Of a DNA stretch of 43,185 bases, positions 1 to 43,185 are shown in pieces. The translations under genes were made by a program, and so were the position numbers. The notes beneath the pieces are model-generated. The model was given only the letters and a program-made list of their open reading frames with translations. It was not told the origin of the DNA and did no database searches. The DNA is from Thermoleophilaceae bacterium (GTDB lineage Bacteria; Actinomycetota; Thermoleophilia; Solirubrobacterales; Thermoleophilaceae), in assembly GCA_025937135.1 (NCBI GenBank), contig JAICRZ010000006.1, positions 1 through 43,185 on the forward strand, in the 5' to 3' direction. How positions within the stretch are numbered: position 1 is the stretch's first letter; each line of letters begins with the position of its first letter.

Positions 1-451
1 AGGCCGGACTGGCGCGCCAGCGGCATCAGCAGCCGCTCGGCATAGAACGCCGGCCAGTCGTCGCTCGGCTCGACGGGCAGCCCGATCGGGCCGATCCGAA
101 GATCGCTCACCGGGGCGCCCGGCGGTAGCGCACCGAACGCGTCCGCTCCGGCCGCGTGCAGCGCGGCGAGCCCGCGGCCGAGATCCTCGGCGCCCGCGGA
201 CGACAGCGAGCCTTCGTCGACCCACTCGAGCGCGAGCAGGTCCGGCTGCACCTCGATCACCTCGGGCACGCGCACGCTGCCGGGCTCCGCGAGCCAGCGC
301 AGCGCGGCGGCCTCGGTCTCGTACTCGCCGGGGGCGACCTCGGGGCGGGTCTTCACGAACGCCCGGCCGCCGCCCTCGAACTCCACGCGCCAGCCCTCGT
401 TGATGCACCCGCCGCCGACGCGCCGCTTCGACGCGATCTCCCGGGTGAGCC

Positions 452-455
<4 letters not shown>
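1..455 (-). CDS. Fructosamine/ketosamine-3-kinase family protein (partial, C-terminus outside window)
   Basis: About 151 N-terminal residues are visible; the gene runs off the left edge. The family phosphorylates sugar-amine adducts on proteins or small molecules (deglycation) and has an aminoglycoside-kinase-like fold. Visible support: a glycine-rich start (GGGCINEG), an ATP-lysine-like strand (FVKTRPE), LEWVDEG, the LAALHAAGADAFG block and DDWPAFYAERLLMPLA, all in family order. The likely start is a TTG at 455 that overlaps the TGA stop of the phosphatase gene upstream, implying translational coupling. No better start is in frame before the overlap. The ATP-binding and catalytic C-terminal half cannot be checked here. 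Confidence 0.75.
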
Positions 456-918
<463 letters not shown>

Positions 919-922
<4 letters not shown>

Positions 923-1860
923 CGCTCGTAGACCTCCGGGTTCGCGCAGTACGGCATCCGCTCGCCGGCGAGCGCGGCCATCAGGTTGCCGGCGGCCATG
1001 TCGGCCATCTTCTCGCGCGTCGTGCGCGTCGCCGAGCCGATGTGCGGCAGCACGGTGAGGTTGGGCGCCTGCAGCAGCGGGTGATCGGGGGGCAGCGGCT
1101 CCGGGTCGGTCACGTCGAGCCCGGCGCCCGCGATCGTGCCGTCGCGCAGCGCCCGCTCGAGCGCCGCGGTCTGCACGAGCTCGCCGCGCGCGGTGTTCAC
1201 GAGGATCGCGGTCGACTTCATCAGCCCAAGCTCACGCTCCCCGATCAGGCCGCGCGTGTCGGGGGTGAGCGGCGCGTGCAGGCTCACGTAGTCGCAGCGG
1301 CGCAGCAGCTCGTCGAGCGATGTGCCGCCGCTGCGCGAGTTGTGCACGATCTCCATGCCGAAGCCCTCGCCGCGGCGCGCGACGGCGCGACCGATGCGGC
1401 CGTAGCCGACGATGCCGAGCGTCGCGCCCGCAACGTCGTGGCCGAGGAACGCGCCCGGGCTCCAGGTGGGCCAGTTGCCGGTGCGCACCGCCTCGTCCGC
1501 GTCGCGGATCCGCCGGGCGGCGGCCAGCAGCAGCGCGAACGCGAGGTCGGCGGTGGCGTCGGTGAGCACGTCGGGCGTGTTCCCGACGGGCACGCCCGCG
1601 GCGGTCGCGGCGGCCAGGTCCACGTTGTCGGTCCCGACGGCGTAGTTGGCCACGCCGCGCAGCGGCGCCGCCTCGGCGAGGAACGCCGCATCCATGCGCT
1701 CGGTGAGCATCGTGAGAAGCGCGTCGGCCTCCCGAGCGCGGGCGACGAACTCGTCGTGCGGCGGCGGCCCGTCCTCGGGCCAGACCTCGACGTCGTGCGC
1801 CGCGCGCAACCGGTCGATCGCGTCGCCGGGAAGATGCCTCGTCACGTAGATGCGCGCCAC
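919..1860 (-). CDS. D-2-hydroxyacid dehydrogenase (glyoxylate/hydroxypyruvate reductase type)
   Basis: 313 residues. The family reduces 2-keto acids such as glyoxylate or hydroxypyruvate with NAD(P)H. The Rossmann motif GYGRIG lies at residues 152-157. The catalytic triad is complete: Arg225 in VNTARGE, Glu254 in DPEP and His273 in LPHIGS. The substrate loop ANYAVGTDNVD (71-81) fits glyoxylate reductases. Start is GTG at 1860; the metallophosphoesterase gene starts divergently 25 bases away. It is first in a three-gene overlapping operon with a tyrosine phosphatase and a fructosamine-kinase-like protein. Exact substrate is not decided by sequence. Confidence 0.92.
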
Positions 1861-1884
1861 AGGGGCTGGACGCTACCGGGCAAG

Positions 1885-2541
1885 ATGAAGGCGATGCGAG
1901 TGGCGTGCGCCTCCGACCTTCACGAGCACCTGGTCGACGTGCCCGAGTGCGACCTGTTGCTGATCGGAGGAGACCTGACGTTCGCCTTCGGGGGGAGCCC
2001 CGACAAGCGAGCCTGGTTGACCGGCGAGTTCGCCGACTGGCTCGAGGCGGTCCCGGCGAAGGAGGTCGTGGTCGTAGCCGGCAACCACGACCGGGAGATC
2101 GAGCACGGCGGCTTCCCACCCGGGCTTCGCTGCCACTACCTCGAGGACGAGGCGGTCGAGCTGCTCGGCGTCACGATCTGGGGGTCGCCGTGGCAGCCGT
2201 GGTTTCACGACTGGGCCTTCAACGCTCCTAGGGTCGACGGCGAGCGCTTCCTCGCCCGGAAGTTCTCCGCGGTGCCGCGCGGGACGGACATCGTCCTCTG
2301 CCATGGCCCGCCGCTCGGTTACGGCGACTACATCGAGACGGGGCGTGTCGGCTCATCCGCCGAGGTCGAGATGATCGACCGCGTCGAGCCGGACCTGCTC
2401 GTCTGCGGCCACATCCACTCCGACGCCGGGCGTTTCCGCCGTGGCGGCACGGAGATCGTCAACGCGGCGATCGTCGACGGCTCGTACGAGCCGGTCCGCG
2501 AGGTCGTGGTGCTCGACCGACGCCCGCGGTATCCAGCGTGA
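1885..2541 (+). CDS. Calcineurin-like metallophosphoesterase (MPPED/239FB-like)
   Basis: 218 residues from ATG 1885; a second in-frame ATG is at 1894. The frame is open far upstream, but that part is antisense to the dehydrogenase gene, so the short form is preferred. All di-metal ligands of the calcineurin-like fold are seen: SDLHEH (Asp11, His13), GGD (Asp30), GNHD (Asn67, His68), CHGPP (His140) and CGHIHS (His176, His178). The compact size and the WGSPWQPWF segment resemble the MPPED1/2-type phosphodiesterases, which hydrolyse cyclic or aryl phosphodiesters in vitro. The physiological substrate is unknown. It stands alone, divergent from the dehydrogenase operon and convergent with clpP. 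Confidence 0.88.
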   Translation: MKAMRVACASDLHEHLVDVPECDLLLIGGDLTFAFGGSPDKRAWLTGEFADWLEAVPAKEVVVVAGNHDREIEHGGFPPGLRCHYLEDEAVELLGVTIWGSPWQPWFHDWAFNAPRVDGERFLARKFSAVPRGTDIVLCHGPPLGYGDYIETGRVGSSAEVEMIDRVEPDLLVCGHIHSDAGRFRRGGTEIVNAAIVDGSYEPVREVVVLDRRPRYPA

Positions 2542-2550
2542 CGTGGACAA

Positions 2551-2652
2551 AACCTCAACCACGTCGCCTCTCACGGGACGTGGTTGAAGTTCTGTGTGTC
2601 ATAGGGCGCGAAAACCGCCCCACGTCCCGATCAGGACGACGTGGTTGAGGTT
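2551..2652. repeat. Nested inverted repeats, probable bidirectional terminator
   Basis: The gap between the convergent metallophosphoesterase and clpP genes holds three copies of a 15-mer. Copy A (AACCTCAACCACGTC) is at 2551-2565. Copy B, inverted with one mismatch, is at 2577-2591. Copy C, inverted and perfect, is at 2638-2652. A can pair with B (11-base loop) or with C. A further 10-base inverted pair joins 2574-2583 to 2620-2629, and a 5-bp hairpin sits at 2623-2638. The position favours a two-way terminator, but there is no clear T-tract, and the alternative pairings are more elaborate than a simple terminator. Confidence 0.7.
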
Positions 2653-2660
2653 GATGCCAG

Positions 2661-3242
2661 CTAGCGCTCGTGCAGCACGCGGTCGATCAGTCCGTACTCG
2701 ACCGCCTGCTCGGGCGTCATGTAGCGGTCGCGCTCCATGTCGTCGTGGACCTGCTCGACGGTCTGGCCGGTGTGGTGCGAGTAGATCTCGTCGGTGCGCC
2801 TGCGCAGCTCGAGGATCTCGCGCGCGTGCACCTCGATGTCGGCCTGCTTGCCCTCGTATCCGCCCGACGGCTGATGGATCAGGATTCGCGAGTTCGGGAG
2901 CGCGGCGCGCTTGCCCGGGGCACCGCCGGTGAGGATCAGCGAGCCCATCGACATCGCCACGCCCACGCACGTCGTGGCCACGTCGGGCTTCACGAACTGC
3001 ATCGTGTCGTAGATCGCGAGGCCGGCGTAGACCTGCCCGCCCGGCGAATTGATGTACATGTTGATGTCCTTGTCGGGGTCGTCCGACTCCAGGTGCAGCA
3101 ACTGCGCCACCACCAGGTTCGCGACCTGGTCGTCGATCGGCGTCCCCACGAAGATCACGCGCTCGCGCAGCAGGCGCGAGTAGATGTCGAACGAGCGCTC
3201 GCCGCGCGCGTCCTGCTCCACGACCATCGGCACCAGTGGCAT
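2661..3242 (-). CDS. clpP: ATP-dependent Clp protease proteolytic subunit
   Basis: 193 residues, usual ClpP length. This serine peptidase forms the barrel that degrades proteins unfolded by ClpX or ClpC. The catalytic triad is in place: Ser98 (AMSMG), His123 (LIHQPSGG) and Asp172 ([11 protein letters not shown]). The oligomer/handle region (residues 126-160) is normal. Typical ClpX co-transcription is absent: no clpX or second clpP lies alongside. Instead the start ATG at 3242 overlaps the TGA of a small RHH/HTH protein (ATGA). Actinobacteria usually carry several clpP copies, so this may be a paralogue with its own control. The ssrA gene at 27684-28047 encodes a tag ending in ALAA, the kind of tail delivered to ClpP. 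Confidence 0.95.
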
Positions 3243-3628
3243 CAGTCAGCCCTCCCCAGCCAGTCGATCAGCGCGATTCGCGAGAAGCGCCAGTTTTCGC
3301 CGAGCTTGCGCGCCGGGATGTCGCCGGCCTCCGCCATTTCGACGACGACGTCCTGCTCGACCTGGAGCAGGTCCGCCGCCTCGGCGAGTCTCAGCACCTC
3401 CGGCTGCCCGTACGGCAGGAACGACGCGCGGCCGACGCTGAGCGAGTCGTCCACCTCCACGACCTCGGTCCGACGGCGTGTGAATCCGGGCGCGATCTTC
3501 ATGTCTTCCACCAACCCAGCGATCAGGTCCTGCTTCGGCACCTTCAACTCGAACGCGACCCGGTCGAGCTTCTCCGCCTGAGACTGCGGGATCCGCACGT
3601 ACAGGGCCGTCCGCTTCTCTTCGCTCAT
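3242..3628 (-). CDS. Two-domain DNA-binding protein (RHH-like N-terminus plus excisionase-type HTH)
   Basis: 128 residues, no named family recognised. Residues about 8-45 ([20 protein letters not shown] and following) look like a ribbon-helix-helix unit: a short basic strand and two helices, as in Arc/CopG repressors. Residues about 75-125 look like a MerR/excisionase-type (HTH_17) domain: [13 protein letters not shown], then the wing [17 protein letters not shown]. Each domain type binds DNA, so the protein is probably a transcriptional regulator. Its TGA overlaps the ATG of clpP by ATGA, so the two should be made together; control of clpP or recognition of a ClpP substrate are inferences. 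ATG start at 3628. Confidence 0.75.
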
Positions 3629-3690
3629 ATCGAGATATCAAGCTAGCACACGGGCGTACGCGTGCAAGCCGCGACGGCCTGAATCGGGCG

Positions 3691-4272
3691 CTACGAAGCG
3701 CTCGCGCCCACGCTTTCCTTCATCCCCTCGTGCTCCCCCTCGCAGAACTCCTCGACGATCTTGTCGTTGAAGGCGGGGATGTCGTCGGGGTTGCGGCTCG
3801 TGACGAGGCCCTCGTCCACGTGGACCTCCTCGTCGACCCAGTTGCCGCCGGCGTTGCGGATGTCGGTCTTCAGCGTCGGCCACGAGGTGATCGTGCGGCC
3901 CTTCAGCACGTCGGCCTCGACCAGCGTCCACGGGCCGTGGCAGATCGCGCCGATCGGCTTCGCCTGCTGCACGAACGAGCGAACGAAATCGACCGCCTTC
4001 TCGTCGCCGCGCAGGAGGTCCGGGTTCGCCACGCCGCCGGGTAGCACGAGCGCGTCGTAGTCGTCGGCGCTCACGTCGGCGACCTTCTTGTCGACCTTGA
4101 TCTTGTCGCCGTGGTCGAGGTGGTTGAACGCCTGGATCTCGCCCTCCTCGAGGGAGATGTAGTCCACGTCGGCGCCCGCCTCGCGCACGGCCTCCGCCGG
4201 CTTGTCGAGCTCCACCTGCTCGACGCCGTCGGTGAAGAGGAATGCGACCTTCTTGCCGTCCAGCTTGCCCAT
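3691..4272 (-). CDS. DJ-1/PfpI family protein (type 1 glutamine amidotransferase-like)
   Basis: 193 residues. The family includes PfpI-like proteases, YhbO/HchA-type deglycases and stress proteins. The nucleophile elbow AICHGPW carries Cys111 and His112, with the conserved Glu18 near the N-terminus (DGVEQVEL). The oxyanion segment LVLPGGVANPD (76-86) is normal. The start ATG at 4272 has a GGAG box about 8 bases upstream. It is transcribed alone between the RHH/HTH-clpP pair and the GAF/SpoIIE gene. Protease, deglycase or general-stress roles cannot be separated from sequence. Confidence 0.92.
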   Translation of the reverse strand: MGKLDGKKVAFLFTDGVEQVELDKPAEAVREAGADVDYISLEEGEIQAFNHLDHGDKIKVDKKVADVSADDYDALVLPGGVANPDLLRGDEKAVDFVRSFVQQAKPIGAICHGPWTLVEADVLKGRTITSWPTLKTDIRNAGGNWVDEEVHVDEGLVTSRNPDDIPAFNDKIVEEFCEGEHEGMKESVGASAS

Positions 4273-4330
4273 TTCCGGTGCTCCTTCTGCTCGAAGTACT
4301 CACCTCTTCTGGTACCGCGAGCGCGGCTGG

Positions 4331-6757
4331 TTAAACGGCGCTCGGCGCGGAATCCCCCTCCGGCACGCGCAGCACGATGATCGCGATGTCGTCGCGCGGC
4401 TCGCCGGCCGTCGCGTCCAGCACGGCGCCGAGCATCCGGTCGGCGATGTCGTCCGCGCGCAGGCCCGCGGGCGGCCCCACAGCGGCCGCCAGCTCGGCGG
4501 CGGTCCACACCCGCCCTGGGGCCGCGGCGTCGGTCACGCCGTCGGTGTAGAGCACGATCGCGTCGCCCGGCCCGAGCGCGACGCTGCTGTTGTTGAGCGC
4601 CGGGTCCGGCACGATCCCGAGCAGCGTCCCGGGCGTCCCGAACTCACCGCCTCCGCCGCCGGCGCGCAGCACGAGCGGCAGCGGGTGGCCGCCGCTCGAG
4701 AACTCGAAAACCGGGCCGTGTCCGTTCATCGAGACGTGTCCGTAGAGCACGGTGCAGAAGCGGCGTTCACTGGCCTGGCGCAGGAGGGCCTCGTTGAGCA
4801 GCGCGAGGATCTGGCTCGGCCCCTCCTGTCGCATCGCTGCGGCGCGCACCGTGTAGCGGGCGAGTGCCGTCACCGCCGCCGCGCCGGTGCCCTTGCCGCA
4901 GACGTCGCCGATCGCAACCGCCCAGCCGGCATCGCCCACCTCGAAGAGGTCGTAGAAGTCGCCGCCCACCTCGATGCCCTCGCCGGCGGCGCGGAAGCGA
5001 GCGGCCACGTCGAGCCCCGGTAGCTCCGGCAGCAGCGGCGGCAGCAGGCTCTCCTGGAGCGTCCGGGCGATGCGGCTGCGCTCCTCGTACAGGCGCGCGT
5101 TGTCGAGCGCGAGCGCGCAGCGGCCCGCCAGCTCCTCGGCCAGCAGCAGGTCGTCCTCGTCGAGCCCCCGCCCGGACTCGGCTGTCACGATCGAGATGGC
5201 GCCCAGCACCCGGCCGCGCACGTTCATCGGCACGGTCATCGACGACCGCGGCCGCAGCTGCCGGAGCAACGCGTGGTGCTCGGGATCGCGCGCGAGCGCG
5301 GCCAGCTGCGCGTCGTCGAGCTCGCGGATCAGCTCGGCGCCCACGAGCGGCCGGCGCAGGTAGGCCGGGCTCGTGACGGGATAACGCCGCAGCAACTCCT
5401 CCGCGAGCGGCTGGCGCTGCGGATCGGCGTGCGCGAACGCGACCGTGCGCGCGGAGCCGTCGTGATCGAGCAGGTCGATCGAGCACCAGTCGCCGAACTG
5501 CCGCGCGGCCAGCTCGGCGATGCGCGGGAAGGTCTCGCCGATGTCGAGCGAGCTGGCCAGCGCGCCGCTCGCCTCCGCCAGGAAGCGCTGGCCGAGCTCG
5601 CGCTCGCGCTGCTCGGTCACGTCCTCGACGACGTTGATCGCGAGCACGACCTCGCCGGTCTCGTTGCGGATCGCGGTGGCCTTGATCTGCGACCAGCGTT
5701 CCTCGCCCGTCACGCGGTTGCGATAGCGGACGAGCGTGGGCTCCGGGTCCTCGCCGTTCAGCGCCCGCCGGCCCGGGAGGTCCGCGTAGGGGAACGGCGC
5801 GCCGTCGGCCGCGATCAGCTCGTAGCCGTCGAGGACGTCCCGCGGGTCGGCGGCGAGCAGCTCCTCGGCGCGCTCGAGTCCCACCTGCCGCGCCGCCGCG
5901 TCGTTCGCGTAGACGAGCTGCCCGCTCGCGTCCTGCGCGGTGACCGCGTCGGCGACCCCGCCCAGGATCGCCTGGAGCTGCTCGTGCGAAGTCCGCAGCT
6001 CCTGCTCGGCGTCGCTCAGCCGCTTGTACAGCCGTGCGTTGTCGAGCGAGATCGCGGCGCGGGCGGTGACCTCCTCGGCCACAGCCAGATCCTCGTGCGT
6101 GAAGACGCGTCCCGACTCCGCCGAGGCGAAGGCGATCGCTCCGAGCGTGCGCCCGCGCGCCACCAGCGGCGTGATCATCGCCGAGCGCAGATCGAGCGCG
6201 CGCAGCATCGCGAGGTTCTGCTCGTCGGCGGAGATCGCGCGCAGCAGGCCGTCATGGACGACCGGCTGGAGGTCGGGCCGGCCCGTCCTGATCACCTTCG
6301 CCGGACCCTCGGGGCGTCCGGGGTCGAGCGGGTAGCGGTAGAGCAGCTCCCACGCCTGCGACTGGCGGTCGAGCTTCTCGTGGGCGGCGGCGAGCTGGCG
6401 GATCGTGCCGTCGTCCTCGCGGATGAAGATGAAGCACCAGTCGGACAGGCGCCGCGAGCACAGGCGCGCCAGCTCGAGCAGCGACACGTCGAAGTCGAGC
6501 TCGCCGCTCATCACGGTGCCGACCTCGGCGATCAGCACCGAGCGCGCCCGAGCGCGCTCGAGGCTGTGGCGGCTGTAGGCCATCCAGACCGCCACGCCGC
6601 CCACGAGGATCAGCACGAGCACACGGATGACGGGGTCGGCCGAGCCGAAGATCAGGTCGACGGCCCCGACCGCGAGGAGCAGCGCGACGAGGGCAGAGGT
6701 CAGCCTCCCCTCAGGGGTACCGAAGCCGTATCCGCGGCCGCTGCGGATCTCGCCCAC
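4331..6757 (-). CDS. Membrane-linked GAF-PAS-GAF-SpoIIE (PP2C) phosphatase
   Basis: 808 residues. Two hydrophobic stretches (about 20-60) suggest a membrane hairpin. Then follow GAF 1 (about 80-245), PAS (about 255-385), GAF 2 (about 395-550) and a SpoIIE-type PP2C domain (about 575-795). The PP2C metal motifs are visible: EVGGDFYDLFEV, AIGDVCGKGTGAAA, VLYTDGVTDA and RDDIAIIVL. The family dephosphorylates STAS-domain anti-anti-sigma factors in partner-switching control of sigma factors. A STAS protein lies just upstream at 6914-7246, a plausible substrate. The two GAF domains share the pattern FGDWC / LSDWC, suggesting internal duplication. The signals sensed are unknown. GTG start at 6757 with GAGAGAG just before it. 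Confidence 0.92.
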   Translation of the reverse strand: MGEIRSGRGYGFGTPEGRLTSALVALLLAVGAVDLIFGSADPVIRVLVLILVGGVAVWMAYSRHSLERARARSVLIAEVGTVMSGELDFDVSLLELARLCSRRLSDWCFIFIREDDGTIRQLAAAHEKLDRQSQAWELLYRYPLDPGRPEGPAKVIRTGRPDLQPVVHDGLLRAISADEQNLAMLRALDLRSAMITPLVARGRTLGAIAFASAESGRVFTHEDLAVAEEVTARAAISLDNARLYKRLSDAEQELRTSHEQLQAILGGVADAVTAQDASGQLVYANDAAARQVGLERAEELLAADPRDVLDGYELIAADGAPFPYADLPGRRALNGEDPEPTLVRYRNRVTGEERWSQIKATAIRNETGEVVLAINVVEDVTEQRERELGQRFLAEASGALASSLDIGETFPRIAELAARQFGDWCSIDLLDHDGSARTVAFAHADPQRQPLAEELLRRYPVTSPAYLRRPLVGAELIRELDDAQLAALARDPEHHALLRQLRPRSSMTVPMNVRGRVLGAISIVTAESGRGLDEDDLLLAEELAGRCALALDNARLYEERSRIARTLQESLLPPLLPELPGLDVAARFRAAGEGIEVGGDFYDLFEVGDAGWAVAIGDVCGKGTGAAAVTALARYTVRAAAMRQEGPSQILALLNEALLRQASERRFCTVLYGHVSMNGHGPVFEFSSGGHPLPLVLRAGGGGGEFGTPGTLLGIVPDPALNNSSVALGPGDAIVLYTDGVTDAAAPGRVWTAAELAAAVGPPAGLRADDIADRMLGAVLDATAGEPRDDIAIIVLRVPEGDSAPSAV

Positions 6758-6913
6758 CTCTCTCAGTTCAGCGCTTCAGCCCGACAAACCCCTCGAATTG
6801 CCGGTGCCCGGAGTCCAACCGGTGAGCGTTGGCACCGCCCCCAAGCGTCGCCTCGGCCCTGTCGCATCGTAACCCGGACGCGCGCCGCCCGCTCGACGGA
6901 TTTCGCGGAAAAC

Positions 6914-7246
6914 TCAGGCGCCCGCGGTGGGCAGCTCCGCGACCACGTCGAGCCGATCCTCGAGGCCCACGGTGCGCAGGATCCGGCGCGGCACGCCGTC
7001 GCCGGAGACGATCGTCAGGCGGCGGTCGGATTTCCGCGCGCGGCCGTCGGCGTTGATGATCATCGAGAGCCCCGTCGAGTCGATGAAGCTGACCCTCGTG
7101 AGATCGAGGAAGAGCCGCTGCGGCTCGCGCTTCTCGAGCTCCATCAGGCGGCTCTCGACGTTGGCGGCGCTGGATATGTCGAGCTCGCCGCTCAGCTCCA
7201 CGACGTAGCCGTCATCGCGCTCGGTGGTATCCCAGCCGACACTCAT
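6914..7246 (-). CDS. STAS-domain anti-sigma factor antagonist
   Basis: 110 residues, one STAS domain of the SpoIIAA/RsbV type. The regulatory serine is in the classic DSTG motif (Asp56-Ser57-Thr58-Gly59), with the strand LFLDLTRVSF before it. The unphosphorylated form binds an anti-sigma kinase and frees the sigma factor. It lies 156 bases upstream of the SpoIIE phosphatase gene on the same strand, fitting a phosphatase/antagonist pair. No separate RsbW-type kinase gene is next to it; the only HATPase domain in the window is fused to the 820-residue protein at 37955-40417. Confidence 0.92.
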   Translation of the reverse strand: MSVGWDTTERDDGYVVELSGELDISSAANVESRLMELEKREPQRLFLDLTRVSFIDSTGLSMIINADGRARKSDRRLTIVSGDGVPRRILRTVGLEDRLDVVAELPTAGA

Positions 7247-7315
7247 CTCGCGGCGACATTAACGGAGTCCGGGGGAGCGGGCATGACGCCCGTCCCCGTC
7301 ATTTCGACGAACGGC

Positions 7316-8008
7316 TCAGGAGCAGTTCGGCCAGGGCGCCGTGCCGCGCGCCTTGTACAGCTTGAGGGCCACGCGGTCCTGGACCGACTCGGGCGCCTGA
7401 GCGGGATCGCCGGTTCCGCCCCAGCGCTGCCAGGTGGCGCGGTCGAACTGGTACTTGCCGCGGTAGCGGCCGCCGCGCGAGATCGCGTGAGGGTTGTCAC
7501 CCGACTCGCATTGGGCGATCCGCTGGAGCACGGCCGGCACGCGCGTGCTCCCACCACTGCTGGTGCTGGTGGTGGGGGCCGTGCCGCCGTTCGAGTACTG
7601 CGCGGAATGAGCGCGGATGCCGAGGGCGCGCAGGGTGGCCGGGCCGGCGACGCCGTCGGCCGCGAGCCCGTGGGCGCGCTGGAAGCGCTTGACCGCGCGC
7701 TTGGTCTGCGGGCCGTAGTAGCCGGTGCGCTGCACGTGCAGCTTGCGCTGGAGCCTCTTCACCGTGGGACCGGAGGAGCCGACGCTCAGGGTGGCGGAGC
7801 GCTGCGCGGCCTGCGGCGAGGTGGCGCCGGTGCCGGCTGCGAGGGCCACGCCGGAGAGCGCGGTCATCGAGCTCAGCGCAGCGATCGCCAGGGTGCGGCC
7901 ACGGAGGCGGCGGCGCCTTCGGCGCATCGCCGCCATTCGGCGCTCCTGCGACCGCCGCAGCGACGCGCGCCAGCGCGCGGACGCAGCAAGGTCGTTATGG
8001 GGGGACAT
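7316..8008 (-). CDS. Secreted Rpf-like transglycosylase with peptidoglycan-binding domain
   Basis: 230 residues. A very basic N-terminus (residues 13-38) leads into a hydrophobic segment (about 40-58) and an AxA-like cleavage region, so it is exported. PG_binding_1 spans about 72-130 (VKRLQRKL, GYYGPQTKRAVKRFQ, DGVAGPATLRALG). A Ser/Thr/Gly linker (138-155) joins it to a resuscitation-promoting-factor/lysozyme-like domain (about 158-230) with the catalytic Glu168 in QCESG and the paired cysteines 167 and 229. The family cuts peptidoglycan during growth or resuscitation. The first ATG at 8008 is chosen because AGAGAGG lies 5 bases upstream, inside a c-di-AMP riboswitch. Met25 and Met28 are less likely starts. 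Confidence 0.92.
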   Translation of the reverse strand: MSPHNDLAASARWRASLRRSQERRMAAMRRRRRRLRGRTLAIAALSSMTALSGVALAAGTGATSPQAAQRSATLSVGSSGPTVKRLQRKLHVQRTGYYGPQTKRAVKRFQRAHGLAADGVAGPATLRALGIRAHSAQYSNGGTAPTTSTSSGGSTRVPAVLQRIAQCESGDNPHAISRGGRYRGKYQFDRATWQRWGGTGDPAQAPESVQDRVALKLYKARGTAPWPNCS

Positions 8009-8013
8009 CGGTA

Positions 8014-8180
8014 CCTCTCTTTCTCGCGCCTACGGGGTGAGCTGACGGGCTCGCGCAGAAAGAGATGCGCTACACCGCACAATGGCGGCGATTCGCCCCA
8101 CGGACCGCTTTCCAGAGGGAAAAAGGTCCAGTTGGGTCCCCCGTTCCCCGCCGTGCTGGACGGCGGGAACTCGGCTGATC
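8014..8180 (-). promoter_or_regulatory. c-di-AMP riboswitch (ydaO/yuaA type)
   Basis: Read on the minus strand, the leader shows the conserved blocks of the ydaO/yuaA aptamer in order: GCCGAGTT, a GC-rich hairpin, AACGGGGGACCCA, GGGGCGAAT, GTGTAGCG, and CGAGCCCGTCAGCTCACC followed by CCGTAGGCG. It ends five bases before the ATG of the Rpf-like gene. The helix near the 3' end pairs 8057-8064 with 8017-8024 perfectly, extended by four pairs past a bulged G; its 3' strand overlaps the Shine-Dalgarno AGAGAGG (8014-8020). c-di-AMP riboswitches are well known upstream of actinobacterial rpf and other cell-wall lysis genes and normally turn expression off. The overlap suggests direct control of translation. 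Confidence 0.9.
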
Positions 8181-8219
8181 AAGTCGGAATCGTATTAAAG
8201 CTGTCGGCGATCGTCCTTT

Positions 8220-8233
8220 CCGGCTTGAGCCGG
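8220..8233. terminator. Short GC hairpin, possible terminator
   Basis: CCGGCT-TG-AGCCGG is a perfect 6-bp inverted repeat lying just after the stop of the MBL-fold gene (minus strand) and before the riboswitch leader. It could end MBL-fold transcripts so that the riboswitch gene has its own promoter. The loop of two bases is tight and there is no T-tract, so this is weak. Confidence 0.3.
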
Positions 8234-8289
8234 CGACCGCGCCAATGGTGCCATGCCCATGACGAAGCGTCACTAAACGCGAGGTTGCG

Positions 8290-8898
8290 TCAACCCTCGT
8301 TCGCGAACTCGGTCAGGCGGTTGTGCCCGTCGCGCGCGATCGGTTCGCCGTGCGCGAACAGCAGGACGTCGAAATCGTGCGCGAGCAGGCCGCGGGCGCT
8401 GTCGCGGATCGCCGCCTTGTCGCGCTCCGGGTCCCCCATCAGCCCGTCCGGCACGAAGCCGATCTCACCGCCGAAGCCGACCACGGCGTCGGCGAATGCC
8501 AGCGCGCCCGGGCCGTGGATGATGTGGAGCGCGGTGTCGTCGGGCGCGATGCCGCCGACCTCGCGCGCGATCACGCCCGGAGCGACCTCGTCGCCGAACT
8601 CGAACGGCTCCGCACGGCGGCCGCTGTCGGGCCCCCACCGGTCGATCCCCGACTGCGCCACGCGAATGGTCGCCTCGTAGCGCTCGGCGAAGCGGTCGCT
8701 GTGGCGCCAGTGCAGCCCGCTCGTGAGCACCACCTGCTGGGGAGCGAGCGCGAGGTCGTCGAAGAACGCCATGCCGTCCTCCGGCTCGAGCGGGTCGATC
8801 ACGATCCCCGCCGGCTCGACGTAGTAGGAGGAGACCCGCGAATGGATGTCGGGGTGGGTTGCGGTCCAGTGGAAGATGCCCGGCGCGATCTCGTTCAT
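8290..8898 (-). CDS. MBL-fold metallo-hydrolase-like protein
   Basis: 202 residues, shorter than typical metallo-beta-lactamase-fold enzymes. The N-terminus (IAPGIFHWTATHPDI...SSYYVEP, then VIDPLEP) has the MBL beta-sandwich start. The metal motif is altered: where active enzymes have HxHxDH, this has LHWRHSDRF. A later His (HIIHGPGALAFADAVVG) and a final LFAHGEP are kept. It may bind one metal or have a changed activity. ATG at 8898 is followed upstream by murB in the same direction after a 9-base gap, so the two may be co-transcribed. No substrate can be proposed. Confidence 0.75.
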   Translation of the reverse strand: MNEIAPGIFHWTATHPDIHSRVSSYYVEPAGIVIDPLEPEDGMAFFDDLALAPQQVVLTSGLHWRHSDRFAERYEATIRVAQSGIDRWGPDSGRRAEPFEFGDEVAPGVIAREVGGIAPDDTALHIIHGPGALAFADAVVGFGGEIGFVPDGLMGDPERDKAAIRDSARGLLAHDFDVLLFAHGEPIARDGHNRLTEFANEG

Positions 8899-8907
8899 GG
8901 GCGCGAC

Positions 8908-9969
8908 CTACCCCGTCTCGCTGCCGTCAATCGTGAGCCCGACGAACACGGGCTCGGGAACGAGCTCGACGCCGAACTCGCGCTCGACCCCGTCGGCGAT
9001 CTCCCGCGCGAGGGCCAGCAGCTGCGCGGTGGTCGCGCCGCCGCGGTTGGTCAAGGCGAGCGTGTGCTTGCTCGACAGCGCGACCGGCCCCGGGCTCCCG
9101 TAGCCACGCGTGTAGCCGGCGCGCTCGACGAGCCACGCGGCCGAGGTCTTCACCCGGCCGTCGGCCTCGGGGAAGCGCGGCGGCGACACGTCAGCGCCCA
9201 GCCGCTCCTTCACGCGCGCGTCGAGACGCTCGAAGTCGGCGGTCTCGAGGATCGGGTTCGTGAAGAAGGAGCCGGCCGAGACCGAGTCGGGATCGCCGGG
9301 ATCCACCACCATGCCCTTGCGTCGGCGCAGGCGCAGCACCGCCTCGCGCACCTCGACCAACGGCGCGCTCGCGCCGATCTCGACGTTCAATGCGCGCGCC
9401 AGCTCGGCGTAGCGGATCGGGCGCGAGTGCGGCTGGCGGTCGAGCGCGTAGGTCACCTCGAGCACGACCCAGTGCCCGGGCTCGCGCTTGAAGACGCTCG
9501 ACCTGTACGAGAAGCCGCACTCCTCCGGGCCGAGTTCCTCGACACGCTGGGCGTGGCGGTCGTAGACGCGCACCCCGGTGATGGTGTCGCTCACCTCCTG
9601 CCCGTAGGCGCCCACGTTCTGGATCGGCGTGGCGCCCACCGAGCCGGGGATGCCGGAGAGGCACTCGACCCCCGCGAGGCCCGCGTTCACGGCACGCTCG
9701 ACGAACGCGTCCCACGGCTCGCCGGCCTGCACCTTCAGCGTGGCGTCGCCGACCTCCTCGATGCCCGTGGTCAGGACGCGCACGACCGTGCCGGGGAAGC
9801 CGTCGTCGGCGATCACGACGTTGCTGCCGCCCGCGAGCACGAGAAGCGGCTCGGCCACGGCGTCGGCGCGCTGCACGGCTTCGACGAGCTCCTCCTGTGT
9901 GCGCGCCTCGGCGATGCGGCGCGCGGGGCCGCCCAGGCGCAGCGTGGTGAGCTCGGAGAGCGGGGTCAT
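8908..9969 (-). CDS. murB: UDP-N-acetylenolpyruvoylglucosamine reductase
   Basis: 353 residues. It reduces UDP-GlcNAc-enolpyruvate to UDP-MurNAc with NADPH and FAD in the cytoplasm, an essential step of peptidoglycan synthesis. The FAD-binding GGSNVV (48-52) and GIPGSVGATPIQNVGAYG (107-123) are clear. The catalytic residues match the E. coli-type enzyme: Arg156 in YRSSVFK, Ser234 in SAGSFFTNP and Glu339 in PEPVFVG. The insert between them (TRGYGSPGPVALSSKHTLAL) also fits the long form. It lies between an Lrp regulator gene and an MBL-fold gene, not in the usual division/cell-wall cluster. Confidence 0.96.
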   Translation of the reverse strand: MTPLSELTTLRLGGPARRIAEARTQEELVEAVQRADAVAEPLLVLAGGSNVVIADDGFPGTVVRVLTTGIEEVGDATLKVQAGEPWDAFVERAVNAGLAGVECLSGIPGSVGATPIQNVGAYGQEVSDTITGVRVYDRHAQRVEELGPEECGFSYRSSVFKREPGHWVVLEVTYALDRQPHSRPIRYAELARALNVEIGASAPLVEVREAVLRLRRRKGMVVDPGDPDSVSAGSFFTNPILETADFERLDARVKERLGADVSPPRFPEADGRVKTSAAWLVERAGYTRGYGSPGPVALSSKHTLALTNRGGATTAQLLALAREIADGVEREFGVELVPEPVFVGLTIDGSETG

Positions 9970-10000
9970 GGCGCCAGAAGCATGCCGGGCCGTCCGGCGC

Positions 10001-10438
10001 TCAGCCTCGCGGCCGCGCCACGAGCTGCGAGAGGACGACCTGCGAGCGCGTCCGCTCGACCGGCCCGTCCTTCTGGATCTCCATGATCACGCGCTCGAGG
10101 TCGGCGTTGTCGTGGGTGCGCACGCGCGCGACCGCGTCGGGCTCGCCGGTCACGCTCCACGCCTCGACGACCTCGGGGTGGCGGTCAAGTGTGCGCGCCA
10201 CCTCGTCGAGCAGCGTGCCGGGCGCGAAGAACAGCTCGACGAGTGCCTCGGTCGACGCGCCCAGCGCGGCGTGGTCGAGCACCGCCGTGAAGCCCTTCAG
10301 GGCGCCGCTCGTCCTGAGGCGGTCGACCCGCCGCTTCACCGCCGGCGCCGACAGCGCGACTCGCTTTCCGATGTCGCCGTAGGGGCGGCGTGCGTCTTCG
10401 ACCAGCAGCGCAACGATCTGTGTGTCTATCGCGTCCAT
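10001..10438 (-). CDS. Lrp/AsnC family transcriptional regulator
   Basis: 145 residues, the usual length. The N-terminal winged HTH covers residues 1-60 (IDTQIVALLVEDARRPYGDI, then LSAPAVKRRVDRL), followed by the RAM ligand-binding domain (about 65-140: VELFFAPGTLLDEVARTL, VTGEPDAVARVRTHD). Such proteins form dimers to octamers and respond to amino acids. It is divergent from the DUF6421/threonine-aldolase genes with only 73 bases between the starts. That gap carries repeated CCGTCACAT elements, so control of the neighbour and of itself is likely (inference). An amino-acid effector would fit the aldolase. Confidence 0.93.
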   Translation of the reverse strand: MDAIDTQIVALLVEDARRPYGDIGKRVALSAPAVKRRVDRLRTSGALKGFTAVLDHAALGASTEALVELFFAPGTLLDEVARTLDRHPEVVEAWSVTGEPDAVARVRTHDNADLERVIMEIQKDGPVERTRSQVVLSQLVARPRG

Positions 10439-10489
10439 CCGTCACATTATTGTGCAGAATCGTTACAGAGCGGTGTTGAACCGTCACAT
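10439..10489. promoter_or_regulatory. Candidate Lrp operator: repeated CCGTCACAT
   Basis: CCGTCACAT occurs at 10439-10447 and again at 10481-10489, 42 bases apart, which is four helical turns. The first continues into an imperfect inverted repeat (GTCACA...TTGTGC); the second is part of the near-palindrome CGTCA-CA-TGACG (10482-10493). The second copy sits inside the spacer of the plus-strand promoter and the first overlaps the start of the Lrp gene. Spacing in phase with the helix is typical for Lrp-type multimers. This is an inference from position and repetition. Confidence 0.45.
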
Positions 10490-10504
10490 GACGACCCGTA
10501 CGCT
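10476..10504 (+). promoter_or_regulatory. Sigma-70-like promoter, probably leaderless transcript
   Basis: TTGAAC at 10476-10481, a 17-base spacer, then TACGCT at 10499-10504 match -35 and -10 elements well. The expected start point, about 7 bases after the -10 box, falls on or next to the ATG at 10512. No Shine-Dalgarno sequence precedes that ATG, so the DUF6421 transcript is probably leaderless. Confidence 0.55.
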
Positions 10505-10511
10505 TTAGATC

Positions 10512-12611
10512 ATGTCGGCACAGCTTGCGCATCCGGCCCTCGCGCGCGTCGTCTTCGACGAGGCGCACGGCGAGGCTTGGACGATCCGGCCGGACGTCGC
10601 GAGCCTGATGCAGCCGTCGCACCCGGCCGACTCCTCCTACGCGCGCGCGGCAGATGCACTGAGGGCGCGCAGCTTCGCGGTCGGCGCGCACGAGTCCGGC
10701 CCGCTCGACGCCGCCGCGCTCGAGGGGGCCGCCGTACTCGTCATCGCGCACCCGTCGGATCCGAAGTGGGAGCGCACCGTCCCAGGGTCCGGCCCCCCAC
10801 GTCTGAGCGCTCCCGAGCTCGACACGATCGAGTCGTGGGTACGCGGCGGCGGCGGCCTGATCCTGCTCGCGGAAGAGGAACAGGAGAAGTACGGCAACAA
10901 CCTCCCCGATCTAGCCGCGCGCTTCGGCATCGGCATCGCGAACGACGTGGTGTCGGACTACGAGCACCATCACGGCGCGCCGAGCTGGGTGCTCGCCGAC
11001 CTGCCGGACAGCGGCGCCGGGGTTCTCGCGCGCGTCCGCGATGTCTGCTTCTACCGTGGCACGACGCTCGCGCCGCAGGCGCAGGCGCGGGTGCTCGCGC
11101 GCACGCATGCGACGGCGTCGTCGCCGTACGCCGCGTTGCTCGCCGTCGCCGGGCACGGCGCGGGTCGTGTCGCGGTGGTCGCCGACTCCGACCTGTTCGG
11201 CGACGACTGCATCGGGGAGCTCGACCACGAGGCGCTGTGGCTCGACCTGGTGCACTGGCTGGCCACTCCGTCACTCGCGCAGCCGGTTGCGCGGGCGCAA
11301 TCCGGGGCGACCGCGGATCCGAGCTGGACGGCACTCAAGGCCGCGACCGACGCGCTGCGCGTGAAGCAGGAGCCGGACGGTTCGGTCGACACAGAGCAGC
11401 ACGACCCGGCGCTGCTGGGCGCGCACGTCGAGGCGATGATCGGCGGCATCGAGGGCCTCGCGCCGCACTTCACGCACGAGGCGGACTACCTCGCGGCGGT
11501 CGCCGAGGACCTGCGCGCGTGGGTGCGCGACGGCTACGGCGTTCCGGACTTCGGGCGCTCGCTCGACCTGTTCCGCCCGGACCTCCACCGCCACGACGGG
11601 ATCGAGCACCTCGTCCTGTTCCCGATGTATCTCCAGAACGCGTCGCGCGACAAGCGCTTCGAGGCGCTCGCCGTGCGCGTGCCGTGGCCGGAGTGGCTCG
11701 CGACGCTCGAGCGCGAGCGCTACGACAACCCGAAGTTCGTCCCGGTCACGTTCGTGGACAACACCGCCGGCTACGACTCGGAGTGCGCGGTGCTGTTCCC
11801 GGAGACCGTCTCTGTCGCCGTGCGACCCGGCCAGAACCACTTCGGCGGCATCTTCTGCGACCGCGAGTCGGCGCGCTTTCGCCGCGTGGTCTCGGCGGCC
11901 GCGGAGCTGCTCACGCTGAACCTGCCGGCCGACGCCGCCGCGCTGCTGTGCTCGGAGCGCCTGGCGCAGGAGGCGTACATGCTCTGGGACCTCGTCCACG
12001 ACCGCGCCCACAGCCACGGCGACCTGCCGTTCGACCCGTTCATGATCCGCCAGCGGATGCCGTACTGGATGTACTCGCTCGAGGAGCTCCGCTGCGACCT
12101 CACGGCGTTCGCGGAAGCGCTCGAGCTCGAGCGCGGCGGCTTCGCGTTCGCGCGCAACGTCCAGTACGCGATCCTCTTCGACCGCCTGTTCCGCTTCCCG
12201 ATCACGGGCAGCCGGGTGAGGAACTACGACGGGCTCGGCGGGCAGCTCCTCTTCGCCTACCTGCACAAGCACGGCTTCATCCACTGGACCGACAACAAGC
12301 TGACGATCGAGTGGGACCGCGTGGCCGACGGCGTGCTCGCGCTGCGCGAGGCGGTGATGGAGCTGTACCGCTCGGGCATCGACCGATCCAAGGTCGCGCA
12401 GTGGATCGCCGCGCACGACCTCGTATCGACCTACGTTCCCGCCACCACGGCTTCAAAGTGGCGCGCCGGCCAGCGGCCGCTGTCGGACGAGAGCGACCCG
12501 AAGCAGTGGCTCGAGCTCGTCGAGCCGGACGAGTTCCCGCTGTCGATGTTCTACGTCCAGCTCCAGCAGAAGCTCGAGCCGGCGCTCCGGCCCGCCGCCG
12601 CGGCCGCGTAA
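10512..12611 (+). CDS. DUF6421 family protein with GATase/DUF4350-like N-terminal domain
   Basis: 699 residues, function unknown. Residues about 1-255 resemble a flavodoxin/GATase-like domain: VLVIAHPSDP, LSAPELDTIESWV, GGGLILLAEEE, then RVAVVADSDLFGDD. The rest (about 270-690) matches what I know as DUF6421. It contains a striking block: HDRAHSHGD (His496, Asp497, His500, His502) and then, 28 residues after His496, SLEELRCD (Glu524, Glu525, Asp529). HDxxH plus a downstream EE is reminiscent of gluzincin metallopeptidases (HExxH...E), with Asp in place of the catalytic Glu; this is a hypothesis only. The gene is leaderless or nearly so, divergent from an Lrp regulator, and followed after 12 bases by a threonine-aldolase-like gene. 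Confidence 0.8.
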   Translation: MSAQLAHPALARVVFDEAHGEAWTIRPDVASLMQPSHPADSSYARAADALRARSFAVGAHESGPLDAAALEGAAVLVIAHPSDPKWERTVPGSGPPRLSAPELDTIESWVRGGGGLILLAEEEQEKYGNNLPDLAARFGIGIANDVVSDYEHHHGAPSWVLADLPDSGAGVLARVRDVCFYRGTTLAPQAQARVLARTHATASSPYAALLAVAGHGAGRVAVVADSDLFGDDCIGELDHEALWLDLVHWLATPSLAQPVARAQSGATADPSWTALKAATDALRVKQEPDGSVDTEQHDPALLGAHVEAMIGGIEGLAPHFTHEADYLAAVAEDLRAWVRDGYGVPDFGRSLDLFRPDLHRHDGIEHLVLFPMYLQNASRDKRFEALAVRVPWPEWLATLERERYDNPKFVPVTFVDNTAGYDSECAVLFPETVSVAVRPGQNHFGGIFCDRESARFRRVVSAAAELLTLNLPADAAALLCSERLAQEAYMLWDLVHDRAHSHGDLPFDPFMIRQRMPYWMYSLEELRCDLTAFAEALELERGGFAFARNVQYAILFDRLFRFPITGSRVRNYDGLGGQLLFAYLHKHGFIHWTDNKLTIEWDRVADGVLALREAVMELYRSGIDRSKVAQWIAAHDLVSTYVPATTASKWRAGQRPLSDESDPKQWLELVEPDEFPLSMFYVQLQQKLEPALRPAAAAA

Positions 12612-12623
12612 CCTGCTCGCCGC

Positions 12624-13655
12624 ATGAGCCGCGGCTTCGCCAGCGACAACTACGCGGGCGCGCTGCCCGAGGTCCTCGACGCGATCGCGGCCGCGAGCAG
12701 CGGCCACGCGCCCTCGTACGGCAACGACGAGTGGACGGCGCGGGTCGAGGCGCGTTTCCGCGACGAGTTCGGCTCCGACGCCCGCTCCTTCCTCGTCTTC
12801 AACGGGACCGGCGCGAACGTCGTCGGGCTGCGCGCGCTCACGAACCCGTGGGACGCCGTCGTGTGCGCGGAGACGGCGCACCTGAACGTGGACGAGGGCG
12901 GCGCGCCCGAGCGCGTCGGCGGGATCAAGCTGCTCGCGGTCGCGACTCCGGACGGCAAGCTCACACCCGAGCTGGTCGCGCCGCGGCTCATCCGCTTCGG
13001 CGACGAGCACGCGGTGCAGCCGCGCGTCATCTCGATCACGCAGTCGAGCGAGCTCGGCACGATCTACACGGTCGAGGAGATCCGGGCGCTCGCCGACCTC
13101 GCGCACAACCAGGGGATGCTCCTGCACATCGACGGGTCGCGGCTCGCGAACGCCGCCGCCGCGCTCGACGTGCCGCTGCGCGCGCTGACCACGGACGCCG
13201 GCGTGGACGCCCTGTCGTTCGGCGGCACCAAGACCGGTCTCGTGCTGGGCGAGGCGATCGTGCTGCCGCGTCCCGGCCTGGGCGAAGGGATCGACTACCT
13301 GCGCAAGCAGTCGATGCAGCTCGCCTCGAAGATGCGCTTCATCGCCGCGCAGTTCGATGCGCTGCTGGAGGACGAGCGCTGGCGCCGCGCTGCCGGGCAC
13401 GCGAACGCGATGGCGGCGCGCCTCGCGGCGGCGGTCGAGGGCGCCGGCGGCGTGCGCATCACGCAGCGCGTGGAGGCGAACGGCGTCTTCGCCGTGCTGC
13501 CCCCAGGCGCGGCCGAGAAGCTCCAGGAGCGCTGGCGCTTCTACGTCTGGGACGAGTCGACCCGCGAGGTGCGCTGGATGTGCTCGTGGGACACGACGCC
13601 CGAGGACGTCGACGCATTCGCGCAGGACGTCCGGCAGGTCGTGTCCGGCTCGTAG
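12624..13655 (+). CDS. Low-specificity L-threonine aldolase-like PLP enzyme
   Basis: 343 residues. The beta-eliminating-lyase family cleaves L-threonine or allo-threonine to glycine and acetaldehyde. The PLP lysine is Lys203 in SFGGTKTG; the cofactor aspartate and arginine are in LHIDGSR (Asp170, Arg173); the N-terminal SDNYAGALPEVL and VFNGTGANVVGLRAL are family hallmarks. It follows the DUF6421 gene by 12 bases and probably shares its transcript, with an amino-acid-type regulator (Lrp) divergent from both. The C-terminal part (YVWDESTREVRWMCSWDTT) is typical of aldolases, supporting full length. Confidence 0.9.
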   Translation: MSRGFASDNYAGALPEVLDAIAAASSGHAPSYGNDEWTARVEARFRDEFGSDARSFLVFNGTGANVVGLRALTNPWDAVVCAETAHLNVDEGGAPERVGGIKLLAVATPDGKLTPELVAPRLIRFGDEHAVQPRVISITQSSELGTIYTVEEIRALADLAHNQGMLLHIDGSRLANAAAALDVPLRALTTDAGVDALSFGGTKTGLVLGEAIVLPRPGLGEGIDYLRKQSMQLASKMRFIAAQFDALLEDERWRRAAGHANAMAARLAAAVEGAGGVRITQRVEANGVFAVLPPGAAEKLQERWRFYVWDESTREVRWMCSWDTTPEDVDAFAQDVRQVVSGS

Positions 13656-13657
13656 CT

Positions 13658-13687
13658 GCGCAAATTCGCTTGCGCGGCCGGTAGGAT
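13658..13687 (+). promoter_or_regulatory. Inverted repeat and -10-like box before the CocE gene
   Basis: GCGCAA (13658-13663) and TTGCGC (13670-13675) form a 6-bp inverted repeat with a 6-base loop. TAGGAT at 13682-13687 could be a -10 box, with the repeat lying where a -35 region or an operator would be. The same repeat could end the aldolase transcript. I cannot choose between operator and terminator. Confidence 0.3.
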
Positions 13688-13722
13688 GCCGCGCCGTCCA
13701 CCTGGCAGGGGGTTGCCTTCCT

Positions 13723-15747
13723 ATGCATGCAGCGTTTCGTGTCCTGAAGTCCACGCTGGCGGTTCTCGCGCTCGCGCTGATCGCGGCCGCGACGGCCGGC
13801 GCCGCGCCACCGCCCGCCGACGCGACGTGGACGCAGGAGTACATCCACGAGTCCGACGGCACCACGCTGCATGCCGACGTCCTGCGGCCCAAGAGCCTCC
13901 CGGCCACCGCGAAGACGCCCGTGATCCTCTCGATCGGCCCCTACTTCAACCACTCCGGCCAGACCGGCCCCGCCGGCCCGGTCGAGGACACGCCGTACAA
14001 CCCGGTCACCGCCGACGGCCCGTCGGACCGCTTCTACGACTACATCAACGGCACGCATCTGCTCGACAGGGGCTACACGTGGGTCCAGGTCGACCTGCGC
14101 GGCTTCGGCGGCAGCGACGGCTGCCTCGACTGGGGCGGCCCCGGCGAGCAGGCCGACGTCAGGTCCGCCGTCGAGTGGGCGGCGGGGCAGCCGTGGTCGA
14201 CCGGCAAGGTCGGCATGTACGGCAAGTCCTACGACGCCGTCACCGGCCTGGCCGGAATCGTCCAGCAGCCGCGCGGGCTGTCGGCGGTCGTCGCCCAGGA
14301 GCCGGTGTACGACCTCTACCGCTACCTGTATATGAACAGGACGCGCTACTCGAACTCGCTGCTCACGCCCGCGCTCTACGACGCGATCGCCGGAACCCCC
14401 GGGCCGGCGGCGGACGAGCTGGCCTACAACTTCAACTCGATCAACGACACCGCGCGTCCCGGCTGCCCGGCGCAGAACTACGCCGACCAGCAGAACTCCG
14501 ACCACGGCGCCGACTACTGGAAGCCGCGCAACATGATCGCGGGGCTGCGCGGCAAGAAGACGCCGCTGTTCCTCACGCAGGGCCTGCTCGAGAACAACAC
14601 CAAGCCCGACGGCGCCGCCGACGCGTTCAACGCGGTCGCGGGCCCCAAGCGCGCGTGGATCGGCATGTGGGACCACGTCCGCGGCAACGACACCGACGCC
14701 AACGGGCGGCTGCTGATGGGCCGCAAGGGCTGGTTCGACGAGACGATGCGCTTCTACGACCTCTACCTCAAGGGGCAGTCGTCGTCGGTGCAGGACCCGC
14801 GCATCGCGGTCGAGACGAACGACGGCAAGTGGCGCGCCGAGAGCGACTGGCCACCGCATGACGCGTTCAACGCCACGGCGACCCTGAAACCCGGCAGCTA
14901 CCAGGACGACGGTCAGAACAACGGCTCCGGCGACGGCGGCACGCCGCCGTACGGGCTCGGCGTCTGGACCTTCTCGCCGCAGTTCGACCACGAGGTGCGG
15001 CTGTCCGGCACGCCGCACGCGACCGTCGACGTGGACGCGCAGCCGAACGACAACCTGTACGTGGACGTCTACGACGTCGGCCCCGACAACAAGGCCACGC
15101 TGTTCAGCCGCGGCGCCTACCTGCTGAACGGCGCGGGCCGCGCGTCGTTCGACCTCTACGACCAGGACTGGGTGTTCCCGGCGGGGCACTGGATCGGCGT
15201 GCTCGTCACGGGCGCGCAGGCCGACTGGTGGGCGCAGCCCCCGACCGGCGACCAGGTGACGGTGAAGAGCGCTTCGCTGTCGCTGCCCTACCTCGGCTGC
15301 CGGCGGACGGACACGATTCAGGGGGACCCGTCGGTGCGGCTCGAGGACTACATGAAGAACGCGCCGTTCGACGTCGACCCGAAGACGATCTCCGACAACA
15401 CGGTGGCCGGCTTCCCGGTCCCGGGTCCCGCTGCGAACTGCGGCAAGTCGGTGGTGGCGAAGAGGTGCATCGACCGCCGCAAGTTCAGGTTCCGCGTCCA
15501 CCAGCCCAGGCACGGCCGGATCGTGCGCGTGACCGCCTACGTGAACGGCAAGAAGAAGGCGGTCAAGCGCGGCAAGCGCGTGAAGAGCTTCACGCTCAAG
15601 CGCCTGCCGAAGGGCGTGTTCACGGTGAAGATCGTCGCGCGAGCGAAGAGCGGGCAGCGCACGATCAGCGTGCGCAAGTACCGCGGCTGCAAGAAGTCGC
15701 GGCCGCACACGCACGTCAAGAAGCCGCACAGGCACCGGCGCCGCTAG
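13723..15747 (+). CDS. Secreted CocE/NonD-type X-Pro dipeptidyl-peptidase-like hydrolase
   Basis: 674 residues from ATG 13723. A signal peptide (about 1-27, ending TAGAA-PPP) indicates export. The alpha/beta-hydrolase part has VQVDLRGFGGSDG and the nucleophile elbow GMYGKSYDA. The PepX C-terminal jelly-roll follows (about 405-570). Family members cleave X-Pro dipeptides or acyl esters. The last ~90 residues are an extra, very basic domain flanked by cysteines (GCRR..., MKRCIDRRKFRFRV-like start, YRGCKKSRPH) ending in a His/Arg/Lys tail. That tail may hold the protein on the cell surface (inference). The P450 gene follows after 21 bases. Confidence 0.88.
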   Translation: MHAAFRVLKSTLAVLALALIAAATAGAAPPPADATWTQEYIHESDGTTLHADVLRPKSLPATAKTPVILSIGPYFNHSGQTGPAGPVEDTPYNPVTADGPSDRFYDYINGTHLLDRGYTWVQVDLRGFGGSDGCLDWGGPGEQADVRSAVEWAAGQPWSTGKVGMYGKSYDAVTGLAGIVQQPRGLSAVVAQEPVYDLYRYLYMNRTRYSNSLLTPALYDAIAGTPGPAADELAYNFNSINDTARPGCPAQNYADQQNSDHGADYWKPRNMIAGLRGKKTPLFLTQGLLENNTKPDGAADAFNAVAGPKRAWIGMWDHVRGNDTDANGRLLMGRKGWFDETMRFYDLYLKGQSSSVQDPRIAVETNDGKWRAESDWPPHDAFNATATLKPGSYQDDGQNNGSGDGGTPPYGLGVWTFSPQFDHEVRLSGTPHATVDVDAQPNDNLYVDVYDVGPDNKATLFSRGAYLLNGAGRASFDLYDQDWVFPAGHWIGVLVTGAQADWWAQPPTGDQVTVKSASLSLPYLGCRRTDTIQGDPSVRLEDYMKNAPFDVDPKTISDNTVAGFPVPGPAANCGKSVVAKRCIDRRKFRFRVHQPRHGRIVRVTAYVNGKKKAVKRGKRVKSFTLKRLPKGVFTVKIVARAKSGQRTISVRKYRGCKKSRPHTHVKKPHRHRRR

Positions 15748-15768
15748 GCGGTCTGCGACGATGGGGCG

Positions 15769-17079
15769 GTGGCCGCTGTCAACGGCACCGCCCCGCCGGG
15801 GCCGCCGCTCCCGGCGCTGATCCAGACCTTCGCGTTCGTGCTCGCGCCGGGCCGCTACATCACGGCCTGCCAGCGCCGCTACGGCGACGTGGTCACCTTC
15901 AGCACGAAGTTCGACTCGAACTTCGTGATGGTCTTCGACCCGGCGATCGTCAAGCAGGTCTTCCAGGCGGGTCCCGACCGCCTGCACGCGGGCAAGGCGA
16001 ACGCGCTGCTCGCGCCGGTGCTCGGCGATCGCTCGATCCTGCTGCTCGACGGCGAGGAGCACCTGCGCCAGCGCAAGCTCATGCTGCCGCCGTTCCACGG
16101 CAGGCGCCTGAGCGCCTACGAGGATGTCATGCGCGAGGCGGCCGACCGCGCGATCGACTCGTGGCCCGTCGGCGAGGACTTCACCCTGATGCCGTCGATG
16201 CAGATGCTCACGCTCGAGGTGATCATGCGCACGGTCTTCGGCTTCGAGGAGGGCGCCCGCAAGGACGAGCTGACGCGCCGGATCCGCGCGATGCTCGACC
16301 CCGTGTCGCGGCGGATCGGCGTGGTGCTGCTGGCGCTCTCGGGCGGGCGCTTTGGCACCCGCAGGGTGGTCGAGAGCTTCGAGCGGCGCCGCGCCGAGGT
16401 GGACACGATGATCTTCGAGGAGATAGCGCGCCGGCGCGAGGCGCCCGACCTCGAGGAGCGCGACGACATCTTCTCGATGCTCGTGCTGGCGCGCGACGAG
16501 GACGGCCGGGCACTGTCGGACCGCGAGCTGCGCGACGAGCTCGTCACGCTGCTGGTGGCGGGGCACGAGACGACGGCGACCGGGCTGGCCTGGGCCTTCG
16601 ACCTCCTGCTCCACGACCCGCGCGTGATGGCGAAGCTGCGCGACGGCGACGACGACGAGTACCTCGACGCCGTGGTCAAGGAGACGCTGCGCGCACGCCC
16701 GGTGATCCCGGGTGTCGGCCGCGTCGTGCAGGAGGAGCCGTTCGCGCTGAACGGCTACGAGATCCCCGTGGGAATCGAGATCAACCCGTCGATCACGGGG
16801 GTCCACCGGTGCGCCTACGCGCGCCACACCGAGTTCCGCCCGGAGCGCTTTCTCGAGCCGGACCCGCCCGATACCTACACCTGGATCCCGTTCGGCGGCG
16901 GCGTGCGGCGCTGCCTCGGCGCGCCGTTCGCGCTTATGGAGATGCGCACCGTGGTGCGCCGCGTGCTCGAACGCGCGCGGCTCGAGGCCGCCGCCCCGCC
17001 CGACAGGGTGCTCCGCCGCGGCATCACGATGGTCCCGAAGCACGGGGTCCGCGTGATCCAGCGCCGGCCGCCAAGCTGA
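15769..17079 (+). CDS. Cytochrome P450
   Basis: 436 residues from GTG 15769. It is a haem-thiolate monooxygenase. The I-helix motif AGHETT is at residues 264-269, with the O2-activating Thr present; ExxR is Glu305-Arg308 (KETLRARP); the haem-ligand signature FGGGVRRCLG has Cys382. The N-terminus is soluble (no membrane anchor). It lies between a secreted peptidase gene and a membrane spermidine-synthase-like gene, only 4 bases from the latter. No ferredoxin or reductase gene is nearby, and there is no biosynthetic cluster to suggest a substrate. Confidence 0.94.
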   Translation: MAAVNGTAPPGPPLPALIQTFAFVLAPGRYITACQRRYGDVVTFSTKFDSNFVMVFDPAIVKQVFQAGPDRLHAGKANALLAPVLGDRSILLLDGEEHLRQRKLMLPPFHGRRLSAYEDVMREAADRAIDSWPVGEDFTLMPSMQMLTLEVIMRTVFGFEEGARKDELTRRIRAMLDPVSRRIGVVLLALSGGRFGTRRVVESFERRRAEVDTMIFEEIARRREAPDLEERDDIFSMLVLARDEDGRALSDRELRDELVTLLVAGHETTATGLAWAFDLLLHDPRVMAKLRDGDDDEYLDAVVKETLRARPVIPGVGRVVQEEPFALNGYEIPVGIEINPSITGVHRCAYARHTEFRPERFLEPDPPDTYTWIPFGGGVRRCLGAPFALMEMRTVVRRVLERARLEAAAPPDRVLRRGITMVPKHGVRVIQRRPPS

Positions 17080-17083
17080 CGCC

Positions 17084-19255
17084 GTGGCGGTCCTCTACTC
17101 GGTGGCGCTGTTCGTCAGCGCCGCGCTCCTCTTCGTGCTCGAGCCGATGGTGGGCAAGTCGCTGCTGCCGCTGCTCGGCTCGACGCCCGAGGTGTGGAAC
17201 ACGACGGTCCTTTTCTTCCAGGCGGCGCTGCTGGCCGGCTATGCGTTCAGCCACGCGACGAGCCGGCGGCTGGACGAGCGCCGCCAGGCGCTGCTCCAGG
17301 TCGCGCTCCTGGCCGCGGCCGCGATCTCGCTGCCGGTGACGCTCGCCCACGGCGCGCGCCCGCCTGCCAGCTCGAACCCGACGCCGTGGCTGCTCGGCAC
17401 GCTGCTCGTGACCGCGGGTCTGCCGTTCTTCGCGCTCGCGGCGAACGGCCCGACGCTCCAGCGCTGGCTGGCGGCCGCCCGTCACGCGGCCGGGCGCGAC
17501 CCCTACTTCCTGTTCGCGGCCTCGAACGGCGGCAGCCTGATCGGCCTGCTCGCGTATCCGCTCGCGCTCGAGCCGCTGCTCACGCTCGACGCGCAGAGCC
17601 GTGCGTGGGCGATCGGGTATGGCGTGGCCGGACTGCTCGTGGCCGCCTGCGCGGTCGCGCTGTGGCTGCGCCCCGCGAACCGGCTCGAGGCGCGGGTCGA
17701 GCGCCGCCGCCGGATCGGCTGGCGCGACCGCGGGCGCTGGCTCGCGCTGGCGGCCGTGCCGTCGAGCCTGATGCTCGGCACCACCACCTACCTCACTCGC
17801 GACCTCACGCCGGTGCCGCTGCTCTGGGTGGTGCCGCTCGCGCTCTACCTGGCCACATTCGTGGCGGCGTTCGCTCCGGGCGCTCGTGCCGAGCGGCTCG
17901 TGCGAGTCGCGCGGCTCGCGCTGCCGCTGCTCGCGATCCTGCTCGCCTACACACTCGCGATCGGCTCCGAGAAGCCGCTCGGCCTGCTGCTCGCCCTGCA
18001 TCTGATCGGTCTCACGGTCGCGGCGCTGATGTGCCACGCGCGCCTGGCGGCCGACCGGCCCCCGCCGAGCGCCCTCACCGAGTTCTACCTATGGGTCGCG
18101 GCCGGCGGCGTGCTCGGTGGAGTGTTCAACGCGATCGTCGCGCCGGTGGTGCTGCCCACGCTGATCGAGTACCCGGCCGCGATCGTCGCGGCGTGCCTGC
18201 TGCTCCCGCGCGGCGAGAAGAAGCGCCCCGACCTGCTCGAGTTCTTCCTGCGCGACCCGCGCCCGACGAAGCTCATGGACTACCTCGTGCCGCTGCTGCT
18301 CGGCGGCGCGCTGGCGATCGCCCTGGAGCTGGCGCGACCGGGCGGCGGGGGCGAGCCGTCGTTCACCGCGCGCACGGCGATCGTCGGGCTCTTCTGCGGG
18401 CTGGCGCTGAACCTCGCGCGCCGGCCACTGCGCTTCGGCCTCGGCATCGCGGCCATCCTGATCGCGGCCACGCTCGCGCTCGTCCCGGGCGAGACCACGC
18501 TCGACCGCGAGCGCAGCTTCTTCGGGATCTACAAGGTCGTCTCGACCGACGGGGGCCGCATGCACGAGCTCTACGACGGCACGACCGTGCACGGGCTCCA
18601 GCGTGTCGGCTCCGGCGAGCCGCTCGAGTACTACGGCCGCGCGGGCCCGGCGGGCCAGCTCCTCACGGCGAGGCGCGGCAGCCTCGGCGTCGTCGGGCTG
18701 GGGGCCGGAGCGATGGCGTGCTACCGACCGGGTGACACGACGTTCTTCGAGATCGACCCGACCGTGGTGCGGATCGCGCGGGACCCGGGGCTGTTCACCT
18801 ACCTCGCCCGGTGTCCCGCGCGCGTGGTCGTGGGCGATGGCCGCCTGACCCTCGCGCGCGAGCCGGCCGGCTCATTCGACGTCCTCGCCATCGACGCGTT
18901 CAACTCCGACGCGATACCGATCCACCTGCTCACGCGCGAGGCGCTGCGCCTGTACATGACGCGGGTCGGGCCGCACGGAGTCGTGCTCTTCCACATCTCG
19001 AACCGCTACGTGCGGCTCGAGTCCGTGCTCGCGAGCCTCGCACGCGACCAGCACCTCGTCTGCCGGGTCGAGCGGCACGTGCCCACCGCGGCGCAGGACG
19101 CGCGCGGCTACGCGGTGTCGAAATGGGCGGTCCTGGCCCGCCGTCCCTCGGACCTGAGCGGGCTCGACGCGCGCTGGCAGCGCTGCGCCGACGACGGCAC
19201 GCGCGTCTGGACCGACGACTACTCGGACCTGCTCGGCTCGCTGAGCTTCGGCTGA
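17084..19255 (+). CDS. Polytopic membrane protein with spermidine-synthase-like domain
   Basis: 723 residues from GTG 17084. Residues about 1-480 contain ten or more hydrophobic helices (for example ALFVSAALLFVLEPMVGKSL and LLAGYAF). After a short link comes a spermidine-synthase-like Rossmann domain (about 485-720): GVVGLGAGAMACY, FFEIDPTVVRIAR, VVGDGRLTLA and VLAIDAFNSDAIPIHLLT. This fused architecture is widespread in bacteria and annotated as spermidine synthase or fused MFS/spermidine synthase, but polyamine synthesis is unproven. No S-adenosylmethionine decarboxylase is nearby. Its last 37 bases overlap the end of the catalase-like gene on the other strand. Confidence 0.85.
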   Translation: MAVLYSVALFVSAALLFVLEPMVGKSLLPLLGSTPEVWNTTVLFFQAALLAGYAFSHATSRRLDERRQALLQVALLAAAAISLPVTLAHGARPPASSNPTPWLLGTLLVTAGLPFFALAANGPTLQRWLAAARHAAGRDPYFLFAASNGGSLIGLLAYPLALEPLLTLDAQSRAWAIGYGVAGLLVAACAVALWLRPANRLEARVERRRRIGWRDRGRWLALAAVPSSLMLGTTTYLTRDLTPVPLLWVVPLALYLATFVAAFAPGARAERLVRVARLALPLLAILLAYTLAIGSEKPLGLLLALHLIGLTVAALMCHARLAADRPPPSALTEFYLWVAAGGVLGGVFNAIVAPVVLPTLIEYPAAIVAACLLLPRGEKKRPDLLEFFLRDPRPTKLMDYLVPLLLGGALAIALELARPGGGGEPSFTARTAIVGLFCGLALNLARRPLRFGLGIAAILIAATLALVPGETTLDRERSFFGIYKVVSTDGGRMHELYDGTTVHGLQRVGSGEPLEYYGRAGPAGQLLTARRGSLGVVGLGAGAMACYRPGDTTFFEIDPTVVRIARDPGLFTYLARCPARVVVGDGRLTLAREPAGSFDVLAIDAFNSDAIPIHLLTREALRLYMTRVGPHGVVLFHISNRYVRLESVLASLARDQHLVCRVERHVPTAAQDARGYAVSKWAVLARRPSDLSGLDARWQRCADDGTRVWTDDYSDLLGSLSFG

Positions 19256-20013
19256 AGGTGTCGATCCGCCGCCGCCTGAAGCTCGGCGCCACGTGACTGC
19301 GTCCGCCCCCACGCTGCCTGCGACATCTTGTAGGCGCGGTCGCGCGCCCCGTTCAGCGCACCGACCGGGTCCAGCCCGCCGCCCGTGTTCCACGGGTTGA
19401 AGCGCAGCGCGTCGAGCACTCCCGGCAGCGGCGACTCGATCCAGATCTCGCCGATCGGCCTGAAACGCCCCATGACCGGGGCGACCGCGAGGTTGAAGCG
19501 GAGCCGTCCGGTCGCCGCGGCGCGCGCGAGCCGCTCCATCTCGTCGCTGCCGCCTGGGCGCGGCGACCGCGGGTCCGGAAGTGTGCCCACGAGGAACGTC
19601 TCGCCGCCTGCGCGGTATGGGAGCGACGAGGTGTAGGGCCGCTGCTGAACGTCACCCGCAGGCAGGAAGATGTGGTGGACGATCGGGATGTCCGCGGAGG
19701 TCACGAGAAGGAAGTCCTGGTGCGCGCCGTCGCCGTACGCGTCGAGCACCCGGATCGCCATCCCGAGCAGGTCCGGCAGCGGACGCGGAAAGCCCACGGA
19801 GCGTGAGAAGCGGACGAGCGCGCGGTGCTCGCCGGGGTCGGCGAGGAGCGTCGAGCCGGCCGGACCCGAGCCGTCCACCACGAGGCGCGCCGAGTACGCG
19901 GCGCCGTGCGGGTGCACCGCCTTACCGCGCCGGACGGCGGCGATCGCGCCGAGCACGGCGCCGATCGACCCGCCGAGGAGCTCGGCGGCTGGGCTGCGCG
20001 GATGCTCGCTCAT
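19219..20013 (-). CDS. Catalase-superfamily (small haem) protein
   Basis: 264 residues from ATG 20013, much shorter than true catalases (about 480). The catalase-type distal block is visible: KAVHPHGAAYSARLVV and HRALVRFSRSVG, then DLLGMAIRVLDA and FLLVTSADIPI. The end (LRFNPWNTGGGLDPVGALN, RDRAYKMSQAAW) fits catalase-like proteins and has a Tyr in the proximal-ligand neighbourhood. Such minimal catalase relatives include peroxidases and allene oxide synthases. Some databases label close relatives phosphodiesterase, which I think is unsupported. Its gene is divergent from the EEP hydrolase gene over 39 bases and overlaps the spermidine-synthase-like gene tail to tail. Confidence 0.72.
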   Translation of the reverse strand: MSEHPRSPAAELLGGSIGAVLGAIAAVRRGKAVHPHGAAYSARLVVDGSGPAGSTLLADPGEHRALVRFSRSVGFPRPLPDLLGMAIRVLDAYGDGAHQDFLLVTSADIPIVHHIFLPAGDVQQRPYTSSLPYRAGGETFLVGTLPDPRSPRPGGSDEMERLARAAATGRLRFNLAVAPVMGRFRPIGEIWIESPLPGVLDALRFNPWNTGGGLDPVGALNGARDRAYKMSQAAWGRTQSRGAELQAAADRHLQPKLSEPSRSE

Positions 20014-20018
20014 GGCTA

Positions 20019-20037
20019 GGGTCCATACCCTGGACCC
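20019..20037. promoter_or_regulatory. Palindrome in a 39-bp divergent promoter region
   Basis: GGGTCCA-TACCC-TGGACCC is a perfect 7-bp inverted repeat filling half of the gap between the divergent catalase-like (start 20013) and EEP hydrolase (start 20053) genes. Both promoters must lie here, so a shared operator is plausible. No regulator gene adjoins. Confidence 0.4.
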
Positions 20038-20052
20038 GAGAAAGGACTCGCC

Positions 20053-21069
20053 TTGAAGCACCTCCCCCGCACCCTGGCCGCCGTGCTGCTGGCCGCAGCC
20101 GTCGTAGCAGCGCCCGCCGACGCGGCGAAGAAGAAGACCACCGACGTCACGTTCATGACGCGCAACCTCTTCCTCGGCGCCGACCTGATCCCGCTCGCCA
20201 CCACGCGGGGCGCGGACTTCGAGCGCGCCGCCGGCAACCTCCTCGACACGGTCAAGGCGACCGACCCCGAGGGCCGCATGAAGCTGATCGCCGGCGAGAT
20301 CGCCAAGGCGAAGCCGGACCTCGTCGGGCTCCAGGAGGTCACGCTCTGGCGCACCGGCCCGAAGAACGACCCGGCGCCGGCGACACACGTGGTTGTGGAC
20401 TACCTCGCCTCGCTCAGGCGCGACCTCGCCGCGCGCGGCGCCAAGTACCGGGTCGTCGCCGACCAGCGCACGCTCAATCTCGAGGGGCCGACCGACCAGA
20501 ACCTGGACCTGCGCTTCACCGACGGCAACGTCGTGCTGGCGCGCAGGGGCGTGAAGGTGCGTCACGCGCGCTCACACGACTTCAAGCACCAGCTCCAGAT
20601 CCCGAGCCAGCAGCTCGGCACGATCTCGGTCAACCGCAGCTACAACCAGCTCGACGCGACCGTCCGCGGCGCGAAGCTGCACCTGGTCAATGCGCACCTC
20701 GAGGCCTACAGCGCGGACTCGCGGCTCCAGCAGGCGAAGGAGCTCGTGAAGGGCCCGTTGCGCTCGAAGCTGCCGACCGTGCTCGTCGGCGACCTGAACT
20801 CCGGGCCGAAGCTGCCGAAGCCCGAGGACCGGCCGCCGTTCCTGGCGATCGCGAAGGCGGGCTTCAAGGACGAGCGCACCTCGAAGCCTCAGTGCTGCTT
20901 CAACGACAACCTCACGTCCGGCACCTGGGACCACATCGTCGACCACATCATGGCCAAGCCGAAGATGAAGCTCGTGCGCTCGTTCGTGACGGGCATGGAG
21001 ACGACCGCGGCCGGACTGCACCCGTCCGACCACGGCGGAGTCGTGAGCGTGCTGCGGTTCAGGCGCTAG
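20053..21069 (+). CDS. Secreted endonuclease/exonuclease/phosphatase (EEP) family hydrolase
   Basis: 338 residues from TTG 20053; GAAAGGA lies six bases upstream and supports this rare start. A signal peptide covers residues 1-26 (ends PADAAKKK). The EEP metallo-fold is recognised from TFMTRNLFLGADL (catalytic Asn), VGLQEVTLW (metal Glu), VNAHLEA, VLVGDLNSGP (Asp-x-Asn) and PSDHGGVV (the terminal Asp-His). Substrates in the family are DNA, phosphoinositides or sphingomyelin. The protein is exported, so extracellular nucleic acid or phospholipid is more likely, but undecided. The 3' end overlaps the haem peroxidase gene by 11 bases. Confidence 0.88.
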   Translation: MKHLPRTLAAVLLAAAVVAAPADAAKKKTTDVTFMTRNLFLGADLIPLATTRGADFERAAGNLLDTVKATDPEGRMKLIAGEIAKAKPDLVGLQEVTLWRTGPKNDPAPATHVVVDYLASLRRDLAARGAKYRVVADQRTLNLEGPTDQNLDLRFTDGNVVLARRGVKVRHARSHDFKHQLQIPSQQLGTISVNRSYNQLDATVRGAKLHLVNAHLEAYSADSRLQQAKELVKGPLRSKLPTVLVGDLNSGPKLPKPEDRPPFLAIAKAGFKDERTSKPQCCFNDNLTSGTWDHIVDHIMAKPKMKLVRSFVTGMETTAAGLHPSDHGGVVSVLRFRR

Positions 21070-22627
21070 CGCGGCTCGCCGGGTCGACCCCGGCCACCGT
21101 CAGCCAGTCGTTCATCGTGAAGCTGCCACCGCTGCCGTACTTCGGCTTCCAGTTCGGCTGCGACGCGAGCCACGTGCGCTGGTCGAGCTGCATCAGCCCG
21201 ATGAACACCTCGGCCACGATCCGGCCCCCGACGGGCCCGAGGTGGAGGCCGTCGTTCACTACCTCCGCCTCCTTCAGCACGTAGTACCAGAGCGGCGTCG
21301 ACTTCTCGAAACCCACGCCGTACTGCGACAGCTCGTCCAGATCGCCCGGTGCCAGCGGGTCGGCGTGGATCTTCGCGGCGATGGCCTGGCCCGACGGCAG
21401 CTCCCAGGTCAGATGGCGCAGCAGGTTGCGCTGTGCGAGCGAGCTCGGTCCGGTGCCACCGGGAAGCGTCGGCAGCGGCAGGTTCATGAGCGGCGAGGAG
21501 ATCTTCGTGTCGATCCGCTTGTTGCGCTTGATCTCGCCGTCGTTGAAGTCGAAGAAGGTCTGCCAATCGATGTAGCGTCGCTTGGCGCGGTAGCCGCCAC
21601 GGAGGTCGTCCGGATCGCGCTGCCGGTCGTCACGGGGGTCGAAGATGAACCCGAAGAACGGCTTGCCTCCCTTGTCGCCGCTGAGATTCGCGCGGTATGA
21701 GGGGCGGACCATGCTGTGCCCGAAGCGGTACGCCGCGCCCGAGAACTCGACCGGGATGCTCGCCTCGCCGCTCGGCCGGTAGATCTTCCGGCCACGCCGG
21801 AGGACGTCGTCGACCATGTCCTGACCGACGAACTGCGGCAGGAACTGGTGCAGGACGAGCCACTGGTAGTGCCAGGTCGTCAGCGTGCGCGCGTTGGCGA
21901 AGGCATCGAGCGACTGGTCCGGGCTCGGGCCAGGACGGACGTCGTCCACGACTGCGTTGTGGAACTTGAGGGCCGAGAGCTGGATACCGGCGGTGATCAG
22001 ATTCTCGTCGTTGCGGGGGTCGCCGATGATCGCCACGTTGCCGGCGCCGCGCTGAAGGTCTTCGAAGAGCCCGCCGCTTTCGACGACCAGCTTGGCCTGG
22101 TCATTGGGGTCGTAGAGCTGCGCATCCACGATCGGGCCGCCGCCGTAGACGGAGTCGAGGTCGAACGCCGCGGAGCGGACGTTCTGGGTCGTAGCCGGGT
22201 CCGTCGCGTGGCCGAGCGACGAGGTGGCGTCGAAGGTGATGTCGTGATCGATGAACTGGCCGAAGAAGGTGGTGCCGGCCGTGTGGGTCGGGTTGTCGCG
22301 GTTCACGGTCGACAGCGACGGGTCGGTGAGCAGGGCCACGGGGCCCGCGCCCAGCTTGTCCTTGGCGTCCATGATCCCGCCGCGCTCACCGAGGTGCTTG
22401 AGCGCGTCGGTCACGGCGGGAGTCTCGTCAGCGAACGGCGGCAGGTCGAAGATCCGCGAGAAGCGGTCGCCGCGCGACGGGATCGGCGGCAGGTCGGCCG
22501 CCTTCGCCTGCTTCGGCGCGAACGGGCCGGCCACGGTTGCCGCGCCGGCGCCCGCCGCGCCGATGCCCAGGTTCCGCAGGAAATGCCGGCGGCTGTGGCC
22601 GCGCGGCTCGTCGTGAGTCGTGTCCAC
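21059..22627 (-). CDS. Tat-exported animal-type haem peroxidase
   Basis: 522 residues from GTG or ATG near 22627. A Tat signal is clear: SRRHFLRNLG followed by a hydrophobic AAGAGAATVAGP stretch. The peroxidase domain has the distal-His block FFGQFIDHDITFD, the calcium-loop-like SVYGGGP and the proximal-His block AAYRFGHSMVRP. It lacks the Tyr-x-x-His motif of dioxygenases, so it should be a peroxidase rather than a fatty-acid oxygenase. Exported haem peroxidases of this family oxidise halides or phenols. A 11-bp-stem hairpin separates it from the MFS gene upstream. Confidence 0.9.
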   Translation of the reverse strand: MDTTHDEPRGHSRRHFLRNLGIGAAGAGAATVAGPFAPKQAKAADLPPIPSRGDRFSRIFDLPPFADETPAVTDALKHLGERGGIMDAKDKLGAGPVALLTDPSLSTVNRDNPTHTAGTTFFGQFIDHDITFDATSSLGHATDPATTQNVRSAAFDLDSVYGGGPIVDAQLYDPNDQAKLVVESGGLFEDLQRGAGNVAIIGDPRNDENLITAGIQLSALKFHNAVVDDVRPGPSPDQSLDAFANARTLTTWHYQWLVLHQFLPQFVGQDMVDDVLRRGRKIYRPSGEASIPVEFSGAAYRFGHSMVRPSYRANLSGDKGGKPFFGFIFDPRDDRQRDPDDLRGGYRAKRRYIDWQTFFDFNDGEIKRNKRIDTKISSPLMNLPLPTLPGGTGPSSLAQRNLLRHLTWELPSGQAIAAKIHADPLAPGDLDELSQYGVGFEKSTPLWYYVLKEAEVVNDGLHLGPVGGRIVAEVFIGLMQLDQRTWLASQPNWKPKYGSGGSFTMNDWLTVAGVDPASRASA

Positions 22628-22650
22628 CGAGGTCCCCCTACCGAGATGAC

Positions 22651-22678
22651 CGCCGCGCGGAGACCAGTCCGCGCGGCG
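22651..22678. terminator. Strong GC hairpin between the MFS and peroxidase genes
   Basis: CGCCGCGCGGA (22651-22661) and TCCGCGCGGCG (22668-22678) form an 11-bp perfect stem with the loop GACCAG. It lies after the MFS stop and 24 bases before the peroxidase start, on the minus strand. There is no T-run, but GC hairpins without one are common in actinobacteria. It might also be a 5' UTR structure of the peroxidase transcript, because a promoter-like pair lies upstream of it. Confidence 0.5.
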
Positions 22679-22698
22679 TGCGAGTCGTTCCTCGAGCG

Positions 22699-22727
22699 AA
22701 CCTAAGTGCGAATCAGCGGGAGCGCAA
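22699..22727 (-). promoter_or_regulatory. Possible promoter of the haem peroxidase gene
   Basis: On the minus strand TTGCGC (22727-22722), a 17-base spacer and TAGGTT (22704-22699) could be -35 and -10 boxes. The transcript would then begin with the strong hairpin at 22651-22678. The match is moderate. Confidence 0.35.
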
Positions 22728-22740
22728 TCCCCTATATGGG

Positions 22741-24210
22741 CTACGCCGCCTCACACGCGACCTCGGTTGCGGGCAGCTCCTGAACGCCGGCCGCGGGCTT
22801 CGCCGCCGGCTTCAGGACCGTGAGCGCCACGACGATCGTCGCCAGCACCAGCGCCGCCGCGATCCAGAACGCGAAGTGGTAGCCGCCGGTGAGCGCCGCC
22901 GCCGTCGCGACACCATCCCCGGCGAGACCGGCGGTGTGCGACGCCGACAGCGTGGCCAGGATCGCGAGGCCGAGCGCCGCGCCCACCTGGGCGGTCGTGT
23001 TCACGAGGCCCGACGCCAGCCCGGCGTCCTGCTGCGTGGCGCCCGACATGGCGAGTCCCATGAGCGCCGGGAAGGCCATTCCGGCGCCGGTCCCGAGGAG
23101 GAGCATCGTCGGCAGGACGTGTTCGAAGTAGTTGCCTGCGACGGGCGCGCGCGTGAACAGCGCCAGCCCGGCCAGGACCAGCACGAGGCCCGTGATCAGG
23201 GTGTTGCGCGCGCCGAACCGCATGATGAGGCGCTCCGAGTAGCGCACCGACATCGCGGCCATCGTGAGCGTGACCGGCAGGAACGCGAAGCCGATCTCGA
23301 GCGCGTCGTAGCCGAGCACGCGCTGGAGGTAGAGCGAGCCCAGGAAGAACATGCCGAACATGCCGGCGACCGACAGGGCCTGGATCACGTTCGCGCCGCT
23401 GACGTTCCGCGACCGGAAGATCCGCAGCGGGATCAGCGGGCTGCGCGCGGTCGCCTCACGAGCGATGAATGCGGCCAGCAGCAGGATCGCGACAGCGCCG
23501 AGGCCGAGCGTCTCGCCCGCGCCCCAGCCCTTCTCGGCCGCCGGCTTCACGATCGTGTACACACCCAGCATCAGCGCGCTCGTGATCAGCACCGCGCCGG
23601 GTATGTCGGCGCCGTTCGCGAAGCCGATGCCCTCGTCGCGGTCGATCAGGCGCCGCGCGAGGAACGCGGTCGCGATGCCGATCGGGACGTTGATGAAGAA
23701 GATCCAGTGCCAGTTGATCGCCTGTGTGAGCACGCCGCCCGCGAGGAGGCCGACCGCGCCGCCGGCCGACGCGACGAACGCGTAGACGCCGATCGCCTTC
23801 GCCTGCTCGCGCGGTTCGGAGAACATCGTCACGATCATCCCGAGAATCACGGCGGAGGTCATCGCGCCGCCGAGGCCCTGCACGAAGCGCGCGGCCACGA
23901 GCAGCGCCTGGCTGTCCGCGAGGCCGCAGGCGAGCGACGCCGTCGTGAACACCGCGAGTCCGGCCAGGAAGATCGTGCGGCGCCCGATCAGGTCGCCGAG
24001 GCGTCCCGCGAGCAGCAGCAGGCCGCCGAACGCGATCAGGTAGGCGTTCACGACCCACGCCAGGCTCGACGTGGAGAAGCCGAGATCGTCCTGGATTGTC
24101 GGCAGCGCGACGTTCACGACGGTCGCGTCGAGCACGATCATCAGCATTCCCACGCAGAGGACGTACAGGGCGGTCCGGCGGCGGTCGGTTGTCATCGTGG
24201 GGGTCTCCAT
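22741..24210 (-). CDS. MFS transporter, DHA2 (EmrB/QacA) drug-efflux family
   Basis: 489 residues with about 14 hydrophobic helices. It exports drugs using the proton gradient. The family motifs are seen: LDATVVNVALPTIQDDL in helix 1, LAGRLGDLIGRR (motif A), RFVQGLGGA (motif B) and GPATW-equivalent region NVPIGIATAFLARRL. ATG start at 24210; the upstream sigma-factor gene ends 38 bases away in the same direction, so the two may form a transcript. Substrate unknown. Confidence 0.93.
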   Translation of the reverse strand: METPTMTTDRRRTALYVLCVGMLMIVLDATVVNVALPTIQDDLGFSTSSLAWVVNAYLIAFGGLLLLAGRLGDLIGRRTIFLAGLAVFTTASLACGLADSQALLVAARFVQGLGGAMTSAVILGMIVTMFSEPREQAKAIGVYAFVASAGGAVGLLAGGVLTQAINWHWIFFINVPIGIATAFLARRLIDRDEGIGFANGADIPGAVLITSALMLGVYTIVKPAAEKGWGAGETLGLGAVAILLLAAFIAREATARSPLIPLRIFRSRNVSGANVIQALSVAGMFGMFFLGSLYLQRVLGYDALEIGFAFLPVTLTMAAMSVRYSERLIMRFGARNTLITGLVLVLAGLALFTRAPVAGNYFEHVLPTMLLLGTGAGMAFPALMGLAMSGATQQDAGLASGLVNTTAQVGAALGLAILATLSASHTAGLAGDGVATAAALTGGYHFAFWIAAALVLATIVVALTVLKPAAKPAAGVQELPATEVACEAA

Positions 24211-24248
24211 AGGTTGCTTGCCAATAAAGACCGACCTCGCGGACGGAA

Positions 24249-25349
24249 CTAATCGGTCAGGCGAGCGGGCAGGCCGAAGCTCTCGAATATCGAGCCGCGC
24301 GCGCCGCGATCCAGCGCCTTCTCCGGCCAGCGCGCGTAGTACTCGCGCGAGTCACCCTCGAACGCGCGCGTGATGAAGGCGGTCACCTCCTTGATCCGCC
24401 GGCCCTCGAGCGTGAGCACGTCGAGGGCGAACGGCAGGTACGCGTCCTCCTCCTCGACCCAGCTGTAGGCGGCCGAGGTGAGCTGGCCGTTCACGCGCAC
24501 CGGCAGGTGGCGCCAGCGCCACTCGCCCGACAGCGGCCCGACGCGCAGGAAGGTCGGCAGCTCGTCGCCGCGGTACCAGCTCGCGAGCGGAGGCATCGAC
24601 CAGGCGGCGTCCTCGGCGAGCATCGACACCACACGGTTGACGTCGCCCTGTCGCATCGCCTCCATGTAAGCCTCGACCAACTCGGTCAGCTCCTGGTCGC
24701 CGAGGGCGCGCAGCGTGGCCTGCTGGCTCTGCTCGGGCAGCCGCTCGTCCACCGTCCTGCGGGCGCGCTGGAGGGCGCTGTTCGCCGACGCCACGCTCGT
24801 CTCGAGAGACTCGGCCGTCTCCTGCGCGGAGAAGCCGAGCACGTCGCGCATGATCAGCGTGGCGCGCTGGGTGGCCGGCAGGTGCTGGACCGCCGCGATG
24901 AAGGCGAGCTCGACGCTCTCGCGTTGCTCGTAGCGCGCTTCGGGCGCGGCAAAGCCGTCGTCGGTCACGAATTCCGCGTCGGGGTACGGCTCGATCCAGG
25001 CCGATTCCGCGACGGGCTCGCCCGCTCCCTCACGCGGATCCGAGGGTGGGCCGAAGTCGATCGGCAGCACACGCTTCCTGCGCCGCTCGATCAGGTCGAG
25101 GCAGGCATTGGTCGCGATCCGGTAGAGCCACGAGCGCAGCGAGCTGCGGCCCTCGAAGCTCCCGAGGCCACGCCATACCCGCAGGAGCGCGTCCTGGAGG
25201 GCGTCCTCCGCATCGTGAACGGAGCCGGTCATGCGGTAGCAGTGCGCGTGCAGCTCGCCGCGGTAGGCCTCGACCAGCTCGCGGTAGGCGTGCTCGTCGC
25301 CGCGTCGCGCCGCCTCCAGAAGGTCGTGCTCTTGGACGGCGGCGGGCAT
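24249..25349 (-). CDS. ECF sigma factor with SnoaL-like C-terminal domain (SigX5 type)
   Basis: 366 residues from ATG 25349; an upstream GTG/ATG extension is rejected because it would overlap the divergent LtrA gene. Sigma region 2 is at about 8-90 (EDALQDALLRVWRGL, SWLYRIATNACLDLIERRR). A linker with PIDFGPPSDPRE is typical of the SigX5 group. Region 4 is at about 145-200 (LPATQRATLIMRDVLGFSAQ). A SnoaL-like domain follows (about 210-330). In ECF41-like proteins such C-terminal domains modulate sigma activity and replace a classical anti-sigma factor. The MFS gene downstream may be a target. Confidence 0.9.
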   Translation of the reverse strand: MPAAVQEHDLLEAARRGDEHAYRELVEAYRGELHAHCYRMTGSVHDAEDALQDALLRVWRGLGSFEGRSSLRSWLYRIATNACLDLIERRRKRVLPIDFGPPSDPREGAGEPVAESAWIEPYPDAEFVTDDGFAAPEARYEQRESVELAFIAAVQHLPATQRATLIMRDVLGFSAQETAESLETSVASANSALQRARRTVDERLPEQSQQATLRALGDQELTELVEAYMEAMRQGDVNRVVSMLAEDAAWSMPPLASWYRGDELPTFLRVGPLSGEWRWRHLPVRVNGQLTSAAYSWVEEEDAYLPFALDVLTLEGRRIKEVTAFITRAFEGDSREYYARWPEKALDRGARGSIFESFGLPARLTD

Positions 25350-25368
25350 CGCGACCAGACTAGAGGAG

Positions 25369-26526
25369 GTGAACCACTCGCTCAGGCGCGCAGAGGGGAC
25401 CGAGCAGCGCACGACGAGCCTCGAGCTCTTCTACGACCTCGTCTTCGTCTTCGCGGTCACGCAGGTCTCGCACCTGCTGCTCGGTCACCTGACCTGGCAG
25501 GGCGCCGGCCGCGCGGCGTTCGTCCTGCTCGTGGTCTGGTGGTCGTGGAACTACACGACCTGGGTCACGAACGAGCTCGACCCGGATTCCGTCCTCGTCC
25601 GGCTGCTGCTGATCGGGCTGATGCTCGCGAGCCTGCTGATGGCGATCGCGATCCCCGACGCGTTCGGCGACAAGTCCTTGCTGTTCGCGGGCTCCTACGT
25701 CGCGATCCAGGTCGGGCGGCACACCTTCCTCACCTTCATCGCCGCGGAGCCGGGCACGATCGAGCGCCGCCGCGCAGGCCGCATCCTCACCTGGTTCTGT
25801 GCGGCCGGCGTGCTGTGGATCGCGGGCGCGCTGGCCGACGGCGGCCTGCGTACGGCGCTGTGGCTCTGCGCGCTCGCGCTCGACTACGGCGCGCCCGCCG
25901 TCACGTTCTGGATCCCCGGCGTGCCGCGGCTCGGCCTCGACACGTGGCACGTCGGAACCGAGCACTTCGCCGAGCGCTTCCAGCTCTTCATCATCATCGC
26001 GCTCGGCGAGTCGATCGTGATCACCGGCGCCACCACCGCCGACCTCCCGCTCACGGCGGGACGCGTGGCGGCGCTGGCGGTCGCGTTCCTGGGCAGCGCC
26101 GCGCTGTGGTGGCTCTACTTCAACCTCGCGGCGGCCATAACCACCCGGCGCCTCGGAGAGGCCGAGCACCGGACGCAGCTCGCGCGCGACGCGTACACCT
26201 ACCTGCACGTGGTGATCGTCGCCGGGATCCTGCTCACGGCGGTGGGCGACGAGCTGGTGATCGCCCTCCCCGGCGCAGAGCTGTCCGGCGCGAAGCTCGC
26301 GGTGGTCGTGTCCGGTCCCGCGCTGTACCTGCTCGCGCACGTCGCGCTGCGGCTGCGGATGGACGGCAGGCTGAGCCCGCGCCGGCTGGCGGGAGCACTG
26401 GTCTGCCTCGCGCTCGCGGCGGTCGGCAGCTTCGCCGCGGCTCTGGTGGTGGCCGCGCTGCTGCTGGGCGTGCTGGTGGCGGTGATCGCGGGCGACTACC
26501 GCGCTTCCTCGGTGCGAGTGAGGTGA
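25369..26526 (+). CDS. Low temperature requirement protein A (LtrA) family
   Basis: 385 residues. It is an integral membrane protein with about 10 helices; its molecular role is unknown. The N-terminal SLELFYDLVFVFAVTQVSHL block defines the family, and the repeat-like ERFQLFIIIALGESIVITG is also present. The start is GTG at 25369; a purine run TAGAGGAG lies right against it, too close for a normal Shine-Dalgarno, so the true start is slightly uncertain. The sigma gene starts 20 bases away on the other strand. The stop overlaps the GNAT start as GTGA. Confidence 0.88.
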   Translation: MNHSLRRAEGTEQRTTSLELFYDLVFVFAVTQVSHLLLGHLTWQGAGRAAFVLLVVWWSWNYTTWVTNELDPDSVLVRLLLIGLMLASLLMAIAIPDAFGDKSLLFAGSYVAIQVGRHTFLTFIAAEPGTIERRRAGRILTWFCAAGVLWIAGALADGGLRTALWLCALALDYGAPAVTFWIPGVPRLGLDTWHVGTEHFAERFQLFIIIALGESIVITGATTADLPLTAGRVAALAVAFLGSAALWWLYFNLAAAITTRRLGEAEHRTQLARDAYTYLHVVIVAGILLTAVGDELVIALPGAELSGAKLAVVVSGPALYLLAHVALRLRMDGRLSPRRLAGALVCLALAAVGSFAAALVVAALLLGVLVAVIAGDYRASSVRVR

Positions 26527-26990
26527 GCGACGCGGTCGAGATCCGCGCGGTCGACCCGGCGCACGCCGACGCGCGGCGCTGCTTCGAGGCCTACTTCGCG
26601 GAGCTCGACAGCCGCTCCGACACGGGTTTCGACCCCGACGCGGGGATATCCGCCGAGCCGCACGAGCTCACGCCGCCGGCCGGGCGGCTCCTGATCGCCT
26701 ATCGCGGCGGCGAGCCCGTGGGCTGCGGCGCAGTCAAGCACCACCCGGGCGCGCCATCGGAGATCAAGCGGATGTGGGTGTCAACGTCCGCGCGCGGGCT
26801 GGGGCTCGGACGCCGGCTCCTGGGCGAGCTCGAGGCGGAGGCGAGGGCGAGCGGCGCGACAGTTGCGCGGCTCGAAACCAACCGCGCATTGACGGAGGCG
26901 ATCGGCCTGTACCGCTCGGCCGGTTACCGCGAGGTGGCGGCGTTCAACGACGAGCCGTTCGCCGACCACTGGTTCGAGAAGGCGCTCTAG
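26523..26990 (+). CDS. GNAT family N-acetyltransferase
   Basis: 155 residues from GTG 26523, which overlaps the LtrA stop (GTGA), so it should be translated with LtrA. The acetyl-CoA loop is RGLGLGRRLLGELE after EIKRMWVSTSA, and the C-terminal LETNRALTEAIGLYRSAGYREV is normal for GNATs. It transfers an acetyl group to an unknown amine. Its 3' end overlaps the cupin gene on the other strand by 4 bases. Confidence 0.9.
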   Translation: MSDAVEIRAVDPAHADARRCFEAYFAELDSRSDTGFDPDAGISAEPHELTPPAGRLLIAYRGGEPVGCGAVKHHPGAPSEIKRMWVSTSARGLGLGRRLLGELEAEARASGATVARLETNRALTEAIGLYRSAGYREVAAFNDEPFADHWFEKAL

Positions 26991-27388
26991 TCCGCCCACC
27001 AGTCGCGCCTGCCCTCGACGTCGTCGCGCGGGGCGTCGCCGAGGTTGGGCGCGCCGATGACGAGGATCTCGAGGCCCTCCGGGCCGGCCTCGTACCCTCG
27101 CCAGGTGCCCGGCGGCACGCGCACCGCGTCCCACTGCTCGATCTCGACAGTCTCGTCGTCGAGCTTCATCCGCCCGCTCCCGCGCAGGACCACGTACACC
27201 TCTTCCTGCGTCCTGTGAACGTGGCCATACGGAAAGCGGTAGCCGGGCGGGACGCGCTGGTAGCCCAGGCCGGACTGCTCGAGCTCGAGCGCCTGGGTCG
27301 CCAGCCGGAACTCGAGGTCCGGGGCGCCGTCGAAGTTGGACCCGAGGTCTTCCAGGTCGTCCTTGAGGTTCTTGAGTGTGTATGGCAC
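26987..27388 (-). CDS. Cupin-domain protein
   Basis: 133 residues from GTG 27388. A single small beta-barrel is seen: FPYGHVHRTQEEVYVVLRG (metal-binding His-x-His and Glu) and the second motif PPGTWRGYEA in the turn of the barrel. Cupins serve as isomerases, dioxygenases or sugar-binding regulators. No partner gene indicates which. It is transcribed alone, convergent with the LtrA/GNAT pair. Confidence 0.85.
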   Translation of the reverse strand: MPYTLKNLKDDLEDLGSNFDGAPDLEFRLATQALELEQSGLGYQRVPPGYRFPYGHVHRTQEEVYVVLRGSGRMKLDDETVEIEQWDAVRVPPGTWRGYEAGPEGLEILVIGAPNLGDAPRDDVEGRRDWWAD

Positions 27389-27469
27389 CGCCGCAGTTCT
27401 ACTGCACGTCCACAGTGGCGACCGGTTGGCGTTCGGTCGCGATCGACGCAGGTTGAAGCGAAGTCGTCG

Positions 27470-27680
27470 ATGCTGGGAGTCGAGAGGTCGCGTTTTCGTC
27501 CTCGCGTGACGTACGCAACGTCACCGCCACCCTCGCCCTGACCGGGGGCGCCTACGCGGCGATCGACTCCCGGCGAACAGCGTCACTTCAGGCTCGGGCA
27601 GCGTCACGACCCTCTCGCCGGCGCAAACGATCGTCGCTCGTGACCTGTTCGTGAAGGAAGATCACAGGCGTATTGGTTAG
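27470..27680 (+). pseudogene. Decayed secreted protein gene of a Solirubrobacterales-associated type
   Basis: Reading three frames in turn gives a continuous protein. From ATG 27470: MLGVERSRFRPRVTYA. After a one-base loss near 27516: NVTATLAL, then GGAYAAID to about 27568. After another shift: PANSVTSGSGSVTTLSPAQT to the TAG at 27678-27680. Intact relatives, as I recall them from Solirubrobacter-type genomes, begin TYANVTATLAL...ALGG(T/G)xYAAI then PxNSV. This copy is frameshifted twice, appears to have lost a few codons after LAL, and stops four bases before the tmRNA gene. Two sequencing errors in so short a stretch are unlikely but possible. Confidence 0.6.
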
Positions 27681-27683
27681 TAG

Positions 27684-28047
27684 TGGAGACGGTGGGAATC
27701 GAACCCACGTCCGCGGCCGCGTGATGGATAGCGTCTACGAGCGTAGCCAGGGCTCTGATCTCGCCCTCCGGTTGCCGCCCAGGCAGGGTTCCGGAGGGCC
27801 AGCCTCCTTGAAGGTCCCCCCGGCGTAAGAGGCGCACGCCGGGGGCTGTAGCCCGTTTCTGATGCCGGCGATCCGAGCCACGGGCCGAGCTCGGGCCGAC
27901 ACCTCGTTTACCTAGTTTGGCTAGGCAGCGAGGGCAAACTCATGAGAGTCCGCACTTATGGTTTTCCCGGTTGTTTTAAGAGGCCGACCGGGGACCTCTG
28001 CTCGCAACCATCCTCACGGAACGTCCACGTCGAAGCCTGTCGTCCCC
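27684..28047 (-). ncRNA. ssrA: tmRNA
   Basis: 364 bases on the minus strand. The 5' end GGGGACGACAGGCTTCGACG is typical. The acceptor stem pairs GGGGACG (28047-28041) with CGTCTCC (27691-27685), and the T-arm GTGGGTTCGATTCCCAC is clear. Discriminator A is at 27684; the next bases read CTA, so CCA is not encoded. The tag frame (27953-27921) reads ADSHEFALAA and stops with TAG. tmRNA with SmpB rescues stalled ribosomes and tags the unfinished peptide for proteases; the ALAA end suits ClpXP, and a clpP is in this window. Small protein frames inside the gene are shadows. Confidence 0.97.
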
Positions 28048-28141
28048 GTGAGATATGTCCTACAAAGGTTAGCCCCGATCCCGGTTGCCGTCCGTCCGCC
28101 GTCACTTGCGTCGAGGGAAGCCGATCTGTTAGTACCCGCAC

Positions 28142-29398
28142 ATGGGCAGAGGGAGTGCCCATCCACTCGCGCGCTGGCTGCTGGCGGCAGCTTTGCTCGC
28201 GCTACTCGCCGCCCTCTTCGTTCCCCGCGCGGCCGCCGCCGCGCTGACCACGCACGACCACACCGGCGACGTGCGCGGCGGCAAGGGTCTGACCAAGCGC
28301 GAGCGCCGGGCGCTCGACATCGTGAGCGTCACAGCCATACCCACGCCCGCCGGCGCCGTTGCGGAGGTAGATCTGCGAGGGAACTTTGCGCGAACGTTCG
28401 GGCGCGGGCACCTGAAGCGTGGTGTGATCGCGCTGGAGTTCGCGGGCACCGGGGGTAAGGCCACAGTGGTCACGGAGCGCCTGGTCCATGGCCGCGCCGT
28501 CCACCGCCGCTCCGGCAGCCGCGGGAGCGCGGAGGTGGCCGGCGGCGGGAACGCGATGTTCTTTGCCGTCGCAGGCCTCGACGGCTTCGCGCTCCGCACC
28601 GCCAAGGTGGAAACCGCGCGCTCGCCGCTGCGGCCAGGCGGATCTGTGCAACGCGTCCGGGCGAGCGGGAACGCGACGCCCGCCGACACCGCTTCTGTCA
28701 GGTTTCCGCGGCCCGACTGCGACCGTGCCCGCGCGGAGCTCCAGCGTCTGCAAGAGGCGATCGCTCGGGAGCAGAAGATCCTCGCCCAGGTAACCGAGGA
28801 GGACAACCCGTACGGTTCCGCGCTCGACGGTGACCTGCGCGACTTCCAGCAAGAGGCCGGCTATCAAGAGCAGTGGATCCGGACGCACTGCGAGGGCGGC
28901 GGCGGCACCACCACGGGTGGTGGTGATGGCGGCAGCGGCGGGACCTCAGGCGGCGGAGGTACGACCACCGGGCCCTTCGCCTGCAGCGCAACGACGAGCA
29001 AGAACGTCACATACACCAATCCGGACAACCCGGCCGACCCCGACAACGGGTCGTCCTGGAGCACCGCGACCACGGGCTCGTGCACGGGCGCGTTCGACAC
29101 GTTCGAGGTCAGGATCCTCAATCTGCCGGCGGGGGTGGGCATCAGCGAGTGGATCGCGAAGACGACCAGCAACTGCACGGCGATCGACGACCAGGGCACC
29201 GAGTACACCGGGACCCCAACGCCCCCGACGGGGCACTACGTCGTCGCGATCCGCTGCACGCGTAAGCCAACTGTCGACGACTTCTACGCCTACTTCCGCT
29301 ACACCAACGGCACGGCGCCGCCGAGCGGGACGCACATCCAGGTCACCCTCGTGAAGGACGGAGTGGCGCAGCCGCCGATCGACACGACGGTTCCGTAG
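28142..29398 (+). CDS. Secreted protein of unknown function with Gly/Thr linker
   Basis: 418 residues from ATG 28142. A signal peptide (about 1-35, LLAAALLALLAALFVPRAAA) shows export. Residues about 36-190 form a possible beta-rich domain containing LDIVSVTAIPTPAGAVAEVD. A predicted helical stretch (about 195-240: CDRARAELQRLQEAIAREQK) follows. A Gly/Thr-rich linker (about 252-282) joins a C-terminal domain with Cys and the pattern FEVRILNLPAGVGISEW. I do not recognise a family. The gene stands between ssrA and an aldo/keto reductase gene with which it may share a transcript (36-base gap). Confidence 0.8.
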   Translation: MGRGSAHPLARWLLAAALLALLAALFVPRAAAAALTTHDHTGDVRGGKGLTKRERRALDIVSVTAIPTPAGAVAEVDLRGNFARTFGRGHLKRGVIALEFAGTGGKATVVTERLVHGRAVHRRSGSRGSAEVAGGGNAMFFAVAGLDGFALRTAKVETARSPLRPGGSVQRVRASGNATPADTASVRFPRPDCDRARAELQRLQEAIAREQKILAQVTEEDNPYGSALDGDLRDFQQEAGYQEQWIRTHCEGGGGTTTGGGDGGSGGTSGGGGTTTGPFACSATTSKNVTYTNPDNPADPDNGSSWSTATTGSCTGAFDTFEVRILNLPAGVGISEWIAKTTSNCTAIDDQGTEYTGTPTPPTGHYVVAIRCTRKPTVDDFYAYFRYTNGTAPPSGTHIQVTLVKDGVAQPPIDTTVP

Positions 29399-29434
29399 GG
29401 GGCCGGCACCCGGCGTCAGATAGCGTCCTGCTGG

Positions 29435-30445
29435 ATGGACTACCGCACGCTCGGCCGCACCGGCACGAAGGTCTCCCCCCTCTGCCTCGGCGCCATGATG
29501 TTCGGCGCCTGGGGCAACGCGGATCACGACGAGTCGATCCGCATCATCCACCGCGCGCTCGACGCCGGGATCAACTTCATCGACACCGCGGACGTGTATT
29601 CCCGCGGCGAGTCGGAGGAGATCGTCGGCAAGGCGCTCGCGGGCGCGCGACGCGACAATGTGGTGCTGGCCACCAAGGTCCACGGGACGATGGGCGACGA
29701 CCCGAACGAGTTCGGCAACTCGCGGCGCTGGATCCGGCGCGAGGTGGAGAACAGCCTGCGCCGCCTCGGCACCGACTGGATCGACCTCTACCAGATCCAC
29801 CGCCCGGAGGAGGACACCGACATCGACGAGACGCTCGGGGTCCTGACGGACCTCGTGCGCGAGGGCAAGGTGCGCTACATCGGCTCGTCCACCTTTCCGG
29901 CGAGCCAGATCGTGGAGGCGCAGTGGGTGGCCGAGCGGCGCGGGCGCGAGCGCTTCGTCTGCGAGCAGCCGCCGTACTCGATCCTCGTCCGCGGGATCGA
30001 GAACGACGTCCTGCCCACGTGCAGACGCCACGGCATGGGCGTGATCCCCTGGAGCCCGCTCGCGGGTGGCTGGCTGACCGGGCGCGAGGACCCGTCGAAG
30101 TCCCGCCGCGCCGAGCGGATCCCGTCGCGCTACGACATGTCGCTGCCCGGCAACCAGCGCAAGCTGGAGACCGTCCGCGAGCTCGCGAAGGTCGCTGACG
30201 AGGCCGGCATCAGCATGATCGAGCTGGCGCTGGCGTTCGTGATCCGGCACCCGGCCGTGACCGCGGCGATCATCGGCCCGCGCACGATGGAGCAGCTCGA
30301 GAGCCAGCTCGGCGCGCCCGACGTGCAGCTGTCGGACGACGTGCTCGACCGCATCGACGAGATCGTCCCGCCCGGCGTGAACGTGAACCCGGCGGACGGC
30401 GGCTGGGACAACCCTGCGCTGCGGCCGGAGGCTAGGCGGCGCTGA
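29435..30445 (+). CDS. Aldo/keto reductase
   Basis: 336 residues. It reduces carbonyls with NADPH in the TIM-barrel AKR family. The tetrad is complete: Asp53 and Tyr55-58 region (FIDTADVYSRGESE), Lys81 (LATKVHG) and His122 (LYQIHRPEED). The N-terminus MDYRTLGRTGTKVSPLCLG and the C-terminal AIIGPRTMEQLESQL are normal. Substrate unknown. The last 14 bases overlap the DUF559 pseudogene on the opposite strand. Confidence 0.94.
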   Translation: MDYRTLGRTGTKVSPLCLGAMMFGAWGNADHDESIRIIHRALDAGINFIDTADVYSRGESEEIVGKALAGARRDNVVLATKVHGTMGDDPNEFGNSRRWIRREVENSLRRLGTDWIDLYQIHRPEEDTDIDETLGVLTDLVREGKVRYIGSSTFPASQIVEAQWVAERRGRERFVCEQPPYSILVRGIENDVLPTCRRHGMGVIPWSPLAGGWLTGREDPSKSRRAERIPSRYDMSLPGNQRKLETVRELAKVADEAGISMIELALAFVIRHPAVTAAIIGPRTMEQLESQLGAPDVQLSDDVLDRIDEIVPPGVNVNPADGGWDNPALRPEARRR

Positions 30446-30828
30446 GCCGCGCAGCCACCTGCTCGAGCACCTGCCGCACCCGCTCCGGCTCGTACTTGAT
30501 CTGAGCGCGAGTGAAGCGAAGGACCGTGTAACCCGCGGCGACGTGAGTCTGGTCGCGCACGGCATCCTTCGCCTGCTGCGCCGGCGTGCGGTGGTAGGTG
30601 AGCCCGTCCGTTTCGACGATCAGCTTCAGGTCGGGCCAGCAGAAGTCCACGCGGAAGCCATTCAGGTGGACCTGCGTGAGCGGCTTCGGCAGCCCGGCCG
30701 CCGCTGCGATCGGCAGGAAGAGGCGCTCGAGCTGCGAGTCGGTGAGCGCGCTCGCGCGTGATCACGCCGTGCTGCCGCCCGACGAGATCCCAGGTTCGTT
30801 GTGCAATTGATGGGGCTATAGGCCCCAC
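30432..30828 (-). pseudogene. DUF559 (endonuclease-like) gene with an internal deletion
   Basis: The C-terminal part is well preserved: residues reading LERLFLPIAAAAGLPKPLTQ, then NGFRVDFCWPDLKLIVETDG, YHRTPAQQAKD and LRFTRAQIKYEP match DUF559 (very-short-patch-repair-like endonuclease) proteins. A stop lies upstream in this frame at about 30760. The normal N-terminus continues in a different frame: from GTG 30828, RTWDLVGRQHGVITRERA. Intact relatives have well over 100 residues between these blocks, so the middle is deleted and the frame broken. The remnant could still encode a ~72-residue peptide from 30650, but it would lack most of the fold. Confidence 0.65.
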
Positions 30829-30858
30829 TAAATGGACAACGAAGCCGAGTTCGCCCCC

Positions 30859-32178
30859 CTAGCGGGGTTCGACTTCGAAGCGGATCGCGAAGAAGTCGAG
30901 CATCGTCGGCTGGTCGCCGCCCGCCGGCAGCGACGGCTCGACCAGCTTGAACGACCACTCGGAGAGCATCCGCGCCAGGACGGCCCTGCCGAGCAGCAGC
31001 ACCAAGGGCCCGCCGGGGCAGTCCTGGGTCCCGTTCGAGAGGTGGTTGAAGCGGTACTCGGTCGGGTTGTCGCCCATCCAGCGCTCGGGCACCACGCGGT
31101 CCGCGTCGTCGATGCTCTCGGGCCGGCGGTGGTTGAAGACGTTCAGCATCATCACCTGCGTGCCCTCGGCCAGCCGCGCGCCGCCGAGCTCCAGGTCACG
31201 CGCGGTCTCACGGGCGAGCAGCGGCGTGGTCGGCCACAGGCGCATCGCCTCGTGGAGCACGCCCTCGAGCAGCTCGCCGCCTTCCGGCAGCTCCTCGCGC
31301 ACGCGCGCGCACAGGGAGGGATCGGCGGCGATCACAGCCAGCGCCCGGTACGCGTTGGCGCCGAGCGTGTCGCGCATCGCGAACATCCAGTGCGGCACCT
31401 GGTGGGCCACGCGCGTGCGGTCCGACTGCGGCGCCTCGCGGACGAGGGAGAGGAGCGAGCCCTCCTGAGGGTCGGCGAGGTAGCGCTCGATCTTGCCGTA
31501 CAGCTCGTAGTAGTCGTCGGTCGGCTCACCGACGCCGACGAGCCGCTGCCCCTGGTTCATCAGCTTCGCGAGCAGGCCGGTCAGCTCCTGGTCGCCGCGG
31601 GCATGGTCGCCGAACACCACGCGCAGCGTGATGTGGTCCCACAGCCCCTCGAACGCGTCCCACTCCAAGACCGGCCCGATCCGCAGCCGCGCGACCTCGT
31701 CCTCGACCACGGAGAGGAATCGGTCCGCCAGCGGATGCACGCGCTCCGAGTAGGCGAGCACCGACTCGTTGAACGCGCGCCGGTCGCGCCAGTCCGCGCC
31801 GCGGGACACCGTGAGCGCGTCGGGCTGGAAGTGGCACATGCCCTTGGCCTTGGCGCCGCCGTCGGAGGCGTAGTCGGTGGCCGAGTTGTCCAGGACCTCG
31901 CGGATCGCGCCAGCGCCCCACAGGACGGCCAGCCGGCCGCCGAGCAGCCGCGCGCCATCGCCGCCGTGCTTGTCCCTGATCTCAGATAGTGCCCGGATGG
32001 CCCGCGTGTCCATATCGAGCGCGGTCAACCTCTTCATCGCCCCACGCCGCGGCTTGAAGAGCCCGCGCGCGAGCGAGGGCAGCAACCCCGTTGCCACGAA
32101 CTTCAGCGACTCGCCGAGCGACGCATCGTGCAGCCGCCCGACCGCCGCCTCGCTGCGTGCTTCCGTGGCGGTGCTCAC
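30859..32178 (-). CDS. Cytochrome P450 coupled to the dioxygenase gene
   Basis: 439 residues from GTG 32178. ExxR is Glu310-Arg313 (HEAMRLWP). The haem signature is unusual: FNHLSNGTQDCPGG, with the ligand Cys387, lacks the standard FxxGxxxC glycine spacing. The I-helix reads FAMRDTLGA in place of AGxxTT, keeping Asp-Thr. Atypical P450s of this kind may rearrange hydroperoxides rather than hydroxylate. The GTG overlaps the TGA of the dioxygenase gene (GTGA), so the two are translationally coupled. In fungi, dioxygenase and P450 domains are fused in Ppo proteins that make oxylipins; that this pair does the same is an inference. Confidence 0.88.
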   Translation of the reverse strand: MSTATEARSEAAVGRLHDASLGESLKFVATGLLPSLARGLFKPRRGAMKRLTALDMDTRAIRALSEIRDKHGGDGARLLGGRLAVLWGAGAIREVLDNSATDYASDGGAKAKGMCHFQPDALTVSRGADWRDRRAFNESVLAYSERVHPLADRFLSVVEDEVARLRIGPVLEWDAFEGLWDHITLRVVFGDHARGDQELTGLLAKLMNQGQRLVGVGEPTDDYYELYGKIERYLADPQEGSLLSLVREAPQSDRTRVAHQVPHWMFAMRDTLGANAYRALAVIAADPSLCARVREELPEGGELLEGVLHEAMRLWPTTPLLARETARDLELGGARLAEGTQVMMLNVFNHRRPESIDDADRVVPERWMGDNPTEYRFNHLSNGTQDCPGGPLVLLLGRAVLARMLSEWSFKLVEPSLPAGGDQPTMLDFFAIRFEVEPR

Positions 32179-34046
32179 GCGTTGATGGCCTCGAGCGCCT
32201 TCTTCATGCCCTCGAAGCGCTTGCCCATCGGCCCCTTGCCGTCATGCGCCGCATCCACGCGGTGCCACGGCAGGAACGCGTTGGGCATGCCCTCGAGCGA
32301 CGGCTCGAGCTCGGGGTAGTGGCGGATGATCACGTCCTTCATCTTCGTGTGGTTCACCCAGTCGATGCCGGCCTGCGTGTAGACCTCGGGGGTGAAGTCG
32401 GTCGTGAAGAAGCGATCCGACTTCAGCCGCCGCGACGCCATCAGGATGAACACGCGGAACGCCGTGTCCGAGAAGCCGAAGCCGGGCGGCAGCGGCTCCG
32501 CGTACATGCCCACCTGGAGGTCGACCGAGTCGATGTCGTTGTCGTACACGCGCCGAATCTGCTCGGCCCACTGCTTGTTGTCGGTGAGCTCGTCGAACGA
32601 CCGCACCCGCGGCATCCGCATCTCCTCGCGGAAGTCGTTGTAGCGCGGGACGCCGCGCTCGCGGTCGCGGAGCACGTCGAGCGTGGCCAGGTCCATGAGC
32701 TCGCCGTCGATGCGGCGGTGGTGCTGTAGCGCGCGCGGATAGTTGTGCAGCGTGATCTGCCCCGGGTTGAGCACGCCGAGCGTGTAGATCAGGTCCGGGA
32801 TCTCGTAGTTCTCCATGAACCCGCGCGTGTTCGACCCCTGGAGGTCGTCGAAGAAGCGCTCCTCGACGCGCTCGCCGGAGTCGTGCCGGAAGAACTCCCA
32901 GTCGTCGCGGATCAGCGGGTGCATCCGGTAGACCGAGACGAACTCCTCGGTCAGCTGGAAGCCCGCCTCCCCGTGCTCCTGCGGCGAGCCCATGATCCCG
33001 CTGAGAATCTCGGAGTCGCCGAGCCGGCCGAAGCGGTCCTTGATGTGCTGGCCGAGTCCGCCGGACCAGTTCACGTTCATCGCGAACCAGAGCGCCGGCG
33101 TGTTGACGATGCCGGGCGTCCACTCGACCGTGTGGATCTTCGCCATCAGGGCCGAATTGATCAGCCAGGCGGTGTCGAACAGCCGCTGGTCGTCCCAGCG
33201 CGGGTTCTCCCGCTTGAGCCTGTCGCAGATCGCGTTGTGCTCCTTGGTGAACAGCGTGTGCAGGCAGGAGAGGCCGAACCACCAGTTCTCGTTGAAGCCG
33301 GCCATGTCGATGCCCGCCTCGTCCGGGTCCTCGAGCAGGCGGCCATCGGCACCGATCTTCAGCTTGCCGTCCTCGAACGTGCGCAGCTGCTTCTGCTGTT
33401 CGACGCTCGTGCCGTAGAGCTGCGACCCGTCCCACCAGTGCGTCTCGGTGTTGCCGTAGTCGACCGCGCGGCCGTTGCCGTTCCCGTTGCCGCCCGGGAT
33501 CGCGACCGAGCGCCGCACGTGCATCGGGTGCTCGGGCCAGTCGTCGGAGTCCTCGATCGGGACGTCCATGACCTCCTCGGGCTTGCCGCGACCGTGGAAG
33601 AACCAGTTGTGGTTCTCGAACTGGATCCACGCGGCGGCGAGCGCGTTGAGCGTGGTGGCCGGCTTGAAGGTGTCGCGCGTCATCAGCTCGAGCGAGACCT
33701 TGCGCGCGCTCGGCGTGTGCAGGCGCGGCGGCTTCTCGGGCTTGATCCGCTTCGGGTCGATGTTGTGCGTGAACTCGCGCCCGACCGAGCCCATGTCCGG
33801 GTCCTCGAGGTCGTTCCAGCGGCCATCCGGGCGGCGCGCGCGCAGCGCCTCGGGTGGCGGGTCCTCGGTGCGCGGCTTCTGCTCGCGATTCGGGCTGTCG
33901 AAGAGGTTCTTGTCGCGCAGGTCGAGCCGCAGCGACAGCAGGTTCAGCGCCTTGAGGCTCACGGTCGGCATCTCGTACCACTGGCGCTTCTTGTTGATCC
34001 GGGCGAACGCCGTCTCTAGCGCCCTGGCGACTGGTGACCTGCTCAC
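32175..34046 (-). CDS. Alpha-dioxygenase/cyclooxygenase-like fatty-acid oxygenase
   Basis: 623 residues, animal-haem-peroxidase superfamily, close to plant alpha-dioxygenase length (about 640). The distal histidine is His146 (FENHNWFFHG). The motif EEFVSVYRMHPLI holds Tyr373 and His376, the same Tyr-x-x-His spacing as cyclooxygenase (Tyr385, His388), where the Tyr radical attacks fatty acids. Other blocks: THWWDGSQLYG and LFTKEHNAICDRL. These features mark a dioxygenase, not a simple peroxidase. No signal peptide is seen, so it acts in the cytoplasm or at the membrane. It is followed with GTGA overlap by the P450 gene. The first start at 34046 is GTG or ATG with a weak leader. Confidence 0.9.
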   Translation of the reverse strand: MSRSPVARALETAFARINKKRQWYEMPTVSLKALNLLSLRLDLRDKNLFDSPNREQKPRTEDPPPEALRARRPDGRWNDLEDPDMGSVGREFTHNIDPKRIKPEKPPRLHTPSARKVSLELMTRDTFKPATTLNALAAAWIQFENHNWFFHGRGKPEEVMDVPIEDSDDWPEHPMHVRRSVAIPGGNGNGNGRAVDYGNTETHWWDGSQLYGTSVEQQKQLRTFEDGKLKIGADGRLLEDPDEAGIDMAGFNENWWFGLSCLHTLFTKEHNAICDRLKRENPRWDDQRLFDTAWLINSALMAKIHTVEWTPGIVNTPALWFAMNVNWSGGLGQHIKDRFGRLGDSEILSGIMGSPQEHGEAGFQLTEEFVSVYRMHPLIRDDWEFFRHDSGERVEERFFDDLQGSNTRGFMENYEIPDLIYTLGVLNPGQITLHNYPRALQHHRRIDGELMDLATLDVLRDRERGVPRYNDFREEMRMPRVRSFDELTDNKQWAEQIRRVYDNDIDSVDLQVGMYAEPLPPGFGFSDTAFRVFILMASRRLKSDRFFTTDFTPEVYTQAGIDWVNHTKMKDVIIRHYPELEPSLEGMPNAFLPWHRVDAAHDGKGPMGKRFEGMKKALEAINA

Positions 34047-34107
34047 GTTCCCTGCCTCCCCCGTTGCCTTGCTCCCTTGAGGGTCCCGTACCCCCGAACG
34101 CGGCAGA

Positions 34108-35052
34108 CTATTCCGCCAGGCGGGGCTTCAGCTCCTCCTCCCAGAAGCGGAAGAAGCGCTCCTGGTCTTCGCCGACCTGCACGAAGCAGAGGTGGTCGTA
34201 GCCGGCCTCCGTCCACTGCTCGATCGCCTGGAGATACGGCTCGGGGTCGGGCCCGTGCGGCACCGCGTCGGCCATGTCCTCCGGCCGCACCGGCTCGGTG
34301 GCGGCCTCGAAGTTGATCGGGTTCGGCAGCTCGGCCATCACCTTCCAGCCCTGGGCGGAGAAGCGGAACCGCTCGTGCGCGACCCGCAGCCCCTCCTCCC
34401 GGCTGTCATTCACGCTGAACGCGAGCTGGCCGATCCTCGGCTTGCCCTCGAACCGCTGCGTGAGCTCGGCGTCGGGCTGGATCCCGACCATCCCGTCGCC
34501 CTGCTCGAGCGCGAGCTCGATCGACCTCTCGCCGCTCACCGCCACATGAAGGGGCGGCTGCTCGTCGGGCAGCGTGTAGAGCCGCGCGTCCTCGACGTCG
34601 TAGTGCTCGCCGTGGTGGGTCACGTAGCCGCCGGCCCAGAGCTCGCGGATCACCTCGATCGCCTCGGCGAGCATCTCGTGGCGCGTCTGCGCCGGCGGCC
34701 AGCCCTGGCCGACCACGTGCTCGTTCAGGTTCTCCCCCGCGCCCAGGCCGAGCTCGAATCGCCCGCCGCTCATGGCCGCCATCGTGGCCGCCTTCTGCGC
34801 GACGATCGCGGGGTGGTAGCGGATCGTCGGGCAGGTGACGAGCGTCATCATCCGCAGCCGCTCGGTGGTCGCCGCCACACCGCCGAGCACCGACCACGCG
34901 TACGGCGAATGCCCGTGCGAGTAGAGCCACGGGTGGAAGTGGTCGGAGATCGTGACGAAGTCGAAGCCGGCCGCCTCCGCGCGCTGGGCCTGCTGGAGGA
35001 GATCGCGCGGATGGTGAAGCTCGCACATGAGGGAGAAGCCGAATGTCGTCAT
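34108..35052 (-). CDS. LLM-class F420-dependent oxidoreductase
   Basis: 314 residues from ATG 35052 (the open frame extends further but overlaps the divergent small gene). TIM-barrel luciferase-like fold: GFSLMCELHHPRDLLQQAQR, FDFVTISDHFHPW, TCPTIRYHPAIVAQKAATMA, and GRFELGLGAGENLNEHVVG. It resembles the subgroup that ends with FVQVGEDQERFFRFWEEELKP, often labelled TIGR03557. F420 is the likely cofactor, in keeping with the actinobacterial setting. Substrate unknown. Confidence 0.9.
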   Translation of the reverse strand: MTTFGFSLMCELHHPRDLLQQAQRAEAAGFDFVTISDHFHPWLYSHGHSPYAWSVLGGVAATTERLRMMTLVTCPTIRYHPAIVAQKAATMAAMSGGRFELGLGAGENLNEHVVGQGWPPAQTRHEMLAEAIEVIRELWAGGYVTHHGEHYDVEDARLYTLPDEQPPLHVAVSGERSIELALEQGDGMVGIQPDAELTQRFEGKPRIGQLAFSVNDSREEGLRVAHERFRFSAQGWKVMAELPNPINFEAATEPVRPEDMADAVPHGPDPEPYLQAIEQWTEAGYDHLCFVQVGEDQERFFRFWEEELKPRLAE

Positions 35053-35082
35053 GCGCCGCCCATACCCGCGATACTCCCCGCC

Positions 35083-35268
35083 ATGTCCGAAAAGCACCCG
35101 AAAACAAAGCGGGACAAATGGGCGGACCGCGAGGCCGACAAGGATCGCGACCCGTCCGACGAGGAGCACCCGCCGCCGCCCTCGGGGAACCTGGGTCCCG
35201 GCGGCACCGCGCTCGATCACCTCAAGGACGAGGCGATGGAGTCGGACCCGCCCGAAGACCGCGGCTAG
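35083..35268 (+). CDS. Small highly charged protein
   Basis: 61 residues from ATG 35083. It is very polar: a Lys/Arg/Asp-rich N-terminus, a Pro stretch (HPPPPSG) and the end NLGPGGTALDHLKDEAM. No family recognised. It is probably disordered. It starts 30 bases from the divergent LLM oxidoreductase gene, and its stop overlaps the end of the LigD polymerase gene by 4 bases. Existence is supported by its fit between two genes and an acidic composition unlike a chance frame, but not by homology. Confidence 0.5.
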   Translation: MSEKHPKTKRDKWADREADKDRDPSDEEHPPPPSGNLGPGGTALDHLKDEAMESDPPEDRG

Positions 35269-36152
35269 ACCGGCAGCTTCCGCGCGTGGCGGGTCATGTC
35301 CTGCCACGGGTCGCCGTCCGACTCGAGCCTGGCGGGCGCTGAGCGCAGCGTCCAGCTCTGCGACCGGAGCTTCCGGTCCGACAGCTCGTCCCAGTGGATC
35401 GGCATCGCGACGGGTGCGCCCTCCTTCGGCCGCACGGCGTAGGGCGCCACCGCGTGCTGGGCGTAGGCGTTGCGGCGCACGTCCACGTAGATGCGGCCGC
35501 CGCGGTTCTCCTTCAGGAACTCAAGCGTGAGCTTGTCCGGGCTGGCCTCGGCCAGCTCGATGCCCACCGCCTTCGCCCACTGGAACACCTCGGGAAAGCG
35601 CGGGCCGCGGCGGATCGGCACGACCACGTGCAGCCCCTGCGAGCCGGTGACCATCGCGTAGGTGGCCAGGCCGCGGTCGCGCAGCAGCTCGCCGAGGTCG
35701 CGGGCAGCGGCGCGGCAGTCGGCGAACGTGCCGCCCTCGTGCGGGTCGAGGTCGAAGATCACGCGGTCGGGCTGCTCCGGCCTGTCGGCCCTCGAGAGCC
35801 AGACGTGCGGCGTCACGCAGTTCTGGCCCGCGAGGTAGACGAGCGTCTCGGCGTTGTTCGCCAGCGCATGCGTGACCGTGCCGCCGCGCTTTCTCACCGT
35901 CGCGCGCGCGACCCAGTCGGGGAAGTGCTTGGGCGCGCTCTTGATCAGGTAGCCGTCGGCCTCGATCCCGCCAGGGAACGAGTGCATCGTCACCGGGCGC
36001 TCGCGCACGAGCGGGACCATCCGCGGCGCCACCCGCGCGTAGTGCTCCGCCAGCTCGAGCTTGGTGATGCCGGCCTTCGGGAACATCAGCTTCTCGGCGC
36101 TGCTGATGACGACCCGCCGCCGCCCCGCGCGCACCTCCGCCGGCTCGCTCAC
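35265..36152 (-). CDS. LigD-type polymerase/primase domain protein (NHEJ)
   Basis: 295 residues from GTG 36152. It is a stand-alone archaeo-eukaryotic-primase-like LigD POL domain: MHSFPGGIEADGYLIKSAPK, the catalytic FDLDPHEG (Asp-x-Asp), SQGLHVVVPI and the C-terminal LRSAPARLESDGDPW. It fills gaps, preferring ribonucleotides, during non-homologous end joining. It is coupled by GTGA to the phosphoesterase-domain gene upstream. No ligase domain and no Ku gene are seen in this window, so those must be elsewhere. Confidence 0.92.
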   Translation of the reverse strand: MSEPAEVRAGRRRVVISSAEKLMFPKAGITKLELAEHYARVAPRMVPLVRERPVTMHSFPGGIEADGYLIKSAPKHFPDWVARATVRKRGGTVTHALANNAETLVYLAGQNCVTPHVWLSRADRPEQPDRVIFDLDPHEGGTFADCRAAARDLGELLRDRGLATYAMVTGSQGLHVVVPIRRGPRFPEVFQWAKAVGIELAEASPDKLTLEFLKENRGGRIYVDVRRNAYAQHAVAPYAVRPKEGAPVAMPIHWDELSDRKLRSQSWTLRSAPARLESDGDPWQDMTRHARKLPV

Positions 36153-36625
36153 AGCTCGTCGATCCGCTTGCCGCTCACGACCGACTCGGGCTGCGTGCTG
36201 GTGGGCCGGCGGCGCGCGTCGGCCTCCTCGTCGCGGCGCTTGACGAGCAGCCACTGCGGCTTCTCGCCGTCCCGGATCCGGCGCAGCGACCAGCCGCCGC
36301 GCAGCTTCTGGCCCTCGAGCCAGAACGATGCGTGGCCGTCGTCGAGCGCAGCGCCGAAGTCACCGTCGCTGAGCGGCCTGTAGGTGCCGCGGTCCCAGAT
36401 GATCACCGCGCCGGCGCCGTAGCTCCCGCGCGGGATCCGCCCCTCGAAGTCGTTCCACGAGATCGGGTGGTCCTCGACCTGCATCGCAAGGCGCTTGTCG
36501 CGCGGGTCGGTGGACGGCCCCTTCGGCACCGCCCACGAACGCATCGCGCGCCCGACCTGGAGCCGGAAGTCGTAGTGCAGGCTGGTGGCGGCGTGCTGCT
36601 GGATGACGAAGACGGGATCGTTCAT
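36149..36625 (-). CDS. LigD-type 3'-phosphoesterase domain protein
   Basis: 158 residues from ATG 36625. The PE domain removes 3'-phosphate and 3'-ribonucleotide ends before ligation. Visible: FVIQQHAATSLHYDFRLQ (catalytic His and Asp-Phe-Arg), VEDHPISWNDFEGRIPRGSYGAG and VIIWDRGTY. It ends in an unrelated basic tail (RRRPTSTQPE). Coupled to the polymerase-domain gene by GTGA overlap. Together they are the PE and POL modules of LigD as separate proteins, without ligase. Confidence 0.92.
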   Translation of the reverse strand: MNDPVFVIQQHAATSLHYDFRLQVGRAMRSWAVPKGPSTDPRDKRLAMQVEDHPISWNDFEGRIPRGSYGAGAVIIWDRGTYRPLSDGDFGAALDDGHASFWLEGQKLRGGWSLRRIRDGEKPQWLLVKRRDEEADARRRPTSTQPESVVSGKRIDEL

Positions 36626-36658
36626 GGACTCCACAGAACACGGTGCCAGAATTGGAGC

Positions 36659-37471
36659 GTGAGCACCGACGTCGAGACGCTTCCACAGCCGCCACAGTCG
36701 CCGTTGAAGCGGGTCGGCGGCGCACTCGCCGCGGCCGCGCTCGTCGTGGCCAAGTTCGCGGCGAAGTTCAAGCTGCTGCTGGTCCTGCTGCCGAAGATCA
36801 AGCTGCTGAGCACGTCGGCCACGATGCTCGTGTCGGTGGCCGCCTACGCGCTGATCTGGGGCTGGCAGTTCGCCGCCGGCTTCGTGCTGCTGCTGTTCGT
36901 GCACGAGATGGGCCACGTGATCCAGCTCCGCCGCGAGGGGGTGCCCGCGAGCGCGCCCCTGTTCATCCCGTTCCTCGGAGCGTTCGTGGGCATGAAGAAG
37001 ATGCCCGAGGACGCCGCGGCCGAGGCGCGCGTCGGGCTCGCGGGACCGGTGCTCGGCTCACTCGCCTGCCTGGTGCCACTGGCGATCTACGGCGCGGGCG
37101 GCAGCGACATGTTCCGCGCGCTCGCGTTCACCGGCTTCTTCCTGAACCTGTTCAACCTGCTGCCGGTGCTGCCGCTCGACGGTGGCCGCGCGATGGCGGC
37201 GCTGTCGCCGTGGATGTGGCTGGTGGGATTCGCGCTGCTGGTGGCAGCCGCCATCGCCTTTCCCAACCCGATCATGCTGCTCATCCTGGTGCTCGGCGGC
37301 GTCGAGACCTGGCGGCGCTGGCGCGCGCGCAACACCCCCGAGGCGCGCCGCTACCACCGGGTGAGCCCGCGAACGCGCCTGGCGGTGGGCGTGGTCTACA
37401 TCGGCCTGGCCGTGGCGCTGGGCTACGGCATGCACGTGACGCACCTAGAGCGCGTCTTCGCCGACGCGTAG
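36659..37471 (+). CDS. Site-2-protease family (M50) membrane metalloprotease
   Basis: 270 residues from GTG 36659, with GGAG just before it. Six or so hydrophobic helices. The zinc site is HEMGH (His82, Glu83, His86) and the second motif LPLDGGRAM (Asp173) supplies the third ligand. The family cleaves substrates inside the membrane, for example anti-sigma factors. It lacks PDZ and CBS domains. Neighbours are LigD genes (divergent) and a coiled-coil protein that starts 16 bases downstream; neither suggests a substrate. Confidence 0.9.
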   Translation: MSTDVETLPQPPQSPLKRVGGALAAAALVVAKFAAKFKLLLVLLPKIKLLSTSATMLVSVAAYALIWGWQFAAGFVLLLFVHEMGHVIQLRREGVPASAPLFIPFLGAFVGMKKMPEDAAAEARVGLAGPVLGSLACLVPLAIYGAGGSDMFRALAFTGFFLNLFNLLPVLPLDGGRAMAALSPWMWLVGFALLVAAAIAFPNPIMLLILVLGGVETWRRWRARNTPEARRYHRVSPRTRLAVGVVYIGLAVALGYGMHVTHLERVFADA

Positions 37472-37487
37472 TACTTTCCCGCGCGGC

Positions 37488-37958
37488 ATGAACCCGCTGG
37501 GCATCGCCTCGATTCCCTCAGAAGTGCTGAGTGCGCTGCGCGTGCTGCCGCGGGTGGCCGAGCGCCTCGAGGCGGTGGCCACGCACACCGAGGGGATGAA
37601 GCGCAACACCGACACGCTGTCGCAGGTCTCCGAGGACACGAGCTCGCTCGGCGACCTGAGCAAGCAGATGGCCCAGCTGGCCGACGCGATGCACGTGCTG
37701 CCGGTGATGGACGCCAGGATGGCGACGATCGAGAACGCGATGCCGGTGCTGGTGGAGGTCCAGCAGCACCTCGCGCAGCTGCCGGAGACGATCGCGCAGC
37801 TCCAGTCGGGCATCGACCGCCTGTGCAGTCTGATGGAGCACCTGCTGACCTCGGTCGACCGCCTCGACGGCGACGTCGACTCGCTACAGCACTCGCTCGA
37901 GCCGCTCGGGCGCTTCGCCGAGCGACTGCCCGGAAGCGGCGCGCGCAAACAGGCCTAG
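37488..37958 (+). CDS. Coiled-coil protein of unknown function
   Basis: 156 residues, no family recognised. From about residue 20 to 145 the sequence has repeated heptad-like Leu/Met/Val patterns (for example VEVQQHLAQLPETIAQLQSG), so a long coiled coil is likely. There is no signal peptide or membrane helix. It follows the M50 protease gene by 16 bases and overlaps the signalling-operon end on the other strand by 4 bases. Confidence 0.75.
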   Translation: MNPLGIASIPSEVLSALRVLPRVAERLEAVATHTEGMKRNTDTLSQVSEDTSSLGDLSKQMAQLADAMHVLPVMDARMATIENAMPVLVEVQQHLAQLPETIAQLQSGIDRLCSLMEHLLTSVDRLDGDVDSLQHSLEPLGRFAERLPGSGARKQA

Positions 37959-40417
37959 GCGGGCTCGGTCGCCGCCTCGGCCTCGCCCGCCTCCGCGTGC
38001 GCGGGGGCCGGCGCCGGCTCGGCCAGGCGCTTGCTGATCCGAACGCTGGTGCCGCTGTTGCTCGGCGTGACCTCCACCTCGTCCATCAGCGCGCGGATCA
38101 GGTCGAGGCCGCGGCCGCGGTCGGAGTCGCGCTTCTCGCGCCACGCGCCGTGGTCGGTGACCGTGACGCGCACCTCCTCGCCGTCGAACTCGCCGTCCAC
38201 GTCGATCGTGGCCTCCCGGAAGCGGTACGCGTGCTCCATCGCGTTCGAGCACGCCTCGTGGCAGGCCACCTGGATGTCGTTCGACTCCACGCGCGACGCG
38301 CCGAGGGACTCCAGCCAGCGCCCGAGCGTGCGCCGCAGCGTGGAGAGCGACTTCGGGTTGGTCGGGAGGTCGAGGTGCAGCCGCTCGGCCGACATCGGCA
38401 CGGTGCGCACGGTCAGCACCGCGATGTCGTCGGTGGCCGCGCGGTTGGCCAGCAACCGGCTGACGATGTGGTCGCAGAGCGCCTCCGGAGCGTCCGGCCC
38501 GTCCGCGACCGCCTCCTTGAGCATGTCGAGGCCGACGTCGATCGACTTGCCGCGCTCCTCCACCAGCCCGTCGGTGTACATCACGAGCGTCGAGCCCGGC
38601 TCGAGATCGAAGTGCGCCTCGGGGTACTCGATGCTCGGCATCACTCCCAGCGGCAGCGTGCGGCCGCCCTCGAGGTAGCGCGCCTCGCCGTTCGGCAGCA
38701 GCTCGAGCGGCGGGAGGTGACCGGCGCTCGCGAGCGTGATCGAGCCGAGGTCGGGCTCGATGACCATGTAGAGCAGCGTGGCCATGCGCCCGGCCTCGAG
38801 CTGCTGGACCATCCGGTCGAGCTTCTCCACCACCTCGCCCGGCGACGCGCCGTCGAGCGCGTAGGCGCGCAGGGCGTTGCGGAGCTGGCCCATCAGGGCG
38901 GCCGCGCCGATGCCGTGGCCCACCACGTCGCCCATCGCCAGGCCGAGCCGCCCGCCGTCGAGCGCGATCGCGTCGTACCAGTCGCCACCGACGTCCGCGC
39001 CCGGGCCGCCCGGCATGTACTTGGCCGCGGTCAGGAGACCGGGCACCTCCGGCAGGCGGTCGGGAAGCAGGCTGCGCTGAAGCGTCTCCACGATCCCGAC
39101 CTCGCGCTGGTAGAGCCGCGCGTGCTCGATCGCCAGCGCGGCGCGATCGGCGATCAGCTGGAGCAGGCTCTCGACCTCGCGGGTGAAGTCGCGCTCCGTC
39201 AGCGAGCCGACCTCGATCACCCCGTTCACGCGGCCCTCCACGATCAACGGGACGCCGAGCAGCGCGCTCATCTGCCTGCCCTCGAGCAGCGGCGCGAGCG
39301 CGGAGGTCTCGTTCGGCTGGAGCCGCGCCGGCTGGCGGCCGGTCACGATCCGGCCCGCCAGCGTCCCGTCGATCGGCACCGGGATCGGCTCGTCCACCGG
39401 GATGTGGATCCCGGACGCGGCGCCCACGGTGAGGGCCTCCTCGTTCTCGTCGAGCAGCAGGATCGCAGCCAGGTCGACGTCGAGGATGTCCGCCAGGTGC
39501 ACGGTCAGCTCCGACAGCAGATCGTCCATTGCCAGGTGCTCGAGCGCCGCGTCCGTGATCCGCTGGATCTTCTGGATCGTGTCGGTGACCGCCTCGGCCT
39601 CGGCGCGGGCCGCCTGCTCGCGCATCCGCTCGGCGCGCTCCATCTCGGCGCGCCTGCGCTCGGTGATGTCGGCCACCTGCCAGATGCCGCCGCGCGGGCT
39701 GCCGTCGGCGTCGTGCGCCAGCGACAGGCTCACGAGGCCGTAGACGAAGTGGCCGTCCTTGTGACGCAGCCGGCGCTCCGCCTGGTGACCGGTGATCTCG
39801 CCCTTGACCATCCGCTGGAAGCCCTTCTGCTCGTCCGAGCGCTCCTTCGAGTGCGTCAGCTCCCACGGTTTCTTCCCGATGAGGTCCATCGGCGGGTGCC
39901 CGAGCAAGGAGCAGAGCGCGCGGTTCACGTCGAGGAAGCTGCCGTCCACGTCCATGAGGCCGATCCCGATCGGCGCGTTGGCGAACGCGGTCCGGAAGCG
40001 CTCCTCCGACTCGGCGAGCGCAACGTTCTTCTCGTAGAGGTCCACGAACACGCCGACCTTCGAGCGCAGCACGTCGGGGTCGAACGGCTTGAACAGGTAG
40101 TCGACGGCGCCGACCGAGTAGCCGCGGAAGACCTGCTGGCGCTCCTTGTCGATCGCGGTGAGGAAGATGATCGGGATGTGCTGAGTCCGCTCGCGCTGCT
40201 TGATCAGCTCGGCCGTCTCGAAGCCGTCCATCCCCGGCATCTGGACGTCGAGCAGGATCGCCGCGAAGTCGTCGAGCAGGAGCTGGCGCAGCGCCTCCTC
40301 GCCGGACGTGGCGCGCACGGTGTGCAGCCCGAGCGGCTTGAGCACCGCCTCGAGCGCCAGCAGGTTCTCGGGCTGGTCGTCCACCAGCAGGACGCTGGCT
40401 GTGCGGCGCGGGCTCAC
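37955..40417 (-). CDS. REC-PAS-GAF-SpoIIE-HATPase signalling hub
   Basis: 820 residues from GTG 40417. Domains in order: receiver (1-125) with phospho-acceptor Asp57, Thr87 and Lys110; PAS (about 140-265); coiled-coil linker; GAF (about 290-440); SpoIIE/PP2C (about 455-660: GGDWYDA, AMGDVVGHGIGAAA, MYTDGLVEERG, ATDDIAVLTV); RsbW-type HATPase (about 680-800: HEACSNAMEHA, GRGLDLIRALMDEV). A receiver-driven phosphatase fused to an anti-sigma-type kinase joins two-component and partner-switching signals in one chain. The start overlaps the CheB stop (GTGA), making it the last gene of the operon. Confidence 0.93.
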   Translation of the reverse strand: MSPRRTASVLLVDDQPENLLALEAVLKPLGLHTVRATSGEEALRQLLLDDFAAILLDVQMPGMDGFETAELIKQRERTQHIPIIFLTAIDKERQQVFRGYSVGAVDYLFKPFDPDVLRSKVGVFVDLYEKNVALAESEERFRTAFANAPIGIGLMDVDGSFLDVNRALCSLLGHPPMDLIGKKPWELTHSKERSDEQKGFQRMVKGEITGHQAERRLRHKDGHFVYGLVSLSLAHDADGSPRGGIWQVADITERRRAEMERAERMREQAARAEAEAVTDTIQKIQRITDAALEHLAMDDLLSELTVHLADILDVDLAAILLLDENEEALTVGAASGIHIPVDEPIPVPIDGTLAGRIVTGRQPARLQPNETSALAPLLEGRQMSALLGVPLIVEGRVNGVIEVGSLTERDFTREVESLLQLIADRAALAIEHARLYQREVGIVETLQRSLLPDRLPEVPGLLTAAKYMPGGPGADVGGDWYDAIALDGGRLGLAMGDVVGHGIGAAALMGQLRNALRAYALDGASPGEVVEKLDRMVQQLEAGRMATLLYMVIEPDLGSITLASAGHLPPLELLPNGEARYLEGGRTLPLGVMPSIEYPEAHFDLEPGSTLVMYTDGLVEERGKSIDVGLDMLKEAVADGPDAPEALCDHIVSRLLANRAATDDIAVLTVRTVPMSAERLHLDLPTNPKSLSTLRRTLGRWLESLGASRVESNDIQVACHEACSNAMEHAYRFREATIDVDGEFDGEEVRVTVTDHGAWREKRDSDRGRGLDLIRALMDEVEVTPSNSGTSVRISKRLAEPAPAPAHAEAGEAEAATEPA

Positions 40418-40998
40418 GCCGCGTTCCTCGCGCCGGCGGCGGCGCGCAGCAGGAACGGCCCGATCTCGTCGAGCGGAAGCACGTGCTGCACCGCGCCCGT
40501 GGCGATCGCGGCGCGCGGCATGTCGGGCCGCGCCGCGGTCTCCGGGTCCTGCGCGATCGTGAGCCCGCCGCGACGGCGCACGCGCTGGACGCCGTACGCG
40601 CCGTCGTCGTTGGCGCCGGTGAGGATCACGGCGGTGAGCCGGTCGCCGTAGAGGTCCGCGGCCGAGTCGAACAGCACGTCGATCGACGGGCGGCTGTAGC
40701 GCACCGGCCCCTCGGTGGACAGCGCGAATCCGTCGGAGTCCACGAGCAGGTGGTAGTCGGCCGGCGCCACGTAGACGCGTCCCGGCTCGATCGGGTCCTT
40801 GTCCCCCGGCTCGCACACGTCATGTCCTGAACGCACCCCGATCAGCTCCGAGAGCACGCCGCTGCCGGAGTCGACCGCCCGGTGCTGCGCGATCGCGATC
40901 GGCACCGCGAAGTCGCGCGGCAGCCCGCCGAGCACGTGCTCGAGCGCATCGAGCCCGCCCCAGGAAGCGCCCATCACGATCAGGTCCGCGGCCGCCAT
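40414..40998 (-). CDS. Stand-alone CheB-type methylesterase domain
   Basis: 194 residues from ATG 40998. It removes methyl groups from glutamate residues of chemoreceptors in classical systems. The catalytic triad is intact: Ser12 (GASWGG), His39 (AQHR) and Asp132 (GANDDGAYG). It has no receiver domain, unlike normal CheB, so it is not controlled by phosphorylation. The start shares one base with the CheR stop (TGATG). No chemoreceptor, CheA or CheW gene is seen nearby. Confidence 0.93.
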   Translation of the reverse strand: MAAADLIVMGASWGGLDALEHVLGGLPRDFAVPIAIAQHRAVDSGSGVLSELIGVRSGHDVCEPGDKDPIEPGRVYVAPADYHLLVDSDGFALSTEGPVRYSRPSIDVLFDSAADLYGDRLTAVILTGANDDGAYGVQRVRRRGGLTIAQDPETAARPDMPRAAIATGAVQHVLPLDEIGPFLLRAAAGARNAA

Positions 40999-41843
40999 CA
41001 GTACATCTTCCTGTACAGCTTCTCCTGTGCGTCGAGGGGCTCGTAGCGGTCCTCGTAGCGCGTGAAGCGGATCGACTCCTTGTGCCCCATCGCCAGAATC
41101 CCGAGCTGGTCGAGACTGTCGTAGAACAGCTCGTGAACCCGGTCCTGGAGCGTCTTGCCGAAATAGATCATGACGTTCCGGCACACGATCACGTTGAACT
41201 CGTTGAACGGCGCGTCGGACACGAGGTTGTGCTGGGCGAACACGACCTGGCTGCACAGCTCGTCGGTGAAGCGCGCCTCGTCGCCCTGCACTGTGTAGTA
41301 CGCCGAGAACTCCTCCTGACCGCCCGCGCGCAGGTAGTTGGCGGTGAAGTCGCGCATCCGCTCGAGGGGGAAGCGACCCGCGCGCGCGCGCTCGAGCACG
41401 CGGTCGTTGATGTCGGTCGCATAGATGCGCGTGCGCTCGTAGAGCCCCTCCTCCTTGAGCAGGATCGCCAGTGAATACGTCTCCTCGCCGGTCGAGCAGC
41501 CGGCGTTCCAGATGCGCACGAACGGATAGGTGCGCAGCAGCGGGACGACCTTCTCGCGGAACGCCCTGAAGAACGTCGGGTCGCGGAACATCGCGGTGAC
41601 GTTGATCGACAGGTCGAGCAGCAGCCGCTCCATGACGGCGGGGTCGTGCAGCACCCTGTCCTGGAGGGCCGAGAGCGTCTCGACCTTCTCGCCGATCGCG
41701 CGCCGCCAGAGCCGCCGCTTCAGCGATCCGAGCGCGTAGCCGCGGAAGTCGAAGCCGTAGTGCTGGTAGATCGCCTCGAGCAGGAGCTGGACCTCGATCC
41801 GCTCGAGATCGTCGCTCGCTCGCGCGAGTTCCTCGATAGCCAC
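40998..41843 (-). CDS. CheR-type protein-glutamate O-methyltransferase
   Basis: 281 residues from GTG 41843. It uses S-adenosylmethionine to methylate glutamates. The N-terminal helical domain carries GYALGSLKRRLWRR, and the SAM site is IWNAGCSTGEETYSLAILL. NVMIYFGKTLQDRV is the conserved end of the catalytic fold. No TPR domain. It lies 4 bases after the hybrid kinase gene and is followed by CheB, so a methylation pair sits in a two-component operon. Confidence 0.94.
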   Translation of the reverse strand: MAIEELARASDDLERIEVQLLLEAIYQHYGFDFRGYALGSLKRRLWRRAIGEKVETLSALQDRVLHDPAVMERLLLDLSINVTAMFRDPTFFRAFREKVVPLLRTYPFVRIWNAGCSTGEETYSLAILLKEEGLYERTRIYATDINDRVLERARAGRFPLERMRDFTANYLRAGGQEEFSAYYTVQGDEARFTDELCSQVVFAQHNLVSDAPFNEFNVIVCRNVMIYFGKTLQDRVHELFYDSLDQLGILAMGHKESIRFTRYEDRYEPLDAQEKLYRKMY

Positions 41844-41847
41844 GGAC

Positions 41848-43185
41848 CTATTGGTAGAGCCAGACCCGCATCAACGACAGGAGCTGGTCCACGTCGACGG
41901 GCTTGGTGATGTAGTCCGAGGCGCCCGAGGCGATCGACTTCTCGCGGTCGCCCTTCATCGCCTTGGCGGTCAGCGCGACGATCGGCAGCGACTTGAACTC
42001 GGGCAGCTCGCGCACCGCGCGCGTGGTCTCGTAGCCGTCCATCTCCGGCATCATGATGTCCATCAGGACGAGGTCCACGTCGGGGTTCTTCTTGAGCGCG
42101 TCGAGCCCCTCGCGGCCGTTCTCGGCGAACAGGACCTCCATCCCGCGGCCCTCGAAGACCGACGCGAGCGCGAACACGTTGCGCACGTCGTCGTCCACGA
42201 TCAGCACCTTCTTGTTCTCGAAGACCGCGTCCGCGTTGTGGAGCTGCTCGAGCATCTTGCGCTTCTCGGACGGCAGGCGCGCCTCGATCCGGTGCAGGAA
42301 CAGCGCGGTCTCGTCGAGCAGCCGCTCGGGCGAGCGCACGTCCTTCACCACGATCGCCTCGGCGTACTTCTTCAGGCGCGTCTCCTCGCGGCGTGTCAGC
42401 TCCTTCCCGGTGTGCACGATCACCGGCATCTGGCGGTGGCGCTCGTCCTTCTTGATCTTCTCGAGTAGGGCGAAGCCGGAGCCGTCGGGCAGCTTGAGGT
42501 CGAGCACCATGCAGTCGAAGGGCTTCTCCTCGAGCACGGCCTGCGCCTCCTCGCCGGACGCGACGGCGGTGATCTCCACGTCGTCGCCCGACCCGATCAG
42601 CTCGACGACCGCCGTGCGCTCGACGTCGTCGTCCTCGACCACCAGCAGGTTCTTGACGCGCCGCTCGATGAAGTCCGCCAGCTCGTCGTAGGCCGCCTCG
42701 AGCGACTCGCGGCCGACGGGCTTCTCGAGGTAGCCGACGGCGCCGGCGCGCAGGACGTCCTGGCGATGGTCCGCGTCCGACATCACGTGCACCGGGATGT
42801 GGCGCGTCTCGGGGTGACGCTTGAGGTGCTCGAGCACGAGGCTGCCGTCGGTGATCGGCAGCTGGAGCGACAGCAGGATCGCGTCCGGCTTGTACTCGTG
42901 CGCGAGCGCCAGGCCCTGCTCGCCGCGCAGCGCGATCAGGCCCTTGAAGCCGCGCGCGTGCGCGACGTCCACCGCGGTGCGCGCGAAGTCCTGGTCGTCG
43001 TCGATCACGAGCATCACGCGGTCGCCCGGGAACAGCGAGGCGCGGTCGTCCTCGAGGCCGTCCGGCAGGGCCAGGGTCGGCTCCTCCGCGATCTCGCCGG
43101 CCGCGGTGCGATCGCCGTTGGTCGGCATCGGCACCAGGCCCGCCGGCTCCGGCTCGGGAACGGGCGCCGGGCCTTCGCCCGGCTC
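41848..43185 (-). CDS. Triple-receiver C-terminus of a hybrid sensor kinase (partial, N-terminus outside window)
   Basis: About 445 residues are visible; the frame is open to the window edge through a Pro/Glu-rich linker (EPGEGPAPVPEPEPAGL), so the protein is larger. It resembles the end of HAMP/GAF histidine kinases with three receivers (about 57-180, 180-300 and 325-445). Receiver 1 has lost its acceptor: the usual Asp in LLDxxLP reads Ser in AILLSLQLPITDG. Receivers 2 (DCMVLDLKLP) and 3 (LVLMDIMMPEMDG) keep the Asp and the Lys partners. First gene of the CheR/CheB/SpoIIE operon. Confidence 0.88.
   Translation of the reverse strand, partial: EPGEGPAPVPEPEPAGLVPMPTNGDRTAAGEIAEEPTLALPDGLEDDRASLFPGDRVMLVIDDDQDFARTAVDVAHARGFKGLIALRGEQGLALAHEYKPDAILLSLQLPITDGSLVLEHLKRHPETRHIPVHVMSDADHRQDVLRAGAVGYLEKPVGRESLEAAYDELADFIERRVKNLLVVEDDDVERTAVVELIGSGDDVEITAVASGEEAQAVLEEKPFDCMVLDLKLPDGSGFALLEKIKKDERHRQMPVIVHTGKELTRREETRLKKYAEAIVVKDVRSPERLLDETALFLHRIEARLPSEKRKMLEQLHNADAVFENKKVLIVDDDVRNVFALASVFEGRGMEVLFAENGREGLDALKKNPDVDLVLMDIMMPEMDGYETTRAVRELPEFKSLPIVALTAKAMKGDREKSIASGASDYITKPVDVDQLLSLMRVWLYQ

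What the first reader, a model, noticed from the sequence alone, without database searches (positions are those of the whole stretch)
30859..34046. Two-gene split version of a fungal Ppo-type oxylipin synthase
A 623-residue haem oxygenase keeps Tyr373 and His376 in the same spacing as cyclooxygenase and plant alpha-dioxygenase, and the distal His146. Its stop overlaps the start of a P450 gene as GTGA. In fungi dioxygenase and P450 domains are fused (Ppo, linoleate diol synthases) and make signalling oxylipins. Here the same two activities appear as a coupled gene pair in an actinobacterium. The P450 has an atypical haem motif (SNGTQDCPGG) that would suit hydroperoxide rearrangement. A bacterial lipid-signal system of this form is, to my knowledge, little described.
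Basis: partly seen in the sequence, partly recalled or inferred. Interest (0 to 1): 0.82.

Follow-up and report, generated by a model that had tools for sequence, protein, structure and literature searches.

The report
Bacterial fatty-acid alpha-dioxygenase paired with P450
A soil actinobacterium carries a plant-like fatty-acid alpha-dioxygenase whose gene overlaps that of a cytochrome P450, and the same pairing recurs in mycobacteria, Nocardioides, Streptomyces and others; this points to an apparently undescribed two-step fatty-acid oxidation route in bacteria, not to a split copy of the fungal Ppo enzyme.

Summary
The two genes, their overlap (GTGA) and the cited residues are real. The oxygenase is not Ppo-like. 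It is an alpha-dioxygenase (alpha-DOX): 39% identical to the rice enzyme (374 bits, against about 65 bits for cyclooxygenase), with the catalytic Tyr, both haem His and the carboxylate-binding His/Thr/Arg set of alpha-DOX. Bacterial alpha-DOXs are known. What appears not to be described is the partner. In 38 actinobacterial loci of the retrieved set (31 with the P450 directly downstream) the alpha-DOX carries a P450 of one distinct family. These DOXs fall in one supported clade, and the two proteins co-vary (Mantel r 0.78). Cyanobacterial, acidobacterial and other actinobacterial alpha-DOXs nearly all lack it. The nearest solved P450s are fatty-acid binders (CYP184A1 with oleate, P450BM3), not CYP74 or CYP152. 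Most likely the DOX makes 2-hydroperoxy fatty acids (or the Cn-1 aldehyde) and the P450 oxidises the same lipid pool. Whether it uses the hydroperoxide itself or O2 and electrons is open: the window P450 keeps the acid-alcohol pair, but it is lost in 9 of 36 DOX-paired relatives, and no ferredoxin gene lies nearby. Signalling is untested. Verdict: a new variant of a known kind.

The parts
32175..34046 (-). alpha-dioxygenase gene (623 aa)
   Evidence: Pfam An_peroxidase 1.5e-103; best solved relatives rice and Arabidopsis alpha-DOX, 374 and 351 bits; key residues conserved
30859..32178 (-). cytochrome P450 gene (439 aa) of an actinobacterial family associated with alpha-DOX
   Evidence: Pfam p450 7.2e-17; AF2 model pLDDT 92 with P450 fold; adjacent to alpha-DOX in 31 loci, near it in 7 more
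32175..32178 (-). GTGA stop/start overlap, consistent with translational coupling
   Evidence: sequence
34055..34059 (-). GGAGG, likely ribosome-binding site, 8 nt before the DOX start codon
   Evidence: sequence; inference
32928..32930 (-). Tyr373 codon, counterpart of the catalytic radical Tyr379 of rice alpha-DOX; His376 codon at 32919-32921
   Evidence: alignment map
33609..33611 (-). His146 codon, counterpart of distal His157
   Evidence: alignment map
33117..33134 (-). H305-T310 (HTVEWT), counterpart of carboxylate-binding H311/T316; R540 (= R559) at 32427-32429
   Evidence: alignment map; roles from PMC8720084
31366..31380 (-). P450 I-helix AMRDT with acid-alcohol pair D270/T271
   Evidence: family alignment
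31012..31047 (-). P450 haem Cys loop NHLSNGTQDCPG (Cys387; Gln in the usual Arg/His place)
   Evidence: family alignment

Best explanation
The pair is a two-enzyme fatty-acid oxidation unit. Step 1 (family and active-site residues shown, activity inferred): the alpha-dioxygenase uses a Tyr373 radical to abstract the C2 hydrogen of a free fatty acid and adds O2, giving a 2-hydroperoxy fatty acid that loses CO2 to a Cn-1 aldehyde unless intercepted. Step 2 (inferred): the P450, whose gene overlaps and is probably translationally coupled, oxidises the same lipid pool, either by intercepting the 2-hydroperoxide (using it as oxidant, giving 2-hydroxy or dihydroxy acids or speeding chain shortening) or by hydroxylating substrate or product. 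I put about 0.93 on the alpha-DOX assignment, about 0.7 on the P450 acting on substrate or product of the DOX, and about even odds between the hydroperoxide-driven and O2/ferredoxin-driven modes. The likeliest role is lipid catabolism or modification (alpha-oxidation); a signal role is unproven.
For: Rice alpha-DOX 374 bits and 39% identity against about 65 bits or less for COX. All six named catalytic and carboxylate residues and most channel residues are conserved (roles in PMC8720084). The P450 sits directly downstream in 31 loci and within a few kb in 7 more, over Thermoleophilaceae, Solirubrobacterales, Mycobacterium, Nocardioides, Antrihabitans, Aeromicrobium, Williamsia, Rhizohabitans and Streptomyces. 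The link survives rearrangement: opposite strand in L069, upstream in Streptomyces. Paired DOXs fall in one 99%-supported clade (38 of its 43 rows). DOX and P450 identities co-vary (Mantel r 0.78, 0 of 1000 permutations). The P450 fold is nearest oleate-bound CYP184A1 and P450BM3. In mycobacteria the pair is often followed by acyl-CoA oxidase and SDR genes. No ferredoxin gene was seen near the pair, and the acid-alcohol pair is lost in 9 of 36 paired P450s.
Against: No activity is shown for either protein. In an evenly drawn phylum sample only 2 of 11 alpha-DOX genomes had this P450 family and 6 of 8 genomes with the P450 family had no DOX, so neither needs the other in general. Co-variation partly reflects shared species history. 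The window P450 keeps D270/T271 as conventional O2-using P450s do. Ferredoxins are often encoded elsewhere, so their absence nearby says little.
Confidence: 0.65

Rival explanations
1. Split Ppo/linoleate diol synthase: the oxygenase is a linoleate 8/10-DOX and the P450 a hydroperoxide isomerase homologous to the fungal fusion partner.
For: Same two superfamilies in coupled form; same Tyr-x-x-His spacing; a few mycobacterial partners have A-N-Q in the I-helix, like the fungal SRS4 (PMC13049297).
Against: DOX carries alpha-DOX carboxylate residues and motifs and is 39% identical to plant alpha-DOX; the Ppo/COX central Tyr, YxW/F and terminal motifs listed in PMC13049297 are absent; genes are separate; the window P450 has DT and QDC, not NQ and HxC; nearest P450 structures are CYP184A1 and CYP102.
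Confidence: 0.03
2. The P450 is a conventional O2/ferredoxin-dependent fatty-acid hydroxylase that oxidises the chain (subterminal or omega) of the alpha-DOX substrate or product.
For: Nearest folds are fatty-acid hydroxylase-type P450s; D270/T271 pair present in the window and in 27 of 36 paired family members.
Against: Acid-alcohol pair lost in several paired lineages; no redox partner gene close by in any paired locus checked.
Confidence: 0.35
3. The P450 is a self-sufficient hydroperoxide-using enzyme (isomerase, lyase or peroxygenase) acting directly on the 2-hydroperoxide made by the DOX.
For: Tight coupling to a hydroperoxide-forming enzyme; repeated loss of the acid-alcohol pair in paired P450s, with Asn replacing Thr in three mycobacterial ones; an axial Asn is discussed for fungal LDS, PGIS and plant AOS (PMC13049297).
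Against: The window P450 itself keeps DT; P450-family members without DOX also lack the pair, so the loss is not specific to DOX pairing.
Confidence: 0.35
4. The oxygenase is a plain bacterial haem peroxidase and the adjacency is incidental.
For: Pfam calls only 'animal haem peroxidase'.
Against: alpha-DOX residues and 374-bit match; recurrent adjacency over many genera.
Confidence: 0.02

Closest known systems
Plant alpha-dioxygenase (rice OsaDOX 4KVJ, Arabidopsis alpha-DOX1 4HHR)
   Same: 39% identity to rice, same catalytic and carboxylate-binding residues
   Different: bacterial, gene overlaps a P450 gene
Cyanobacterial alpha-DOX (CalDOX, LepDOX, Crocosphaera alpha-DOX; PMC8720084, PMC9468042)
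   Same: same family; close cyanobacterial relatives retrieved at about 47-54% identity
   Different: no P450 of this family beside cyanobacterial alpha-DOX genes, apart from one remote 28% P450 upstream in Moorena L098
Fungal DOX-CYP fusions (Ppo, linoleate diol/allene oxide/epoxy alcohol synthases; PMC13049297)
   Different: other DOX subfamily, C2 rather than C8/C9/C10 attack expected, separate genes, different P450 motifs
Nostoc punctiforme 10S-DOX with catalase-related hydroperoxide lyase (described in PMC13049297)
   Same: bacterial DOX with a hydroperoxide-processing haem enzyme in a separate gene
   Different: COX-like 10S-DOX, and a catalase-related partner instead of P450
CYP184A1 (7WZM) and P450BM3/CYP102A1
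   Same: best fold matches to the P450 model, fatty-acid-binding
   Different: about 20% identity only; different Cys-loop residue; no reductase domain as in BM3

Membership tests
alpha-dioxygenase (alpha-DOX) | catalytic Tyr and proximal His (rice Y379, H382) | tested here: met
   Y373, H376
alpha-dioxygenase (alpha-DOX) | distal haem His (H157) | tested here: met
   H146
alpha-dioxygenase (alpha-DOX) | carboxylate and alpha-carbon positioning residues H311, T316, R559 | tested here: met
   H305, T310, R540 (roles from PMC8720084)
alpha-dioxygenase (alpha-DOX) | closer to alpha-DOX than to COX or peroxidases over full length | tested here: met
   374 vs about 65 bits (COX), residues 16-593 aligned
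alpha-dioxygenase (alpha-DOX) | forms 2-hydroperoxy fatty acid or Cn-1 aldehyde | not testable with these tools
   needs an assay
Ppo / fungal DOX-CYP (linoleate diol synthase) | DOX and P450 in one polypeptide | tested here: not met
   two ORFs with overlapping stop and start
Ppo / fungal DOX-CYP (linoleate diol synthase) | DOX central Tyr motif, YxW/F at the catalytic Tyr, GxGxxxP...DAVxLV terminal motif | tested here: not met
   window has HTVEWT, YRMH, FILMASRRL
Ppo / fungal DOX-CYP (linoleate diol synthase) | P450 Cys pocket HxC and LDS/EAS SRS4 Asn | tested here: not met
   window QDC and AMRDT; motifs from PMC13049297
Ppo / fungal DOX-CYP (linoleate diol synthase) | clustering with Ppo in a tree | not tested
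   no fungal sequences in the collections held
CYP74 / CYP152 (hydroperoxide- or H2O2-using P450s) | I-helix without the acid-alcohol pair | tested here: not met
   D270/T271 present in the window, though lost in 9 of 36 paired members
CYP74 / CYP152 (hydroperoxide- or H2O2-using P450s) | closest sequence and fold relatives | tested here: not met
   best matches CYP184A1, CYP102, CYP97, CYP3A; no CYP74/CYP152 among the rows shown
Cytochrome P450 superfamily | P450 fold, ExxR, Cys ligand | tested here: met
   E310-R313, C387, Pfam p450, model pLDDT 92

The most novel reading that the evidence does not exclude
The P450 is a self-sufficient 2-hydroperoxy-fatty-acid isomerase, lyase or peroxygenase, so that actinobacteria, mycobacteria included, evolved a DOX-P450 oxylipin pathway convergently with fungal Ppo, starting from an alpha-DOX instead of a linoleate DOX.
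Probability: 0.3. Interest if true: 0.75.

Novelty: new variant of a known kind. Interest (0 to 1): 0.55.

Why it matters
As far as the papers read here go, bacterial alpha-DOXs have been studied as isolated biocatalysts, with no physiological context worked out outside plants. A dedicated, co-varying P450 partner over several actinobacterial families gives that context and a directly testable pathway: what happens to the 2-hydroperoxide. If the P450 uses the hydroperoxide, it is an independent bacterial parallel to the COX-prostacyclin synthase and Ppo couples, and it would place alpha-oxidation with a P450 in many environmental mycobacteria.

Tried and rejected
Ppo/COX assignment of the oxygenase: rejected on scores and active-site residues. 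Reading the Gln in the Cys loop as a hydroperoxide-isomerase mark: rejected, since fungal isomerases keep His there and the Gln is a family trait of unknown effect. A ferredoxin partner next door: pattern search gave only what look like out-of-frame chance matches. Expecting non-DOX members of the P450 family to sit beside another hydroperoxide-forming enzyme: neighbours were IclR, ABC, Usp, Dyp peroxidase/imelysin and others, no common theme. The small neighbour c2 as a known fold: weak model and only a weak match to an uncharacterised structure. The upstream luciferase-like gene as a pathway part: not seen beyond the near-identical copy. Papers describing an actinobacterial alpha-DOX-P450 pair: none found with the term sets used, but the library lacks most subscription journals.

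Full report
What is there. On the minus strand the window holds a 623-codon haem oxygenase gene (32175-34046) followed by a 439-codon P450 gene (30859-32178); the stop and start overlap as GTGA. A GGAGG lies 8 nt before the DOX start. Gene calls are supported by Pfam (An_peroxidase 1.5e-103; p450 7.2e-17), by homologues in other genomes and by dN/dS of about 0.38 and 0.57 against the two nearest relatives.

What the oxygenase is. Against all solved structures the best matches are rice and Arabidopsis alpha-dioxygenases (374 and 351 bits over residues 16-594); COX-1 gives about 65 bits over a short stretch. Mapping the rice residues gives H157=H146, H311=H305, T316=T310, Y379=Y373, H382=H376, R559=R540, with L53, R57, W315, F549, F552, I553 and A556 also identical; overall identity is 39%. 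The roles of these residues are as stated in PMC8720084. The motifs that PMC13049297 lists for Ppo-type and COX enzymes (central Tyr, YxW/F, terminal motif) are absent. The enzyme is therefore an alpha-DOX by every feature tested; activity itself was not testable. That alpha-DOX occur in bacteria, Actinobacteria included, is published (PMC8720084).

What the P450 is. It has ExxR, a Cys ligand (Cys387) and a confident P450 model (pLDDT 92). The best fold matches are CYP184A1 with oleic acid and then P450BM3, at about 20% identity; the profile search agrees. No CYP74 or CYP152 appears among the rows shown. In the Cys loop the usual Arg/His is Gln in 29 of 34 DOX-paired members.

The pair in other genomes. 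In 101 relatives a strong alpha-DOX match occurs in 10 genomes and this P450 is adjacent in 6. A scan of 84,980 species genomes gave at least 585 alpha-DOX relatives, of which the best 80 were kept. With duplicates removed and further loci added, 38 actinobacterial loci hold the P450: 31 directly downstream on the same strand, 7 within a few kb. Genera include Mycobacterium, Nocardioides, Antrihabitans, Aeromicrobium, Williamsia, Rhizohabitans and Streptomyces. Loci without this P450 showed no other P450 gene near the DOX by motif, apart from one Streptomyces locus cut short upstream. In the DOX tree 38 of 39 paired rows lie in one clade of 43 with 99% SH-aLRT support (quick tree, one support measure; the 39th is a remote 28% P450 in Moorena). 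DOX and P450 identities correlate (Mantel r 0.78, 0 of 1000), which shows joint inheritance but not interaction. The counterweight: in an even sample of 296 genomes of the phylum, DOX occurs in 11, the P450 family in 8 and both in 2; the P450s without DOX form a separate group, at 30-34% identity to the window protein where measured. So the pairing is a property of one clade, not of all alpha-DOX. The 80 loci were picked for closeness to the query, so the 38 are not a measure of prevalence.

How it may work. Established knowledge: alpha-DOX makes 2-hydroperoxy fatty acids, which lose CO2 to Cn-1 aldehydes. A P450 coupled to this enzyme most simply acts on the same lipids. Two modes remain. The window P450 keeps the acid-alcohol pair D270/T271 of O2-using P450s, and its fold neighbours are fatty-acid hydroxylase types. 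But the pair is lost in 9 of 36 DOX-paired members in several lineages: MRGT and MRNT in the two nearest relatives, KAN in three mycobacterial ones, none in Streptomyces and Rhizohabitans; and no ferredoxin gene was found close by. An enzyme that takes its oxygen from the 2-hydroperoxide would not need the pair. The KANQ form resembles the Asn-Gln of fungal diol synthases (PMC13049297), but the non-DOX P450s of the family lack the pair too, so this is suggestive only. I give the two modes equal weight.

Context. In mycobacteria and relatives the order is often c2 (unknown 215-aa protein), DOX, P450, acyl-CoA oxidase, an unknown 373-aa protein, SDR, which looks like fatty-acid catabolism or modification. 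Nothing found speaks for signalling. In the window itself none of these extra genes was seen beside the pair; an aldo/keto reductase gene lies convergent downstream and a luciferase-like oxidoreductase gene upstream, neither shown to be linked.

Verdict. Observation confirmed, label corrected from Ppo-type to alpha-DOX plus P450. The dioxygenase is a new member of a known family; the conserved pair appears undescribed in the open literature searched, and is a new variant of the known theme of a peroxidase-superfamily dioxygenase with a haem partner enzyme.

Noticed in passing
L062:1123-1767, L067:1498-2250, L052:9023-9778 and about 15 further loci: A ~215-aa protein family without Pfam match (conserved WMPW-GKRFD...GDNR) sits beside the alpha-DOX in many actinobacteria, once with no P450 (L065), with a distant copy in a cyanobacterium (L089); weak fold match to uncharacterised 4MVE.
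   Followed up: partly
L062, L067, L074, L061: Conserved mycobacterial run DOX-P450-acyl-CoA oxidase-unknown 373-aa protein-SDR (the SDR not seen in L062); the 373-aa protein has no meaningful Pfam match.
   Followed up: partly
L058, L062, L072 (P450 I-helix): The acid-alcohol DT is replaced by AN (KANQAA/KANEAA), resembling the Asn-Gln of fungal diol synthase SRS4.
   Followed up: partly
L050 / G022:C309: A 7.4-kb contig 99.5% identical to the window pair is binned in a genome placed in a different genus: mis-binning or recent transfer.
   Followed up: no
window 34108-35307 (-): Luciferase-like (LLM class, possibly F420-dependent) oxidoreductase gene ends about 60 nt upstream of the DOX on the same strand; no counterpart noticed in other relatives.
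   Followed up: partly
L130-L135: A related P450 subfamily without alpha-DOX (I-helix AF-DPAGIA, loop SAGPVVCPG), in one case near a Dyp peroxidase/imelysin pair (L134).
   Followed up: partly
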